Below are positions 1 to 64,000 of a stretch of 64,000 bases of DNA, piece after piece. This stretch comes from Oscillatoria sp. FACHB-1406 (GTDB lineage: Bacteria; Cyanobacteriota; Cyanobacteriia; Cyanobacteriales; Spirulinaceae), in the NCBI RefSeq assembly GCF_014698145.1, contig NZ_JACJSM010000002.1, positions 248,001-312,000 on the forward strand. The letters are read 5' to 3'. The translations under genes were made by a program, and so were the position numbers. Under the pieces are notes generated by a model. The model had not been told where the DNA came from. It made no database searches and saw only the letters and a program-made list of their open reading frames with translations. Within the stretch, counting starts at the first letter, position 1. Every line of letters begins with the position of its first letter.

Positions 1-82
1 TGAAAACTTAGGATTTGAAGCGGTGGGCGAACTGTTCGAGGAAGCGGGAATTCCCCATATCAAGATGGTGCTGAAATTTTGA
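1..82 (+). CDS. 3' end of an unidentified gene (partial)
   Basis: An open frame enters from the left edge and ends at the TGA at 80-82. It encodes only about 26 residues, ending HIKMVLKF. This is too little to assign a family. It is followed by about 60 bases and then by the convergent stop of the helicase gene. I list it because the frame is uninterrupted to a clean stop and there is no alternative gene here. The function is unknown. Confidence 0.45.
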   Translation, partial: ENLGFEAVGELFEEAGIPHIKMVLKF

Positions 83-139
83 GGGGATACGGGGAATTTG
101 CACTCTTTTGAGATTAAATCGGGAAACGCGATCGCGCTT

Positions 140-2278
140 TTAATCTCGATCTAAATCCCGTTGTAACGGCCGTTGGTAGGTAAAAGTTATTGTACTGCCC
201 ATTGCTAAAACTTGGTTGATTTCCTCGTAGAGTGGATAGTTACCAACACCGCTTAAATTAACCCAACCGCGCGATCGCGTCAGGGCAACAAATAACTGAT
301 TGCGAAGGGCTAAATCGCTTTCAGTACGGGCAACGCGATCGCACCCTACCACATAAACTAAATCGGCTTCGTTGCCCTTAGCGCGGGAGATTCGGGATAC
401 CGTTACGCCGCCCTCCATCCAGAAGCGATCGGGATCGTTATCTGGATGTTTGGGATTGATTCGATCTAATTCTAAGGCAGTTGGAACGTAAACTTTTAAA
501 CCGCGATCGATTAAAAATTGAGCGACTTTAGTTTCCAGTTCTACGGCTTCTTCACTCGCACCTAAAACAACGACTAAAATTTCTCGACTGGGCTTCAAAC
601 CGTCATCGCCAATATTCGATGATATCTTCTGCGCTAATGCCTCTAATTCTTGCGATCGCGAATCATACGCAGTAAACTCAAAAACAGGTTCTTCCCACAA
701 CTCTTCAATACAATTGGGTGAATTTTCTTGCGGACGAGAAATAACAATCTTTTGACCGACTTTTTGAAAACTTCCGGTCACTTCGTAACCGAGTTTTTCC
801 CAACCGTCTTTTTGGGTAATTCCGGCTAACATTCCTTGGGGACGCAATAATCCCATCCCAATTGCATGGGCAGCCATTAAAATCGTTCCTGGCGTTCGGT
901 AACAGCGCCGCATAACTTCCGATTTTTTAATTCCGCCGGGATAGTTACCTTTGGACAGTAAATCGCCAAATTCTTCTCCAAATAACTCCTTCGCTGTCGG
1001 AATTTGTAACGAATCTAAACTTTGTGCTTCGTCATACGCCCATACTAAACGGCGCTGTTCTGGATGTTCGCGATCGACGGGGCGAAGCGCTTGATAAGCT
1101 AACCAATAAATGGCTTGTTTGTCAAGATATTTGAGGTCATTGTTCGTGACTAAATCTTGTCCCTCATCAATTAAAATTGCATCAAAAACTGGCTCGATTT
1201 CGCGCTCTTCTAGCAACCATTTACAAAATTCTGCGAGCGATCGCGTCGGCTGTTTGTGAGTGGTATCGTTAACAGTTTTGCGTCGAACATTAAGCGTTTT
1301 GCAGAGCGTGCTGTAGAGTCCGGGACGATTGCTAGCTCCCCAAGCATGAAGGACGCGCAATTTTGGATTGGTTTGGGGATCGTAGCTGAGTTCCCCATTA
1401 CTAAATCGGCGCACCCAGCGATCGATTAAGCTGATAATTTGGTCGTAGAGCGATCGCGTAAAAAAGACCAAAGCAATATCCCAATCGGGATGTTTGAGGT
1501 GCATATGGGCTGCTTTCTGGCAAAGCAAAACGGTTTTTCCAGAACCGGCAATGCCTCGAATTCGCTGTACTCCCGGAGCAATTTCTTTACCGATATGTTC
1601 CTGTTTGAGGTCGAGTTCGTAAAGATGTTCGCGTAAAAGTTCGACGACAGCAGCGCGGTTTTTATTGCTGCTTGCAATGCGAGGTTGCGACGATTTTTTT
1701 AAAATCGAAGTTCCGCTGACAGCGATTAATAATTTCGTCCATTGTTCGTCGTTTAATCCTTCTCCGGGAACGAGAGGATCGAGATGTTTAATCAAATCGG
1801 GAAGGGTATCGAAGCGATCTTGGAAAAGAATGGGCGGTGAATGGGGATGTTGATGAAAACCGCGTTCTTGCCACTGCGCTTCGGGAATTGAGGGAAGAAC
1901 AATTAGGGCGCGCCCGGTTACTTTTCGCCACAAACTCGGATCGCGATCGCACAATCCAATGATAGCCCGTAGGTGATGTTCTGCTAAAGGGTAAGGTTGA
2001 CCGGAAAAGGGAAAATCGGCGCTAAACTCCCAGTCTCCTGCCTCATTAATTTGGGTAATTTGTGCGATCGCAGCCGCACAAATTTCGATCGCAACAATCC
2101 CCCACTCGCGATCGACAATAACGATATCCGGTTCTTTGCGCTGTTCCCCCACCTTACTAAAAAGAGGATAGCGCCAATAGACAATACAATCGCGATCGGA
2201 AAAGCTCGTTTTCACTGCCTCCCAAACCTGCTGTTGCCCGCCGTCTAACTCTTGGGTTTCAGTTATCACAAATTTCAT
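140..2278 (-). CDS. NERD-domain / UvrD-like superfamily 1 helicase
   Basis: A 712-residue protein with an N-terminal NERD-type (nuclease-related) region at about residues 1-150, followed by a superfamily 1 DNA helicase core. Walker A is GIAGSGKT (residues 242-249), Walker B with the SF1 glutamate is LIDEGQD, and a motif VI-like segment FVALTRSRGW lies near the C-terminus. Such proteins are thought to unwind and cut DNA in repair or defence. I start at the ATG at 2278 (MKFVITETQ); upstream in-frame codons are poorly protein-like. In the NERD part the acidic pair is D51 and E65, but the usual catalytic Lys of the E-x-K motif reads Cys (E65-I66-C67), so nuclease activity is doubtful. It stands alone: the neighbours are not restriction or defence genes. 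Confidence 0.8.
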   Translation of the reverse strand: MKFVITETQELDGGQQQVWEAVKTSFSDRDCIVYWRYPLFSKVGEQRKEPDIVIVDREWGIVAIEICAAAIAQITQINEAGDWEFSADFPFSGQPYPLAEHHLRAIIGLCDRDPSLWRKVTGRALIVLPSIPEAQWQERGFHQHPHSPPILFQDRFDTLPDLIKHLDPLVPGEGLNDEQWTKLLIAVSGTSILKKSSQPRIASSNKNRAAVVELLREHLYELDLKQEHIGKEIAPGVQRIRGIAGSGKTVLLCQKAAHMHLKHPDWDIALVFFTRSLYDQIISLIDRWVRRFSNGELSYDPQTNPKLRVLHAWGASNRPGLYSTLCKTLNVRRKTVNDTTHKQPTRSLAEFCKWLLEEREIEPVFDAILIDEGQDLVTNNDLKYLDKQAIYWLAYQALRPVDREHPEQRRLVWAYDEAQSLDSLQIPTAKELFGEEFGDLLSKGNYPGGIKKSEVMRRCYRTPGTILMAAHAIGMGLLRPQGMLAGITQKDGWEKLGYEVTGSFQKVGQKIVISRPQENSPNCIEELWEEPVFEFTAYDSRSQELEALAQKISSNIGDDGLKPSREILVVVLGASEEAVELETKVAQFLIDRGLKVYVPTALELDRINPKHPDNDPDRFWMEGGVTVSRISRAKGNEADLVYVVGCDRVARTESDLALRNQLFVALTRSRGWVNLSGVGNYPLYEEINQVLAMGSTITFTYQRPLQRDLDRD

Positions 2279-2416
2279 CGCGCGATCGTCCATTTTTGTA
2301 CCCCTGGCTAAATAAACATTGTGAGTTTCTAGCTTCAGAGTTCCCCTCATTTCAGGGAAAATCCACGCGATCGCCCAAAAAAACCGTACTTGAGTTGAAA
2401 CCCACATTCCGCACCT

Positions 2417-2458
2417 GTTATAGGTAGGGACGTTGTATACAACGTCCCTACCTATAAC
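2417..2458. repeat. 42-bp perfect palindrome (cruciform or terminator-like)
   Basis: The two 21-base arms (2417-2437 and 2438-2458) are exact reverse complements with no spacer, centred on GTATAC. It lies between two minus-strand genes, downstream of the secreted multidomain gene and upstream of the helicase gene, where it could act as a terminator or cruciform. Shortened relatives with the core GACGTT...AACGTC occur at 30940-30967 and 52157-52179, so it belongs to a dispersed family. Confidence 0.8.
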
Positions 2459-2505
2459 CTGAGTAGAAAGGTTTGGGCAAAAGTCCCGTTAATCCGGACT
2501 TCGCC

Positions 2506-4332
2506 TTAAAATAACGGCTTGAGCCACTGAAATAAAACCCGCTCGACTAACCAAGGATAGCTGTTGTTACTGTCCGTACTCGCCAGTTCGCGATCCGCCA
2601 CGACAGAACCCGGAGAACTTCCCGGCTTCCCAAGCGCCTGTTCCCGCGAGCTATCGAGCAATTTTTGCCAAGCACTCACCACAGTACGCAACGAAGACGG
2701 CAATTTCTCCACATCGTAATCGGCATAGCGCGTCGTCCCTTGGCGCGCGCTTAACGTCACGCTAATAATATCTGCCGAACCGGACGGCGGCGGAAAAGCG
2801 AGTTTGTTGTACTGCCCGAAACGCTGCTGTTGGAGAATTTGCTCGAATTCGCGGACTTGTTGCGGCGACACCCGGCGGGTTTGAGTGGTTCCCCCGCGCG
2901 TCGATTGGCTTGTAATCTTGCCATCTTTCCACAAAATAACTTCCCGCACGTCTCCAGTAATTCCGCCCCCAGAAATCGCACGAAAAACAGCGTTAGCCGG
3001 TAAGGGCTGCGGTAATTCGTTTTCGGGAATGGGAACGGAATTAAGCGTGCTGCTGTTACTCGAAATTTGGCTAATAGTGGGATTGAGGCGCGTATCGGAA
3101 CCATTTTGGTTGGTATGGTAAACGAGGCGGTTATTGTTGCCTTCAACCGTCACTTGCCAGCCGGAAATGGCAATTTTCGTACAAACTTGGTTGGGTTCTG
3201 TGTAAATGCCGAAGCAGCCATCCCAAACGCGGGGAAAGGCGCTGGTGAGGCGCAGTTGGTTGCGCGGTAGCCCGGTTTGGCGGGCGGCAGCCGTTAATAC
3301 GGCATCGCGCACGGAGGCGGGCAAAACGCTAACCCCATTTTCTAAGTAAAGGGTTTCGCCGCTGCTGTCGGTGCGATAGATGAGTTGCTTCTCGCCCGCA
3401 CGGACGGTAACGCGCCAACCTTCAACCAGGGCTTCGGTACAACTGCGATCGGGAAAATTCAATCCCAAACAACCGTTAGGCCAAGTTTGCCGTTCGCTGC
3501 TGGTAATTTGAATCTTATCAACGGGAAGGTTAAGAAGTTGGGAAGCTTGCGATTTGACGGCATCGCTGATGGCTTGCGGCAAGTTTTCGGCAGGCTTACT
3601 ATCTTCAGCTTGAATGATATTGCCCCGAGTGTCGGTACGATACGTCAGTTTTTGGTTGCCCGCGCGCGCGGTAACGATCCAACCTTCAGTGATGACTTGG
3701 GCGCAAACGCGATCGGGTGTTTCGATTCCCATACAAGCGTTTGGCCAGGTGCGAAATTCCGCCGAAACGATTTGAATGCTAGCCGCCGGAAGTCCGGTAC
3801 GGCGCGCGGCATCCTGTTTAATCGTGTTGGCAACGTCAGGGGGCAGGCGGCGCGTTTGGGAGGGAGGATTTGTCGGAGGTGAGGTCGGTTTTTCGAGCAG
3901 TCCGAGGCGTTGGAGTTCGGTTTCGAGTTCGGCGTTCCAAGGGCGAGAGGAACCGAAAGCGCCATCATAAACGGCAGTCCAGTTATTTCTACCGTCGCGG
4001 TCGCCAAAAAAGAGGTAACGCCCGCCCGTTTCGGAGATAATATCTTGGCAAGAGGTTTGATTGAATCCGCTCAGCCGCACGGTTTGCGGCCCTTTACCTT
4101 TGAGGTAGCGGTTGACGCGAATGGTGAGGGTTTCACCGTCAACGCGAGCGATTGTGCCTTCAAAGACGTAAGGAGCGCTACTGATGCGCTGTTCGATCGC
4201 GGCAGGACGGCTGTCGGGAGCGGGCTTGCAAGCGCTGGCGGGGTTGGTAGTTGTGAGGCACAGGGCGATCGCGATCGGAAAACCCCAGAGCGGGAATTGC
4301 AGGGATTTGGGCTTGGAGGTGGAGTGAGTCAT
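2506..4332 (-). CDS. Secreted protein: TIMP/NTR-like domain, three Trp-Cys repeats, emfourin-like C-domain
   Basis: A 608-residue exported protein. The chosen ATG at 4332 gives a classical signal peptide (hydrophobic core around residues 15-30, cleavage near PASA-C). Residues about 35-130 resemble a TIMP/netrin-like fold: the mature N-terminus begins with Cys, followed by YVFEGTI, then a Cys and RYLFFGD. Three repeats of roughly 80 residues follow (about 166-243, 253-332, 337-417), each with TGLP/LNLP, a Trp, C-x-G, a second Cys, GW-x-VT and YRT/YHT. A C-terminal domain (about 460-575) has GGG-x-TG-x-VREV and ends with P-SSLR-VV-AW-KLL, resembling the protealysin inhibitor emfourin. The cysteine pairs suggest disulfides in the periplasm or outside the cell. 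A protease-inhibitor role is inference; the repeat unit has no name I know. Confidence 0.7.
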   Translation of the reverse strand: MTHSTSKPKSLQFPLWGFPIAIALCLTTTNPASACKPAPDSRPAAIEQRISSAPYVFEGTIARVDGETLTIRVNRYLKGKGPQTVRLSGFNQTSCQDIISETGGRYLFFGDRDGRNNWTAVYDGAFGSSRPWNAELETELQRLGLLEKPTSPPTNPPSQTRRLPPDVANTIKQDAARRTGLPAASIQIVSAEFRTWPNACMGIETPDRVCAQVITEGWIVTARAGNQKLTYRTDTRGNIIQAEDSKPAENLPQAISDAVKSQASQLLNLPVDKIQITSSERQTWPNGCLGLNFPDRSCTEALVEGWRVTVRAGEKQLIYRTDSSGETLYLENGVSVLPASVRDAVLTAAARQTGLPRNQLRLTSAFPRVWDGCFGIYTEPNQVCTKIAISGWQVTVEGNNNRLVYHTNQNGSDTRLNPTISQISSNSSTLNSVPIPENELPQPLPANAVFRAISGGGITGDVREVILWKDGKITSQSTRGGTTQTRRVSPQQVREFEQILQQQRFGQYNKLAFPPPSGSADIISVTLSARQGTTRYADYDVEKLPSSLRTVVSAWQKLLDSSREQALGKPGSSPGSVVADRELASTDSNNSYPWLVERVLFQWLKPLF

Positions 4333-4740
4333 AGAAAGGCGGGTCTTTGCTCTAGCGTTGAAGGTGAAGCGTTTGTGGAAAATATTGACCATGCAAAGGG
4401 AGCCGACGAGGTGCAACGATGGCATCTGGGTTGGCACGCTCGTCTTCTTTAGAACTGTTGCATGGGTTCGTTGACGCAGAGATGCGTCAAAGGTTTCTGG
4501 GAGAATGCGCGCGATACTTCGACCTTCGGGGAGCTTGGATGGCGTGAAGATTTGCCAATGGCATTGCTTCAATCGTTAAGAAATTGTAGATTATAAGGGA
4601 TGAGGAATTACATTCCGTTCTCTGGCAGCTAGCATTTTCACTTAGAAGTGGGAACTTTAATCGCCTACTGGTCGCTGAATTCCGGAGAACGCTTAGCTCC
4701 TGACTTTCAAAAAAAACTCTAATTTTTAGAAAATTTCATA
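4333..4740. other. Divergent intergenic region
   Basis: This holds the promoters of the secreted protein (leftward) and the DUF1997 gene (rightward). A minus-strand frame runs through part of it, but it has no signal-peptide-like or conserved content, so I do not treat it as coding. The last 60 bases before 4741 are AT-rich. I see no clear operator or RNA gene. Confidence 0.5.
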
Positions 4741-5322
4741 ATGAAAAACGTTTGTTTTACCGCCTCGGAGACGGTTCAAATTCCCGTTGAGGAACAAGAA
4801 ATCCCGATTCGTCACTATTTGCGCCAACCACAACGGTTAGTGAACGCGATCGCAGAACCGCAACTCATGACTCCCTTAACCCAAGACCGTTACAGCTTGC
4901 GGATGCGTCCTCTCAATTTTATGGATTTGTATCGCCTTCAACCGACGGTCGTCCTGAAAGTCTGGACGAGTAGCGAAGGAACGGTCTATTTAAAATCCGA
5001 GTCCTGCGAGATTCGCGGCATTGATTATATCAACGATCGCTTCTCTCTCAGTCTCGCCGGCCAATTATCTCCCTGCGAGCAAGCCGGAACGACTTACCTC
5101 AAGGGAAAAGCTGACTTGCAGGTTAACGTCGAGTTACCTCCCTTGCTTTGGTTAACTCCCGCCCCGCTACTAGAAATGACCGGCAATGCGTTGCTAAAAA
5201 GCGTTTTAGTCCGCATCAAACAGCGCTTGCTCGGACATTTACTGGCAGATTATCGTCAATGGTCGAACAGCCAAAGCCGCACGAAAACTGCAACGCATCT
5301 CGGAAATGTCTGGACGGGCTAA
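4741..5322 (+). CDS. DUF1997 family protein
   Basis: A 193-residue soluble protein matching the DUF1997 family, which I know mainly from cyanobacteria and plastids. Recognisable stretches are the HYLRQPQRLVNAI start, YSLRMRPLNFMDLYRLQP and a C-terminal region beginning ELPPLLWLTP. No signal peptide or membrane helix is evident. The molecular function is not established to my knowledge. The ATG at 4741 is the natural start. The gene is monocistronic: a 244-base gap follows it. Confidence 0.75.
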   Translation: MKNVCFTASETVQIPVEEQEIPIRHYLRQPQRLVNAIAEPQLMTPLTQDRYSLRMRPLNFMDLYRLQPTVVLKVWTSSEGTVYLKSESCEIRGIDYINDRFSLSLAGQLSPCEQAGTTYLKGKADLQVNVELPPLLWLTPAPLLEMTGNALLKSVLVRIKQRLLGHLLADYRQWSNSQSRTKTATHLGNVWTG

Positions 5323-5566
5323 GCTCAGAGCTAAGGCTTGTTAAGGCTAATTAATTTGTACTACATATCGTCAAAGGTAAAGCGTTACAATCAAAACCTA
5401 CCTTAAGATAGAAAATTCTGGCGATCTCAGCAATTTTACGGGTTCGCCCGGTAAAGCGCTCGTCAGTTTTGGAAGAAAAACTTAATATTATGAAATAATT
5501 GGCGAAATATACAGAAGGGACGAAGCCATATCGCCTAAATTTCGCTTAAAGTACCAAGAGAAAGGA

Positions 5567-5659
5567 ATGAGTTTTGTCGTCTGGCTAGCTGTTTGCTTGC
5601 TGCTCGGCTGGACCGCTCCCCTCTCTGATTTAACCCTCGAGCGGGAGATTGACAATTAA
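5567..5659 (+). CDS. Possible 30-residue single-pass membrane peptide
   Basis: A short frame from the ATG at 5567 to the TAA at 5657-5659. Residues 2-20 (SFVVWLAVCLLLGWTAPLS) are strongly hydrophobic and are followed by a charged tail, LTLEREIDN. A purine run, AGAAAGGA, sits directly before the ATG, tighter than an ideal ribosome-binding site. The stop is 2 bases before the ATG of the next gene, which would fit translational coupling. I do not recognise a known small photosystem or cytochrome subunit. It could be chance. Confidence 0.35.
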   Translation: MSFVVWLAVCLLLGWTAPLSDLTLEREIDN

Positions 5660-5661
5660 CC

Positions 5662-6075
5662 ATGTTTACTTACTACGATTTCCAACGCGGTTGCGACCCC
5701 AGAACCCAACAAACCTGTTATATCTTTTACTGCAAGCAAACGCAATTTGGAAATAAGCGTTTTCTCCTCGTTATCTGGCAGTCAGAGCGAGATATTGCGA
5801 AGACCTTAGCCACTTGCTGTTTAGAACTGCTCGCCTTTTTTTACAGCGATAACTACTATCAAGAGGTGGGAAATAATGGTTTCCACGTCTCGCAAATGTC
5901 ATCGCTCTTAGCAACTTGGGGCGAACGCAATATTCTGAATGCAATGACGATTCTGCGTTTAAACGGCTTGCTTAAATACGTGCCGCTGATTCCAGCGAAT
6001 GGCCCGGATGCCTGTCAAATTCCCTTTATCCCAGAAGGTAACGCCCGTAGAGATGCTTCTAAACTCACGGCTTAA
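5662..6075 (+). CDS. Hypothetical protein, 137 aa
   Basis: A cytosolic-looking protein with several cysteines and aromatics near the N-terminus (DFQRGCDPR, CYIFYCKQ). It has no signal peptide, no clear membrane helix and no catalytic motif I recognise. The ATG at 5662 follows the possible 30-residue membrane peptide by 2 bases, so the two may form an operon. Codon use and GCGATCG-type sites are like those of the neighbours. The function is unknown. Confidence 0.5.
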   Translation: MFTYYDFQRGCDPRTQQTCYIFYCKQTQFGNKRFLLVIWQSERDIAKTLATCCLELLAFFYSDNYYQEVGNNGFHVSQMSSLLATWGERNILNAMTILRLNGLLKYVPLIPANGPDACQIPFIPEGNARRDASKLTA

Positions 6076-6115
6076 ATCTTGAGTTACGAATTATGAATTA
6101 GTTAATAATCTACAG

Positions 6116-6715
6116 TCAGGTCGAGCGATCGCGGCGGCAAGGTTGAAAGGAGAGACGGTGTTGGCTCGATGGACCGTGCTGCTGTAAGCCTAAGCGATGG
6201 CGCGGCGTTCCATAGCCTTTATTCGAGGCGAGATCGTAGTCAGGATACTTTTGTTCTAAACGAATTAATAATTCATCGCGCCAAACCTTAGCAACGATGG
6301 AAGCTGCGGCGATAACTAAACTTTGGCGATCGCCGCCGATGAGCGTTTCTTGGGGGATGCAGAGATTTGGCACGGGAAAGCGGCCGTCGATTAAACACTG
6401 TTGGGGCGGCGGCTGGAGTTGAAGGATCGCGCGTTTCATTGCCAAGAGGGAGGCTTGGAAAATATTGATGCGATCGATCTCGCGCGCGGTTGCCCAACCA
6501 ATCTTCACATCCAGGGCAATCGCGCAAATCATTTGACTTAACTCGACTCTTTTTTTGGGCGAGAGTTGCTTGCTATCCTTTACGCCCGCGATCGCTAAAT
6601 CCGGCCAAACCGAGGGCGGTAAAATCACAGCAGCAGCAACCACCGGACCGAACCAAGCACCCCGACCGACTTCATCGACTCCCGCAACGCGATCGCCGCC
6701 TAAAGACTCGCTCAT
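6116..6715 (-). CDS. rnhB: Ribonuclease HII
   Basis: A 199-residue RNase HII, which cleaves the RNA strand of RNA-DNA hybrids and removes single ribonucleotides from DNA. The catalytic signature VDEVGRGAWFGPV is near the N-terminus, followed by GVKDSKQL and later KVWRDEL and NKGYGT-x-RH, all typical of the family. The start at 6715 (MSESLGGD) gives the normal length. It lies 266 bases downstream of rne on the same strand, the usual cyanobacterial rne-rnhB order, so the two are probably co-transcribed despite the gap. Confidence 0.95.
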   Translation of the reverse strand: MSESLGGDRVAGVDEVGRGAWFGPVVAAAVILPPSVWPDLAIAGVKDSKQLSPKKRVELSQMICAIALDVKIGWATAREIDRINIFQASLLAMKRAILQLQPPPQQCLIDGRFPVPNLCIPQETLIGGDRQSLVIAAASIVAKVWRDELLIRLEQKYPDYDLASNKGYGTPRHRLGLQQHGPSSQHRLSFQPCRRDRST

Positions 6716-6822
6716 GCGTTCAACCTTCCTTCTACACCTATACAATCCCAGAAACGCGAGTTCGATTAGAGAGCCAGTCACGTAGAATCATTCTCATCGG
6801 TCAAACACGCTCTATCGTAGGA

Positions 6823-6880
6823 TGGGCATTGCTGTTTCTGGGATTAAACCTAAAAAAAGGCAGAAAGTCAGCAATGCCCA
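6823..6880. repeat. Long hairpin repeat between rne and rnhB
   Basis: TGGGCATTGCTG at 6823-6834 pairs exactly with CAGCAATGCCCA at 6869-6880, and an inner TTTCTG/CAGAAA extends the stem. It resembles the GTAGG-TGGGCA...TGCCCACC palindromes dispersed in cyanobacterial genomes. In the rne-rnhB transcript it could act as an RNA processing or attenuation structure. Confidence 0.65.
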
Positions 6881-6981
6881 CCAGCGTAATTTTGCCCGCG
6901 ATCGAGTAGTTGACCCGCTCTCTAAAAGCAAAGGAATAGGAAAGCAAGTTTTAGATAGCTCAATCGCTCTGGGAGCGAGCC

Positions 6982-8916
6982 TTATTCCCCATCTCGGGCC
7001 GAAGAACGGCGGCGGCGGCGGCGAATCAGGGGACTGCGAGAATCGCCTTCCTCTTTGCCTTCCTCACTGCCCTCAAACTCGGCTTCCTCGTTACTCTCGA
7101 GGTCGGACTCTACTTCGCTACTCTCGGACTCTAACTCTACCGCGCTCTCAACCTCCGGCACCGGCTCTTCCGCTTTGAGTTCAACTGTCGGCGTTTGTCC
7201 CGGTTCCCCGATCGAGATCGCGACGGATTTTGCCTCTTTAACATCGCGATCGATCCGCACGAGGGGTGAAATCCCCATTAAGGCGTAAACATCCTGCTCT
7301 AAGGTCGTCATCTCGATCGCGATCGTTTCAGTGGGCGGATTATCATTGCGCGGGTTGCGGTTGAAGGGTTTCCGTTCGGGAAAACTTTCTCGAACCTCGG
7401 GTTCGTTCTCTTCCTCTAACTCCTTGAGTTCGTTCCCAAAAGTAAACACCCGTTTACTTTTCCCATTCCCCTCCGTACCGTTAATGCGGCGGCGGCGGCG
7501 GCGGCGACCGTTTGCCCCCTGCTCCTGATAGTTCGGATGGTGCAGCAGATCCAGGTCGGAACCGCTTTCTTCGCTGGAGAACTCAAACTCGTCTTCCGGT
7601 TCGGGTTCTCGTTTGTCTGCCAACTTCAGCACCGTACTCGGCGGCGTGGGAATCTCTGCATCGAGAACCTCTTCCTCGCGTTCTCCCGGCAAGTGAACCA
7701 GATGTCCTAAACCGCCACAGGTGGGGCAGGTTTGACCGAAGAGTTCGTAAATATTTTTCCCTTGACGCTTGCGGGTGAGTTCGACTAAACCGAGTTCGGA
7801 GAGTTGAGCGATTTGCGGTCTGGCTTTGTCGGCTTTGAGCGCTTTTTTGAAGTTATCGATCAGTTCGAGTTGGTCGCGGCGCGCGTCCATGTCGATAAAG
7901 TCAATGATAATTACGCCGCCGATGTTGCGCAGGCGCAGTTGTCGGGCAATTTCTTTGGTGGCTTCGTTGTTCGTCCACAGCACCGTTTCGCGGGACGTTG
8001 CCGATCGCGTGAAGGAACCGGAGTTGACATCGATCACCGTTAGGGCTTCGGTAGGTTCGATAATGATGTAACCGCCGGAGGGAAGATCGACTCTCGGTTT
8101 TAGGGCTTCGCGAATCGCGGCGTTAACGCGGAAGTATTCGAGGATGTGTTGCCGTTCTCGGTGGTGGTCGATGAGCAGTCCTTCGGGCATCCGTCCGCCG
8201 CTCCAGTTCATCAGTTGTTGCTTGACGCGCTTGACGGCGTGGTTGGAATCGACGACGATGCGATTGACTTCGGCTGAGTAGATATCGCGCAGCACCCGTT
8301 GAATGAAGTCATCGTCTCGGTTGAGGAGACTAGGCGGTTTGGTGGTGTTGGCTTGGGTTTGAATGTATTCCCACTGTTTTTGCAGGAATTTTAGATCCTC
8401 GATAATGGCTTCTTCGTCTTTGCCTTCGGCTTCGGTACGCACGAGCAAGCCCATACCGGGGGGTTTAATGAGAATGGCGAGGGCTTCAAGGCGCGATCGC
8501 TCGTTGTCGTTGGGTATGCGCCGGGATAATTTCACGCCTCTCCCGTAGGGCATTAAAACGAGGTAGCGTCCCGGTAAGCTCACTTTTCCGGTAAGTCGCG
8601 GTCCTTTATTGCCCGTCGGTTCTTTCATGACCTGCACGACGACGGACTGTTGAGGGGCGAGTAGTTCGGTAATCGCACCGGAACTGCGGCGCAGGCGTAA
8701 CGGACCGAGATCCGTGACGTGCATGAAACCGTTGCGTTCGGCATCGCCGATGTTAACGAAGGCTGCATCGATACCGGGAATCACGTTTTCTACCGTACCG
8801 AGGTAAATATCGCCGACTTGCTGGTTGCCGGTGGCGACAACTAATTCTTGAACGCGATCTTCGCTAAAAACGGCAGCAATGTGATTTTTCTCTGCAATGA
8901 TAATCTGCTTTGGCAT
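6982..8916 (-). CDS. rne: Ribonuclease E/G family protein (RNase E)
   Basis: A 644-residue RNase E, the main endonuclease of mRNA turnover and of rRNA and tRNA maturation. It has an N-terminal S1-type RNA-binding region (QVGDIYLGTVENVIPGIDAAF), the RNase E/G catalytic core with VIDVNSGSFT and IIDFIDMD, and the zinc-link C-P-T-C-GG-LG near residue 400. An acidic, low-complexity tail ends in RRRRRRSSA. An arginine-rich C-terminal nonapeptide of this kind is known in cyanobacterial RNase E as the binding site for polynucleotide phosphorylase. The ATG at 8916 is preceded by GAGGAAATTG. It is followed by rnhB. Confidence 0.95.
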   Translation of the reverse strand: MPKQIIIAEKNHIAAVFSEDRVQELVVATGNQQVGDIYLGTVENVIPGIDAAFVNIGDAERNGFMHVTDLGPLRLRRSSGAITELLAPQQSVVVQVMKEPTGNKGPRLTGKVSLPGRYLVLMPYGRGVKLSRRIPNDNERSRLEALAILIKPPGMGLLVRTEAEGKDEEAIIEDLKFLQKQWEYIQTQANTTKPPSLLNRDDDFIQRVLRDIYSAEVNRIVVDSNHAVKRVKQQLMNWSGGRMPEGLLIDHHRERQHILEYFRVNAAIREALKPRVDLPSGGYIIIEPTEALTVIDVNSGSFTRSATSRETVLWTNNEATKEIARQLRLRNIGGVIIIDFIDMDARRDQLELIDNFKKALKADKARPQIAQLSELGLVELTRKRQGKNIYELFGQTCPTCGGLGHLVHLPGEREEEVLDAEIPTPPSTVLKLADKREPEPEDEFEFSSEESGSDLDLLHHPNYQEQGANGRRRRRRRINGTEGNGKSKRVFTFGNELKELEEENEPEVRESFPERKPFNRNPRNDNPPTETIAIEMTTLEQDVYALMGISPLVRIDRDVKEAKSVAISIGEPGQTPTVELKAEEPVPEVESAVELESESSEVESDLESNEEAEFEGSEEGKEEGDSRSPLIRRRRRRSSARDGE

Positions 8917-9344
8917 TCAATTTCCTCAAAAATTCTTGCATTCGGATAAAGCCTTGTTTGCTCCTGCTGAGGAGGCGCTCGCACCCCGGGCGCTCGACTC
9001 AACATGGAAAATTCAAAAAATTAGGCCTATCGCGGTTGATTGTTACTGCGAGGCTGGGGGCTGGCACGGCGCGCGCTCGGGCAATCGTTCCCATCAACTC
9101 GCAAAAGGGCTTGGTTTCGTTCTTTTCGGATAGGCGACCTGCTGTGTCTCGGAAACAGGAGACAACAATTCAGATCGAGTCAGGAGAGAATCCGTGAGGC
9201 TGCGCGGATTTGCTCCTGCATGGCCATTGCGGTTCGCGAATCCAATAACGCAATTGTGAGGGCGCAAATACTGCCGACCGCTCGGCCCTATTATAGCCCG
9301 ACTCTATGCAAAAGGTGTAAGATCTCGTCCGCTCTGAGGGCGGG
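8917..9344 (-). promoter_or_regulatory. Long leader / promoter region of rne
   Basis: A 428-base stretch upstream of rne without a credible gene. Directly before the start codon is TTGAGGAAATTG, a good ribosome-binding site. Further up are small stem-forming blocks such as CTCCT-GCTG-AGGAG. In other cyanobacteria the rne 5' leader is long and is the target of RNase E autoregulation; that this one does the same is inference. Confidence 0.45.
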
Positions 9345-10526
9345 TTAAGATACACAAGGGAGCGATGCTGCGGGACTTTGGCGCAGGGACTCGATCGCGG
9401 CGATCGCTGCTTGGGCGACGCAATCGATTTCAGCTTCGGTCGTCAAGCGTCCCAAGCCAAAACGCAGCGAGGCGTAAGCGAGCGCAGCCGGATGTCCTAA
9501 AGCCGTGAGGACGTGAGAGGGAGCCGTGCCGCTCGAAGAGCAAGCCGAACCGGAAGAAACGGCTACCACCGCTTTGAGTCCCAACAGCAGCGCGGAGCCA
9601 TCGACCCCTTCTACGCTGATATTGAGGTTTCCGGGCAACCTCTGCACGGCATGACCGTTTAAGTGCATTCCTTTAACATTTTGTAATTGTTTCCACAAGC
9701 GCTCCCGCAATTGGGTCAGGCGTTGGGATTCGATTTCGCGTTCTGCCAGAGCCAGTTCTACGGCTTTGCCAAACCCGACAATTTGGGGAGGACAAAGCGT
9801 TCCCGATCGCAACCCTTTTTCTTGTCCGCCGCCCCGAATTTGGGGAGCGAGCTTGACTTTCGGGTTGCGCCGACGGACGTAAAGCGCGCCGATGCCTTTC
9901 GGACCGTAAACTTTGTGAGCGGTCAGCGACATCAAATCAACATTCATAGCTTGCACGTTGAGAGGGATTTTTCCAATCGCCTGTGCTGCATCTGAATGAA
10001 AGAGAATACCGCGATCGCGGCACAGAGAGCCAATTTCCGCAATCGGCTGGACTACGCCAATCTCATTATTGGCGACCATCACCGAAACTAAGATCGTATC
10101 CGATCGCAGACTTGTCTCCAATTGCTGCAAATCGAGCAGGCCGTCCCTGCCCACTGGCAAAAATGTTACCTCAAATCCTAACTGCTGTAAATACTTGCAC
10201 GGATCGAGAACGGCGCGATGCTCGGTTTGGACGGTGACGATATGCCGACCTTTATTAAAATACGCCTCTGCGACTCCCGCGATCGCCAAATTGTTCGCCT
10301 CTGTCGCCCCGCTGGTAAATACGATCTCTTCGGGGCTACAGCCAATCGCCTCGGAAAGAATCCCCCGCGCCTGTTTGACTCCTGCTTCTGCCTCCCAGCC
10401 ATAGCTGTGCGTCGTACTCGAAGGATTGCCGAAATACTCGCTAAAATAAGGCAGCATCGCCTCTAATACTCTCGGATCCACAGGCGTGGTTGCGTGAGCG
10501 TCGAGGTAGATGGGACGTTGAGCCAT
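9345..10526 (-). CDS. Cysteine desulfurase (IscS/NifS type)
   Basis: A 393-residue pyridoxal-phosphate enzyme that takes sulfur from cysteine for Fe-S clusters and other thio-cofactors. It has the N-terminal IYLDAHATTPVDPRV, the cofactor lysine in SLTAHKVYGPKG, and the active cysteine in the loop SSGSACSSSGTAPSHV, which marks class I (IscS/NifS) rather than SufS. I chose the ATG at 10526 (MAQRPIYLD); the longer frame adds an unrelated basic extension. No nif or isc genes are adjacent, so it is probably the general housekeeping desulfurase. Confidence 0.93.
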   Translation of the reverse strand: MAQRPIYLDAHATTPVDPRVLEAMLPYFSEYFGNPSSTTHSYGWEAEAGVKQARGILSEAIGCSPEEIVFTSGATEANNLAIAGVAEAYFNKGRHIVTVQTEHRAVLDPCKYLQQLGFEVTFLPVGRDGLLDLQQLETSLRSDTILVSVMVANNEIGVVQPIAEIGSLCRDRGILFHSDAAQAIGKIPLNVQAMNVDLMSLTAHKVYGPKGIGALYVRRRNPKVKLAPQIRGGGQEKGLRSGTLCPPQIVGFGKAVELALAEREIESQRLTQLRERLWKQLQNVKGMHLNGHAVQRLPGNLNISVEGVDGSALLLGLKAVVAVSSGSACSSSGTAPSHVLTALGHPAALAYASLRFGLGRLTTEAEIDCVAQAAIAAIESLRQSPAASLPCVS

Positions 10527-10602
10527 AGTGAATTGAAAAAGGGTTTTGGCTCGGTTAGACAACCGGCTTGACGCGATCGTAGCAAATAATTGAGCCGAAC
10601 GG

Positions 10603-11286
10603 CTAGCGTCTAACTTCTTCCACATTTCCTTGATGCTCGCACTGAAAACCGCGTTTGCGCCACCGTTCCAAATCCACATCAACCAAGCGCTGAGTACCGC
10701 GACATTGAGGGCGGACGAACTGACTTCCCACCGCCCAGATTAAACTGCGAGTGACATCAAGGGTAGTTTTCAATACAGATTCGCGATTTCCCGGAACGCC
10801 AGTTTCTTTGGCTATCTCGGTTTCTACCCAAATCCCCTGCGCGCCCAAAAGAATTTGCGCCATCCACTGGGCGCGGGGGAGGTGGGTTTGCGAAGTCACC
10901 AGTTTGACTTTGCGCGCGCCCCAGTTGCGGAGAATGGGGATACTATAGTAAAAGTTGTCGAAGGTCTTTCGGGCGCAATCTTCGAGGAAAACGCGCTCTT
11001 GGGGGGCTTCTTCGCGCTGAAAAATTAAGCGAATACAAGGCGCTTTCGAGCCGCTAGAGATTAAAATCGGCGTTTGGGGGGATTGTTTAGCGAGTTTAGC
11101 GACGTATATTTCGCGTTGAATGCTACCTCCGAGGACAAAAATGGCATCGACTGGGAGATTCGCTGCGGCGCGCAGGCTTACCATGAGGTTAAGCAGCCAA
11201 CTCGCCAGCACAACTCCTAACGTCGCTATAATGGCAACGCCTGCCCATCTTTGCCAGAGCCTAATCTTGCGTTTGCGCCCGCTCAT
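10603..11286 (-). CDS. YdcF/ElyC family protein (DUF218)
   Basis: A 227-residue protein with one N-terminal membrane helix (about residues 15-37) and a DUF218 domain facing the periplasm. Family motifs are DAIFVLGGS, ILISSGS and KLVTSQTHLPRAQWM. Relatives such as ElyC and SanA are linked to envelope integrity, but a reaction is not defined. It ends 76 bases before the cysteine desulfurase on the same strand. The C-terminal region after about residue 190 is basic and less conserved. Confidence 0.8.
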   Translation of the reverse strand: MSGRKRKIRLWQRWAGVAIIATLGVVLASWLLNLMVSLRAAANLPVDAIFVLGGSIQREIYVAKLAKQSPQTPILISSGSKAPCIRLIFQREEAPQERVFLEDCARKTFDNFYYSIPILRNWGARKVKLVTSQTHLPRAQWMAQILLGAQGIWVETEIAKETGVPGNRESVLKTTLDVTRSLIWAVGSQFVRPQCRGTQRLVDVDLERWRKRGFQCEHQGNVEEVRR

Positions 11287-11293
11287 TTTAATT

Positions 11294-11345
11294 CATAATT
11301 CATCATTCACCCTTCATAACTCATAACTCATAACTCATAATTCAT
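11294..11345. repeat. Short tandem repeats (ATAACTC / TTCATAA type)
   Basis: Tandem copies of CTCATAA and TTCATAA fill the gap between the divergent YdcF gene and the RND exporter gene, ending only a few bases before the latter's ATG at 11353. These are STRR-like degenerate heptamers of the type described from cyanobacteria. Because they reach the start codon, the exporter gene has no visible Shine-Dalgarno sequence. Confidence 0.75.
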
Positions 11346-11352
11346 AATTTTT

Positions 11353-14300
11353 ATGTTTGTTAACGCTTTCATTAAACGCCCGGTACTGACAAGCGTATGC
11401 TCTCTGATTATCGTTATTTTAGGCGCGATCGCGGGCTTGCAATTACCGATCGCGCGCCTGCCAGAAATTGCCCCCACCCAAGTCCAAGTAAGCGCCATTG
11501 CCATCGGTGCCGATGCGCAAACGGTAGAAAATACAGTAACAACGATTCTGGAGCGGGAAATTAACGGTGTGGAGGGGATGAAATATATCGAATCCAGCAG
11601 CAGCAACAACGGTTTTAGCCAAATTACCGTTACTTTCGATAGCAATGCCGATCCCGATCTCGCTCAAGTTAACGTTCAAAATCGCGTCGCGAGCGCCGAA
11701 TCACAATTACCCGAATCTGTCAAGCAAACGGGCATTGTCACCGAAAAAGCGTCTAGTAACCTCTTGATGGTTATTGGTTTTTACGCAAAGGATAAAGTTT
11801 ACGACGATATTTTTATCAGTAATTACGTCGATCTTTTCGTTCTCGACTCGCTGCGACGGGTGGAAGGAGTGGGGCGAGCCTTTATTTTCGGGGAGCGCAA
11901 ATATGCAATGCGGATATGGCTCGATCCCAATGCCCTCGCCAGTCGGGGTCTAACAGCGCTAGATGCGGCGAATGCGTTGCGGGAACAAAACGTACAAATT
12001 GGGGTCGGTGCGATCGCTCAACAACCCGCTCCGAGCGATGGCAAAATTCAACTGCCCCTGCGAGTAGAAGGACGGCTCAAAAGCGTCGAAGAATTCGAGA
12101 ATCTCGTCATTAAAACCAACAGTGACGGCTCTTTAGTGAAATTAAAAGATGTCGGACGGGCGGAATTAGGGGCGGAAACCTACGATAGTACGGTACAAAT
12201 TCGCAGCAATCCCGGAGTGGGGATCGGAATTTATCAACTTCCAGGCAGCAATGCCCTAGAAGTAGCCCGCAACGTCCAAAATGCGATCGCAGAACTCAAA
12301 CAAGACTTCCCGCCGGGACTCGAGGAAGTTATTGCCTTTGATACAACGGAGTTTGTAAAAACCTCCCTCGAAGAAGTATTGATTACGCTGATAATTGCGA
12401 TCGCGCTGGTAATCCTGATTATCTTCATTTTCCTACAAGATTGGCGCACTACCGTCATCCCTGCCGTCGCCATTCCTGTTTCGTTAGTTGGTACTCTCGC
12501 TTTCCTGAAAATCTTTGGCTTCGAGATTAACTCCCTTACCCTTTTCGGACTCGTACTCGCCACCGGATTAGTCGTTGATGATGCGATCGTCGTCGTCGAA
12601 GCGATCGCGACTAAAATACAACAGGGCAAAAAACCGCGTCAAGCCGCCATCGAAGCCATGCAAGAACTCACAGGGGCAGTCATTGCCACCTCTATCGTTC
12701 TCATGGCGGTTTTCATACCCGTCGCCTTCTTCCCGGGCAGCACCGGCAAAATTTATCAACAATTCGCCCTCACCATTGCCTTTTCCATCCTCCTCTCTAC
12801 CTTCAACGCCCTCACCTTTTCCCCCAGTATGTCGGCGTTGCTATTGCGTCCCCTAGGAGATAGACGCGGCCCCCTAGCTGGGTTTTTCCGGCGTTTTAAT
12901 GCCATTTTCGCCTGGATTATCCGCCGCTATCGGGCTGGGGTAGAATTCCTAGTTCGGCTGCGCTATATCGTCCTCGCTTGCTTTATTTCGGCGCTCGCCT
13001 TCACCTTCTGGATGTATGAAATCGTTCCCGGCGCTTTTATTCCCGAAGAAGATCAAGGCTATTTTTTGGGCATTGTGCAAACGCCTGAAGGAGTTTCCCT
13101 GAACTACACTCAGGGAATCATGGAAAAAGTCGATAAAGCAATGCAAAGCCTTCCTGAAGTCAAAAGTACCTTCGTCATTACAGGTTTTAGCTTCGGGGGT
13201 AGCGCTCCCAACCAAGGCATCTTTTTTGGAACCCTTAAGCCTTGGGAAGAACGGCGATCGCAGGAACAGTCAGTTTACGGCATTTTAGGACGCTTGAACG
13301 CCGAACTGCAAAAAATTCCTGAAGCGCTGATCTTCGCCCTTAATGCGCCTCCCGTGCAAGGCTTGAGCAACTTTGGGGGCTTTGAGTTTCAACTGCAAGA
13401 TCGCAGCGGCGGACGATTTAGTATCAACGACTTAGTACAGTCTGCCTACGCTTTGATGGAAAACGCGAACAAGAAAAGCGGGATCGCGCAAGCCTTCACC
13501 CAATTTACTGCCAATACTCCCCAACTCCAACTCGAAATCGATCGCGACAGAGCCAAATCGCTCAACATCAACATTAACGAAGCCCTCACCACTCTCGGCG
13601 CGTACATCGGTTCCCAATACGTCAACGACTTTACTTATGGTTCTCGCAGCTATCGCGTCTATATCCAAGCCGAACCTAAATTTCGAGCCACTCCCGAGGC
13701 GATAAACCAAATCTACGTTCGCTCGCAAGATAATCGCCTCATTCCCCTCAGTAATATCATTAAAACAACCCCCGTCACCAGCGCGCCGACAATTACCCAC
13801 TTCAACCTGTTTCGCGCCATCAAACTCCAAGGTCAAACCGCCCCCGGTGCAAGTTCCAGCGACGCGATCGCATCAATGGAACAAGCTTACCAAGAAATTG
13901 CCGCTCCCGGTTTCGGCTACGAATGGATGGGAACCGCTCTCGAGGAACGTTCCTCCGGCAACCAAGCCCCCATTATCTTTGGTTTAGGACTCGTTATGGT
14001 GTTCCTCGTCCTTGCCGCCCAGTACGAAAGCTACATCGATCCGGTCATTATCCTCCTCTCCGTCCCCCTCGCCCTCCTCGGCGCGCTTTCTTTCCTCTAC
14101 CTACGCGGCTTAAACCTCGATGTCTATGGACAAGTCGGTTTAGTCATGCTTATCGGTTTAGCCAGTAAAAACGCTATCCTCATCGTTGAATTTGCCAACC
14201 AACGTCTCGAAGAAGGGTCAACCGTCATTGATGCTGCCCTAGAAGCCGGAGAACAGCGTTTCCGACCGATTTTAATGACTGCTATTTCCAGCTTAGTCGG

Positions 14301-15003
14301 CTTCTTTCCTTTGGTCATTGCGACGGGTGCGGGTTCCGCCAGCCGTTGGTCGTTAGGAAGCGTTGTTTTTGGCGGTCTTCTCGTCGCTACCTTCCTCAGC
14401 TTTTTCCTGGTTCCCATTCTTTATATCATCATTAAAAGCCTGGAATTGCGCTACTTCCCCGCTCATGAACATCATGAATCTAATGAATCTGAACTGTTAG
14501 TTCCTATTCCGGTTACGCCTAGCAGCCCCACTCTTACTACACCTTCTGTCCCCAAACAGCAGCGTCCTTCGACTCACATCAATCTTAATACAACAGTATT
14601 GAGCGAAGAAGAAGAACAGAAGCCCAAACCTTCGCAGCGTCCTTCGACTCAAATTAATGATGATGCAACGGGTTTAAATGAAGAGGAACAGTACCCTAAA
14701 ACCCCGAAACGTCCTTCGACTCAAATTAACGATGATGCAACGGGTTTAAATGAAGAAGAACAGCACCCCAAACCTTCGCAGCGTCCTTCGACTCAAATTA
14801 ATTATGATGCAACGGGTTTAAATGAAGAAGAACAGCACCCCAAACCTTCGCAGCGTCCTTCGACTCAAATTAATTATGATGCAACGGGATTGAGTGAAGA
14901 AGAACAGCACCCTAAAACTCCGCAGCGTCCTTCGACTCAAATTAATTATGATGCAACCGGATTGAGTGAAGAGGAAAGCAATAACAGTAATCCAAATTCT
15001 TGA
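11353..15003 (+). CDS. RND (HAE1-type) efflux pump inner-membrane subunit with repetitive tail
   Basis: A 1216-residue AcrB-like proton-driven exporter. It starts FVNAFIKRPVLTSVC, with the first membrane helix. The two halves each carry a helix bundle; TM4 of the first half contains GLVLATGLVVDDAIVVVEA with the conserved acidic pair, and the second half has GLVMLIGLASKNAILIVEFA. It would work with a periplasmic adaptor and an outer-membrane channel, but neither is encoded next to it. The normal family ends near residue 1040. Here a cytoplasmic tail of six near-identical 24-residue units (RPSTQIN..ATGL.EEEQ) follows. The upstream gap is made of short tandem repeats and shows no clear ribosome-binding site. 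Confidence 0.93.
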   Translation: MFVNAFIKRPVLTSVCSLIIVILGAIAGLQLPIARLPEIAPTQVQVSAIAIGADAQTVENTVTTILEREINGVEGMKYIESSSSNNGFSQITVTFDSNADPDLAQVNVQNRVASAESQLPESVKQTGIVTEKASSNLLMVIGFYAKDKVYDDIFISNYVDLFVLDSLRRVEGVGRAFIFGERKYAMRIWLDPNALASRGLTALDAANALREQNVQIGVGAIAQQPAPSDGKIQLPLRVEGRLKSVEEFENLVIKTNSDGSLVKLKDVGRAELGAETYDSTVQIRSNPGVGIGIYQLPGSNALEVARNVQNAIAELKQDFPPGLEEVIAFDTTEFVKTSLEEVLITLIIAIALVILIIFIFLQDWRTTVIPAVAIPVSLVGTLAFLKIFGFEINSLTLFGLVLATGLVVDDAIVVVEAIATKIQQGKKPRQAAIEAMQELTGAVIATSIVLMAVFIPVAFFPGSTGKIYQQFALTIAFSILLSTFNALTFSPSMSALLLRPLGDRRGPLAGFFRRFNAIFAWIIRRYRAGVEFLVRLRYIVLACFISALAFTFWMYEIVPGAFIPEEDQGYFLGIVQTPEGVSLNYTQGIMEKVDKAMQSLPEVKSTFVITGFSFGGSAPNQGIFFGTLKPWEERRSQEQSVYGILGRLNAELQKIPEALIFALNAPPVQGLSNFGGFEFQLQDRSGGRFSINDLVQSAYALMENANKKSGIAQAFTQFTANTPQLQLEIDRDRAKSLNININEALTTLGAYIGSQYVNDFTYGSRSYRVYIQAEPKFRATPEAINQIYVRSQDNRLIPLSNIIKTTPVTSAPTITHFNLFRAIKLQGQTAPGASSSDAIASMEQAYQEIAAPGFGYEWMGTALEERSSGNQAPIIFGLGLVMVFLVLAAQYESYIDPVIILLSVPLALLGALSFLYLRGLNLDVYGQVGLVMLIGLASKNAILIVEFANQRLEEGSTVIDAALEAGEQRFRPILMTAISSLVGFFPLVIATGAGSASRWSLGSVVFGGLLVATFLSFFLVPILYIIIKSLELRYFPAHEHHESNESELLVPIPVTPSSPTLTTPSVPKQQRPSTHINLNTTVLSEEEEQKPKPSQRPSTQINDDATGLNEEEQYPKTPKRPSTQINDDATGLNEEEQHPKPSQRPSTQINYDATGLNEEEQHPKPSQRPSTQINYDATGLSEEEQHPKTPQRPSTQINYDATGLSEEESNNSNPNS
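14563..14997 (+). repeat. Six tandem coding repeats (72-75 bp) in the RND pump tail
   Basis: Units start with CGTCCTTCGACTCA at 14563, 14638, 14710, 14782, 14854 and 14926: the first spacing is 75 bases and the other four are 72. Each encodes about 24 residues: RPSTQIN, a DATGL-like block, an EEEQ acidic block and a PK-rich linker. The middle units are almost identical in DNA, which suggests recent expansion by slippage or unequal exchange, always in multiples of three. Confidence 0.9.
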
Positions 15004-15067
15004 TTTTTATTCGGCTTTTAGGATAATCTAATTCCTTCATTATTCATTATTCACCATTCATTATTCA

Positions 15068-15736
15068 TTATTCTACCAAATGCCGTTCTAGAGCAAAACG
15101 AACGAGTTCCGCGCGGTTATTTGTCTCAGTTTTTCGTAATAAAGAACTAACGTGCTTCTCAACTGTTCGGGGACTGAGATGTAGTTCCGTACCGATATCG
15201 ACATTGGAAAGCCCCATTGCTAGAAGTTGTAAAACTTGCTGTTCGCGAGCAGTAAAATCGATCGCTTCAGTCTCAGCAAAAAGAATGCGGGCAGTTTTAA
15301 GGTTAGCTTTAACCTCTTCAGAACTGCCGCGCTTTTCTGATTGTACGATCTCAGATTGTACAATTTGCGATCGCTCCAGCAAATTGCGAATGACCGCTCC
15401 TAATTCTTCCATTTCAAAAGGTTTAGGCAGATAAAGATCGCAGCCTGCTTTGTAGCCGAGAATGCGCTCCTGAGTGCTACCGCACTCGGTCAAAAAAATC
15501 ACAGGCAGCAGTCGATATTCGGGACGCTTGCGAATTTGTTTAACCAAAGCATAACCATCCTTAAGAGGCATTTTAATATCAGCCACAATCAGGTGAGGGC
15601 GATAACTTTCTAACAAAGTCAACGCTTCTACGCCGTTTTCGGCAGCGATCGCGGAATACCCCAATAACTCTAGGTAATCACACACCGCAAGGCGAATTCC
15701 TGGATCGTCTTCAGCAACTAAAATGAGGAGCGGCAT
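15068..15736 (-). CDS. NarL/LuxR-type response regulator (Ycf29/Rre1-like)
   Basis: A 222-residue two-component regulator. The receiver domain (residues 1-120) has the acidic pocket AEDD, phosphoacceptor D53 in VADIKMP and the conserved lysine in YLPKPFE. A linker of about 35 residues leads to a LuxR-type helix-turn-helix (FTAREQQVLQLLAMGLSN to HLSPRTVEKHVSSLL). The opening MPLLILVAEDDPGIRLAV and the AVIRNLLERSQ segment look like the Ycf29/Rre1 group of cyanobacterial and plastid regulators. That subfamily call is from memory and less certain than the domain call. No histidine kinase is adjacent. Heptamer repeats lie 5 bases before the ATG. Confidence 0.88.
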   Translation of the reverse strand: MPLLILVAEDDPGIRLAVCDYLELLGYSAIAAENGVEALTLLESYRPHLIVADIKMPLKDGYALVKQIRKRPEYRLLPVIFLTECGSTQERILGYKAGCDLYLPKPFEMEELGAVIRNLLERSQIVQSEIVQSEKRGSSEEVKANLKTARILFAETEAIDFTAREQQVLQLLAMGLSNVDIGTELHLSPRTVEKHVSSLLRKTETNNRAELVRFALERHLVE

Positions 15737-15740
15737 GAAA

Positions 15741-15772
15741 TAATTGATAATTGATAATTGATAATTGATAAT
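15741..15772. repeat. TTGATAA heptamer array
   Basis: Four to five tandem copies of TTGATAA or its rotation lie immediately upstream of the response regulator start and next to a MITE-like element. The same heptamer recurs at 16007-16030 and 19070-19103. Confidence 0.8.
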
Positions 15773-15773
15773 G

Positions 15774-15924
15774 TATAGCGTTTTTTATATGCGTGAGGTA
15801 CAGATTCCAAAATCAAATCGGTAGGGGCGCGGATTTCGAGGGTTCCTCGAAATTAAACGCCGCCCCGTAGGGGCGCAAGCCTTGCGCCCGTTGGGTGTAC
15901 CTCACTCACGTGAAAACTGCTATA
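15774..15924. mobile_element. MITE-like element, family 2 (TATAGC ends), copy 1
   Basis: A 151-bp element with imperfect inverted ends of about 30 bases: the left begins TATAGCGTTTTTTATATGCG, and the right, read inverted, begins TATAGCAGTTTTCACGTGAG. Both continue into GTGAGGTACA. It contains a GTAGGGGCGCA hairpin and has no coding capacity. The 3' third (15852-15902) closely matches 25271-25321 in a second, shorter copy. The TA-flanked ends suggest mobilisation by an IS630/mariner-like transposase, which is inference. Confidence 0.7.
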
Positions 15925-15952
15925 CGAGGGACTATTAACTATCAACTATTCA

Positions 15953-16006
15953 CTAACTTATGTCCGTGACAGCGCCTAAACTGCTCGAAGAAACCAGTTT
16001 GGCATA
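15953..16006 (-). pseudogene. Fossil duplicate of the 3' end of ilvD
   Basis: The minus strand encodes 17 residues and a stop, [17 protein letters not shown], which repeats the true end of IlvD (16064-16117) 111 bases away. The two copies differ at five bases, all at codon third positions; four are silent and one changes Met to Ile. Similarity continues about 25 bases past the stop. Upstream (higher coordinates) it breaks off into TTGATAA repeats, so no functional protein is possible. Confidence 0.8.
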
Positions 16007-16063
16007 TTAATTGATAATTGATAATTGATCGTGCACGAGCGACTATCAACTATCAACTATTGA

Positions 16064-17752
16064 CTAACTCATGTCGGTAACAGCCCCCAAACTGCTCGAA
16101 GAAACCAGTTTGGCATATTTGGCAAGGACACCGCTAGTGTAGCGCGGCTGTGGGGGTTGCCAGCGATCGCGCCGCTGTTGCAATTCTTCATCGCTGACAT
16201 TAAGCTGGATCGATCGCGTCTCGGCATCAATAATAATCTCATCGCCTTCCTCCACAAAAGCGATCGTACCGCCGACTGCGGCTTCCGGGGCCACATGACC
16301 CACGACAAACCCGTAAGTCCCCCCGGAAAAGCGTCCGTCGGTAATCAAGCCTACCGAATCGCCCAATCCTGCCCCAATAATCGCCGAAGTCGGCGCTAAC
16401 ATCTCCCGCATTCCCGGGCCGCCTTTAGGCCCCTCATAACGAACGACAATAATATCTCCTGCATGAATTTTACCCGCAAGAATTGCAGCCAGACACTCTT
16501 CCTCAGACTCAAAAACGCGAGCCGGACCGCTCATTTTTGGCGTTTTGACCCCGCTAATCTTAGCAACAGCACCTTCGGTGGCGAGATTGCCCTTGAGAAT
16601 GGCTAAATGACCGCGTTTATAGAGGGGATTTTCCCAAGGGCGAATGACATCCTGACCTTCTGGGGGGGTTTCTGGAACCTCAGCGAGCAATTCAGCTAAG
16701 GTTTTGCCAGTAATGCTAAGTGCGTCGCCGTGCAAAAGGTTGTGGGCTAAAAGCATTTTCATCACTTGCGGAATGCCGCCGGCCTTGTGTAAATCGGTTG
16801 CAACGTAGCGTCCGGAGGGTTTGAGGTCGCACAGAACCGGGACGCGCTGGCGAATCGTTTCAAAATCGTCGATCGTTAAGTCTACGCCGATGGTTCGCGC
16901 GATCGCTAGCAAATGCAGTACGGCATTGGTGGAGCCGCCGATCGCCATAATAACAGAAATCGCATTTTCAAACGCTTTGCGCGTCAACAACTGGCTGGGG
17001 AGAATCTGATTGTTAATCGCTGCAACGAGGACGCGGGCAGACTCTTCGGCGCTATCGGCTTTTTCGGCATCTTCAGCGGCCATTGTCGAAGAATAAGGCA
17101 AACTCAAACCCATCACCTCCAACGCCGAGGACATCGTATTCGCCGTGTACATCCCGCCGCAAGAACCCGCACCGGGACAAGCATTGCGTTCGATGTTTTT
17201 CAGTTCTTCCTCGTCGATTTTCCCCGCGCTGTACTGTCCCACAGCTTCAAAAGCGCTAACCACGGTCAAATCGCGGCCGTTGTAATGCCCCGGCTTAATC
17301 GTACCGCCATAGACAAAGATAGCGGGAATATTCATGCGCGCGATCGCAATCGCTGCCCCCGGCATATTCTTATCGCAGCCGCCAATTGCCAACACTCCAT
17401 CCATGCTTTGAGCGTTGCAAGCGACCTCAATCGAATCGGCAATCACTTCTCGCGACACGAGGGAATACTTCATCCCTTCGGTTCCCATCGAAATGCCGTC
17501 CGATACCGTAATCGTACCAAACATCTGGGGCATTGCCTCTGCCTGCTTCAACCCCGCGATCGCTCTAAGCGCAAGGTCGTTAATACCCATATTGCAAGGT
17601 GTAATCGTGCTGTAGCCGCTAGCGACCCCCACGATCGGTTTGCTAAAATCTTCATCGCCAAAACCCACAGCGCGAAGCATCGCTCGGTTTGGACTTCTTT
17701 GAACGCCTTCGACGATAGCTTGGCTTCTTTTGTTGACTTGCATCTGCTCCAT
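16064..17752 (-). CDS. ilvD: Dihydroxy-acid dehydratase
   Basis: A 562-residue enzyme of branched-chain amino acid biosynthesis that converts 2,3-dihydroxy-isovalerate and -methylvalerate to the 2-keto acids. Iron-sulfur ligands are visible in [16 protein letters not shown] and [24 protein letters not shown] and GHVAPEA near the C-terminus are family hallmarks. I start at the ATG at 17752, preceded by CAGGAGCA; a second ATG 9 bases downstream (17743) has GGAG in front and is nearly as good. The length is normal. A diverged copy of the last 18 codons lies just downstream. Confidence 0.94.
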
Positions 17753-18226
17753 TGCTCCTGTAATAAAAGAATAGCTCGCGCTAGAACCATCCCGGTTAGT
17801 GCGAGCGAACGTTCGTCCGCCCTTTTTAGTAGCTTCCGCCTTTTGAAGGATATCCTCGCATCGAACCCTACTTTTTTTAAGATTCCTGCGTAATCGAAAT
17901 TTCCAGCTAAAGACCTGGTATGACAAAAGACTGACTAGAGCAGCATTGTACTGAGTTTCAAGCTTTTTTAGCTTGCAATCCCAGCTTGCTGGGTACATTT
18001 AAACTAAGGAAAGGAAGATAGAACGCGCTGTTGTGGAGACTGACTTTTTGGAGATTGAATGGGTAATCGGGCAATCACTTTCCGGGAAAATACGCACCTG
18101 ACCAAAACCCGCTCCTTACTCAGCACGCTCTGGTTTTATCAAAACTTTGACCTGAAGTGCTGCGCCCGAGTCGGAATATTGTTGTATTGGAAGAAAATTA
18201 AAAGCATAAGCAAGGGATTGACGAAC
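17753..18226. other. Divergent intergenic region between ilvD and the pentapeptide gene
   Basis: 474 bases that must hold promoters for both genes. Frames continue upstream of both chosen starts, but they lack conserved sequence and good ribosome-binding sites. I see no recognisable operator, terminator or RNA. Confidence 0.4.
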
Positions 18227-19069
18227 ATGAATGGGGCAGAACTTCTCGAACGTTACGCTGCGGGAGAGCGAGAATTTCGATCGGTGGATTTGCAAGGTGC
18301 ATTTCTGGGCGGTGCGGATTTGAGCGGAGCGAGCCTTCGGGAAGCAAATCTGCAAGGCGCGAATCTTATTGGGGCGAGTTTAGTGAGGGTCAATTTTCGC
18401 GACGCGGATCTCAGCGAAGCTAGCCTTCAAGCTGACTTAACCGAAGCCAATCTCATTAGTACCAACTTGACGGGAGCAAAATTGACGGGCGCTCGTTTGC
18501 TCGATGTCAGTTTGCGCGCGGCCAATTTAAGTCGAGCGACGTTGCGCGCCGCTAACCTCAGCAATGCGATGCTCAACGAAGCGGACTTGCGGGATGCGGA
18601 TTTGAGTCGAGCGAAACTCATCGGCTGCAATTTTGGCCGGACAAAATTGATGAATTGCAATTTAAGCGAGGCAGATTTGCAAAATTCTAATCTCACGAGC
18701 GCGATTTTGATGAATGCTGATTTGCGCGGGGCAAATTTAAGCGGTGCGATTCTCAATGGCGCAAATGCGACGGGGGCAAATGCGGAAGGGGCTGACTTTA
18801 GTAGAGCGAACCTCAACGGCTCGAATTTAACCAATATCGTGCTGCGGCAGGCGAATTTAAGGGCGGCGACTCTGACTTGGACGACGTTGCGCGGAGCCGA
18901 TTTGACGGAGGCAAATTTGTACCGAGCTAAACTTTGCTGGTCGAATCTAACGGGAGCTACGCTGGTCGATGCTGTTTTGATCGATGCAAATTTGCACGAA
19001 ATTAATCTTAAAAATGCAGATTTGACGCGCGCGATTATGCCGAATGCGGGCAGTTCCAGCGAGCGGTAG
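18227..19069 (+). CDS. Pentapeptide repeat protein
   Basis: A 280-residue protein made almost entirely of A(D/N)LXX pentapeptide repeats from about residue 18 to the end, predicted to fold as a right-handed quadrilateral beta-helix. It has no signal peptide, so it is probably cytosolic. The ATG at 18227 is preceded by AAGGGATTGACGAAC. Cyanobacteria carry dozens of such proteins, mostly without known function; some relatives protect gyrase, but nothing here shows that. Around 18421 (residue about 65) the register slips: a repeat is one residue short (SLQA before DLTEA). Confidence 0.9.
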   Translation: MNGAELLERYAAGEREFRSVDLQGAFLGGADLSGASLREANLQGANLIGASLVRVNFRDADLSEASLQADLTEANLISTNLTGAKLTGARLLDVSLRAANLSRATLRAANLSNAMLNEADLRDADLSRAKLIGCNFGRTKLMNCNLSEADLQNSNLTSAILMNADLRGANLSGAILNGANATGANAEGADFSRANLNGSNLTNIVLRQANLRAATLTWTTLRGADLTEANLYRAKLCWSNLTGATLVDAVLIDANLHEINLKNADLTRAIMPNAGSSSER

Positions 19070-19103
19070 ATAATAATTGATAATGGACAATTGATAATTG
19101 ATA
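19070..19103. repeat. TTGATAA heptamer array
   Basis: Copies of AATTGATAATGGACA and TTGATAA start 1 base after the stop of the pentapeptide gene. It is the same short repeat class as at 15741-15772. Confidence 0.7.
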
Positions 19104-19228
19104 ACGGGGAGCCGGTCACTTTTGCAAAAACGCTTGAACTACGTTCGTGCTTGGGAGGCTCCAGTAACGCTTGTCGGTTTCTTTATAATTGCTTTTGGAA
19201 GCGAAGTTTCGTTAATTTGTGAGTTTAT

Positions 19229-20089
19229 TTAAGGGCTGAGTTTGGCTTGAATAAAAACTTGCAGTGCCGTATTCCAGAGGGCGTAACCGCGTTGATTGAG
19301 ATGCAAACCATCGGTACTCAAATCCATTTTTAATTGACCTTGCTGGTTGGCAAAAATGGGATATAGGTTGAGATACATGACATTTTCCGACTCAGCAATT
19401 TTCCTTAATTCGTCGTTAATGCCTTGAATGCGTTGATTGGGTAGCGCTAATAGGCGATCGCGTCCTTCCCAAGTCGCCCCCTCGCCTCCGTGAGGAAGAA
19501 TCGACTGCATAACAATCGTTGTATTTGGGTGCGCGCTTTTGAGATAGCGCACGATTAAACGCTGGTTGGCTAAAATTGTGTCGTCGCTAATGCCTTTGAG
19601 CAGGTCGTTAATACCAATCATGACGAAAATCGCCTTCGGCTCGGTTTCATCGAGCGAGGTTAAACGTCTGAGTAAGCCTAACGTCGTTTCGCCAGAAATT
19701 CCTTGATTGAGCCAGGTTTTCCCAACAGGAAGCAGTTCTTTGGGAAACCAGAGACTAATTGAATCTCCGAGCAGAATGTAGAGATTATCGGGTTTATTTT
19801 GGGCGGCAACGCGGGCTTCTTGAGCGAGCAGGGCCACCCATTGTTGATAATTGAGGGTATAAGTATCCCCGACATCTAGGGTTGTTTCCTGCCGTGCTTG
19901 TGCTAGCAATTCGCGGTTGGGTAGGGCTGCGCCAAAAGGTAAGTTTGGAGGAACATAAGGCGCGCGCTGCCAGAGATACGCGATCGCGAGCATCAAAAAT
20001 CCATTTGCCATGAGGGATAAAATTGCCCAACGGGGATAGTACTTCAAGGGAATCAATCCACGAGCCGTGCTTCTACATCTTTTTACCAC
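19229..20089 (-). CDS. Membrane-anchored SGNH/GDSL hydrolase
   Basis: A 286-residue protein with an N-terminal membrane anchor (about residues 23-41) and an SGNH-type esterase/lipase domain on the periplasmic side. Block I is LGDSISLWFP with the nucleophile serine, the oxyanion glycine is in NQGISGETT, block III is MIGINDLLKG, and block V with the catalytic Asp and His is STDGLHLNQRGY. The substrate is unknown; relatives deacylate lipids or cell-wall sugars. The first ATG at 20089 gives a basic N-terminus before the helix; a second Met just before the helix is possible. Confidence 0.85.
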   Translation of the reverse strand: MVKRCRSTARGLIPLKYYPRWAILSLMANGFLMLAIAYLWQRAPYVPPNLPFGAALPNRELLAQARQETTLDVGDTYTLNYQQWVALLAQEARVAAQNKPDNLYILLGDSISLWFPKELLPVGKTWLNQGISGETTLGLLRRLTSLDETEPKAIFVMIGINDLLKGISDDTILANQRLIVRYLKSAHPNTTIVMQSILPHGGEGATWEGRDRLLALPNQRIQGINDELRKIAESENVMYLNLYPIFANQQGQLKMDLSTDGLHLNQRGYALWNTALQVFIQAKLSP

Positions 20090-20228
20090 AACAGCGGCCT
20101 TCTCTCCCTTCTATTGCTTCTATCTCGAAGCAACGCGATTGTTATTCAGTAAATAATCGACCTCCTGCACGCGACAGAAGGTCGATCGAGTTTGAAGGGG
20201 GTTGCTTTAATACCCTTCGTTTTCGCGA

Positions 20229-21818
20229 TTACATTTCCGAACGACCGGCTACATCGTTAGTACGAGGAATTCCGATCGCGGCACGGCTGTTAAAGGTATC
20301 GGGTTCTGTAACGAAGCCGCTATAAGCTTCCATACCGTGTTCGCCGATATCCAGCCCCTCTGCTTCTTCTTCTGGGGTAACGCGAATCCCCAAGGTTGAT
20401 TTGAGCGCTAGCCAGAAGATTGTCGAGAGCAATACGGTGATACCGCCTACGGTGATGACACCGAGGAATTGATACCATAGTTGGGTGATACCGCCGCCTG
20501 CAAACAGTCCGGCCGCCGGACCAGCAGTATAGAGCGCGCCTTCTGCTTCGCTCGGACCGACAGCAAACAGACCGACGGCTAAGGTTCCCCAAATGCCGCA
20601 GACTAAGTGAACCGAAGTTGCGCCTACGGGGTCATCAATTCGCAAGCGATCGAAGAAGCCAACGGCAAAGACGACTAAAACCCCGGCAACGGTGCCGATG
20701 AGGGCAGCAGAAAAGACAGTAATCCAGGCGCAGCTAGCTGTAACGCCGACTAAACCCGCCAAGATGCCGTTAATCACCATCGAGAGGTCGGGTTTGCCCA
20801 GCACTAGCCAAGCGGTAATCGTTGCGGCTACGCCGCCAAAGGCTCCAGCGGTGTTGGTGGTAATGGCAATGTGCGCGATCGCGGAACCATCGCCGACTGC
20901 CATTGTCGAACCGGGGTTAAACCCGAACCAACCCAACCAAAGGATCAAGCAGCCCAGCGTCGCAATACTCATATTGTGACCGGGAAGTGCGTTACCCGTC
21001 CCATCGGAGTTGTATCTGCCCAAGCGAGGACCGAGGAAAGCAGCGCCCATAAGCGCCGCCCAACCGCCGACGGAGTGAACGACGGTTGAACCGGCGAAGT
21101 CCCAGAAACCGAGCGTTTGCAGCCAGCCGCCGCCCCAAATCCAGTGGCCGGTAATCGGGTAGGCAATACCGACTAAAAGCAAGCTGAAGATGAGGAAGTC
21201 GAGGAATTTGATGCGTTCGGCTACCGCACCGGAAACGATGGTTGCAGCGGTTCCGGCGAAGACCAACTGGAAGAAGAACTTCGCCATTAGGGGTACGCTT
21301 GTCCAGTTGAGCGCTTTATAGGCTCCTGTGTAGCTGTCGGCGAGGGCTGGGCTGTTATCGGCACCGGAGATGAAGAACAATCCTTCGGTTCCAAAGAAGC
21401 CGTTACCGTTCCCAAACATCAAGCCGAAGCCGATAAACCAAAAGGCGATCGTCGAAAGGGCAAAGACGATTAAGTTTTTGGCGAGGACGTTAACGGCGTT
21501 TTTCTGCCGGCAGAAGCCGGTTTCGAGCATTCCGAACCCCGCGTTCATGAAGAAGACCAGCATCCCCGCGACCATAACCCAGACGGTATCTAAGGCAATT
21601 TTTAGATCGTCTACGGTCAGTTCGCTGCCGCCTTGGGCCATTGCGGCGGCATTCCAAAATACAACGATCGCGGCGGTTAAGGGAATGCAGGCTAACCAGT
21701 AGGGAGAGAAGCGATCGGCGAGCATTTTTGCTGCCTTCAGGGACGGCGCATTCCACACAGCTTGAGGAGCCTGCGATCCCTTAAATCGCCTACGTTTTAG
21801 ACGAGTTTGAGTTTCCAT
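20229..21818 (-). CDS. amt: Ammonium transporter (Amt/MEP/Rh family)
   Basis: A 529-residue membrane transporter taking up ammonium/ammonia. After a basic leader and a hydrophobic segment ([18 protein letters not shown]), eleven helices are expected. The signature [19 protein letters not shown] and the twin pore histidines ([14 protein letters not shown] and [11 protein letters not shown]) are present. The ATG at 21818 is used; a later Met (MLADRFSPY) would give a more usual length. No glnB gene follows. A perfect TGTA-N8-TACA NtcA-type site lies about 335 bases upstream, which fits nitrogen control. Confidence 0.93.
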
Positions 21819-22153
21819 TTTCTTTTAAGCGATCTTATTAGACGAGACTTTTTAGAGCGATCGAAGCACCGAGAGTAGAGAGTTCGGGTTTACACAATAA
21901 TCATTAGCGATTGTTGGTTTTTCCGAACCGATACATAAAGCGAGCTACTCGCTGTCGTCTTAAAAATTTTAGACCCAGTATGCTACTTTCGATAGGCTTT
22001 CAGTTCCCACTCTTCAAGGTTTTTGTGAATCCGACTGAGTTAATTTAAAGTCTGTCGAAGAGGTAAGGATGACATTTTTGAACTGAGATACTTATGAAGC
22101 CGCATTCTGGCTGAAAATTTTGTCAATTATTCATTCAATATGGTTTTTATTTC

Positions 22154-22169
22154 TGTATCTTTGATTACA
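22154..22169 (-). promoter_or_regulatory. Candidate NtcA-binding site for amt
   Basis: The + strand reads TGTATCTTTGATTACA, a perfect TGTA-N8-TACA palindrome matching the NtcA consensus GTA-N8-TAC. It is in the 409-base gap (21819-22227) between amt (leftward) and the end of a leftward hypothetical gene. On the minus strand an AT-rich stretch follows, but I cannot find an exact TA-N3-T -10 box at the standard 22-base spacing. If used, the amt leader would be about 300 bases long. Confidence 0.6.
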
Positions 22170-22227
22170 ATATTGGGGCTGCTATTGTGTGTGTTTCTGC
22201 TCGAATGCTCCCATCTTGGGACGTTTT

Positions 22228-22599
22228 TCACGTGGCAATGCGTTTGAGGTATTGGGCGCGACACCAGTCGATATCTTCTCCTACCCGGAAGGTGATATAC
22301 TCGAACCCATAGGCACTCCAGTAGTTGATGACTTTACCGCGCTGTCCTTCGAGGTCGTTGAGGCGCTGCACGATGCAACCGAGGGGAAATTTTTGCGCGA
22401 TGGGGTGGTCTTTCCAACGTTCGAGGAGTTTAATGCGATCGCGATCGCTTTCCGGCAAGAGTTTCCACGCTTCGACCTTCCAATCCGAGTAAGTCGCAGT
22501 TAGCGCCTCGATTTCCGTCCATTTGAGCGCTTGCTTGAGACATTCCGCTAGCTCGGCAGGACTGTTAAGTTCAAAGGTAGAGAGAGCAAGAGCAGTCAT
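22228..22599 (-). CDS. Conserved cyanobacterial hypothetical protein, 123 aa
   Basis: A soluble protein with an acidic helical N-terminal part and a C-terminal region GCIVQRLNDLEGQRGKVI, followed by YITFRVGEDIDWC. I recall this pattern from uncharacterised cyanobacterial proteins without a name. The C-terminal part looks like a small beta-barrel. The opposite strand is open over part of it, but that translation lacks conserved character. The ATG at 22599 is followed by a plausible protein start. The function is unknown. Confidence 0.6.
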   Translation of the reverse strand: MTALALSTFELNSPAELAECLKQALKWTEIEALTATYSDWKVEAWKLLPESDRDRIKLLERWKDHPIAQKFPLGCIVQRLNDLEGQRGKVINYWSAYGFEYITFRVGEDIDWCRAQYLKRIAT

Positions 22600-22812
22600 G
22601 GGAGAGACAGCATTAAGTTAGGAATCTGTCTCAGTGTACTCTACCTGTAGCGTTAGGGAACAGCGATCTGCCTAAATATGGTGTAAAAAAGTTTATCGCT
22701 TCTCTCGGAGTTCTCCCATCTCGCCCAACTCGCGCAAAACCCATTGTGTCCGCCGAGCGAAAAATTATAGATAATAAGAAGAAATGTAAACTTTCTTCCT
22801 CGGAATGAGATC

Positions 22813-24000
22813 GTGCGCGTAATTTTAATGACTGGTAAAGGTGGCGTGGGGAAAACCTCGATCGCCGCAGCAACGGGACTTCGCTGTGCTGAGTTAGGTT
22901 ACAAAACCCTCGTTCTCAGTACCGATCCCGCCCATTCCCTCGCCGACAGTTTCGACCTCGAACTCGGACATGACCCCCGACAAATTCGCCCCAACCTCTG
23001 GGGAGCGGAGTTGGACGCGCTAATGGAATTGGAAGGCAACTGGGGCGCGGTGAAGCGCTACATCACCCAAGTGCTGCAAGCGCGGGGTTTAGAGGGCGTG
23101 CAGGCAGAAGAATTGGCGATTCTGCCGGGAATGGATGAAATCTTCGGTCTAGTGCGTATGAAGCGTCACTACGATGAAGGGACTTACGACGTTCTCATTA
23201 TCGACTCCGCACCGACCGGAACCGCTTTACGCCTATTGAGCATTCCAGAGGTCGGCGGTTGGTATATGAGAAGATTTTACAAACCGTTACAAGGGATGTC
23301 CGTCGCCCTAAGACCGCTTGTCGAGCCTCTTTTCCGACCGATCGCGGGATTTTCTCTGCCCGATAAAGAAGTCATGGACGCTCCCTATGAATTTTACGAG
23401 CAAATCGAGGCATTAGAGAAAGTTTTAACCGACAATACCCAGACCTCGGTGCGTTTGGTGATGAATCCCGAAAAAATGGTTCTCAAGGAGTCATTACGCG
23501 CTCACGCTTACCTCAGTTTGTATAACGTTTCAACGGATCTTGTTGTAGCAAATCGCATTATCCCTGAAAGCGTAACCGATCCTTTTTTCCAAAAGTGGAA
23601 AGAAAATCAGCAGGTTTACAAGCAAGAAATCTACGATAACTTCCACCCGCTGCCCGTCAAAGAAGTCCCGCTTTATTCGGAAGAAATGTGCGGACTTGCG
23701 GCATTGGAACGGTTGAAAGAAACGTTATATGCTGACGAAGACCCCTCCCAAGTCTATTACAAAGAAAATACAATTCGTGTTGTACAAGACGGAAAAAATT
23801 ACAGCTTAGAGTTGTATTTACCGGGGATTGCAAAGGATAAAATTCAACTCAATAAAACGGGAGATGAGTTAAACGTTCGCATCGGCAATCATCGCCGTAA
23901 CTTAGTCCTGCCGCAAGCCCTAGCAGCACTCAATCCATCGGGAGCGAAAATGGAGGATGATTACTTAAAGATTCGTTTTGCAGATGCGGTAGCAAGGTGA
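22813..24000 (+). CDS. ArsA/Get3-family ATPase
   Basis: A 395-residue ATPase starting at a GTG codon. The deviant P-loop [15 protein letters not shown] opens the protein, followed by [14 protein letters not shown] and [13 protein letters not shown], the switch motifs of the ArsA/Get3 group. The last about 85 residues (from [13 protein letters not shown]) look like the alpha-crystallin/HSP20-like domain found at the C-terminus of many cyanobacterial ArsA-like proteins. No arsB, arsC or arsR is adjacent and the ArsA metal-site cysteines are not obvious, so a chaperone-like role is as likely as arsenite transport. Confidence 0.88.
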
Positions 24001-24416
24001 GAGGGCGATGCAATAATTCGTAGTTTGTAATTCGTAATTCGTAATTGCGGACAAAATTTGCCGAAGTCTTAATGACTGCAAAGCACGCAATTACAAATTG
24101 GAGCGAAGCGACTTGACGAGGTGACGGCGAGAAGGCAATTTGATGGCTACTACTTCTTGAAGTTGACAGCTACAAGCAACTGCTATCTCTCCTCTGTCAC
24201 TTTTCTGTAGCGTTTTCGCTTTTTCTTTTTCGAGCTACTCTTGCGATCGCGAACGATTTAGGAGCGACTTTGCCTAAAATATTGTTTTAATCGCATTAGG
24301 TAAGTTTATTTAAGGATCGCATCTCTCTTTGGGTAGTAGCCGCTGGTTCGGTAATTCTTTAATCTAGATATTGATGTCAGTTTAGGAAATTACATTCAGT
24401 ACACAGGGAGATAAGA
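24001..24416. other. Intergenic region with short repeats
   Basis: 416 bases between arsA-like and hdeD-like genes. At 24015-24045 there are tandem copies of TAATTCG / TTCGTAA. The rest is AT-rich upstream sequence of the hdeD-like gene, including GGGAG before its start codon. I see no hidden gene or RNA. Confidence 0.4.
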
Positions 24417-24983
24417 ATGACCGCGAACATTGAGCCTAATACCACTAAAAGATTGAATAGTCCCCTCTGGTTAAGCATTATATTAATTGTGTTAGGGATT
24501 GTAGCGATCGCCCTACCGAATATTTCTACCCTCGTTACTGAAACTTGGGTTGCACTAATTTTGATTTCTGCTGGGGGTGCAAAATTGGGCTATGCTTTTC
24601 AAACCCGCGATCGCGGCGGTTTATTGTGGCAAGTTTTACTAGCCATTCTCTACGTTGCCACGGGTATATTACTATTCTCCGCCCCTTTAACTGGCGTTCT
24701 CACTCTGACGTTATTGTTAGGCAGCTTTTTATTAACGGAAGGAGTTTTTGAATCGATTTTGGCGTTTCGTTTGCGTCCGCAAGCAAACTGGTCGTGGCTC
24801 CTCATTAACGGTGTAGTAACATTTTTACTAGGTTTAATGATTTGGTTCCAATGGCCGTTTAATGCGCCTTGGCTGATCGGCACGCTAATCGGTGTCAGCG
24901 TTTTATTTACCGGCATCTCTCGCCTATCTTTTTCGTTACAGCAGCCGAAGTTACCTGGAGATTCCAGCCAACAATCAGCATAA
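24417..24983 (+). CDS. HdeD-like membrane protein (DUF308)
   Basis: A 188-residue integral membrane protein with six evenly spaced helices, starting around PLWLSIILIVLGIVAIALP and ending in VSVLFTGISRLSFSL. This matches the HdeD/DUF308 family. In enterobacteria HdeD belongs to acid resistance; in cyanobacteria relatives are often stress-induced, with no known reaction. The ATG at 24417 is preceded by GGGAGATAAGA. It is monocistronic, with a strong hairpin about 100 bases downstream. Confidence 0.82.
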   Translation: MTANIEPNTTKRLNSPLWLSIILIVLGIVAIALPNISTLVTETWVALILISAGGAKLGYAFQTRDRGGLLWQVLLAILYVATGILLFSAPLTGVLTLTLLLGSFLLTEGVFESILAFRLRPQANWSWLLINGVVTFLLGLMIWFQWPFNAPWLIGTLIGVSVLFTGISRLSFSLQQPKLPGDSSQQSA

Positions 24984-25085
24984 TTCGTAATTGATAATTC
25001 GTAATTCGTAGTTACAAATCTAGAGGTCTTTGACTCTATTCCATTGGAAAATTACATTGCGATATTTCGACAAGCATCCGGCGAA

Positions 25086-25114
25086 AATTCGACAGGGGAA
25101 ACACCTGTCGAATT
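25086..25114 (+). terminator. Hairpin downstream of the hdeD-like gene
   Basis: AATTCGACAGG (25086-25096) pairs perfectly with CCTGTCGAATT (25104-25114) around a 7-base loop, followed by GTTTATTTG. The T run is weak, so it is a terminator-like structure rather than a textbook one. Confidence 0.55.
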
Positions 25115-25185
25115 GTTTATTTGCGGCGCGGGAACCGAGCTTAAGTTACGAACTACGAACTACAAATTATCTATTCATCGCGTAC

Positions 25186-25397
25186 TAATACCAGATTGAT
25201 ATAAAGCTGCATAGAATGAAAAGTAGGGTGTGTTAGCAAAGCGTAACGCACCGTTATAGCGTTTTTCGTTATTAAACACCGCTCCGTAGGAGCGAATGGT
25301 ATTCGCCCGCTGGGTGTACCTTATCCATTTGAAAACTGCTATATCTTGAGAATTGAGGAGAGTTGATTCTATGCAACGCAATCTTAAATTGGTATAA
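25186..25397. mobile_element. MITE-like element, family 1 (TAATACCA ends), copy A, carrying a nested element
   Basis: It begins TAATACCAGATTGAT and ends CTTAAATTGGTATAA, forming imperfect inverted ends. Its body (GCTGCATAGAATGAAAAG, then a GTAGGGTGTGTTAGC/GCGTAACGCACC palindrome) is nearly identical to copy B at 60280-60404. Between 25255 and 25343 it is interrupted by a family 2 element. The right end overlaps the stop codon of the radical-SAM gene (25384-25386). Confidence 0.8.
25255..25343. mobile_element. MITE-like element, family 2 (TATAGC ends), copy 2, nested in family 1
   Basis: An 89-bp insert starting TATAGCGTTTTTCG and ending GAAAACTGCTATA, so the ends are inverted repeats. Its core, ATTAAACACCGCTCCGTAGG to GGGTGTACCT, matches copy 1 at 15774-15924, but the left part of copy 1 is missing. 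Copy B of the host repeat has only CA where this insert lies, as expected for insertion at a TA. Confidence 0.8.
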
Positions 25398-26964
25398 CAA
25401 GTTTCTGGTTAAGTGCTTGTTTCTCTACAAGCGGCGCGGTTAACGCTTCTTCTAATTCTGCCCGTCCCAATCTTTCCTCCAAAATTTTCATCACTTCGCG
25501 CCCAAAATCGTTAGGGTTTCGCTTCCACGCTTGCAGGCAAACTTCCCCAAAGAAAGAGCCTAACGGTTCGGGATTCCAGAGCAGTTTTTTCGCAGTCCAA
25601 GGCATTAAGCTCATGGGGTTATAACCCGGTTTGAGAACGTCATTTTTAAAGGCATATTCTTCGAGGTGAGTATGCGGTTGCAAGCCAATGAAGAAAATAG
25701 CGGGTTCGACTTTATCCGCACCGAAAATCGCTTCGAGTTCGCGATGATAGGTAACAGTTTGTCGAATGGTATCGAAGGTTTCGTCGATGACGTTAAAGGA
25801 GTAGTTAACGGAGACGATATCGTTAAATCCAGCCACTTTGAGATCGCGGCAATTTTGCAGGACGGTGCGTAAATTGTAGCCCATTCGCATTTTGCGAACC
25901 AGTTCTTGAGAACCGCTGGTAATCCCGATTTCAAAGTAGTTCATGCCGGTTTTTGCCATCAGATCGCACAGTTCCGGCGTGAGATTATCGGCACGAATAT
26001 AGGAAGCCCAATGAATATCTGTCATCCCGGAATCGAGGATTTTTTGAAGCAGTTCGATCGCGTCGTCGATATACTTGCGGGCGGGGATAAACTGTGCGTC
26101 AGTAAACCAAAAGTTACGAATCCCGCGATCGTAGAGTTGCCGCATTTCTTTGACGACTTCATCGGCTGGATTAATGCGAACTTGTTTGCCCTCAACGACC
26201 GTATAAACGCAGTAACAGCAATTGTGAGGACAGCCGCGTTTGGTTTGAACGCCAATATAAAAGTCGTTATCTTGTAAGTAGTAGTCAAATTCCGGCCAAA
26301 TACGGGCGATATAGTCGTAGTTGCAGGCTGTTTTCTCGATGGGGGTGGGGAATTCGTGGATGGTGCGATCGCGCGGTTGCGTTTCCCCGACAATATAGCA
26401 GCGTTCGTCGAGAAAATCTTGCCCTCGCAGCAACTTCTCCAACAACAGTTCGCCCTCCCCAATCGACACCACCGTTCCCTTCGGAAGCAAGGTTTTCATC
26501 TGTTCGTAAAAAACGCTTACCGCACCGCCCCCAACCACAGCGCGCGCTTCGCTATGGTAGCGCCTCGCCCGCTTCAAACCGCGCCTAATTAAACCTTGAT
26601 TGCGCCAGAGTTCGCCGTAATACGCCGTTGCGACTTTTAAGCCGCCGATCGCGCCCCGCAGTCGCAAAAGGGGATTTTTAGCATAATAGACTTCAAAGGC
26701 ATTCTGTAACGGGTTACCGCCCCGACCCCCAACGGGGGCGTAGATTTGGATGTCCCGCCAAGAGTAAACGAGGAGGGTGGGCTGAAAGTCGTCGATCGCG
26801 CGATCCAACGCTTCTGTAAAATCCAAGGGAGGAACCGTCCCCAGATCGAAAATTCGCTGTTCGACTTGGGGGAAACACTTATGAATGTGGTCGGCTAAAT
26901 AGACTGCACCGATGGGAAAGATGGGGTTGCAGGGAAGGCGGACGTATAAAATTCGCTGGGCCAT
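25384..26964 (-). CDS. Radical SAM protein (cobalamin-domain-like N-terminus)
   Basis: A 526-residue protein. The cluster motif C-P-H-N-C-C-Y-C (CxxxCxxC) in TKRGCPHNCCYCVYTV follows an N-terminal Rossmann-like region of about 220 residues, as in B12-binding radical-SAM enzymes. I see no clear DxHxxG cobalamin motif. Later blocks (FWFTDAQF, YFEIGITSGSQELVRKM) are typical of the radical-SAM barrel. I recall close cyanobacterial relatives annotated as a photosystem II high-light acclimation radical-SAM protein; that name is from memory. The last three codons and TAA (ATA CCA ATT TAA) coincide with the inverted end of a MITE-like repeat. Confidence 0.8.
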   Translation of the reverse strand: MAQRILYVRLPCNPIFPIGAVYLADHIHKCFPQVEQRIFDLGTVPPLDFTEALDRAIDDFQPTLLVYSWRDIQIYAPVGGRGGNPLQNAFEVYYAKNPLLRLRGAIGGLKVATAYYGELWRNQGLIRRGLKRARRYHSEARAVVGGGAVSVFYEQMKTLLPKGTVVSIGEGELLLEKLLRGQDFLDERCYIVGETQPRDRTIHEFPTPIEKTACNYDYIARIWPEFDYYLQDNDFYIGVQTKRGCPHNCCYCVYTVVEGKQVRINPADEVVKEMRQLYDRGIRNFWFTDAQFIPARKYIDDAIELLQKILDSGMTDIHWASYIRADNLTPELCDLMAKTGMNYFEIGITSGSQELVRKMRMGYNLRTVLQNCRDLKVAGFNDIVSVNYSFNVIDETFDTIRQTVTYHRELEAIFGADKVEPAIFFIGLQPHTHLEEYAFKNDVLKPGYNPMSLMPWTAKKLLWNPEPLGSFFGEVCLQAWKRNPNDFGREVMKILEERLGRAELEEALTAPLVEKQALNQKLVIPI

Positions 26965-27357
26965 TGTTTAATCTATCTTAAGGAAGTTTGTTAAGGTCGT
27001 TCTTACGATCGCGAACTTACGAGAATGTCGCAATCGTAACAAAGAAATAAAATTTACATAACTTAACTGTAGCGCGATCGCTGCGTCCTATCAACCGTCC
27101 CTCGCCATAATGCAGACCTCTGCTACTAAGTTCTCCCCTTCCTCGACATCGATTTAAGAAAGTTTTAATGCAGTCCAGAAAAGCGATAAATCAACGGAGA
27201 ATTGCCGATTTTGTAGCGTTTTCTCGTTTTGCAGATTTCGCTCCCGATAATAGACGAACTAAGATTGGTAGTCAGGTTTACAGCAAGTGGGGATCGCGAA
27301 ATGTTAGCTTTAGAAGCGTAATAGTAAACTCCTATAGCTTAAAGCGTTACTCAACCT
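26965..27357. other. Divergent intergenic region
   Basis: 393 bases between the radical-SAM gene (leftward) and the DUF1830 gene (rightward). A 68-codon plus-strand frame crosses into the DUF1830 gene, but it has no conserved features and is discarded. I see no operator or RNA that I can support. Confidence 0.4.
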
Positions 27358-27708
27358 ATGGCTCAAATTTTTGACCCAGTTCCGGATACCGAAAAAGCCC
27401 CTCTACTCTGCTGCTACGTGAACGCGACCAGTCAGATTCAAGTAGTACGCATTACCAACATTCCCAATTGGTATTTTGAGCGCGTGGTTTTTCCCGGACA
27501 ACGTTTAGTTTTTGAAGCCCTACCCGAAGCCTTTTTAGAAATTCACACGGGTATGATGGCGAGTTCCATTCTTTCCGATACGATTCCCTGCGAGCGCCTG
27601 CGTATTAGTGAGGAACTAGAAGGGAATCTTGAATTAGAAAGCGATGCTCCTGTGGAAAATACCGATAACAATCAACAGATTTCGACAGAATCCCTGGCTA
27701 CTGTATAA
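27358..27708 (+). CDS. DUF1830 family protein
   Basis: A 116-residue soluble protein fitting the cyanobacterial DUF1830 family: LLCCYVNATSQIQVVRITNIPNWYFERVVF is followed by the PGQRL block and an acidic C-terminal tail (ELESDAPVENTDNNQ). The function is unknown. The ATG at 27358 is the only good start. A strong hairpin 20 bases downstream probably ends the transcript. Confidence 0.75.
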   Translation: MAQIFDPVPDTEKAPLLCCYVNATSQIQVVRITNIPNWYFERVVFPGQRLVFEALPEAFLEIHTGMMASSILSDTIPCERLRISEELEGNLELESDAPVENTDNNQQISTESLATV

Positions 27709-27728
27709 AAAAATCTCGCATTTTTTAT

Positions 27729-27760
27729 GAGTAGGGGCGAACAGTAGTTCGCTCCTACTC
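27729..27760 (+). terminator. Probable Rho-independent terminator
   Basis: A 14-bp stem, GAGTAGGGGCGAAC (27729-27742) with GTTCGCTCCTACTC (27747-27760), has one G-T pair and a 4-base loop, followed by AATTTTATT. It lies between DUF1830 and Uma2. The arms are of the GTAGGGGCG dispersed-palindrome type. Confidence 0.7.
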
Positions 27761-27839
27761 AATTTTATTGAAGAAATACCTCTCCTGCTCCATCCAGCTA
27801 TAATCAATTTATCTCAATGACTGTTGCGGGTCGGATTCT

Positions 27840-28559
27840 ATGGTTCAAACCCCCCTCTCTTCCCAAACCCTATATCCCGATTCAGACGGGAAACCGATGG
27901 CAGATAACACCGAGCAATATGAGTGGATTGTCCGTTTAGCGACCAATCTCAAGCATTTATTGAAAGATAAAATTGCCTTTGTTGCGGGAGATTTGCTGTG
28001 GTATCCCGTACAAGTTAGCGAACCGCCCGCCCCCTGCCAAGCGCCTGATGTAATGGTTGCTTTCGGTCGCCCGATGGGATATCGAGGCAGTTACAAACAA
28101 TGGGAAGAAGATAATATTGCACCTCAAGTGGTGTTCGAGATTCTCTCTCCCAAAAACACCCGTCGGGAAATGGCACAAAAGCAGAAGTTTTATGAAAATT
28201 ATGGGGTATTAGAGGCTTATTATTACGACCCACAGCGTCAAGATTTCTGGGGTTTTGTGCGGGAAGATTCCGAAGATGTTTTCACGTTGATAACGGCGTT
28301 ATATTTACCTTGGACATCGCCTTTATTACAGATACGGTTTGAGCGATTTGAAGATGGGTTATCTGTATTTCATCCAGATGGCGAACTGTTTGCCGACCCG
28401 GAAGCGAGTATGCTGGAACGGGATGAGGCCCGTAGCGAACGAGATGAGGCACGTAGCGAACGAGATGAAGCACGTTTGAGAGAAGAAGAAGCCCGGGTTA
28501 AATTGAGTCAAGCTTTAGCAAAACTTCAGGAGTTGGGGATCGATCCGGATGTTCTGTAA
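27840..28559 (+). CDS. Uma2 family PD-(D/E)XK endonuclease-like protein (DUF820)
   Basis: A 239-residue protein of the large cyanobacterial Uma2/DUF820 family, a restriction-endonuclease-like fold of unknown target. The core includes APDVMVAFGRPMGYRGSYKQW, VVFEILSPKNTRREMAQK and the YYYDPQRQ block, the acidic residues and lysine lying where the PD-(D/E)XK site is expected. The C-terminus is a charged coiled coil built from tandem RDEARSE heptads. The stop codon TAA is the first three bases of a TAATACCAATT motif shared with the MITE-like family 1 ends. Confidence 0.82.
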   Translation: MVQTPLSSQTLYPDSDGKPMADNTEQYEWIVRLATNLKHLLKDKIAFVAGDLLWYPVQVSEPPAPCQAPDVMVAFGRPMGYRGSYKQWEEDNIAPQVVFEILSPKNTRREMAQKQKFYENYGVLEAYYYDPQRQDFWGFVREDSEDVFTLITALYLPWTSPLLQIRFERFEDGLSVFHPDGELFADPEASMLERDEARSERDEARSERDEARLREEEARVKLSQALAKLQELGIDPDVL

Positions 28560-28668
28560 TACCAATTCCCAGTCCTGATTCACTAAATTTTATCTGTAGG
28601 GGCGCGCTTGGCGAATCGCATTCGCGCTCGTAAGCGCCACACCGTAGGGGCATTGCAGTGCAATGCCC
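28557..28668. repeat. TAATACCAATT motif and two GTAGGGG-type palindromes between convergent genes
   Basis: TAATACCAATT (28557-28567) matches the tip of MITE-like family 1. It is followed by a GTAGGGGCGCGCTT...AAGCGCC structure and by GGGCATTGCA-G-TGCAATGCCC at 28648-28668, a 10-bp perfect stem. No matching right end (TTGGTATAA) follows, so this may be a decayed or solo end. The hairpins could terminate both the Uma2 and the GTPase transcripts. Confidence 0.55.
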
Positions 28669-28737
28669 TAATTGTTGCGGAACAGTGCAAAATCTTTTCC
28701 CAATCGAATTACTAGATCGACAGTAATTCCTCTTCTA

Positions 28738-30396
28738 CTACCACTCCTCATTCAGCTTGCGTTGCGGCTTTTCCCAATCATCTTCTTCTTCGCCAACAAC
28801 GAGTTCTGCTTCCATTTGTTCGATTTCTAGAGGTTCTTCTTCGCCCGTTCCGAGTAGCGCTTCCGGTTCGAGGGTGGCTTTAATCGGATCGACGACGCGC
28901 GCGATCGCATCTTTAACAAAAACCTTGAGAAACTCTTCCTTCTGCACCAACTTAAACTGACGCTGCACCACTTCCGTCATACCGCCATCTCCCCAATCTT
29001 GGTCGCGGCGGAAGTATTCGATAAAACTTTTACCGGCAATACGGGTTAAATAAGCTGCCGTTACGCCTTGAATGGCTTTCCCGATTAAATAGGTTGTCAC
29101 CTGAAATTGCAATGCTGTAGAAAGCAGTTGCACCGCCCCTTTTACCACGCCTAAACTCACTAAAGTTTTGCCTAAAGATAGCGCTAATTCTTTGCCATTT
29201 TCGGTATCTAAATCTACGCCATAAACTTTACCGATTTCGACGACCATTTGGGCGTTAATCGCGGCGGTGGCGAGAATATCGACGACAGGAACGGGCGTAA
29301 CGGCAATCACTCCCGCACCAATCCATTGATAGCGAGTCATAATTTTATCGGCTTGGCGTTTGCGCTGGTTATCGATGATGCGGCGCGCTTCCGCCCCGAG
29401 ACGCTGGGATTGCAGGAGGATGTTATCTGCCACTAAGTCTTCACCTTCGGCACGCAGAACGGCGGCGAGGCGCTTGATGAGGGGGATGATTTCGGGTTCG
29501 GGCTTGACGAGTTCGCCGGTTTCGAGGTGGGCGGGCTGGGGGTTGGCGGCGACGGAAATTAAGTCAGATGGGCCGATGAAGCTTTTGGTGCGATCGCGCA
29601 AATGAGCGAGAATGGTTTCGCGATCGCGATCGCTGTACAAATCGCTCTTATTAAACACCAACAGCGATCGCTTGCCAATTTCCGCCAGCATTCGCAACGG
29701 TTCGTATTCTGAAGATCGCAGGTCATTATCGACCACAAACAGCAATAAATCCGCCTCCGCCGCCAACTGCCGCGCTAACTCTTCCCGCTGCGTCCCCATC
29801 GTCCCCATTTCCAGGATACCGGGCGTATCGGTAATTAAAATTTGGCGATCGAGTCCCTTCAGTTCTAAGGTGTACGTTGCACCGTTTTGCGTCGTTCCCA
29901 TCGGCGCGCCCACTTCCCCCACCATCTCGCCGATTAAACTGTTCACCAGCGAGGTTTTGCCCGCCGAACCCGTGCCAAAGACGGCAACGCGCAACTCCCC
30001 GCGTGCTAAACTAGCTTCAATTTCCCGCGATCGCTCCAACAGCGCCTTTTGAGCAACGCGATCCTGAATTTGCCCCACCTGTTTGCGTACCGCTTTGAGC
30101 GTTTCCGAAGCTGCTTCGGTTTTCTGTTCCGGTAACTTCAGATTCGGGCGGCGTTTCGTACCCCCTCGGCGCGTCCCTTTCCCCGTCACCAAGTTGAAAT
30201 AGTAGAAAAACGCCGCAATGACTAGCCCCAACAGAACGATAATCAACAGCAGCAAAAAATTGCCCAATAGCGGCGCGGTAAACGAAACTTGAATATAGAG
30301 TCGGTAAATCGAATTGACCAACCACAGCATCATCCCGATGATGACGCTGAGACCGACAATCAGCGCCACGAGGCGGGGAAAGGACATTCGATACAT
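28738..30396 (-). CDS. Membrane-associated GTPase with DUF697 region
   Basis: A 552-residue protein. Two N-terminal membrane helices (about residues 6-27 and 40-65) precede a GTPase domain with G1 GTGSAGKTSLVN, G3 DTPGILEMG and G4 NKSD. The C-terminal half (QWIGAGVIAVTPVPVVDILA to AYLTRIAGKSFIEYF) matches the DUF697 membrane-interacting region seen in YcjF-like and cyanobacterial GTPases, and an acidic tail ends it. It probably acts at the inner or thylakoid membrane; the process is unknown. The ATG at 30396 has AGGAAGTGCGCC before it. Confidence 0.82.
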   Translation of the reverse strand: MYRMSFPRLVALIVGLSVIIGMMLWLVNSIYRLYIQVSFTAPLLGNFLLLLIIVLLGLVIAAFFYYFNLVTGKGTRRGGTKRRPNLKLPEQKTEAASETLKAVRKQVGQIQDRVAQKALLERSREIEASLARGELRVAVFGTGSAGKTSLVNSLIGEMVGEVGAPMGTTQNGATYTLELKGLDRQILITDTPGILEMGTMGTQREELARQLAAEADLLLFVVDNDLRSSEYEPLRMLAEIGKRSLLVFNKSDLYSDRDRETILAHLRDRTKSFIGPSDLISVAANPQPAHLETGELVKPEPEIIPLIKRLAAVLRAEGEDLVADNILLQSQRLGAEARRIIDNQRKRQADKIMTRYQWIGAGVIAVTPVPVVDILATAAINAQMVVEIGKVYGVDLDTENGKELALSLGKTLVSLGVVKGAVQLLSTALQFQVTTYLIGKAIQGVTAAYLTRIAGKSFIEYFRRDQDWGDGGMTEVVQRQFKLVQKEEFLKVFVKDAIARVVDPIKATLEPEALLGTGEEEPLEIEQMEAELVVGEEEDDWEKPQRKLNEEW

Positions 30397-30482
30397 GGCG
30401 CACTTCCTACTACTGGCTTCTTTAACTAGAGTTTCGATAGCGTTTCTTCTATCCAACTCGCTCTGTTAGAAATTGTAGGAAA

Positions 30483-30923
30483 TTATTGATAAGTTCTACC
30501 ATTGTGCCGAATCCATCCGGCAACGTGCCGTCCCACCGGATCTCGATGCGTCCAGTGAATCACCCCTCCTTGTGTATTCCATTCGTACTCGCCAAAAAAT
30601 GCAACGCGATCGCCAACTTTTAACCCCTCAATCCTCGGTGCAATATCGATATTATGAGCCATTAATAGCGTTTGTCCGGAACTCAAACGCACGATGAAAC
30701 GTTGATGGCGGCTACCGTCGCTATCATCGCTAAGAATTTTTGTAACAACACCTTGACTTTCAACTTGAATGTTAGTTCGACGATTTTGAAAGGCATCTTG
30801 TAAAACTTGTTCGTTGCCTTTAACCGCTCGGACTGGCAGGGGAATTGGAGCAGCAAGGGTATAATGTGCAGAACCCATTGCAATGAAGACAATTGCAAAG
30901 AAAGAAATTAACGATTTGTGCAT
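30483..30923 (-). CDS. DUF3465 family exported protein
   Basis: A protein of about 146 residues with an N-terminal signal sequence (SLISFFAIVFIAMGSAHYTLA-AP). The rest fits DUF3465: HQRFIVRLSSGQTLLMAHNID, then GDRVAFFGEYEWN and a C-terminal HWTHRDP with GWI. The fold is probably an OB-like barrel in the periplasm. I start at the ATG at 30923; a TTG at 30938 is an alternative. A palindromic repeat lies directly upstream (30940-30967). Confidence 0.75.
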   Translation of the reverse strand: MHKSLISFFAIVFIAMGSAHYTLAAPIPLPVRAVKGNEQVLQDAFQNRRTNIQVESQGVVTKILSDDSDGSRHQRFIVRLSSGQTLLMAHNIDIAPRIEGLKVGDRVAFFGEYEWNTQGGVIHWTHRDPVGRHVAGWIRHNGRTYQ

Positions 30924-30939
30924 AAAAATTCGGGTCAAT

Positions 30940-30967
30940 GTAGAGACGTTCAATTGAACGTCCCTAC
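30940..30967. repeat. GACGTT/AACGTC palindrome
   Basis: A 28-base inverted repeat with one mismatch, centred on CAATTG: GTAGAGACGTT at the left and AACGTCCCTAC at the right. It is related to the perfect palindrome at 2417-2458 and the one inside the element at 52123-52236. It sits just upstream of the DUF3465 gene. Confidence 0.7.
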
Positions 30968-31020
30968 AGCATTATAACTCTCTTCTCTCCGCGTCTTCTG
31001 AGATTCCGAGATAAAAATGT

Positions 31021-32688
31021 TTAGAAAGAAAAAGTCGTCCGAATTATCCCGATTAAAATGTCGTTATTACTCGCATTATGGTCGGGCGCTGTTAACCACA
31101 TTATCGCTGGTGTAATCGAAATATTGTCGTTAATTGGATACTGATAAAACCCTTCAATATGGAACGACGTACTCGGATCCGTACCGATGACATCGTTAAT
31201 ATTAGAAGTCGCGCCCGTTACTTTCGGCTCCATCCCGAAAATCAAACCGCCCATGCTGCCTTCCTTTCCTAAATCGGGGAAGGCTGCCATCGCCGCCCAA
31301 TTCCACGCCCGATAGTCGCCGCGCCCCAGCGTTACCGTCCCCGTACCGAGAGGATCGCTAACTTCCACCTCAGCGAGGGTGCGAGTGGTGGTATAGCCAA
31401 CCCAACCGCCTAAAATCAGCCCTGGGTTGATTTGGAAGGAGGCGAGGGCGGTGTAGGTATTGCTGGAAATCGGCAAACTCGCACCGAATTGACTCTCGAC
31501 AAACGATCGCAAGTTCGCTCGATTGCTACCAACTCCGGGATCGTTGTTGTAACCGTTGGCGTAAGCAAAAGCGAGGGTAATGTTTTCGGTCGGATTAACG
31601 GTAATTTGCCCAAAAAGTCCATAAGGACCGTTGAATAAGCCTTTACCCGGGCCGGGATCGTTGGCTTCGCTAGCAAAATAACCGGCGCTGACTTCAAGAA
31701 AGTCGCTAAAGGCGTGCTGAATGCCGATTCCCGCGCCGTTGGGGATGTAGTAAACGCTGTTGCGGGTGGCGAAATAGCTGGGCGCTAAGGTTGCGCCGTC
31801 GCTCCCATCAAAGGGCGTAATCGTGTTGGCGATGTCGTTGGTTGTTGCCCCAGCAGCGGCGACGAAAACGGAAGTGTTGTCACCGAGGGGGAAGCGATAG
31901 TTGAGGGCATCGATGCCAAGGCTATTTCCCGTTCCGGTGGCAATGCCGAGGGAACCTTCGGGAGTGCCGGTGACATCGTTGAAGTTGCCCAATCCGTTGG
32001 CTTGCAGCCGTATCATTAAGGTGTCTTTGCCGCTGAAACTGCTGTGGAATTCGAGGCGCGATCGCGCGCCGAAGAGCGTTTGTTCATCGAGATCGTTTCC
32101 TTGGAAGTCATCCCCAGAAAATAAACTGGTCAATCCCATCGAAACTTCGCCAACCAGTTTAGTGGTGGTGGAAAATTGATGGTCTTCGAGAAATACGGTT
32201 CGCGCTTCGAGGTTATCGACTCGCGCTCCCAAGCTGGCGAGTTCGGTTTCAAATTCTTGCAACAGTCGCCGCAAAATTTCTAAGTCTTCGCGCGTGACGA
32301 GATTGGTTGCGGAGCCGATTAAGCGCTCGATTTGGTTCAAGCAGGCATTGAGTCCGGCGGCGAATTCGTAGCGCGTTAGCGGGCGGTTGCCTCGAAATGT
32401 CCCGTCGGGATAACCAACGAGGCAGTCATAGCGCTTAATGAGGTCGTCGAGGGCCTGAAACGCCCAGTCGGTGGGGCGAACGTCGCGGAATTTGGAGGCT
32501 CCTTGGACAGTTTGCCCTTGCTCGCTGCTGTACTGTTGGATTTCTTCTAAGACGGTGCTGATGTCCGATGGGAGCGCGTCTTCGGCTCGGGCTGTTCCGG
32601 ATGCTAATAGCGCTGCGCTCAAGAATAGCAGCGATCCTTGCAGCGATCGCATTTTCGATGTTGTAACGTTTGATACTCGAATTGACAT
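31021..32688 (-). CDS. SLH-domain outer-membrane porin, probable iron-uptake porin
   Basis: A 555-residue porin of the cyanobacterial SLH-OprB type. It has a signal peptide (SLLFLSAALLASGTARA), then an S-layer homology domain (FRDVRPTDWAFQALDDLIKR to LTRYEFAAGLNACL) for peptidoglycan binding. A coiled-coil stretch (REDLEILRRLLQEFETEL) leads to a beta-barrel ending in the aromatic signature IIRTTFSF. The ATG at 32688 has GAGGAACCAATCA before it and is preferred to the GTG at 32703. A perfect Fur-like palindrome lies 37 bases upstream, which supports an iron role. The neighbouring divergent gene is a multicopper oxidase. Confidence 0.88.
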   Translation of the reverse strand: MSIRVSNVTTSKMRSLQGSLLFLSAALLASGTARAEDALPSDISTVLEEIQQYSSEQGQTVQGASKFRDVRPTDWAFQALDDLIKRYDCLVGYPDGTFRGNRPLTRYEFAAGLNACLNQIERLIGSATNLVTREDLEILRRLLQEFETELASLGARVDNLEARTVFLEDHQFSTTTKLVGEVSMGLTSLFSGDDFQGNDLDEQTLFGARSRLEFHSSFSGKDTLMIRLQANGLGNFNDVTGTPEGSLGIATGTGNSLGIDALNYRFPLGDNTSVFVAAAGATTNDIANTITPFDGSDGATLAPSYFATRNSVYYIPNGAGIGIQHAFSDFLEVSAGYFASEANDPGPGKGLFNGPYGLFGQITVNPTENITLAFAYANGYNNDPGVGSNRANLRSFVESQFGASLPISSNTYTALASFQINPGLILGGWVGYTTTRTLAEVEVSDPLGTGTVTLGRGDYRAWNWAAMAAFPDLGKEGSMGGLIFGMEPKVTGATSNINDVIGTDPSTSFHIEGFYQYPINDNISITPAIMWLTAPDHNASNNDILIGIIRTTFSF

Positions 32689-32724
32689 TGATTGGTTCCT
32701 CACACGGTACTCATCTTTTTTATG

Positions 32725-32741
32725 AGAATGATAATCATTCT
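32725..32741. promoter_or_regulatory. Candidate Fur box between the porin and the multicopper oxidase
   Basis: AGAATGATAATCATTCT is a perfect 17-base palindrome (8+1+8) and agrees closely with the Fur consensus core TGATAATCATT. It lies 37 bases upstream of the porin start (leftward) and 116 bases upstream of the multicopper oxidase start (rightward). It could repress one or both promoters when iron is sufficient. Confidence 0.8.
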
Positions 32742-32856
32742 ACTCCCATAGGGGTTTTAGGAGTTTAATGAGAATAACTTTAAATAACCCTATCGGGATA
32801 TAATCTCTAAAAGTCAATTTTGTTTATAAAAATTTTCAATAAAGCCAAGGGTGTCT

Positions 32857-33855
32857 ATGTCCAATTCTCTGCTACCCAAAATTTCCGGTCGAAGTCGCCG
32901 CCAATTTCTCGAATGGGGACTGACGGGAGTTGGAGCGATCGGGGGCGCGATCGCTCTGCGTTCTTTCCTTTCCGATCGAACTGCGCCGCGCGTCCCGGAG
33001 ATCGTTGTTCCCTCACCGACGGAAACCCCGAATGGCTTCAGCCCAACCGCGATCGCGCGCGAGTTCGACTACGGTGTTCTGAAGCGAGAAGGGGGAAAAA
33101 TCATTCGCGAGTTTCGCCTCACGGCTCGTACCACGCCCTTACAACTGAATAGCGCCGTCTCTTTCGTGAGTTGGAACGTTAACGGGCGCGTCCCCGGGCC
33201 GACGCTACGCGCCACGGCTGGCGATCGCGTTCGCATTATCTTCCACAACGAAGCCGGACATTCCCACAGCCTCCACTTCCACGGCACGCACCCCCCCGAA
33301 GCGGACGGCGTAATGCCGATTCGTAACGGCAAAGAAACCATCTACGAATTCACTGCCGAACCTTTTGGCGTTCACCTCTACCATTGCCATATTGCCCCGA
33401 TCGCGCGTCATATCAGTAAAGGATTGTACGGAATGTTCATCGTCGATCCGCCCCAAGCACGTCCCCCCGCCGACGAAATCGTATTGGTTATGGGCGGCTA
33501 CGATCTCAACAACGACAAACGCAACGAACTGTATGCGTTTAACGGCTTGCCCGACTATTACAGGTCGCATCCGCTCAAGATTTACCAAAATCAGCTTGTA
33601 AGGCTCTATTTACTGAATATGGTCGAGTTTGACGCGGCTTTAAGCTTCCATATCCACGGAAATCTGTTCCGCGTCTATCGAACTGGGCGATCGCTAATTC
33701 CGGCAGAAGAAACCGATGTCATCACGATGGGGACGGCAGAACGCCACATTTTAGAGTTTTCTTATCCCTATGCCGGCCGCTATATGTTCCATCCCCACCA
33801 AGACGAGATTGCCGAACGCGGCTGTATGGGATTATTTGACGTGCTTCCGGCTTGA
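32857..33855 (+). CDS. Tat-exported two-domain multicopper oxidase
   Basis: A 332-residue protein with two cupredoxin domains. The twin-arginine signal GRSRRQFLEWG is at residues 11-21. Copper ligands: HSLHFHG (to residue 143) and HLYHCHI (173-179) in domain 1, with C177, H185 and M193 forming a type 1 site; FHIHGN (264-269) and FHPHQDE (311-317) in domain 2, which lacks the Cys-His-Met set. So a type 1 copper is expected only in domain 1 (type C of the two-domain oxidases) and trinuclear sites at domain interfaces of a trimer. The ATG at 32857 follows CAAGGG. A ferroxidase role beside a Fur-controlled porin is inference. Confidence 0.87.
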   Translation: MSNSLLPKISGRSRRQFLEWGLTGVGAIGGAIALRSFLSDRTAPRVPEIVVPSPTETPNGFSPTAIAREFDYGVLKREGGKIIREFRLTARTTPLQLNSAVSFVSWNVNGRVPGPTLRATAGDRVRIIFHNEAGHSHSLHFHGTHPPEADGVMPIRNGKETIYEFTAEPFGVHLYHCHIAPIARHISKGLYGMFIVDPPQARPPADEIVLVMGGYDLNNDKRNELYAFNGLPDYYRSHPLKIYQNQLVRLYLLNMVEFDAALSFHIHGNLFRVYRTGRSLIPAEETDVITMGTAERHILEFSYPYAGRYMFHPHQDEIAERGCMGLFDVLPA

Positions 33856-33991
33856 CAAAACTCGCAATATATGCAACAAATAGCTTTTTTAGCCATTTAG
33901 CAGGACAAGTCACAAATTTTGTTATTGATAATAATTGCTATTTAAGGCACAATGCACTGTACGATTTTTTGTTTTTGGAGAAACCCCCAAA

Positions 33992-34837
33992 ATGACCCAA
34001 CGCGCACCGTTACGCGGATCCCTGCGGGATCGCACCTCAAAATCAATAGAACTGTTTCTGGCTGCCAGCTTAGCGTTAACCCTAGGAGCCTGCAATACGA
34101 CGACAAGCAACAATCCCACTACTCCCGAATCGCCCACACCGCACGCCAGTGCGACGCATTCTAGCGCGGAAGGGGGAGAAGGCGGGGAAGGCGGAGAAGG
34201 TGGAGTTGTCGGCAGCGATTCCGACTACCTCGCTACTTTAGGACTGATGAAAGGGCATTTAATCGTTGCTAAAGAGCTAATTGAAGCCGGAAAACTCGAT
34301 AAAGCAGAACCGCACATCGGTCATCCGGTTGAAGAGTTGTACGGAACGGTAGAATCGGAATTCACCAAGCGCCAAGTCCCGCAATTCAAAACAACGTTAA
34401 ATCAATTGCACGATTCGGTTAAAGCGAAGGCAGATAAGGGTAAGATTAGCTCCGAATACGATGCAGCGATGAAAGCAATTGACGGCGCGATCGCTAATAT
34501 CCCGGCCGCGCAACTTCAAGACCCCAACTTTGTCCTCAAAGCAATATCGGGAATCTTGAAAACCGCTAGCGACGAGTACGGAGCCGCGATTGCCGACGGT
34601 AAAATCGAAGAGTTAATCGAATATCAAGATGCAAGAGGTTTTGTACTTTATAGCAAAAGTCTCTATCAAACAGTTAGCGATAAAGTCAGTCAAAGTAAAC
34701 CCGACGTTCATAAAACGATTGCTGGCAATTTAGAAGCGCTCGAGAAAACCTTTCCGACTGTAGAACCGCCGCCAGCCCCCATTAAGACCGCCGCAGAATT
34801 TTCGAGTCTGGTCGAGAAGATTCCCGAAAGTCTTTAA
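33992..34837 (+). CDS. Lipoprotein with histidine/acidic helical domain, possible metal-binding partner
   Basis: A 281-residue lipoprotein. The signal sequence ends with lipobox LGAC (Cys at residue 34), followed by a Thr/Pro/Gly-rich linker with EGG repeats and a helical domain. Conserved-looking ligand clusters are MKGHLIV, HIGHPVEELYG and IEYQDARGF. The layout resembles helical periplasmic proteins I recall beside multicopper oxidases in other bacteria, but I cannot name a family. It follows the multicopper oxidase by 136 bases on the same strand. An AT-rich TTGATAATAATTGC at 33925-33938 weakly resembles a Fur half-site. Iron handling is inferred from context. Confidence 0.65.
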   Translation: MTQRAPLRGSLRDRTSKSIELFLAASLALTLGACNTTTSNNPTTPESPTPHASATHSSAEGGEGGEGGEGGVVGSDSDYLATLGLMKGHLIVAKELIEAGKLDKAEPHIGHPVEELYGTVESEFTKRQVPQFKTTLNQLHDSVKAKADKGKISSEYDAAMKAIDGAIANIPAAQLQDPNFVLKAISGILKTASDEYGAAIADGKIEELIEYQDARGFVLYSKSLYQTVSDKVSQSKPDVHKTIAGNLEALEKTFPTVEPPPAPIKTAAEFSSLVEKIPESL

Positions 34838-35148
34838 AAATTCAAAAGCGAGAGCTTCTAATTTGTGAAAATCTCTTGGGGGAAGAACGCAGAAGTTCGG
34901 GAGTTTAGAATCGAGCCGATTTAGGCAGATGCTCAAAAAAATCGAAGATTGCGCGATTTATTTAGACTCGCTAGACTTCATCGCTCTCCCCCTTCTATTC
35001 CCCAATCCCCCAGGGAATATTAACAGCATTCAAAATTATTCCCATCTTCCCCTCATTACTTATCATTCATTATTCACCATTCATTATTCATTATTCCCCC
35101 CTCCTGGTATAAACTGGCTTTAAACCTAAAAACCGTAAACTAGAACTC
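34838..35148. other. Intergenic region with CATTATT repeats
   Basis: 311 bases between the lipoprotein and pdxJ. At about 35065-35095 there are tandem TTCATTATTCACCATTCATT-like octamers, another STRR-type array. A 64-codon plus-strand frame runs through it, but it is low in conservation signals and includes the repeats, so it is not called. Confidence 0.45.
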
Positions 35149-35871
35149 GTGCTAACTCTAGGCGTTAATATCGACCACATTGCCACCGTCCGACAAGCCA
35201 GACGAACCGTAGAACCCGATCCCGTGGCGGCGGCAGTTTTAGCAGAACTTGGCGGTGCGGATGGTATTACCGTTCACTTGCGCGAAGATCGGCGACATAT
35301 TCAAGATCGAGATGTACGCTTATTACGGCAAACCGTTCGCACCCATCTCAATTTAGAAATGGCTCCTACCGCAGAAATGGTTGAGATTGCTCTCGAGCTT
35401 AAGCCCGACTACGTGACTCTGGTTCCAGAACGGCGGGAAGAGGTAACAACAGAAGGCGGACTCAATCTGCTGGGCGATTTCCCGCGCTACGAAGAAGTCG
35501 TTGCACGCTTGCAAGGGGCGGAAATTCCCGTCAGTTGGTTTATCGATGCAGACGAGGCGCAAATCGAGGCAGCAGGAAAAACTGGTGCTAAATTTATCGA
35601 ACTGCATACGGGAAAGTATGCCGATGCGTCCGATGAGGAGGCGCGCAAGCAGGAGTTGGCGTTGTTAATCGCCGGTTGTCAGCAGGCGCAGGCGCTCGGG
35701 TTGCGAGTCAATGCAGGACACGGTTTAACCTACTGGAACGTCTATCCCGTGGCGTGCATTGAGGGGATGGAAGAATTGAATATCGGTCACAGTATTATCA
35801 GCCGTGCGGTTTTGGTAGGTTTGGAGCGAGCGGTGCGAGAGATGAAGTTGGCGATGCGGGGAGAGGTGTGA
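35149..35871 (+). CDS. pdxJ: Pyridoxine 5'-phosphate synthase
   Basis: A 240-residue PdxJ, which condenses 1-deoxyxylulose 5-phosphate with 3-amino-2-oxopropyl phosphate to pyridoxine 5'-phosphate in the DXP-dependent vitamin B6 pathway. Motifs are [40 protein letters not shown] and [15 protein letters not shown], with the C-terminal [11 protein letters not shown] and IGHSIISRA. It starts at the GTG at 35149, as [10 protein letters not shown] is the usual N-terminus. The length is normal. It stands alone, downstream of short repeats. Confidence 0.96.
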
Positions 35872-36089
35872 GGGAGTGAGGGCGCTTCGACTTCGCTCAG
35901 CGCAACGGTGACGGGGTGAGGGGATGAGAAAGATAATTTTTAAGTTTTAAGTTTTAATTTTTAATTCCCCTCGGGGCGGTGGAATTGGTATAACAATACT
36001 GGATTTTCCGGCGCGCTCTCTAACCTGCTAATCTAAAATCGGGAGCGATCGCTCCGGCTCTGCAATCATCATAATTTTAAGAAACGACA

Positions 36090-36419
36090 ATGACCACTTA
36101 CTACTACGTTTTAGCCAGTCAAAAGTTTTTGCTCGAGGAAGAACCCTTTGAAGAAGTCTTGAAGGAACGGACTCGCCACTACCACGACCACAATAAAGAA
36201 CTCGATTTTTGGTTGGTCAAAGAACCGGCATTCCTGGAAGCGCCGGAATTTGCTGAAATTAAGAAGCAATGTCCGCAACCGTCTGTAGCGGTCATCAGCA
36301 CAAATCACAATTTTATTAATTGGTTGAAGTTGCGTTTAGAATATGCCCTCAAAGGCGAGTTTGAAGCGCCTTCGGATACCATTCCCGAACCGTTGGCTTC
36401 CTTAGCTGCCGTTGCTTAG
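36090..36419 (+). CDS. ycf54: Ycf54-like protein of the Mg-protoporphyrin monomethylester cyclase
   Basis: A 109-residue Ycf54, an auxiliary subunit of the aerobic Mg-protoporphyrin IX monomethylester cyclase in chlorophyll synthesis. The N-terminus MTTYYYVLASQKFLLEEEP, the middle KELDFWLV and the end NWLKLRLEYALKGEFEAPS are diagnostic. The ATG at 36090 gives the normal length. It is a single gene, with AT-rich upstream sequence. No other chlorophyll gene is adjacent. Confidence 0.92.
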   Translation: MTTYYYVLASQKFLLEEEPFEEVLKERTRHYHDHNKELDFWLVKEPAFLEAPEFAEIKKQCPQPSVAVISTNHNFINWLKLRLEYALKGEFEAPSDTIPEPLASLAAVA

Positions 36420-36450
36420 TCCCGTCTAAATAAAACTTAACTTGCGATCT

Positions 36451-37107
36451 GTGGTCAATTCTGCTGTCTCTGCTTTCCAGTTTAAACGCCCCGAACGCAC
36501 AATTTTCTGTTTGTTGTCCCTGGGTTTGACTTTCGGGGTACAACCGCCGCTTAAGGCGCAACTCACTGACTGTCAAGGGCCTGCAACGGGCGAATATCTC
36601 CTCTTCGTCCAAACCCCGACACCCGATAGCCAACTGCTGGCGCGCCGCATTTTGCCGTCGGCAGCAACCACAACAGTTTGTAGCTATCAGGGCAATACGT
36701 TCGCGCGCATTGGCGGTTTTCGCAGCGCGCAAGATGCGGACAAATGGGGGCGTTTTGTGTCGGCGCTAACGGAGTTGGCGACGGCGGTTGTCGAACCTGC
36801 AACTGCGACAACCGCAATGCCTCCCTCGAGTCCGGTAGCGGCTTACAATCCTCAACCGTTGGGGGCCGGTTATGCGGTACTGGTAGATTATTTAGATCGA
36901 CCGCAGATTGCTGCCCAAGTCCGTCAAGCGATTGGGCGGGAGGTGGGATTGGCTTCTTATTTGTCTCGCCCTTACCTTCTCGCGCTCTATAGTAGCGATC
37001 GCGATTCAGCCAATACTACCTTACGTCAACTGAGCGCTCTCGGTTTGAGCGCCCTCGTTGTCGATAGCACTCAGGTGATTCTGTTAACGCCGAGCGTGCG
37101 TTACTGA
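36451..37107 (+). CDS. Exported hypothetical protein with two SPOR-like halves
   Basis: A protein of about 218 residues with an N-terminal signal sequence ending near PPLKA-Q. The mature part has two similar halves: GEYLLFVQTP to FRSAQDADKWGRFVSAL, and GYAVLVDYLD to the DSANTTLRQLSALGL block. The beta-alpha pattern (two strands, then x-x-A-x-x-L helices) resembles SPOR-type peptidoglycan-binding domains. The first Ala/Thr/Pro-rich linker separates them. The start is uncertain: GTG at 36451 or TTG at 36442. The last 7 bases overlap the convergent DUF212 gene. Confidence 0.6.
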   Translation: MVNSAVSAFQFKRPERTIFCLLSLGLTFGVQPPLKAQLTDCQGPATGEYLLFVQTPTPDSQLLARRILPSAATTTVCSYQGNTFARIGGFRSAQDADKWGRFVSALTELATAVVEPATATTAMPPSSPVAAYNPQPLGAGYAVLVDYLDRPQIAAQVRQAIGREVGLASYLSRPYLLALYSSDRDSANTTLRQLSALGLSALVVDSTQVILLTPSVRY

Positions 37108-37565
37108 AGTTTTAACGCCCAAGGAACAAGCCAAGCAATACCAATGCCCAAACTCAAGCCAACTAACACTTGAAAGGGCGTATGTCCGAGCAGTTCTTTG
37201 AGGCGTTCTTCGTTTAATTCTTTGCCGTCCTGGAACATATCGTCGAGGATTTGGTTGAGAATGCGCGCTTGAATGCCAACGGCTTGGCGCACGCCTGCTG
37301 CATCGTACATGACAATGACGGCAAACAAACAGGCGATCGCAAATTCGGCACTCGACCAACCTTTTACCTGACCGACTCCCGTCGCCAAAGCGGAAACGAG
37401 GGCAGAGTGAGCGCTAGGCATTCCTCCGGTACTCACCAGAGAACGCAGATTAACCTTACCCTTTGTAATGAGTTCGACGATCGCCTTCAATCCTTGGGCG
37501 GTGAAACAAGCAATTAGTGCAACCAGTAATACCTGATTGTCAAAAATATCGCCAACATCCTGCAT
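37101..37565 (-). CDS. Divergent PAP2-family membrane protein (DUF212/YuiD)
   Basis: A 154-residue membrane protein with four to five helices. The signature LVSTGGMPSAHSALVSALA is the divergent phosphatidic-acid-phosphatase motif, and MYDAAGVRQAVG-x-QA with LKELLGHTPFQVLVG completes the DUF212 pattern. It probably acts on an isoprenoid or lipid phosphate. It lies 72 bases downstream of crtE on the same strand, an arrangement I recall as common in cyanobacteria and suggestive of a link to polyprenyl diphosphate metabolism. Its 3' end overlaps the convergent SPOR-like gene by 7 bases. Confidence 0.85.
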   Translation of the reverse strand: MQDVGDIFDNQVLLVALIACFTAQGLKAIVELITKGKVNLRSLVSTGGMPSAHSALVSALATGVGQVKGWSSAEFAIACLFAVIVMYDAAGVRQAVGIQARILNQILDDMFQDGKELNEERLKELLGHTPFQVLVGLSLGIGIAWLVPWALKLQ

Positions 37566-37637
37566 AATTTCGTTTTTTTTGCGGAGTTTAAGAAGAGTTT
37601 TTCTAGATTAACTTTAAGCGGACTTTGACAAAAGTTT

Positions 37638-38567
37638 TTAGTTTTTGCGGGATGTAATATAACGGGCGAGGGCGCACAGGGGTTCGGCTTTCGTGCCGTA
37701 AGGTTCTAAGCTCGCGATCGCCTCTTCTATTAAGCGATCGGCTTCGGTTCGAGAAGCTTCTAAGCCCAACAAACTTGGAAACGTTGCTTTCTGTGCCTTA
37801 ATATCCTTGCCCGCCGTTTTCCCTAATTCTTCTGGGGTAGCGGTGATATCCAAAATATCATCCACAATTTGAAAAGCAAGGCCGATATTGGTAGCATATT
37901 TTGCCAATCTTTGCAAGTCTTCGGCTCCCGCTCCCGCTAAAATCGCGCCGGAAGTCACGCACGCTTCCAAAAGAGCGCCAGTTTTGTGAGTATGGATAAA
38001 ACGCAAGGTTTCCAAAGTAATATCCGACTTGCCCTCCGATTCGAGATCGATCGTTTGTCCGCCCACCAATCCCGCCGCACCCACCGCACGCGCCAAACGC
38101 GCGATCGCTTGCAAGGTGCGTTCGGCCGGAACCTCGCGCGTGTTGACCGCCACGTACTCAAACGCATAGGCGAGCAAGCCATCCCCAGCTAAAATTGCAA
38201 TATCGTCGCCATAAACTTTGTGGTTGGTCAGTCTGCCGCGCCGATAGTCATCGTTATCCATCGCGGGCAGATCGTCGTGAATCAACGACATCGTATGAAT
38301 CATTTCTAGCGCGCAAGCTGTTGGCAGCGCCATTTCCAGTGTGCCGCCCATCAATTCGCAGGTTGCCAAGCAGAGAATGGGACGGAGGCGCTTCCCACCT
38401 GCAAGCAGCGAGTATCGCATGGACTCATAAATTTTTTCGGGCGCGACGACCGTCAGCGAACGATCCAATTCAGCTTCGACGATCGCTTTTTGCTGCTTCA
38501 AGTATGCTGCTAGATCGAAGGCGGAGACTCCTTCTTGAGGAGCAATGCGCTCGTCTGTAGATACCAT
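37638..38567 (-). CDS. crtE: Geranylgeranyl diphosphate synthase
   Basis: A 309-residue trans-prenyltransferase making C20 (and C15) diphosphates for carotenoids, phytol and quinones. The first aspartate-rich motif is [10 protein letters not shown], typical of plant/cyanobacterial type II GGPP synthases; the second is [22 protein letters not shown] near residue 57 and [11 protein letters not shown] are further family blocks. The ATG at 38567 has AGGAATACAAGGC before it. It is followed by the DUF212 phosphatase-like gene. Confidence 0.95.
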
Positions 38568-38633
38568 GCCTTGTATTCCTCAAACCAACCACAATGACGT
38601 TTTTTATTGTACAGGGATTGGGGACGGGGAGAT

Positions 38634-38658
38634 AATGGACAATGGACAATGGACAATT
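38634..38658. repeat. ATGGACA heptamer array
   Basis: Three copies of AATGGAC occur in tandem, followed by AATTGC, in the 308-base gap upstream of crtE and of the next rightward gene. The gap holds nothing else I can name apart from the ribosome-binding site at 38864. Confidence 0.7.
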
Positions 38659-38875
38659 GCAAATTAAGAAGATTGTATTTTCACTGAAGTAAAGGAGCCA
38701 TCTTATTATTAAAAAATTTTGCGAAAAGTTTTGGTTCCTAAAGCTTTGTCAGTCTCTATCAATAAATGCTGAAAAACGTAAAACTTCCAGTGCTTAAAAG
38801 TTAAAGACGAGCGGGCCGCACCATAATGAGAGGAAGAATATGTCTCATCATGCGAAACAATTAGGAGTTCGAGCC

Positions 38876-39154
38876 ATGACGACTGTAGATTTTATTGCCC
38901 GACTGAACGATGCTGAAAAAGGCTGGGGCTTGTGGATCGATCGCGACAATCCCGAACAGCACCACGTCGGACAGTACGCCTTTGAAAACGATCGAATGCC
39001 GAGAAACTTCATTCACGTTGCCAGTTTAAACCGTCTGGCTCACCTGCGCCAAGTTTATATCCTCAACCAAGGAGGCACGCCCAATGCCGAAGAAACCCTC
39101 GGGCGCGAATGGGCAGAACAATTTATGCGGGAATGGCAAAGTTTACCAGTCTAG
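38876..39154 (+). CDS. Conserved hypothetical protein, 92 aa
   Basis: A small soluble protein, MTTVDFIARLNDAEKGWGLW, then IDRDNPEQHHVGQYAFEN and a C-terminal EWAEQFMREWQSLP. The pattern looks like a conserved cyanobacterial protein, but I cannot name it. I use the ATG at 38876, which has TTAGGAG 8 bases before it, instead of the in-frame ATG at 38840. It is convergent with the calcium-type ATPase gene, 27 bases away. Confidence 0.6.
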   Translation: MTTVDFIARLNDAEKGWGLWIDRDNPEQHHVGQYAFENDRMPRNFIHVASLNRLAHLRQVYILNQGGTPNAEETLGREWAEQFMREWQSLPV

Positions 39155-39181
39155 CTCGAAAAGGGGGGGAAACGCGATTAT

Positions 39182-42121
39182 TTATTCCCCCCTTTCAGTG
39201 CGGGCGCGCTTCTGCCACCGCCAGAGTTCCCCGATTCCTAGGACTACCGAAGTCCCCCCCATAATCGCCCCCCATTCTACCAGCGAGAGCGGAACCGTTC
39301 TAAAAGCCGAGCCGCCAAATTGGATAATCAAAATCTGTCCGATCGCAATCGTCGCCGCGATCGCTAAAAAGCTCTTATTTTGCGATAAGCCCTCAAAAGC
39401 CGAACGATTCAACCCCAAACAGCGCGCGTTAAAAAGGTTCCAAAATTGTAGAAACACGAAAACCGCGAAAAAAATCGAGAGTTCGTGGATTCCAATTTCA
39501 CCGTCTCGCTGTAAATACTTCAAAAAACCGACCAAAAACGCTAAAAAACCGAAACCGCCGATTAAAATACTTTTCGTCATCGCCGCCGAAATAATAAAAT
39601 CTTGCGGATTGCGGGGCGATTCCTCAATAACTTCTTCGTGGGGCGGTTCGGTGGCTAAGGCGAGGGCGGCGAAGGTATCCATAATCAGGTTAACCCAGAG
39701 CATTTGCGTCACCGTCAGCGGCAAACCCACTCCAATAAACGGCCCTAACAGGGCGATTCCTAAAGCAGCGACGTTAATCGTCAGTTGAAAGAGAATGAAG
39801 CGTTGAATATTTTTATACAGCGATCGCCCCCAAATAATCGCATTAACAATGCTCTTAAACGAATCGTCCAACAAGATAATATCGCTAGCTTCCTTGGCAA
39901 TTGCCGTACCGCTACCCATCGCCAGCCCGACGCGCGCCTGTTTGAGGGCTGCCGCATCGTTGGTTCCGTCTCCCGTCACAGCTACGACTTCGCCATTTTC
40001 CTGCAACAGTTGTACCAAGCGCAGTTTATCGAGGGGAATCGCGCGCGATAGCACTTTCAACGACTTCACCGCTTCTTTTGCCGCCGCATCGTTCAATTGG
40101 CGGAAACTCTTTCCCGTCATGTGGGCATAGGGATGTTCGCCCTCGCCCTGCCATAACCCGATTTGCCGCGCGATTTCCAGCGCCGTTTCGCAGCAGTCGC
40201 CAGTGACGACTTTAATATTAATACCCGCATTCAAACAAGCTTGAATTGCGCTCGGCACTTCCGCGCGCAGCGGATCCGCGATCGCCACAAACCCCAACCA
40301 GGTTAAATGATGCCTTAAAGTCTCCAAATCCGGATTCATCAGATTATCGGGCAATTTTTCATAGGCTAGAGCGAGGGTACGCATTCCGCGCTTTTGGTAG
40401 GCTTCGATTTGAGCGAGTAGGCGATTGCGATCGCTTAACGGCACTTCTCCCACCTCTTCAAGGCTGTGGGAACAGTATTCGAGCAAGACTTCCGGCGCGC
40501 CTTTGATATGAATAACATCGGCTCCGAGCATGGGAGAATAGCCCAAGGTGGCCATGTACTTCTTTTCTGGGGAAAAGGAAGTTTGATAGGTAAACTGAAA
40601 ATGTTGGCGATAGGTTCCGTACTGAAGCCCCCACTCGTGGAGCCAGAGGAGTAGCGCGCCCTCGGTGGCATTGCCGAGGATTGCTGGTTCGCCCTCACCT
40701 CGAGTTTCAAGATCTGCCGTACTATTCGCGGCGATCGCTTCGGCGATCAGTCCTCGGGCAACTTCGCGATCGCTCTGCCATCTTGACTGTAACCCCGGAA
40801 AATCGACCTCTGCCACCCGCATTTGATTTTGCGTCAGCGTGCCGGTTTTATCCGAACAAATCGTCGTAGCCGCCCCAATCGTTTCGCAAGCGTGCATCCG
40901 CCGCACCAGGTTATTCGAGGCGGCCATCTTTCGCATACTATAAGCCAGCGAAAGGGTCACGCTCATCGCCAAGCCTTCCGGAACGGCAACGACGATAATC
41001 GTCACGGCAACCATAAAGTATTGCAGCAGGGCATTGCTGACGGCGGCGGGCAGCCAACTTTGACCTTCGGGGGGCAGCCAGTGCAACAGGTAGCCCGCCC
41101 CCAAACCGCCCAGGAGGACAATCGAACTGGCAGCAATGGGTTTCAGGCTGCCCCAGCCGCCCTTCGCTTCCAAAAAGTCCGGCCGTTTTTCCGTGCGCCC
41201 GAGGAGGTTCCAGCCGTCGTAGAGGACGGGCAACCAGATCGGAATCAAAGCGACAACAGCACTAGAAACGAGCAATCCGAAGATGTAGCTTTGTGGGGCA
41301 GTCAAGGAGTAATCACCGAGGAAGAAGCCGCGCGCGAGTAAGGCAATGAAGATAAATAGTGCGAAGGAAAGCCCGACAATACCGATGAGTTGGCTGAGTT
41401 TTTCCAGTTGGAGGTTAAGCGGTGTATTGTCGCTGGCTTCGACGGTGGCGACGGCGGTAGCGAGTTTGCCGATTTCGGTATTATCGCCGACAGCCGTAAC
41501 TTCCATTACACCGCGTCCTTGGGCGACAAGAGTACCGCGATAAAGTTTTTCGGGAGAATAGGTTTCTGAGACGGTGGCGTGCAGATTGGCTTCTTCTAAG
41601 CCGTATTTTTGAACGGGTTCTGATTCGCCGGTAATTTTGGATTGATCGACGAGGAGGGAGAGGGTTTCGATCGCGTCGCCATCGGCAGGAACTTCTTCGC
41701 CTTGTTCGATAAAGACGAGATCGCCGACAACGACTTCTTGCCGCGAGATCGCCATGCAACTGTTATCGCGAATGACTCGGACGCGCTCGTCATCCCCGAC
41801 GCGATCGAGCAGTTCAAATTCTCGGCTGGCTCGGTATTCGTTGATAAATGCGAGGCTAGTGCTTAAAAAAATTGCGATAATGATGCCGATGCTTTCGGCA
41901 TATTCGCCTTCAATTGCGCCAATCCCGACGGAGACTCCTGCTGCAATGACTAGAATGCGAATGACCGGATCTTCGTATTTTCCGAGATAGAGCTTCCACC
42001 AAGGTTCTTGTTGGCGGCGGCTGAGAACATTTGCACCATACTTTTCTCGGTTAATTAGAACGCGATCCGCACTCAGTCCTCGATTAACGCGAGCGATATC
42101 GTTAACGTTACAAGTCAGCAT
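39182..42121 (-). CDS. P2-type cation ATPase (Ca2+-ATPase-like)
   Basis: A 979-residue P-type ATPase exporting a cation, most likely Ca2+. It has the N-terminal cation-ATPase domain, the actuator TGES motif (KITGESEPV), TM4 with VVAVPEGLAMSV (PEGL, as in PMCA-type pumps), the phosphorylation site CSDKTGTLTQNQ, and the hinge VTGDGTNDAAAL. The TM5-6 region NVAALGIALLGPFIG and VTQMLWVNLIMDTFAALALATEPP follow PMCA-like pumps. There are ten helices. The ion specificity is inferred. It starts at the ATG at 42121; about 470 non-coding bases lie upstream. Confidence 0.92.
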   Translation of the reverse strand: MLTCNVNDIARVNRGLSADRVLINREKYGANVLSRRQQEPWWKLYLGKYEDPVIRILVIAAGVSVGIGAIEGEYAESIGIIIAIFLSTSLAFINEYRASREFELLDRVGDDERVRVIRDNSCMAISRQEVVVGDLVFIEQGEEVPADGDAIETLSLLVDQSKITGESEPVQKYGLEEANLHATVSETYSPEKLYRGTLVAQGRGVMEVTAVGDNTEIGKLATAVATVEASDNTPLNLQLEKLSQLIGIVGLSFALFIFIALLARGFFLGDYSLTAPQSYIFGLLVSSAVVALIPIWLPVLYDGWNLLGRTEKRPDFLEAKGGWGSLKPIAASSIVLLGGLGAGYLLHWLPPEGQSWLPAAVSNALLQYFMVAVTIIVVAVPEGLAMSVTLSLAYSMRKMAASNNLVRRMHACETIGAATTICSDKTGTLTQNQMRVAEVDFPGLQSRWQSDREVARGLIAEAIAANSTADLETRGEGEPAILGNATEGALLLWLHEWGLQYGTYRQHFQFTYQTSFSPEKKYMATLGYSPMLGADVIHIKGAPEVLLEYCSHSLEEVGEVPLSDRNRLLAQIEAYQKRGMRTLALAYEKLPDNLMNPDLETLRHHLTWLGFVAIADPLRAEVPSAIQACLNAGINIKVVTGDCCETALEIARQIGLWQGEGEHPYAHMTGKSFRQLNDAAAKEAVKSLKVLSRAIPLDKLRLVQLLQENGEVVAVTGDGTNDAAALKQARVGLAMGSGTAIAKEASDIILLDDSFKSIVNAIIWGRSLYKNIQRFILFQLTINVAALGIALLGPFIGVGLPLTVTQMLWVNLIMDTFAALALATEPPHEEVIEESPRNPQDFIISAAMTKSILIGGFGFLAFLVGFLKYLQRDGEIGIHELSIFFAVFVFLQFWNLFNARCLGLNRSAFEGLSQNKSFLAIAATIAIGQILIIQFGGSAFRTVPLSLVEWGAIMGGTSVVLGIGELWRWQKRARTERGE

Positions 42122-42524
42122 GAAAGTTGCAAGCAGTTGCGCGACAAGTGGATAAGGGCTGGTCTAGCGCTACGGATGCTATAGAAGCTCGGGATCGAAG
42201 CTATCTCGATCCCAAAATTTAGAGCGAGCGCCCTCACTAACTAAAATCGGGGATGCACTTGATGCAAGTTCCGTAAAAAATGCCGATGGTGCAGTTTCTC
42301 AGTTATCGAATCGAGAAGACGCATTGATCTGAAATTCCGATAGCCTTGTGCGATGCCCTTCTAGGATTACAGTATAATTTGTTACTTCAGTTGAGAGGGA
42401 ATTCTCGATTCCAAAGTCAACAAAAATTAACTTGCAGCCTTGGGGTCGGGAGTCTGCGAATGCAAGGCGCGATCGCATTTCGGTGCGATCCCGTATTGCC
42501 CCCGATCTCTGGCGAGTCACTTCC
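42122..42524. other. Intergenic region upstream of the Ca-type ATPase gene
   Basis: 403 bases (470 including the inverted repeat that follows) without a credible gene. Minus- and plus-strand frames of 60-76 codons exist, but they overlap each other and show no conserved pattern. There is no clear operator. Confidence 0.4.
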
Positions 42525-42592
42525 CCCACTGAAGCGTGCGAGCTACAGGAAATTACGGAGAATACGAGTTTGAAGCTCGCACTTTCAAGGGG
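42525..42592. repeat. Imperfect 20-base inverted repeat
   Basis: CCCACTGAAGCGTGCGAGCT at 42525-42544 pairs imperfectly with AGCTCGCACTTTCAAGGGG at 42574-42592; the inner nine bases, GTGCGAGCT/AGCTCGCAC, are perfect. The 29-base loop is non-coding. It lies 1 base beyond the stop codon of the small gene at 42594-42770 and could be that gene's terminator or a decayed element. Confidence 0.6.
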
Positions 42593-42593
42593 A

Positions 42594-42770
42594 TTAAACT
42601 TGCGGTTCGGGACGATCGTCCGGTAATTCGGGCGATCGCTGCGCTTGTTTCAAATTGTAACCCTGTTGTTGAATTTGCTTGACAAATTGCGTTGGTTCTG
42701 TAGTATCGGGAGGTTGCGATTGTCCCGAGCTATCCTGCCGGTTTTTTTTCAATCTCGCTTGTCTGCCCAT
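42594..42770 (-). CDS. Small conserved hypothetical protein, 58 aa
   Basis: MGRQARLKKNRQ is followed by a Gln/Pro/Ser-rich linker and a helix TQFVKQIQQQGYNLKQAQ, ending in DDRPEPQV. The basic start is seen in small cyanobacterial proteins with no assigned role, some of which sit near SEC-C or ribosome-linked genes; that is only a resemblance. The ATG at 42770 has AAGGAGAGCCAAT before it, an excellent ribosome-binding site that decides this start over an upstream Met. The function is unknown. Confidence 0.6.
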   Translation of the reverse strand: MGRQARLKKNRQDSSGQSQPPDTTEPTQFVKQIQQQGYNLKQAQRSPELPDDRPEPQV

Positions 42771-42947
42771 ATTGGCTCTCCTTTTCAATTCGATCGACGA
42801 CTGCACCTACCGAAAGTCTAAATTTTAATCGAGAGCGGGTCTTAAACAAATCCGTAGCGATCGCGCCCCTTAAGCGAAGAACTATTACTATAAAGCAACA
42901 AACGCTAATACCCACACTCTCATACGCGCGATCGCAACGGCTCCTGT

Positions 42948-45425
42948 ATGCAAACCGTTCTCAAAACTCCAACTCCGCCCGCCGAATCGCTGCTCGAAAC
43001 CGCAACCCTCGAGGTGAAGGGGATGAAATGTGCGGGCTGCGTAAAAGCTGTCGAACGCCAACTCCTCCAAAATCCCGGCGTAGCGACTGCGAGTGCCAAT
43101 CTCATCGCCGAAGTCGCAGTCGTGCGGCACGAAGCCAACACCATCAGCGCCGACCGTTTAGCCGAATTTTTAACCGCTCGCGGCTTTCCCAGCCAAGCGC
43201 GTTCCTCAGAAACGCTGCGCCTCGGTCGCTGGCAACAAGAGCGCGCCCAGCGCCAGCAACAGGCAAAACAACAGTACCGCCAACAACTAGCAACCGCTGC
43301 GGCCCTGCTTTTATTTTCCGCCATCAGTCACTTACACCATTGGGGCGGCCCGAGCTTTCCTTTTCTCGATCGCATCGGAATTCATTGGCTGATTGCCACC
43401 CTCGCCCTCTTGTTACCCGGACGGGAAATTATTCTTGATGGCGCGCTCCGTCTGCGGTACGGAATGCCCAACATGAATACCCTTGTCGCGCTCGGAACGC
43501 TCAGCGCTTACGGAACCAGTTGTATCGCGCTGCTGTTTCCCCAACTCGGTTGGGAGTGCTTTTTTGACGAACCGGCGATGCTGCTGGGTTTTATTCTGCT
43601 GGGACGCATTTTAGAACGACAGGCTCGCGATCGCGCCGCCGCCGCCCTCGAAAAGTTAATCGCCTTACAACCCGCGATCGCGCAATTAATCGGCAGCAGC
43701 AACACCAACGCGTCTCACCCCCATTTTCGAGGTTCCCGCGAACACAGGGAACACTACTTAGACGAGCCGGGATTAGCCGTTCCCATCGAACAAATCCGAA
43801 TCGGCGATTGGGTGCGCGTCCTACCGGGAGAAAAAATCCCCGTTGATGGGCAGGTCACGCTCGGACAAAGCGCCGTCGATGAATCGATGCTGACGGGCGA
43901 ATCGACTCCCGCCCTCAAACAGCCGGGGGATGAAGTCGTTGCCGGAACCGTCAACCAAAACGGCGCGATCGCGATTCAAGTCACCCGTACCGGCAAAAAT
44001 ACCACCCTCGCGCAGATCGTCGCCCTCGTCGAAGACGCGCAAACCCGCAAAGCCCCCGTGCAAAAACTGGCCGATACTATAGCCGGTAGCTTCGCCTTTG
44101 GCGTTATCGCCCTTGCAACCGCCACCTTCCTATTTTGGAACTTTTGGGGAACGCATCTGTGGCCGGAAGTTTTGCAGGCGACAACCATGCACGCACCGGG
44201 CGCTTTTGTCTCGCCCGTCGTTCCCAGCTTGAAACTCGCGATCGCCGTCCTCGTCATCGCCTGTCCCTGCGCCTTGGGGCTAGCCACCCCCACCGCGATC
44301 CTCGTTGGAACCAGTCTCGGAGCCGAACGCGGCATTTTAATTAAAGGCGGTGAAATCCTCGAGCGCGTTCGCCAACTGAATTTGCTCGTCTTTGATAAAA
44401 CCGGAACTCTAACGCGCGGTCAACCCGCCGTCATCGATTGCCTTCCCGTCGCTTCCTGCACCGACGAGCGATTGTTGCAACTCGCCGCCGCCGCCGAACG
44501 CGGAACCACGCATCCGCTCGCGGCTGCGATCGTAGCCGAAGCGCAGCGCCGCGAACTCCCGCGTTTAGAAGCGGCAGATTTTTACACCGAAGCGGGTTTG
44601 GGGATTGCAGCCACCGTCGCAGGCGAAACGGTGTTAGCGGGCAATTTGGATTGGTTGCTCGAACGGGGAGTTGAAATCCCCTCGGAGGTTTCAGCCCTCG
44701 TTTGCGATCGCGCGCAAGCCGGTCAAACCGTTGTTTGTTTGGCTGCGGACGGTCGGTATATCGGCGCTATTACCCTCGAGGATCCCTTGCGTCCCGACGC
44801 GCCTGCAACGATAGAACGGTTGCAGCAGATGGGGATTGAGACGGTTTTGGTTACGGGAGATCGCCCGGAAGTTGCTCGCGCGATCGCGTCCCGAGTCGGC
44901 ATTTCCCACGTCTTTGCAGGCGTGCGCCCTGAAGGGAAAGCCGAAATCGTTCGCCAACTCCAGCAAGGAGAAGCGATCGACCGCCAAGAATCCCTCGCAG
45001 CTAAACCCAGAGTCGTCGGTATGGTCGGAGACGGCATTAACGATGCGCCTGCCCTCGCTGGCGCTGATGTTGGTATTGCGCTGTGCGGGGGGACTGATGT
45101 CGCTCGGGAAACCGCCGGAATCGTCCTGATGGGAACGACTACTGCCAAACTGACCGAAATTCGCCTTTTTGAAGTGGTGGAAGCCATTCAACTCAGTAAT
45201 GCGACCTTCGACAAGATTCGTCAAAATTTATTCTGGGCGCTGGGCTATAACTTGATGGCGATTCCGATCGCCGCAGGCTTACTTCTACCGCGTTTCGGTC
45301 TTTCTTTAACGCCCGCCCTCGCGGGAGCTTTCATGGCGCTGAGTTCGGTTCTGGTGGTTAGCAACTCGCTACTGCTGAGACATTCGGGGCTATTTACCCG
45401 GCATTGTTCGCCTCATGCTCATTAA
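42948..45425 (+). CDS. Heavy-metal (copper-type) P1B ATPase
   Basis: An 825-residue P1B-type ATPase. One heavy-metal-associated domain ([19 protein letters not shown], CxxC) is followed by eight predicted helices. TM6 carries the CPC motif ([16 protein letters not shown]), marking Cu+/Ag+ transport. Also present are TGES (LTGESTPAL), the phosphorylation site DKTGTLTRG, an SEHPL-equivalent reading THPLAAAI, and [10 protein letters not shown]. Between the actuator segments there is a His-rich insert ([14 protein letters not shown]) that could bind metal. It is CopA/CtaA/PacS-like; which of these cannot be told from one gene. No copper regulator or chaperone is adjacent. Confidence 0.93.
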
Positions 45426-45573
45426 GTAAGGTTGAAAAAAGTCAGGACGAAATATTATCTTAATGTAAAAATTGGTGACAACCGCTTGTGCCAAAATGGA
45501 AAGGGGCTTGACTGATGTCCTTCAACCCCACTAGCACCGGATCTTTAACTGTTTATTGTCCAGGCAATCGCCC

Positions 45574-46008
45574 ATGACTGCTCAATCGGTAAAATCGAAC
45601 CAAGAACATTTGTTGATCGTCGAAGATGATGCCGGAAGAAAGGGAATTACTCTCAAAGCAGCTTCCTACACCATCGGTCGAGGACAAAATAGCGATATAC
45701 AGTTGGCTTCTCAATTCGTCTCTCGCCACCATGCGACCTTATTGAGAAAGTTGGGAGCCGACGGCACGCCTTACTATCGCATCGTGGATGGCGATGGTCA
45801 AGGCAAAACGAGCGTCAACGGATTGCTCATTAACGGCCACAAAAAGGAGGCTCACGATCTCAAACACGGAGATGAAGTCGTTTTTGGGCCTCAAGTTTTC
45901 GCGATTTATCAATTGCGCCAATGCGATGTTTTCCCGATGGCATCTTCAGAAGATCCCTACGATATTACTCTCATCGATCCGGCTATGATGCTTGAGGGAG
46001 AAGATTAG
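45574..46008 (+). CDS. FHA domain protein
   Basis: A 144-residue protein whose core is a forkhead-associated phosphothreonine-binding domain: YTIGRGQNSDIQL, then VSRHHATLLRK with the conserved Ser-x-x-His, and TSVNGLLINGHKK with the LKHGDEVVFG block. A short acidic tail follows (DPYDITLIDPAMMLEGED). It is probably a docking adaptor in Ser/Thr-kinase signalling. The ATG at 45574 is chosen over an upstream TTG. No kinase is adjacent. Confidence 0.85.
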   Translation: MTAQSVKSNQEHLLIVEDDAGRKGITLKAASYTIGRGQNSDIQLASQFVSRHHATLLRKLGADGTPYYRIVDGDGQGKTSVNGLLINGHKKEAHDLKHGDEVVFGPQVFAIYQLRQCDVFPMASSEDPYDITLIDPAMMLEGED

Positions 46009-46074
46009 GGGTTGCAGTGGATGCTAATCCCTCAAACCTATCGTTGGCGGAAGCGGGATTTGAGGGGATAGGTT

Positions 46075-46135
46075 TTGAATTCTGAATTTTGAATTCAGAA
46101 TTCTGAGTTTTGAATGCGCGAATTTTGAATTCTCA
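46075..46135. repeat. GAATTTTGAATTC repeat cluster
   Basis: Direct and inverted copies of TTTTGAATTC / GAATTCAGAATTCTGA fill the 60 bases before the ATG of the DUF790 gene at 46138. It is another gene-edge short repeat array, with palindromic units. Confidence 0.7.
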
Positions 46136-46137
46136 TC

Positions 46138-47355
46138 ATGCTTCCTAGCGATCTGCTTAGTTATCGGCATAATGGCGATACGATTATTCCCAAACGATTG
46201 CCATTAAACGAGGGTGCGATCGCGCTAGCTGTCGAAGCGATCGACTGTTTCCAAAACTGCCTCGGCAAAACGAAAGGGGAACTCAACGGCAGGCTTCAAG
46301 AACTCGAGGGCGACAGTCCCGATTATCGCGTCAAGCGCGGACTGGCTCATTTGCTCGAAAATAGCTTTTCGACGTTTGAAATTATCAGCCCTCTCGATCC
46401 GCCGCTGCTGAGGACGCGCGCCTTTGCTAGCGCTGCTACTGCAATACCGATTCCCCAAAATCGCGATCGCGTCTTGGATGTTTTGGCAACTCAGCTTTCC
46501 GGCGAACTCCATCGCGAAGTTCTGCCCGCCGATATTGAAAAAGGACTCTACGCCGATCTCCCCGAAAACCGCATCCTGACCGAATTCGAGCCACCCGCTC
46601 CAGAGGCGCTGCTGCATCGCTACAATCTTTCTCAAGTTCAAGGGATCTTTTACCGCGCTAGCGAACTGACAATTAACGCCTACCGCAACGTCCCCGGCGA
46701 ATACAAAATCTTGTTTCGCTACCTCAAACTGTTCCAACTGATGTACTACGTCGAAGGCGATGTTGACCACGGGTTTACGATTTCTCTCGACGGTCCGACC
46801 AGTTTATTTAAATCTAGCACGCGCTATGGGCTTGCTTTTGCAAAGATGCTGCCCGCTCTGTTGCACGTGACGCGCTGGAGCTTGAAAGCGACTTTAGAAA
46901 ACCGAGATCCCTACAGCGGTGCAAAAAAGAAGGGCAATTTTAGCCTCAACGACCGCTGCGGTCTCGTTACTCATTATCCCCCCGGTAAAGCCTACGATAG
47001 CTTGCTCGAGGAAGCTTTCGCCCAACGCTGGGAAAAGTTAAAGACAGAATGGATTCTCGAGCGGGAAGTCAATCTCGTTCCTATTCCCGGTAGCGTGATG
47101 ATTCCTGATTTTCGCCTCGTTCATCCCGACGGGCGGGATTATATCCTGGAAATTGTCGGCTTTTGGCGACCGGAATACTTGCAGAAGAAGTTTTCCCAAG
47201 TGCGGCGCGCTAATCTGGAGAATTTAATTTTGGCGATTTCCGAGCGTTTGAATTTGGAGAAGTCGGGCGTGAAGGCGATTGATGTTCCGGCTCGGATCGT
47301 TTGGTTTAAGGATAAGCTGTCGCCGCGATCGGTTTTAGAAGTTTTGGAGTCCTAA
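46138..47355 (+). CDS. DUF790 / Bax1-like nuclease
   Basis: A 405-residue member of DUF790, related to archaeal Bax1, the nuclease partner of helicase XPB. MLPSDLLSYRHNGDTIIPKR is the typical N-terminus. The C-terminal third has a PD-(D/E)XK-like site: PDFRLVHPDGRDYILEIVGFW, where PDF gives the Asp and LEIVGFW replaces the usual E-x-K. Family members usually lie beside an XPB-type helicase; here the neighbours are an FHA protein and sigF, and no XPB gene is in the window. Its role in DNA repair is inferred from family knowledge. Confidence 0.85.
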   Translation: MLPSDLLSYRHNGDTIIPKRLPLNEGAIALAVEAIDCFQNCLGKTKGELNGRLQELEGDSPDYRVKRGLAHLLENSFSTFEIISPLDPPLLRTRAFASAATAIPIPQNRDRVLDVLATQLSGELHREVLPADIEKGLYADLPENRILTEFEPPAPEALLHRYNLSQVQGIFYRASELTINAYRNVPGEYKILFRYLKLFQLMYYVEGDVDHGFTISLDGPTSLFKSSTRYGLAFAKMLPALLHVTRWSLKATLENRDPYSGAKKKGNFSLNDRCGLVTHYPPGKAYDSLLEEAFAQRWEKLKTEWILEREVNLVPIPGSVMIPDFRLVHPDGRDYILEIVGFWRPEYLQKKFSQVRRANLENLILAISERLNLEKSGVKAIDVPARIVWFKDKLSPRSVLEVLES

Positions 47356-47732
47356 GCGAGATCGATGCGGGCGAATTTCTCAAGTTCTTCTCTTTTTTTT
47401 CACAAGTTTTTCACGTTTCACATCCGATTTTAAGGGGCTTGCGATCGCGGGGAAATTACGAGCGTATTCCTCGATATAAATGGGTACAATTTGACTGAAA
47501 GGAGCGCTATCGACTGGAAATGCTCTGGCAAAATTAAATTAATAATTCGATAAATTCACACCCAACGAGCGATCTAGATCACAGTAAATTCAGGAGTTTT
47601 GAGCATTTCTACGTGGTTCCCCCTAGATTAAAAATCGTGTCTTTTTAATCTCCGTAGATGGCCTCATGGCAACATAGTTTTTAAGGGTGAAAATAAATGT
47701 AGATTGACACGCGAATTCAAAGATTGACGGAA
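47356..47732. other. Upstream region of sigF
   Basis: 377 non-coding bases between the DUF790 gene and sigF. Apart from the inverted repeat at 47625-47651 I see only AT-rich promoter-like sequence and one HIP1-type site. No other gene is supported. Confidence 0.45.
47625..47651. promoter_or_regulatory. Perfect inverted repeat upstream of sigF
   Basis: AGATTAAAAA (47625-47634) and TTTTTAATCT (47642-47651) are exact reverse complements around a 7-base spacer, 81 bases before the sigF start. It could be an operator, or the terminator of the upstream DUF790 transcript, since a T run follows the left arm and loop. Confidence 0.5.
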
Positions 47733-48500
47733 ATGACAACACTATCTGTTCGTACCCGTAGAATTGAAATCCTAGTTGCCTACGTTCGCACGCCTTCCTT
47801 ACAACTCCGCAATCAACTGGTCGAACTGAATATCGGCTTAGTGCGAAAAGTTGCCCATCAAATCAGCAGACAGTGTGCCGAACCCTACGAAGATTTAGAG
47901 CAAGTCGGATGCTTAGGATTAATCCGCGCAATAGAACGTTTTAATCCCCACCAAGGCTGTGCTTTTAGCTCCTTCGCACTGCCCTACATTCGAGGCGAGA
48001 TGCTGCACTATCTCCGCGATAAAAGCAGCGTTCTGCGCATTCCCCGCCGCTGGCAAGAACTGACGGCGAAAGCGAAAAAAGTTCGCAAGGAGTTGACTCT
48101 CGAATTAGGCAGAGTGCCGAAAGATGAAGAATTAGCCCCGGCGTTGGGAGTCTCGTTACAAGAGTGGCGCGAGTGCAAAATGGCAACGGGAAATCGTCGC
48201 TTGCTGAGCTTAGATGCGCCGGTGACTCAGTTGATGGACGAACCTCTCAGCTTAGCCGATACGCTTCCCGACCCCAACTATTCGGCGCGTAAAAGTTGGC
48301 AAGAGGATTGCATGGAACTTCAGGGTGCAATGGGTCAATTAGAAGACAAAACGCAAAGCGCGATCGCGTTAGTCTATCTCCAAGATTTATCGCGTAAAGA
48401 AGCAGCTAAAAAAATTGGCATCAGTCCGATGACGGTGACGCGCCACCTCAACAAAGGAATTGCCCAACTCGGTACGATCCTCGAACCTCAAGCTGCATAA
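47733..48500 (+). CDS. sigF: Group 3 RNA polymerase sigma factor SigF
   Basis: A 255-residue alternative sigma factor. Region 2 is visible in NQLVELNIGLVRKVAHQI and YEDLEQVGCLGLIRAIERF, followed by FSSFALPYIRGEMLHYLRD. Region 3 is in KELTLELGRVPKDEEL. Region 4 with its helix-turn-helix is LVYLQDLSRKEAAKKIGISPMTVTRHL. This is the cyanobacterial SigF pattern; in Synechocystis SigF controls motility and pilus genes. The ATG at 47733 is used; a TTG 9 bases earlier is possible. A strong terminator follows. Confidence 0.92.
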   Translation: MTTLSVRTRRIEILVAYVRTPSLQLRNQLVELNIGLVRKVAHQISRQCAEPYEDLEQVGCLGLIRAIERFNPHQGCAFSSFALPYIRGEMLHYLRDKSSVLRIPRRWQELTAKAKKVRKELTLELGRVPKDEELAPALGVSLQEWRECKMATGNRRLLSLDAPVTQLMDEPLSLADTLPDPNYSARKSWQEDCMELQGAMGQLEDKTQSAIALVYLQDLSRKEAAKKIGISPMTVTRHLNKGIAQLGTILEPQAA

Positions 48501-48530
48501 AACTTCTTCAAAATTTCCTCCCGACTTAAA

Positions 48531-48559
48531 AAGCCCGATTCTGTCTTAGAATCGGGCTT
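48531..48559. terminator. Bidirectional Rho-independent terminator
   Basis: A perfect 12-bp stem, AAGCCCGATTCT (48531-48542) with AGAATCGGGCTT (48548-48559), has a 5-base loop. It lies between sigF (rightward) and the VOC gene (leftward), with A-rich sequence on the left and CTTTCC on the right, so it can serve both transcripts. Confidence 0.85.
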
Positions 48560-48575
48560 TCCTATCGAGTTTCGA

Positions 48576-49136
48576 CTAATTCGTAACCTCAGATAACTCA
48601 ATCGTGCGATTGTCTAAATCCTTCACCAAAAAATTCAAGGGTTTATTGGTGCGAACTTTATATTTCAAGCGGCGGGACTGAACGCGCAATAAGACTTCGT
48701 TCAGACAGTCGCGATCGAAGCAAACGTGACGCTGCCGATTGTTATGTCCGTAACTCGCTCCCATAATAACGTGCAGTTGGGTGTTCTTTTTGAGTTGATA
48801 CCACAAGCCATCGGCAGCACCGCGCCCCGGTGCAGCGGTTGTTGTCGGCGTAACGGACATATAAAGCGGATCCATGCCCGTCGCGCCCAAAGTTTGTTCG
48901 TAGTTATAGTAATAATGCAGGGGGATATCTGCGACAGGAAGGTTTAGCAGCCCCTCATAAAATTGGCGCGCGATTTCTAGGTCGGATACCATGACGGTAT
49001 GAACCTTGGGGGCGCTAGTAAGAAACATCCACATCGCTCCAGCGTAGGCAGCGAGTAGCATTACCATGATGCCTTGCGTGGAAAATAAGCTATCGAGCGG
49101 GGGAATAAACGCGCCTAAGTTATCGAAGATCGGCAT
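48576..49136 (-). CDS. Membrane-anchored VOC/glyoxalase-like protein
   Basis: A 186-residue protein with an N-terminal hydrophobic helix (GIMVMLLAAYAGAMWMFLT) and a vicinal-oxygen-chelate domain: HTVMVSDLEIARQFYEGLLNLPV at the start and RHVCFDRDCLNEVLLRVQSR in the second half, ending in FLVKDLDNRTIELSE. The metal-ligand positions are partly kept (H, E). The Gly/Ala-rich TTTAAPGRGAADG insert is unusual. The substrate is unknown. It is convergent with sigF. Confidence 0.72.
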   Translation of the reverse strand: MPIFDNLGAFIPPLDSLFSTQGIMVMLLAAYAGAMWMFLTSAPKVHTVMVSDLEIARQFYEGLLNLPVADIPLHYYYNYEQTLGATGMDPLYMSVTPTTTAAPGRGAADGLWYQLKKNTQLHVIMGASYGHNNRQRHVCFDRDCLNEVLLRVQSRRLKYKVRTNKPLNFLVKDLDNRTIELSEVTN

Positions 49137-49379
49137 TGTTAGGACTTAGAATAATGGTCGAACATACACTGTACTATTTTAAGTTAGCTTATTGGCAGCG
49201 ATCGCGCGCCCGGGTTTGTCGCTTCCCGGTTGCCTACAACGACGCGCTGAGGTTGCATGATTTTCTGCAAAGGAAGATAATTCTTTTAAAATCGCAATAA
49301 AGACTTGCGATCGCGCGAACTCTCTGCTACTAATGCTACAGGTCTAATTTCTAGTGGTGAGAGGTATCGAGCGCCTGCC

Positions 49380-50057
49380 GTGTTAACTCAGCAATTTCCC
49401 GAATCCAAACATCCTCTGGTCAAGTCCCTATTTCACCACAGCGATAGCGAGTTGCTGACTCTGTTTCAGCGCTATCCGGAACAGGGGAAGTATTTCGTCA
49501 CGATCTTCTGTCGCTATTATCCCATTGTTTATTCCTTAATCGGTCATTCAGCGCGATCGCCCGTTCAAGCCGATTATTTGTTTGCGCTGACTTGGCGGCA
49601 CATCTTCTACGAAATGCGCGGCTTAGTGCTGCGAACCGAAGGCGCGAACGAACCCAGTTCTTTCCAAAGTTGGGTGATTAATGTCACGGCTTTATGTATC
49701 AATCAAGGCGTTGTACCGCCGGTAGAATCGATTACCTACGATCTCAAAGCCGCTTCGCCACCTTTATGGTGTTATGTGGAACAAGCCCTAGAAAGTTTGC
49801 CGCCGATGCTGCGTTTAATTGTCGTGATGGCGCAAACCTTCCGTTGGAGCGAAACGCGCATTGCGGCTTACTTGCAAGCTGAAGGGGAATCAATTTCGCC
49901 CGCTCGCGTTCGCACCGAATTGCAACAAGGCTATCGAATTTTGGAAGCGCGCTTACCTGAAGATATCCGTCAAATTTATATGTCCGACGCGAGCGAAGAA
50001 GCCGAAGTTGGGGAGGAAATCAAGGAAGGCGAGTTGGTGTTGAGCGATTCGATTTAA
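49380..50057 (+). CDS. Sigma-70-like protein, probably cyanobacterial ECF-type relative
   Basis: A protein of about 225 residues. ELLTLFQRYPEQGKYFVTIFCRYYPIVYSLI resembles sigma region 2 (RYY-x-x-VYS), and LESLPPMLRLIVVMAQTFRWSETRIAAYLQAEG resembles region 4 with its helix-turn-helix. A negatively charged tail (DASEEAEVGEEIKEGE) follows. I prefer the GTG at 49380 (MLTQQFPESKHPLV) over the TTG 75 bases upstream because the extra residues are not sigma-like. No anti-sigma gene is adjacent. It may be a divergent sigma factor or a sigma-fold protein that no longer binds promoters. Confidence 0.55.
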   Translation: MLTQQFPESKHPLVKSLFHHSDSELLTLFQRYPEQGKYFVTIFCRYYPIVYSLIGHSARSPVQADYLFALTWRHIFYEMRGLVLRTEGANEPSSFQSWVINVTALCINQGVVPPVESITYDLKAASPPLWCYVEQALESLPPMLRLIVVMAQTFRWSETRIAAYLQAEGESISPARVRTELQQGYRILEARLPEDIRQIYMSDASEEAEVGEEIKEGELVLSDSI

Positions 50058-50068
50058 GGCTGTGAGGC

Positions 50069-50095
50069 GGTGCGTTACGCTTCTCTAACGCACCC
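50069..50095. repeat. GGTGCGTTACGC / TAACGCACCC dispersed palindrome
   Basis: GGTGCGTTACGC-TTCTC-TAACGCACC is an inverted repeat just after the sigma-like gene. The same palindrome occurs inside both family 1 elements (around 25220-25253 and 60317-60348) and, degenerate, at 53595-53626. Confidence 0.75.
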
Positions 50096-50194
50096 TACAC
50101 TTCCTACTTGATAGAAAATGCTCTTTTGTCGGGTTGCGCGTTGCCGTTTCTCCCCAGAAACCGAAACTTTTTTCTACTCGAAAAAGAGGTTGAT

Positions 50195-50377
50195 ATGGAT
50201 ATCAAGAAATACGTCTATTGGCAAGATGAAGAAATGTGGCTCGGTTATCTGGAAGAATATCCAGATTACTGGACGCAAGGCGAAAGCGAGCGAGAATTAA
50301 AGGAAAATTTACTCGCTCTCTATCGAGATTTAACGAGCAATACTATTCCGAATATTCGTCGTGTTGCTGAGTATTAA
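50195..50377 (+). CDS. HicB-family antitoxin-like protein, 60 aa
   Basis: MDIKKYVYWQDEEMWLGYLEEYPDYWTQG resembles the HicB partial RNase H fold (strand, WLGYLEEYPD, then GE-x-x-ELKENLLALYRDL helix). It starts at the ATG at 50195, preceded by AAAGAGGTTGAT. No HicA toxin is next to it; the next genes are a DUF2281-PIN pair 14 bases downstream. It may be a solo antitoxin or part of a merged toxin-antitoxin operon. Confidence 0.65.
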   Translation: MDIKKYVYWQDEEMWLGYLEEYPDYWTQGESERELKENLLALYRDLTSNTIPNIRRVAEY

Positions 50378-50391
50378 GTTAGGAGCATGAG

Positions 50392-50634
50392 ATGAGTAGC
50401 GCGGATAAACTCTATGAGTTAGCGAAATCTTTACCGGAGGAGCAAGCAGCAGAGATTTTAGACTTTGCTGAGTTTCTGCTGCAAAAGCGATCGCGCCAAT
50501 TGTCCACAGAGGTTGCCACGTCTACAGAGCCTCAACTCTTAGATTTCCGTCAAGCTGCGGGGCTAGGTCAAGAAGTTTGGCAGAGCGTCAATGTGGAGCA
50601 GTATCTCCAGCAGGAACGGGCAGCATGGGATTGA
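50392..50634 (+). CDS. DUF2281-type antitoxin
   Basis: An 80-residue protein beginning MSSADKLYELAKSLPEEQAAEILDFAEFLLQKR, the typical DUF2281 helical hairpin found in VapB-like antitoxins upstream of PIN toxins. The C-terminal part (DFRQAAGLGQEVWQSV...YLQQERAAWD) matches the toxin-wrapping tail of such antitoxins. Its stop overlaps the toxin start by 10 bases (50625-50634), so they are translationally coupled. It probably also represses its own promoter. Confidence 0.78.
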   Translation: MSSADKLYELAKSLPEEQAAEILDFAEFLLQKRSRQLSTEVATSTEPQLLDFRQAAGLGQEVWQSVNVEQYLQQERAAWD

Positions 50635-51071
50635 TTTTAAAAAAAGGTGATGTTATTTTTCTGGATACGGCTCCGTTCATTTATTTCTTTGAACGACATC
50701 CAACTTTCTTTCCTTACGTGGAGCGGTTGTTTAATCAGGTACACGAACAAGAAGCTGAAATCATTTCGTCCATCGTGACGTTTATTGAGATTGCGACGCT
50801 TCCGGCTCGGATGGGCAATCAGGCATTAGTAGAACAATATCGAGTATATTTTACGAGTTCTAGTCGGGTAAGACTGCTGCCTGTTAATCAAGCGATCGCA
50901 GAGCAGTCGATTGCTCTTCGAGCTAAATACCAACTCAAAACACCGGATGCCATTCAACTAGGTACGGCGATCGCACATCAGGCAAATTACATCGTGACGA
51001 ACGACCGTCAATGGAAGCAGTTGACCCATCAAATGGTGTTAACGGTTGAAGATATTGGACGATCGAAGTGA
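50625..51071 (+). CDS. PIN-domain ribonuclease toxin (VapC-like)
   Basis: A 148-residue PIN-domain protein. The four acidic active-site positions are present: D in VIFLDTAPFIYFFE, E in VTFIEIATLPAR, D in KTPDAIQLGTAIA and D in IVTNDRQWKQL. VapC toxins cleave specific tRNA or rRNA, which would stop translation. The ATG at 50625 lies inside the end of the antitoxin gene. All catalytic residues are intact, so it may be active. It is followed by a 100-base gap and the convergent metF. Confidence 0.85.
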   Translation: MGLILKKGDVIFLDTAPFIYFFERHPTFFPYVERLFNQVHEQEAEIISSIVTFIEIATLPARMGNQALVEQYRVYFTSSSRVRLLPVNQAIAEQSIALRAKYQLKTPDAIQLGTAIAHQANYIVTNDRQWKQLTHQMVLTVEDIGRSK

Positions 51072-51170
51072 TGGGTAACAGTCGCGTCTGAGTCGGATTC
51101 GCGCTCGGATTGTGTCGATAGGTCTTACCGAATTGTTTTGGTCGTGGGTAAGCTCGCGATCGCTCCTCAG

Positions 51171-52076
51171 TTAAGATTTAGAAACCACGCTCAACGGTTC
51201 AATGCCCGCTAAATCCAGAATCGGAGCGATTAAGTCTTCACGCCGCACGGCCATCATGTGAACGCCTTGGCAGAGTTCCCGAGCCAACTTCACCTGTTCT
51301 GCTGCGATTTTCATGCCTTCTTCGAGGGGGTCTGAGGCTTTCGCGAGGCGATCGATAATATCTTGGGGAATTTGAACTCCCGGCACGCAGCGATTGATAA
51401 AGTTGGCATTTTTAGCCGATTTGAGTAAGAAAATTCCGGCTAGGATCGGTTTGTCGCTTTCGACGGCAACTTTCTGCATGAACTTATCGAGGCGATCGAA
51501 ATCGGTAATCAGTTGACTTTGGAAAAACTGCGCCCCTGCTTCGAGTTTGCGCTCGAAGCGTCGTTGCAATCCCGACCAACTTTTCAGTTGCGGATCGACC
51601 GCAGCACCGGCAAATAAATCGGTGGGTTCGTCGGTGAGGGGTTTTTCGTTGAGATCGAAACCTTGATTGAGTTTCGCGATCGCGCGCAACAATCGTACCG
51701 ATTCCAGTTCAAAAACACCTCTGGCTTCTTTATGATCCCCCGCTTTCACCGGATCGCCCGTTAGCGCCAAAATGTTGCGGATTCCGAGGGCATTCGCTCC
51801 CATTAAGTCGGCTTGCAATCCAATAGCGTTGCGATCGCGGCACGCCACCTGACAGATCGGCTCGATGCCCTGTTGTAATAAAATCGTCGAAGCCGCTAGC
51901 GAAGACATTCGCAACACCGCGCGACTGCCATCGGTAATATTGACGGCGTGAACTCGCCCTTTTAGGGTTGCCGCCATTTTTAGCATATGAGACGGATTGC
52001 CCCCTTTCGGGGGGCAAACTTCGGCAGTCACGAGAAATTCTTTAGCTAGGACAGCTTGGCGAAAGCGATCGGTCAT
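51171..52076 (-). CDS. metF: Methylenetetrahydrofolate reductase
   Basis: A 301-residue (beta-alpha)8 flavoprotein that reduces 5,10-methylene-THF to 5-methyl-THF for methionine synthesis. Recognisable blocks are FLVTAEVCPPKGG at the N-terminus, VNITDGSRAVLRMSS, GIEPICQVACRDRN, and NILALTGDPVKAGDH, the THF-binding loop. GAQFFQSQLITDFDR lies in the second half. It matches the cyanobacterial form. The ATG at 52076 is clear. A 114-bp mobile element has inserted 46 bases upstream of the start codon. Confidence 0.92.
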   Translation of the reverse strand: MTDRFRQAVLAKEFLVTAEVCPPKGGNPSHMLKMAATLKGRVHAVNITDGSRAVLRMSSLAASTILLQQGIEPICQVACRDRNAIGLQADLMGANALGIRNILALTGDPVKAGDHKEARGVFELESVRLLRAIAKLNQGFDLNEKPLTDEPTDLFAGAAVDPQLKSWSGLQRRFERKLEAGAQFFQSQLITDFDRLDKFMQKVAVESDKPILAGIFLLKSAKNANFINRCVPGVQIPQDIIDRLAKASDPLEEGMKIAAEQVKLARELCQGVHMMAVRREDLIAPILDLAGIEPLSVVSKS

Positions 52077-52122
52077 CTTCAGTTATCAGTTATCCGTCAT
52101 CAGTCATCAGTTATCCGTGCGT

Positions 52123-52236
52123 TGAATGGCACTGAAATAAGAGTTGAAAAATCGCCGTAGAGACGTTGTATACAACGTCGTTATTGATATTTCGTAGGGT
52201 GGGCAGCGCCCACCAGCTTTAAGTCAGTGCCATTCA
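52123..52236. mobile_element. 114-bp MITE-like element with 9-bp target duplication
   Basis: Ends are perfect 13-base inverted repeats: TGAATGGCACTGA (52123-52135) and TCAGTGCCATTCA (52224-52236). It is flanked by an exact 9-base direct repeat, TCCGTGCGT (52114-52122 and 52237-52245), as expected for a transposition target duplication. Inside are a GACGTTGTATACAACGTC palindrome (52157-52179) and GGTGGGC-AGC-GCCCACC (52198-52214). There is no coding capacity, so it must be moved in trans by an IS not present in this window. It lies upstream of metF. Confidence 0.88.
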
Positions 52237-52330
52237 TCCGTGCGTTGACTGTCAACCGATCTTAACAGTTGTCCGAGCTTCCAGCAAAAACTTGACAAAT
52301 TCGCAATTTTATGAAACAAACCCGCAGGAA

Positions 52331-52612
52331 TTAGAGTGCATCAATTTCTCGCGCCAGTTTGAGATCTCGCTGGCTAATTCCCCCCGCATCGTGCGTCGTC
52401 AGATCGATCGCGACCTTGTTGTAAACATTAAACCATTCGGGGTGATGATCCATTTTTTCAGCCAGAATCGCTACCTGCGTCATAAATCCAAACGCCTCGA
52501 CAAAGTTCTTGAACTTAAACTCTTTATGTAATTTTCCTTCAACTAACGACCAATCCTTTAAAGACGCGATCGCGTTTAAAATTTCCTCGTGGCTGAGCTT
52601 TTTAATTGCCAT
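52331..52612 (-). CDS. Pterin-4a-carbinolamine dehydratase
   Basis: A 93-residue PCD/PhhB/DCoH-like protein. [36 protein letters not shown] carries the active-site signature [EK]-x-x-x-HHPEW-x-x-V, and the C-terminus has the [10 protein letters not shown] block and a final helix. Such enzymes dehydrate 4a-hydroxytetrahydropterin; in bacteria without aromatic hydroxylase they may serve molybdopterin or pterin recycling. The ATG at 52612 is used; a GTG 6 bases upstream is possible. Confidence 0.9.
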
Positions 52613-52657
52613 TTTCACTTTTCCTCTCGCTTGAATAAAACTATCATAGGATACTGC

Positions 52658-53209
52658 TTACTTCCGCTTCGCTTCTGCTTCAACTTCGTCTTGTAATTTC
52701 TTCACTCGTATATTTTGCGCTTCAGTCCCTTGAGAGTTCCAACTTTTTATAATCCTTTCGGGAAACATTTTCTGTAAGTCTTCGGCATATAATGTACCCG
52801 ATCGCGGTTGTTGATGGCTGAGAACCTTGAATTCCTGCGGCGAGCGAGCAACAGTTAAGCGAACCGGAGAACTACTCCCCGTTCCTTGTTCGAGTTTGCC
52901 ATTTTTTTGATAAAATTCTTGGCACAACACCCAAAGATAAAGTTGCTCGGTATTTCCTTCCGTTTCAGTGCCTAAAACTTCGTAGGCGGCGTAGGTTTTC
53001 CCTCCAAAACCCTTACTGCAAACGCGATCGCTCAGATAAGTTTTAATCGCAGGAAGCTGGGAATATTCGCTGAAATCTCGTTCTTTTGGCGAAGTACAGC
53101 CTGCAACAATGAGGAAGGCGATCGCGGCGAGGTGGGCGAATTGGCCTCGGCGCGATCGAGAGGTTTTTAACTTCAGAAAGCTGCAAAATTCAGGTAGGAA
53201 TTGACTCAC
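52658..53209 (-). CDS. Hypothetical lipoprotein, 183 aa
   Basis: It starts at a GTG at 53209; the N-terminus is long and basic (SFLKLKTSRSRRG) before a hydrophobic core and lipobox (IAFLIVAGCTS). The mature part has YLSDRVCSKGFGGKTYAAYEV, TEQLYLWVLCQEFYQ and a helical, charged C-terminus. I do not recognise a family. A later start is not available in frame before the lipobox. It is 45 bases upstream of the pterin dehydratase gene on the same strand, so the two may be co-transcribed. Confidence 0.6.
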   Translation of the reverse strand: MSQFLPEFCSFLKLKTSRSRRGQFAHLAAIAFLIVAGCTSPKERDFSEYSQLPAIKTYLSDRVCSKGFGGKTYAAYEVLGTETEGNTEQLYLWVLCQEFYQKNGKLEQGTGSSSPVRLTVARSPQEFKVLSHQQPRSGTLYAEDLQKMFPERIIKSWNSQGTEAQNIRVKKLQDEVEAEAKRK

Positions 53210-53341
53210 GAATCTAACAATTTTTAGAGAAGGTTATCAATATCTTTGTTGCTACGCTGTTTGCCTCTTCTGCCTCTAATTTAGCACTTTTAACGCACTT
53301 TTGACAATCGCACTCAAGCATCCCCTCGCTTTATCAATTAT

Positions 53342-53575
53342 TTGCCGACTTTTGAAGCGGAGAAGGACATTGAGCGTGAAGATGAAACAGAAGATTATAT
53401 TGAGAGTAAATATCGGCGTTTCTGGATTTATTTTCAAGATTTAGCCAATATTGGCGCGCTCGATCGCGTTTCTGTCGCGCAAGTCTTAGAAATCTTCCAA
53501 CTCGACGAATTTGAGGAAGAGAAACAAAGGTATTTGGAATTGCGCGCAGGTGATGAGCTATCCAGTCTTTTATAA
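53342..53575 (+). CDS. Small acidic hypothetical protein (start uncertain)
   Basis: A 77-residue frame starting at TTG (53342), with no ATG or GTG in frame. The translation is biased like a real protein: YIESKYRRFWIYFQDLANIG and VSVAQVLEIFQLDEFEEE, rich in Glu and Leu and apparently all helical. It could be a 5'-truncated gene, because the frame is open only to 53294 upstream. The function is unknown. Confidence 0.4.
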   Translation: MPTFEAEKDIEREDETEDYIESKYRRFWIYFQDLANIGALDRVSVAQVLEIFQLDEFEEEKQRYLELRAGDELSSLL

Positions 53576-53594
53576 CGCTTGGAACTGAGAGGTA

Positions 53595-53626
53595 GTAGTG
53601 CGTTACGCTCCGCTAACGAACTCTAC
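53595..53626. repeat. Degenerate GTGCGTTACGC palindrome
   Basis: GTAGTGCGTTACGC-TCC-GCTAACGAACTCTAC is a degenerate copy of the dispersed palindrome at 50069-50095. It lies 20 bases after the small acidic gene. Confidence 0.65.
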
Positions 53627-53734
53627 TTTTTAGCGATAAAGGCAGCCAAAATTGCTGTAGGATTGAAGGGTTATGGGTAATTAAATAATTGTCCATTTCT
53701 TTTAGAAAATAGAAAATCGCTGTAACTGCTTGTC

Positions 53735-54040
53735 CTAGACAACAGTCATCACTTTATTGTATTCCTCTGGGTTCTGTAGTGCATCCCAAAGCTCGACTTT
53801 CTGTTGTAGATTTAACCAGAGTTGAGGCCCGTTGCCTAACGCTTTTCCTAACCGAATGCTCAGATCGACTGTAATTTGTTTTTTAACTTGAATGATATCA
53901 TTCAGGGTACTGTATGATACGCCTAAAATTTCAGCAAATTTTGTTTGAGATATCTCTAATTCTTCAAGAATGTCTTCAATAACTTCACCGGGATGGATGG
54001 GTCTTACTTTTCTGGCAATAATCTCTTCAAATTCTTTCAT
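53735..54040 (-). CDS. HigA-family antitoxin (no toxin partner)
   Basis: A 101-residue Xre/HigA protein: VRPIHPGEVIEDILEELEISQTKFAEILGVSYSTLNDIIQ, a Cro/C1-type helix-turn-helix of the HigA addiction-module group, followed by the dimer helix GNGPQLWLNLQQKVELWDA. A HigB toxin gene normally sits just upstream (higher coordinates here), but only 147 bases separate it from lepA. The last eight codons of a frame there, ending at 54046, read NYKFEDYH, possibly a HigB remnant. It may now act as a plain repressor. Confidence 0.85.
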   Translation of the reverse strand: MKEFEEIIARKVRPIHPGEVIEDILEELEISQTKFAEILGVSYSTLNDIIQVKKQITVDLSIRLGKALGNGPQLWLNLQQKVELWDALQNPEEYNKVMTVV

Positions 54041-54187
54041 CTTAGTTAATGATAGTCTTCAAACTTATAGTTTCAAACCCAATTCTGCCTCACCTCATAA
54101 AATACATATTGCTATAAAGGGGAGCGCAGTCGCAGCACGACTGAAAATCCCCCCTCATGATTAAATTGCTGTTCAATCGACTGACAA

Positions 54188-55993
54188 TTACTCTAATTTC
54201 AACACCGCCATAAACGCTTCTTGCGGCACGTCCACCGTTCCAATCGCCTTCATTCGTTTCTTCCCTTTCGCTTGCTTTTCCAGCAGCTTTTTCTTCCGGG
54301 TAATATCGCCGCCGTAACACTTCGCTAATACGTCTTTTCTCAACGCAGGAATGTGTTCGCTAGCAATCACTTTTGCCCCAATTGCGGCTTGGATGGGAAT
54401 CTTAAATTGATGGCGCGGAATTAATTCTCGCAACTTCTCCGTCAGCGCGCGTCCGACATAATAGGCTTTATCGCGGTGGACGATGGTTGAGAGTGAATCG
54501 ACAGCATCGCCGTTGACTAAAATATCCAGTTTGACAAGGTGATTTTCGCGGTAGCCAATCAGGTGATATTCCATGCTGGCATAACCGCGCGATCGCGACT
54601 TCATTTGATCGAAAAAGTCCGTTACCACCTCCGCTAACGGCAACTCATACACCAAACTCGTTCGCGTCGGCGTGAAATATTTCATATCTTTAAATTCGCC
54701 GCGCCGCGTTTGACATAAATCCATTAATGTGCCGACGTAAGTTTCTGGCGAAAGCACCTCAACCCGCACGTAAGGTTCCTCGATTTTCTCGCGCTTGCCC
54801 GGATCCGGCAGTTGGCTGGGATTATCCACCTCAAACACCTCACCCTGTACCGTTGTGACGCGGTACACCACAGAAGGCGCAGTGACGATTAAATCGAGGT
54901 TATACTCGCGTTCTAAGCGTTCTTGGACGATTTCCATGTGCAACAATCCGAGGAAACCGCAGCGGAAGCCAAACCCCATCGCTGTTGAGGTTTCCGGTTC
55001 GTATTGCAGCGCTGCGTCGTTGAGTTTGAGCTTTTCTAGGGCTTCGCGCAAGTCGCTGTATTGGTCGGAATCGGTAGGAAATAGCCCGCAGAATACCATC
55101 GGCTTGGCTTCAGTATAACCGGGGAGGGGTTCGGCGGCGGGGGCAGCGGCGAGGGTAATCGTGTCGCCGACGCGCGCATCTTCGACAGCTTTAATGGCGG
55201 CGGCAAAGTAACCCACTTCGCCTGCGTGGAGTTCTTCGACGGGAATTTGGTGGGGAGAAAGGATACCGAGTTCGTCGATCGCGTATTCTTTTTTCGAGGC
55301 CATTAACCGCACGCGATCGCCTTTTTTCACTGTTCCATCCATCACCCGGAAATACACCACCACGCCCCGATAAGCGTCGTAATAACTATCAAAAATCAGG
55401 GCGCGTAAGGGTTCTGCGATCGTATCTTTGGGCGGCGGCACTAATTGCACGATCGCCTCTAAAATTTCCGGTATGCCTTTGCCTTCTTTAGCTGAAGCGA
55501 GGATGGCATTGCTGCAATCGAGTCCGATGGTTTCTTCAATTTCTTCGATAACGCGCTCGGTATCTGCCCCCGGAAGATCGATCTTATTTAATACGGGGAT
55601 AATTTCTAAGTCGTTTTCCAGCGCGAGATAGACGTTAGCAAGGGTCTGCGCTTCCACACCTTGGGAAGCATCCACCACTAATAATGCCCCTTCGCAGGCG
55701 ACGAGCGATCGCGAAACTTCATAGGAAAAATCAACGTGACCCGGCGTATCGATTAAATTTAAAACATACTTTTCGCCGTCCGCCGCCGTATAGTTCATCC
55801 GCGCCGCCTGCAACTTAATCGTAATGCCGCGTTCGCGCTCCAAGTCCATATTATCGAGGAACTGTTCTTTCATCTGCCGCTGTTCCACCGTCCCCGTCGC
55901 CTGAAGCAAGCGATCGGCTAGCGTCGATTTGCCGTGGTCGATGTGAGCGATAATGCAAAAATTACGGATGCGAGAAACGGGTACGTCTGTCAT
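54188..55993 (-). CDS. lepA: Elongation factor 4
   Basis: A 601-residue translational GTPase that back-translocates or remodels stalled ribosomes. G1 is [15 protein letters not shown], the switch II block is [15 protein letters not shown], and G4 is [11 protein letters not shown]. The C-terminal LepA-specific domain has [15 protein letters not shown] and [22 protein letters not shown]-like sequence (here [10 protein letters not shown]). I start at the ATG at 55993 ([11 protein letters not shown]), the normal N-terminus, not at the longer frame. It is a single gene. Confidence 0.96.
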
Positions 55994-56085
55994 ACGAAGA
56001 TTACAAGCGGCAGCAAAGCGCAAGAGAACTTCATGTATTTTAATGGTTTCTGGAGGCGAGCGGGAATTTTGATGTTACCGTGTCG

Positions 56086-56811
56086 CTAAACTCCAACAGA
56101 GGCAGCTTGGCAAGCTTGAAGATCGGGCGGTGTCGTTTGTACCCGAACGTCGCTGTAACCGGCAGTTGATAAGATTTTAGTCACGACTAACTCAGCGCGC
56201 TCGTTCGCATCGTCCAAAACGCCTTGCGTGCAAGCATTCTTGACAATTTTATCTAAAGTTTCTCGCTGGGCGAGGGTTTGCAATTCTGCGGCAGCATCCG
56301 GCCCTAAATTGAGGAAACCGCGATTGTAGTTGTAAACTTCGGAACGGTTGACATCGATTTTGCTATCGAGAATTTTTGGGGCGGGGAGTTGCACGTAAAG
56401 GGTGTTATTTTCCGTGCGGAGGTTGCTGGCGGTAAATTGGGAGAGATCGACTCCGGCGCGAACTTCGCCGTAAGCGGTATACAGAAGGCTGGTTTTCCCA
56501 ACAACGAGTTTGCCGAGGGTGCGATCTTTGTGGGTGGGAACGACAGCTTCCATCGCAAAAACGGCGGTGGTGAGTTCGCTAGCGCTGCGGACTTGATGGA
56601 CGATGAGGTTGGAGGGTTCGACTTGGGGTTGAGGTGGGGGTGCGCTGAAAAAGTCTCGAACTTGCGCCACGATGCGATCGCCCGCGCGCAAAACCCCGAT
56701 CGCATTAAACAGTATCATTAAGGCGAGCGTCCCCGTCGCCATCGACCAGAGGTTTCGCACGAACAAAAGAGGAAGGCTGAGGCTGCTGTTTTTGGTGGCG
56801 CGATCGTTCAT
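56086..56811 (-). CDS. DUF4230 membrane-anchored protein
   Basis: A protein of about 241 residues with one N-terminal helix (LWSMATGTLALMILFNAIGVL) and a periplasmic DUF4230-like domain: SELTTAVFAMEAVVPTHKDRTLGKLVVGKTSLLY and GEVRAGVDLSQF, then LYVQLPAPKILDSKID and a helical C-terminus. The function is unknown. The ATG at 56811 (MNDRATKNS) is used; the frame continues upstream into the left hairpin of the adjacent IS200/IS605-like element, which shows how close that element lies to this gene's 5' end. Confidence 0.75.
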   Translation of the reverse strand: MNDRATKNSSLSLPLLFVRNLWSMATGTLALMILFNAIGVLRAGDRIVAQVRDFFSAPPPQPQVEPSNLIVHQVRSASELTTAVFAMEAVVPTHKDRTLGKLVVGKTSLLYTAYGEVRAGVDLSQFTASNLRTENNTLYVQLPAPKILDSKIDVNRSEVYNYNRGFLNLGPDAAAELQTLAQRETLDKIVKNACTQGVLDDANERAELVVTKILSTAGYSDVRVQTTPPDLQACQAASVGV

Positions 56812-56829
56812 CAGAAAAATGGGTTTGAA

Positions 56830-57244
56830 ACCCCGTGCTAGAAGCACGGCTTTACATTAATTTTTGGTAGAATCGTGTTGGTCAATGACCCACCCGCGAC
56901 GATGGAGACATAAACCATAACACCAAAGCTTGCGAAACTTCGCAACGGGGAAGAAAAATCGGTAGACCGGGAAAAGAGGACGGGGCAATGGGTAGAGCCA
57001 TCCCTCGAATCAACCAAAAACCGAGAAATTCTTTTCGGAATTTCGACACCTAAGAACCGCGCTTGCTAGCGGGGATAGTCTGTGGAGCGAACGTAAGACC
57101 ATAAAACTCCTTGCGGGTGGAGGCAGTTGCAATGAAGCAGAAACCTGAATCGTAGCGTCCTCGTTTTTGAGGAGAACTCAAAAACATGGATGGGCGCGTG
57201 AGGTTTAGGAATCACCGCACTTTTAGGGCGGTGAGGATGTCAAA
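56830..57244 (+). mobile_element. Decayed or non-autonomous IS200/IS605-like element
   Basis: About 415 bases with a subterminal hairpin at each end. The left is CCGTGCT-AGA-AGCACGG (56833-56849). The right is CACCGC...GCGGTG (57213-57233) in the context AGGAATCACCGC...GGTGAGGATGTCAA, which I recall as the right end of cyanobacterial IS605-type elements carrying TnpB. Between them, sequence such as CAGTTGCAATGAAGCAG resembles the 3' end of tnpB, but no long frame is left. It may be a deletion derivative that keeps the ends (and perhaps the omega-RNA region). It separates the DUF4230 gene from psaD. Confidence 0.6.
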
Positions 57245-57360
57245 GTTACTCCTGATAATCTGGGCGGGCGGGATTATCGATGCCCCTCTATCCTACGCTA
57301 CAAAATAAGCGATCGCTTCCCTCTTTTCCAGTAGAGTTTATACGAATTCAACACCCCCGT

Positions 57361-57405
57361 CACCCCCTCCCCCAGTCACCCCCTCCCCCAGTCCCCCCAT
57401 CCCCC
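57361..57405. repeat. C-rich tandem repeat upstream of psaD
   Basis: Two copies of CACCCCCTCCCCCAGT and a third partial copy, CCCCCCATCCCCC, run almost without G, about 90-135 bases before the psaD start. Such polypyrimidine tracts can slip during replication. Confidence 0.75.
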
Positions 57406-57494
57406 GAACTGTAACAGTTCTTGACAAAGCGACAAAACAACGGACGCTCGGTGATAGCATTCCCATAAATCCCTTTTAGTTGAGAGAAGATTTT

Positions 57495-57923
57495 ATGTCA
57501 GAAGAGCTTACTGGGAAGCCTCCCAAGTTTGGGGGCAGCACAGGCGGTCTGTTAACCAAAGCGGATGTAGAAGAAAAATACGCAATTACCTGGACTTCCA
57601 CCAAAGAGCAAGTGTTTGAAATGCCAACGGGTGGCGCTGCCATCATGAACGAAGGCGAAAACCTGCTCTATCTCGCTCGCAAAGAGCAATGTCTCGCTTT
57701 AGGAACTCAGTTCCGCACGAAGTTCAAGCCCAAAATTGAAAACTTTAAAGTTTACCGAGTTTATCCCAACGGAGAAACTCAATTCCTCCATCCGGCTGAC
57801 GGCGTGTTCCCTGAAAAGGTGAACGAAGGTCGTTCTGCTGTCAATACAAAAGGTCGTCCGATCGGTGCAAACCCCGAGCCGGCCACAATTAAGTTCTCCG
57901 GTCAAAAGACTTACGAAGTCTAA
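57495..57923 (+). CDS. psaD: Photosystem I subunit II (PsaD)
   Basis: A 142-residue PsaD, a stromal/cytoplasmic-face subunit of photosystem I that docks ferredoxin and stabilises PsaC. The sequence runs [20 protein letters not shown], then [20 protein letters not shown] and [21 protein letters not shown], and is highly conserved. The ATG at 57495 is chosen over a TTG 15 bases upstream because PsaD starts M-S-E. It is followed by a hairpin and then trpE; the psaD-trpE order also occurs in Synechocystis. Confidence 0.98.
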
Positions 57924-57944
57924 ACTTCGGCACGGGTTCCCTAG

Positions 57945-57992
57945 AACTGATGGTGGGTCTCTAGCCGCTCGGTTGGAGACGAGCCATCAGTT
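57945..57992 (+). terminator. Two-stem hairpin after psaD
   Basis: The outer stem, AACTGATGG (57945-57953) with CCATCAGTT (57984-57992), encloses an inner GTCTC (57957-57961) / GAGAC (57976-57980), followed by GTTTGG. It probably ends or strongly attenuates the abundant psaD mRNA before trpE. Confidence 0.7.
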
Positions 57993-58084
57993 GTTTGGTG
58001 TCTGTTGCCGTTAGGCTCTTTTAAGGAATTGTATTGTCAATTGTCCCCCATCAATTGTCAATTATTTAACTCGCTCCTTACTTT

Positions 58085-59617
58085 ATGATTTTTCCCGATT
58101 TCTCTGAGTTCTCGAGGTTGGCCAAGCAAGGTAATTTTGTTCCGGTTTATCAGGAACGAGTTGCCGATTTAGAAACGCCCGTGTCGGCGTGGTATAAGGT
58201 TTGCACGAGCGAACCTTACAGCTTTTTGCTGGAATCGGTGGAAGGGGGAGAAAATCTGGGGCGCTACAGTTTTATCGGTTGCGATCCCACCTGGGTTTTG
58301 GAAGCTCGAGGCGATCGCACGACGCAAATTTATCGGGATGGTTCGATTGAAACTCACTCGGGCAATCCTTTCAAAATTTTAGAGCAATGTCTCGAACCGA
58401 TTCATCCGGTGCAACTTCCCCAGCTACCGCCCGGAATTGGCGGTTTATTTGGATTTTGGGGGTACGAACTGATTAAGTGGATCGAACCGCGCGTTCCGGT
58501 TTATCCCGCATCGCCCGAGAGCGAACCGGATGGCATTTGGATGCAGGTGGATAATTTGCTCGTGTTCGATCAGGTGAAGCGGAAAATTTGGGCGATCGCT
58601 TACGCAGATTTGCGCGGGGAAAATGTGGATTTAAAAGCTGCGTACCAAGAAGCGTGCGATCGCGTTACCAAACTCTCCGTCAAGCTGCAATTGCCCCTCC
58701 CCGTAGAAGCCCAGCCGTTAGAATGGCGTTCTACAACTGCCCTGTCCCCAAATTCCCTCCCCTTAAACTATCAAAGCAACACCTCAAAAACACAGTTTTG
58801 TGAAAATGTCAATAAGGCGAAAGATTATATTCGCGCCGGGGATATTTTTCAAGTCGTCCTCTCTCAGCGACTTTCCACGCCCTATCGGGGACATCCCTTC
58901 GAGCTTTATCGTTCCCTACGCCTGATTAATCCTTCGCCTTACATGGCTTACTACAACTTCGGAGATTGGCAAATTATCGGCTCGAGTCCGGAGATTATGG
59001 TGAAAGCAGAGCGATCGCAGAGTGGTTCGCTTAGCGCCGTCGTGCGCCCGATCGCGGGAACGCGCCCTCGCGGTGCGAGCCAAACTGAAGATGAAGCCCT
59101 GGCTGAGGAATTACTCGCCGATCCCAAGGAAATTGCCGAACACGTCATGTTAGTCGATTTGGGACGCAACGATTTAGGGCGAGTCTGCGTTAAGGGCAGC
59201 GTCAGCGTAGACGAGTTAATGGTTATCGAGCGCTACTCCCACGTTATGCACATTGTCAGTAATGTGGTGGGAGAACTGGAGAAGGGAAAAAGTGCTTGGG
59301 ACTTGCTGCAAGCGACATTCCCCGCCGGAACGGTAAGCGGCGCGCCGAAAATTCGGGCAATGGAAATCATCCACGAACTCGAACCGGAACGGCGCGGCGT
59401 ATATTCTGGCGTTTACGGCTACTATGACTTTGAGGGGCAGTTAAACAGCGCGATCGCGATTCGCACGATGGTAGTTCGCCCTCAAAGCGGCGGCGATCGT
59501 CTCGTTTCCGTGCAAGCGGGTGCGGGTTTAGTGGCAGATTCCGTCCCGGAAAAGGAATACGAAGAAACTCTCAATAAAGCGCGCGGGTTGCTCGAAGCCA
59601 TCCGCTGTTTGCAGTGA
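58085..59617 (+). CDS. trpE: Anthranilate synthase component I
   Basis: A 510-residue TrpE, which makes anthranilate from chorismate in tryptophan synthesis. The feedback tryptophan-binding element LLESVEGGENLGRYSFIG is in the N-terminal domain, and the chorismate-binding core has IFQVVLSQRLS, SPEIMVKAERS, PIAGTRPRG and MLVDLGRNDLGRVC, ending with GAGLVADSVPEKEYEETLNKA. The ATG at 58085 is clear, though no strong ribosome-binding site precedes it; heptamer-like AATTGTCAATT repeats (58027-58065) do. The end overlaps the ureF start by 4 bases. Confidence 0.96.
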   Translation: MIFPDFSEFSRLAKQGNFVPVYQERVADLETPVSAWYKVCTSEPYSFLLESVEGGENLGRYSFIGCDPTWVLEARGDRTTQIYRDGSIETHSGNPFKILEQCLEPIHPVQLPQLPPGIGGLFGFWGYELIKWIEPRVPVYPASPESEPDGIWMQVDNLLVFDQVKRKIWAIAYADLRGENVDLKAAYQEACDRVTKLSVKLQLPLPVEAQPLEWRSTTALSPNSLPLNYQSNTSKTQFCENVNKAKDYIRAGDIFQVVLSQRLSTPYRGHPFELYRSLRLINPSPYMAYYNFGDWQIIGSSPEIMVKAERSQSGSLSAVVRPIAGTRPRGASQTEDEALAEELLADPKEIAEHVMLVDLGRNDLGRVCVKGSVSVDELMVIERYSHVMHIVSNVVGELEKGKSAWDLLQATFPAGTVSGAPKIRAMEIIHELEPERRGVYSGVYGYYDFEGQLNSAIAIRTMVVRPQSGGDRLVSVQAGAGLVADSVPEKEYEETLNKARGLLEAIRCLQ

Positions 59618-60282
59618 ACGTCGCTAACGCCGAACTGCTCCATCTCCTGCAACTCGCCAGTTCCTCTCTACCCGTCGGCGCTTACAGCTATTCGGAAGGG
59701 CTGGAATTGCTGGTCGAACAAAATGTTGTTGACAAAAGAGATAAATTGTGCTGTTGGATCGAGCGTGAGTTGTGCGAAGGGACGATTCGGATCGAAGCGG
59801 CGGTCATGCTGCGGGCGGTGGAAAACTGGCCAGATCGCGATTGCTTGGAAGCTTGGAATGCTTGGCTGTCGGCGAGTCGAGAAACCCAGGAATTGCGCCA
59901 GCAGAGTTGGCAGATGGGCGAGTCGCTGTTGAGATTGATGGCAAGTTTGCAGCCAGAATTACGATCGTTTGCCGAGATAAAACCCTGTAATTACGCGATC
60001 GCGTGGGGAATTGCGATCGCAGCGTGGCAGATCGACCCCAAAGACGCGATCGCGGCTTATTTACACGCTTGGGCGGCAAACCTCGTCAGCGCGGGAGTTA
60101 AACTCATTCCCTTGGGACAAACGGAAGGGCAGCAAATCCTTTTCGGACTGCGCGATCGCATCTTAACCGCCACCCGCGAAATTATTGCCCTTCAGGACGA
60201 TGAGTTAGACAGTTGCACTTGGGGGTTATCGCTGGCGAGTATGAACCACGAAACCCAGTATACGCGGTTGTTTCGGAGTTAA
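59614..60282 (+). CDS. ureF: Urease accessory protein UreF
   Basis: A 222-residue UreF, which with UreD, UreG and UreE inserts nickel into urease. LLQLASSSLPVGAYSYSEGLELLVEQ is the hallmark N-terminus, and the C-terminal HAWAANLVSAGVKLIPLGQTEGQQIL is also typical. It starts at a GTG whose last two bases are shared with the trpE stop (GTGA at 59614-59617), so translation is probably coupled to trpE. No other ure gene is in the window. The stop codon TAA is also the first three bases of the MITE-like family 1 copy B. Confidence 0.92.
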   Translation: MNVANAELLHLLQLASSSLPVGAYSYSEGLELLVEQNVVDKRDKLCCWIERELCEGTIRIEAAVMLRAVENWPDRDCLEAWNAWLSASRETQELRQQSWQMGESLLRLMASLQPELRSFAEIKPCNYAIAWGIAIAAWQIDPKDAIAAYLHAWAANLVSAGVKLIPLGQTEGQQILFGLRDRILTATREIIALQDDELDSCTWGLSLASMNHETQYTRLFRS

Positions 60283-60404
60283 TACCAAATTAATGTGAAG
60301 CTGCATAGAATGAAAAGTAGGGTGTGTTAGCGAAGCGTAACGCACCGTCATCCTGAGAATTTAGGAGAGTTTACTCTAGGTAACGCAATCTTAAATTGGT
60401 ATAA
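60280..60404. mobile_element. MITE-like element, family 1 (TAATACCA ends), copy B
   Basis: A 125-bp element beginning TAATACCAAATTAATG and ending CTTAAATTGGTATAA. It aligns with copy A (25186-25397) over its full length except for the 89-bp family 2 insert that copy A carries. It contains the GGGTGTGTTAGC/GCGTAACGCACC palindrome and has no coding capacity. Its first three bases are the ureF stop codon. Confidence 0.82.
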
Positions 60405-60485
60405 ACCCGATTCTCGTGGATTCATGGGTCTCAACTTAAGGTTTTCGGTAGTACATTAACAAGCTTATTTGAGATTACAACTTAG

Positions 60486-61442
60486 TCAATTTTCCGAAGC
60501 GATCTGGCGAATTTCTTCCAGGCTAAATCCCGTCGTTTGGTGAATTGTTTCCTCGTCTAACACCCCTAAAAGTTGTCGCACCATCACGATTTGAGCTTCC
60601 CGCCTTCCTTCTTCGCGCCCTTCCTTTAGTCCCTCTTTACGCCCCTCTTTATGTCCTGCTTTCTGTCCCTTCTCCAACCCTTCTTTCAGCCCTTTCTCTA
60701 ACCCTTGTTTGCGCCCCTTCTCCAATCCTTGCTTCAAAGCCCTCTTAATCGCGTTCCGTTGGTCGTGGATAAAGATTTCGTGTTTTTCTAACTCTTCGAG
60801 TTCTTCGCGGCTGAGGTTGGCGCGGTTCGCAATTTCAAAGGCTCTTTTGAGTTCCGGGACTTCTTGAAAATCATCGGGAACTTTCTCTAGTTCCCGGGCA
60901 TTTTTGATGAAATACAACCATTTATCGGCAAGGCTTGTGAGTTCGTCTAACTCTCGATTAAATTTCGGCAATTCAACAAAAACCAGTTCGAGATCGTCGA
61001 TAATATAATCGACCAGGTAATCTCGTTCTTTAAGAATGAATCGAGTAATCGCGCGCTCGATATCGGGAAACATTTCAAAGTCCGTAATCGTTAAAGCAAT
61101 CACCGGATTCAAGAGCGTATAATCGTCTCCCGGTGCGAGTTGAATGGAATAAGATTTAGCAGCATTGTAGAGAATGCGCTTCTCAAACCCTTCAATATTT
61201 AAAACTTGCATTTCAATAATGACCGTAGTACCGTCGCTCAGAAGTGCTTTAATGTCTAAATAAGTATCTTTAATCCCTCGGATGCGAGGAGCTTGATAAG
61301 GATTGAGAATTTTTAAGTTTTTAATATAGGGCGCACTGGGGTAAAGAATGCTATTCAGAAAACTGATGAGAATTGCTTTACTCTGTTGGGAACCAAAAAT
61401 TTTTTTAAAGGCGAAATCGGTTTTAGGATTAACAAAGTTCAT
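60486..61442 (-). CDS. Rpn-family PD-(D/E)XK nuclease (recombination-promoting nuclease / YhgA-like)
   Basis: A protein of about 318 residues. It opens with MNFVNPKTDFAFKKIFG, the signature of the Rpn/PDDEXK transposase-like family, followed by the catalytic-like YLDIKALLSDGTTVIIEMQV, where D and E-x-Q occupy the PD-(D/E)XK site (Q in place of K is usual in this family). The last third is a highly charged KEGL/KQGLEKGRKQG repeat array and ends in a short helical domain (LDEETIHQTTGFSLEEIRQIA). The ATG at 61442 is preferred to an upstream Met. Relatives in E. coli (RpnA) cut DNA and promote RecA-independent recombination. Confidence 0.87.
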   Translation of the reverse strand: MNFVNPKTDFAFKKIFGSQQSKAILISFLNSILYPSAPYIKNLKILNPYQAPRIRGIKDTYLDIKALLSDGTTVIIEMQVLNIEGFEKRILYNAAKSYSIQLAPGDDYTLLNPVIALTITDFEMFPDIERAITRFILKERDYLVDYIIDDLELVFVELPKFNRELDELTSLADKWLYFIKNARELEKVPDDFQEVPELKRAFEIANRANLSREELEELEKHEIFIHDQRNAIKRALKQGLEKGRKQGLEKGLKEGLEKGQKAGHKEGRKEGLKEGREEGRREAQIVMVRQLLGVLDEETIHQTTGFSLEEIRQIASEN

Positions 61443-61508
61443 ATTATTAAACCTCGAGTCCACGAAATTAAAGAATCATAAGGGCATAGCATTGCTATGC
61501 CCCCTATT

Positions 61509-64000
61509 TTACTCTTCCTCCTCGCTACTGATACTTTCCCCTTCCGGAGAAGGCGGCACCACAGCCACCGCCGCGATCGCATCGTCACCATCCAAACGCT
61601 GCACCCGAACGCCCGTCGCCTTGCGCGATTGAGGCGAAATCGCATCCACAGCTTGCCGGATGATAATCCCCCGATTCGTCACCATCATCAACTCATCGCC
61701 GCGATCGACAACTTTCAACGCAACCAGGGCATCTTGGGATCGGAACTTAATCGCTTTCAAGCCCTTACCCGCGCGTTTTTGCAAGCGGAATTGATTGATA
61801 GGAATGCGTTTGCCGTAGCCGTTTTTCGTCACCGCTAAGATCCAAGGGCCCTCTCCCGCTTCGGTAACGACATCTTCAACTCCGTTTTCATCGTCGCTTT
61901 CTTCCTCGCTACCGATCGCAATTTCAGCAACAATTTGACTGGGAATAATATCCATCCCAATGGCTGCATCGCCGTCAGGCAAATTCATCGATTTCACGCC
62001 CCGCGTCGCCCGTCCTAAAGGACGCAATTGTTGGTCGTCGGTGCGGAAGTGAATTGCCATCCCTTGGCGAGAACCGATGATAACGCTATCTTCGCGTTTG
62101 GCAAGGCGCACCCAGCGCAATTCGTCGCCCTCCACCAAAGAAATCGCAATTAAACCATTCGTGCGAATATTGCTAAATGCAGCGAGGGCGGTTTTTTTAA
62201 TGCAACCTTGACGAGTTAGCATCACCAAGTATTCATCTTCAGTAAAAGCGCTGACGGGGACGAGGGAGGTGATTTTTTCTTCTCGCGTAATCGGCAGCAT
62301 TTGTACGATGGGAACGCCGCGCGCGGTACGAGAAGAAACGGGAATGTGATAGGCATTGATGCAGTAAACTACGCCGCGATCGCTAAAGAATAAAATATTG
62401 TCGTGGTCGCAACAAGTAATGAAATGTTCGACACCATCATCTTCCTTCATTTTCGCCCCAGCACGGCCCCGCGTTGCCCGGTTTTGTGCCTCAAACGTCG
62501 CCACCGGCATCCGCTTAATATATCCTTGTTCGGTCAGCAAAATAACGGCTTGTTCGTTAGCGATTAGATCCGTATCCAGCAGTTCGCCTTCCGCTTGTAC
62601 GATTTCAGTGCGGCGCGGAGTTGCGTGAATTTTTTGGATTTCGCGCAATTCCTCTTCAATAATTGCATCGATGCGTTCCCGACGAGCGAGAATATCCTGC
62701 AAGTCGGCAATTTTTTCGAGCAATTCTTCGTGTTCGGCTTGAATTTTTTCGGCTTCTAATGCAGTTAAACGTCGTAACTGCATTTGTAAAATCGCATCGG
62801 CTTGCACTTCAGACAGTCCGAATTGTTCGACGAGTTCTGCTTTCGCCGTCACCGTGTCGGCTGCCGCGCGAATGAGGTGAATGATGGCATCGAGGTTATC
62901 GAGGGCAATCAACAACCCTTGTAAAATATGGTCGCGTTCCTGGGCTTTTCGCAGTTCGTATTGGGTGCGACGGGTAATGGATTCAACGCGGAAGTCCAGG
63001 AAAACGCGCAGGAATTGTTTGAGATCGAGGAGTTGGGGTTCGCCGTTAACCAGCGCCAGCATATTCGCGCCGAAGTTGGCTTGGAGGGGCGTTTGTTTGT
63101 AGAGGTTATTGAGGACGACGCGAGGATAAGCATCGCGCTTGAGTTCGACGACGATGTGCATTCCGGTGCGATCGCTCTCATCGCGAATATCTGCAATCCC
63201 ATCGATCTTTTTATCATTGACCAATTCGGCGATTTTTTCAATCAAAGCCGCTTTATTGGTTTGATAGGGCAGTTCGGTGATAATAATCGCTTCCCGTTCC
63301 GGACGACCGCGCTGTTGCAGGGTTTCGATGCTGGCAACGCCGCGCATCGTAATCGAACCGCGCCCGGTTAAGTAAGCATCGCGAATCCCACTGCGCCCCA
63401 GGATTTGACCGCCCGTGGGCAGGTCGGGACCTTTGATATATTCCATTAACCCTTCCACGCTAATTTCGGGAGTGTGGATGAGGGCGATGCAACCTTCGAC
63501 CAGTTCGTTGAGGTTATGCGGCGGAATGTTGGTGGCCATCCCCACGGCAATCCCGGAGGAACCGTTGAGGAGGAGTTGGGGAACGCGCGCGGGAAGAACT
63601 ACGGGTTCTTGTTGGGAACCATCGAAGTTATCGGCAAAATCGACGGTTTCCGATTCGATATCCCGCAGCATGGCGTTCGTTGCCAGGGTTTGCAGGCGAC
63701 ATTCGGTGTAACGCATCGCAGCGGGCGGGTCGTTATCGACGGAACCGAAGTTACCGTGTCCGTTGATGAGAGGGTCGCGCATGGAGAAGTCTTGCGCCAT
63801 GCGAACCAAAGCATCGTAAACGGCTGTATCGCCGTGGGGGTGATATTTCCCCAAGACTTCCCCGACGACGCGAGCGCATTTACGGAAGGGGCGTTCGGGT
63901 GTGAGTCCCAGTTCGTACATCGCGTAGAGGATGCGCCGGTGAACGGGTTTGAGTCCGTCTCGAGCGTCGGGCAGCGCGCGCCCGACGATGACGCTCATAG
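61509..64000 (-). CDS. gyrA: DNA gyrase subunit A (5' end beyond the window)
   Basis: About 830 codons are visible; the frame is still open at the right edge, where the usual N-terminus of some 25-30 residues is missing (the sequence enters at [20 protein letters not shown]). The active-site tyrosine lies in [11 protein letters not shown], and [24 protein letters not shown] is diagnostic. The C-terminal domain has six blade-like repeats with GyrA-box-like RATRGRAG, as expected for gyrase rather than topoisomerase IV, and an acidic tail EEE. Together with GyrB it introduces negative supercoils. The Rpn gene follows 66 bases downstream. Confidence 0.93.

Follow-up and report, generated by a model that had tools for sequence, protein, structure and literature searches.

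The gene in the first kilobases of the window (the whole stretch of 64,000 nucleotides of Oscillatoria sp. FACHB-1406 DNA that was analysed) encodes a protein in which an N-terminal domain (N), three repeats (R1 to R3, collectively R) and a C-terminal domain (C) follow one another, and its product is most probably secreted, with multivalent binding of other proteins as its likely role and inhibition as a possible one. The order of domains is the one proposed in an initial annotation of this DNA, and is borne out both by sequence and by models (Table 1). The mode of action tentatively put forward here, with somewhat less than even confidence, is that of an exported, disulfide-stabilised, multi-headed binder that captures and blocks extracytoplasmic hydrolases. 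Export followed by cleavage before Cys35 would release an NTR head whose N-terminal cysteine is free; a Cys35–Cys95 disulfide would tether this head, which could then enter a cleft in the manner of TIMPs. The three repeats, predicted to be of cystatin/PepSY/BLIP type and each with one conserved, putatively disulfide-closed loop, would confer multivalent binding, and the emfourin-type C domain would represent a third kind of head; metallopeptidases are the leading candidates for the target of the N head. Peptidase inhibition by such a protein is plausible, and the initially suggested action against grazers or competitors is conjectural.

Table 1. Features of the gene and its product (window coordinates; residues numbered from the start codon)
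Feature	Coordinates	Strand	Basis
Whole gene P0001, 608 aa + stop	2506..4332	-	Open reading frame
Signal-peptide-like segment, residues 1-34, ASA end before Cys35	4231..4332	-	By eye
N domain, NTR/TIMP/NtA-type fold, residues 35-146	3895..4230	-	Predicted model and profile matches
Repeat R1, residues 163-242	3607..3846	-	Repeat alignment and shuffles
Repeat R2, residues 251-330	3343..3582	-	Alignment and shuffles; modelled alone, pLDDT 94
Repeat R3, residues 337-416	3085..3324	-	Repeat alignment and shuffles
C domain, emfourin/DUF6438 superfamily, predicted Mago-nashi-like fold, residues 436-558	2659..3027	-	Profiles and model
C-terminal tail without assignment, residues 559-608 (50 residues)	2509..2658	-	Sequence

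The ATG at 4332 was taken as the start because a signal-peptide-like stretch, recognised by eye, follows it directly (the frame itself stays open upstream as far as 4572). The protein, described earlier as secreted, is apparently exported. The mature chain would contain eight cysteines, two each in N, R1, R2 and R3. At full length the protein reached no Pfam or NCBIfam family (the best being DUF6438, E 0.093), and a sequence search of the PDB with the whole protein found no relative.

For the N-terminal end a TIMP/NTR fold had been proposed, and the predicted structure upholds it. The model comes from the full-length run, in which the window sequence alone covers this domain (block pLDDT 38–77); despite the low pLDDT its structure matches are coherent and support an NTR/TIMP-type fold, with complement C345C (6s0b; Z 9.2, rmsd 3.9, 112 aligned), hookworm AceES-2 (3nsw; Z 8.9, rmsd 2.5, 94 aligned), meteorin NTR (Z 7.6), TIMP-1 (3ma2; Z 7.4, rmsd 3.3, 98 aligned) and agrin NtA (Z 5.8) among them. 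When a profile of four N sequences was compared with the PDB, four agrin NtA chains ranked first at a weak E of 0.03, the alignment covering the stretch RYLKG...V..GF......G....FF, and the next match was a molybdenum-binding protein (E 0.08). In Pfam searches with the same four members NtA (E 0.12), AceES-2 (E 0.16) and NTR (E 0.21) were each matched by one member below the cut-off, TIMP was matched by none of the four, and the unrelated-looking NRG2_N outscored the NTR families (two of four, best E 0.0031).

In TIMPs the N-terminal cysteine reaches the catalytic zinc of the target, and the N domain begins C-x-C and holds six cysteines in three disulfides. The N domain shares with the TIMP/NTR group (TIMP-1, AceES-2, C345C, agrin NtA) the predicted fold and a Cys1-x-Pro3 start with a second cysteine at 61, the residues Cys1, Pro3 and Cys61 being invariant in all four N-domain proteins; an A/V-x-A junction lies directly before the first cysteine in each of the four, and the mature chain would, judging from these sequences, start with Cys in every case, as in TIMPs. 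However, the start is C-K-P, lacking a cysteine at position 3, and the N domain has two cysteines where TIMP has six (Cys35 and Cys95 are the sole ones in the window protein); unlike the known TIMP/NTR families, it also falls below the Pfam cut-offs and is joined to R repeats. Export as a lipoprotein was considered and set aside: under the lipobox rule the residues at position -2 before the cysteine (S, F, S and Q in the four proteins) fit poorly. Agrin NtA, the closest NTR domain by sequence, is a laminin-binding domain, which counts against an inhibitor. Two large frames in the genome to which the window belongs (L173 and L174, of 2249 and 1632 residues) carry the metzincin motif HExxHxxGxxH; metzincins are the class that TIMPs inhibit, and these possible targets of a TIMP-like head count in favour of the inhibitor reading. 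Of 292 genomes in the phylum 2 were found to have the N domain, and of the 13 in the family to which the window's genome belongs 4 were (the window's genome, G116, G296 and G298), the latter being a count in which the loci with no N-region match were read in part; one further locus (L178) retains just the beginning of the domain. What the protein offers here is a bacterial NTR domain with a predicted N-terminal geometry of TIMP type, open to direct test.

The three units of about 80 residues between the two ends had been described as repeats, and are real ones: aligned pairwise they score 205, 142 and 141 (z = 24.1, 15.8 and 16.5), and the highest scores among 1000 shuffles for each pair were 24.5, 34.0 and 37.5. 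R2 and R3 are 42% and 35% identical to R1, and 19 columns are invariant across the three. The pattern W...C-x-G...C...GW-x-VT...YRT, said to be fixed, is found in all three repeats except at its end, where repeat 3 carries YHT instead of YRT; W36, C40, C50, G57 and W58 of the repeat are nearly invariant. Searches of Pfam and NCBIfam with 32 diverse repeats gave no consistent match, each family being matched by a single member (stray matches at E <= 10 involved 18 Pfam families, best E 0.024, and 3 NCBIfam families, best E 0.0071), and a sequence comparison of R with the PDB gave one chance-level match. A relation between R and the C domain was also considered, and was rejected because profile comparison gave none. 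In one relative (L004) repeats three and four are neighbouring and identical, which points to a recent duplication event.

R2 was modelled with AlphaFold2 from the 81-row alignment at a mean pLDDT of 94, as a helix (5-19) and four strands (27-36, 55-64, 67-74 and 80-82). The model supports a cystatin/PepSY/BLIP-type arrangement, meaning a type of fold and not a family: R shares with these proteins the one helix and four strands, and occurs in tandem copies as in BLIP-like proteins, but it has no sequence match to them, and all its structure matches lie below Z 8, with unrelated folds among them and none that stands out. In order of Z the matches comprise a de novo design (6.8), amine oxidase domains, YpeB (5boi, which we take to be a PepSY protein; Z 5.4, rmsd 4.0, 64 aligned), DsbC, stefin B (4n6v; Z 4.8, rmsd 3.0, 68 aligned), cystatin A2, monellin and an Aspergillus metalloproteinase chain (4k90_B, presumably a prodomain; Z 4.5, rmsd 3.3, 73 aligned); Foldseek with the R model returned nothing at E <= 0.001. 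The R1-R2 tandem was matched with BLIP-like 4fr9 (Z 6.5, rmsd 7.2, 123 aligned) and with 3u1w (Z 6.5, rmsd 6.4, 120 aligned). A feature that sets R apart from the PepSY/cystatin/BLIP-type proteins is a predicted disulfide loop of ~18 residues between its first two strands, framed by the near-invariant Trp, Cys and Gly residues; by the order of elements, this loop would correspond in position to the first binding loop of cystatins.

R was found with a profile of the 81 repeats in 78 of 292 cyanobacterial genomes, and the whole window protein used as query gave 79 of 292. A collection covering 84,980 species yielded 326 stretches that fit the search patterns, of which 287 encode a relative; the best 80 of the 287 are all titled as cyanobacteria. 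R, C or N is present in 113 frames across 112 loci, with one to seven copies of R per protein and layouts that include a single R without C (29 frames, two of which, L036 and L044, are PhoD proteins), R-R-C (24), R-R-R-R-C (11), R-R-R-C (9) and R-R (9). Some duplication remains in these counts: L002 and L003 represent a single gene, L103 spans two frames, and the contigs of L007 and L077, like those of L009 and L102, are equal in length and seem to be present in both sources. R is thus common in cyanobacteria yet unnamed and without a consistent Pfam or NCBIfam match, and it now has a predicted fold of high confidence and a list of partners. The window's genome holds a second R frame (G000:C14:95775-96812, listed as L002, L003 and L122), of 403 residues with four more divergent repeats, in which neither the C nor the N domain was found.

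The partners of R, read by eye, include SLH repeats in 7 of 10 stretches fetched (L114-L118, L120 and L121; Pfam SLH matched L115, the one tested, at E 5.1e-28), a PhoD phosphatase to which R is C-terminal in three proteins (L036, L044 and L113; Pfam PhoD matched L044, the one tested, at E 3.8e-45) and a PEP-CTERM-like tail that R precedes in L188. On their N-terminal side the three PhoD-type phosphatases show repeats with the pattern FYL..NPDVAAAV...HF..FG..E.R.PS; at the C end each has one R. So R is a module that can be reused in different proteins, which seem to be exported, and, being present also on SLH proteins and a phosphatase, it is not a dedicated inhibitor part. Proteins with SLH, PhoD and PEP-CTERM-like parts are hard to read as inhibitors; their repeats count against inhibition, and those on SLH and PhoD proteins are the chief reason to consider a wider role in binding or anchoring. 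In such a role R would be a general extracytoplasmic module for attachment or ligand binding (to cell wall, exopolysaccharide or surface protein), and the window protein a scaffold of envelope or matrix in which R gives avidity while the two ends, NTR and emfourin-like, retain further proteins of the surface, with no inhibition taking place. This alternative is a serious one, to which we would nevertheless not commit ourselves: it accounts for the company that R keeps and for the laminin-binding domain at the head of the N profile matches, but it leaves aside the combination, in the window protein, of three distinct folds of which two are known from inhibitors, and neither R nor the whole protein matched a sugar- or wall-binding Pfam family.

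It is a good deal less probable, and indeed quite unlikely, that R acts as a PepSY-type intramolecular chaperone or pro-domain that holds an enzyme partner in a folded or inactive state while it is exported. The helix-plus-four-strand model with its YpeB match, and the enzyme fusions of R seen with PhoD, speak for such a domain. However, nearly all of the 113 frames show no enzyme domain in the searches made, which covered R, C and N in every frame, R stands at the C end of the PhoD proteins, and Pfam PepSY (PF03413) was matched by 0 of the 32 repeats; a search for the PepSY family gave no match in the window's genome and one in 2 of the 14 genomes searched.

The multi-headed binder is further characterised by its C domain, for which the proposed likeness to emfourin holds at the level of a superfamily. 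Among 17 C-domain members, DUF6438 (PF20033) was matched by 14 (best E 1.3e-4) and Emfourin (PF20242) by 11 (best E 2.7e-5), and profile comparison of the C domain with true cyanobacterial emfourins gave a probability of 87.9% (P 3.2e-6, 83 columns). The window's own copy matches DUF6438 alone (E 0.0086, 16.8 bits vs a cut-off of 30), and Emfourin at its curated cut-off had 0 matches in the window's genome. The C domain has in common with both families a GG-x-x-G region and an [AS]D position, but differs from them in that the window copy lies below both cut-offs, in a signal-peptide-like start, in the lack of an adjacent M4 gene, and in a model of 126 positions vs 91. Sequence comparison with the PDB gave chance-level matches for the C domain and none for the cyanobacterial emfourins.

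An unexpected hint came from the predicted structure of this domain, which resembles Mago nashi. The eight top entries were all Mago (Z 10.4-10.9, rmsd 3.3-4.0, 113-121 aligned), led by 2hyi_A (Z 10.9, rmsd 3.6, 121 aligned), and Foldseek matched the C model to 1hl6_D and 1hl6_B with probability 1.00 at E 0.008 and 0.018, nothing being found at E <= 0.001 for the model that contains the C domain. Emfourin is absent from the structure matches listed for the C model, an absence that carries no weight. The likeness to Mago, a component of the exon junction complex, lies in the predicted fold, whereas Mago is a eukaryotic nuclear protein and the C domain is bacterial, apparently exported and without significant profile similarity to it (0.3% for the C domain and 0.9% for emfourin, on the basis of just two near-identical Mago sequences). 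That emfourin/DUF6438-type C domains owe a Mago nashi fold to common descent is improbable; if true, Mago, at the core of the exon junction complex, would have relatives in bacteria, among inhibitor-type domains that capture proteins, the window protein would exemplify a Mago-related family serving as one of several binding heads, and the shared fold could bear on the origin of the exon-junction-complex protein. Folds at both ends unrelated to those initially proposed, which would have counted against the proposal, were not seen in the predicted structures.

Published work on emfourin (PMC9505478) describes it as an inhibitor of protealysin and thermolysin, and as sharing an operon with protealysin in Serratia. 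Because emfourin is thus a characterised inhibitor, the relation of the C domain to it counts for the binder or inhibitor reading. The suggestion that the target might be the cell's own thermolysin-like protease is not supported: Peptidase_M4_C had no match in the window's genome, which is 99.93% complete (the search was positive in the controls, Bacillus subtilis and Methanosarcina), and of the 36 genomes among 292 that have the C domain 12 are with M4 and 24 without. True emfourins behave differently, occurring in 13 of the 292 genomes, all within the 16 that have M4_C, and in 11 of the 13 (L123-L133) the emfourin gene is adjacent to the M4 gene, whereas where a C domain and M4 occur together (12 genomes) the two are apart by listed coordinates; this contrast counts against the inhibitor reading. 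Over the 292 genomes C domain and M4 are nonetheless associated (both 12, C only 24, M4 only 4, neither 252; Fisher p 2.6e-9), as are R and M4 (15, 63, 1 and 213; p 1.1e-8), and in the listed genomes of family f6 the co-occurrence of C domain and M4 stands at 9 of 19 vs 0 of 12 (p 0.005). These associations count in favour of some link and are confounded by clade and genome size. That the C domain is an ordinary emfourin restraining a same-cell M4 protease of thermolysin/protealysin type, as its sequence relation and this co-occurrence would allow, is very improbable and for the window's genome largely excluded, given the M4-less genomes, the signal-peptide-like starts that C domains follow and cyanobacterial M4 proteins do not show (by eye), and the presence of M4 in all 13 of the genomes that have a true emfourin.

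A phage origin of the gene was rejected, there being no phage match and no relative among 18 viral-contig candidates, as was a plasmid origin, the 2 plasmid records found both being cyanobacterial. The genes flanking it look, by eye, like unrelated housekeeping genes, and in the neighbourhoods of 80 named loci no protease was recognised by eye among the 14 largest clusters listed. The literature matches listed included no work recognisably on this protein family or on a bacterial relative of Mago, and a search on DUF6438 found no paper. Just downstream of the gene lies a perfect 36-base inverted repeat (2420-2455), whose 28-base core is found a single time in the window, while its 12-base arm has two exact copies (both there) and two copies with one mismatch, against 0.16 expected. 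Elsewhere in the window, 5.2 tandem copies of a 72-base unit (14608-14980) lie at the end of a frame that looks, by eye, like an RND permease (11353-15003), where they encode its repeated RPSTQIN..ATGLNEEEQ tail.
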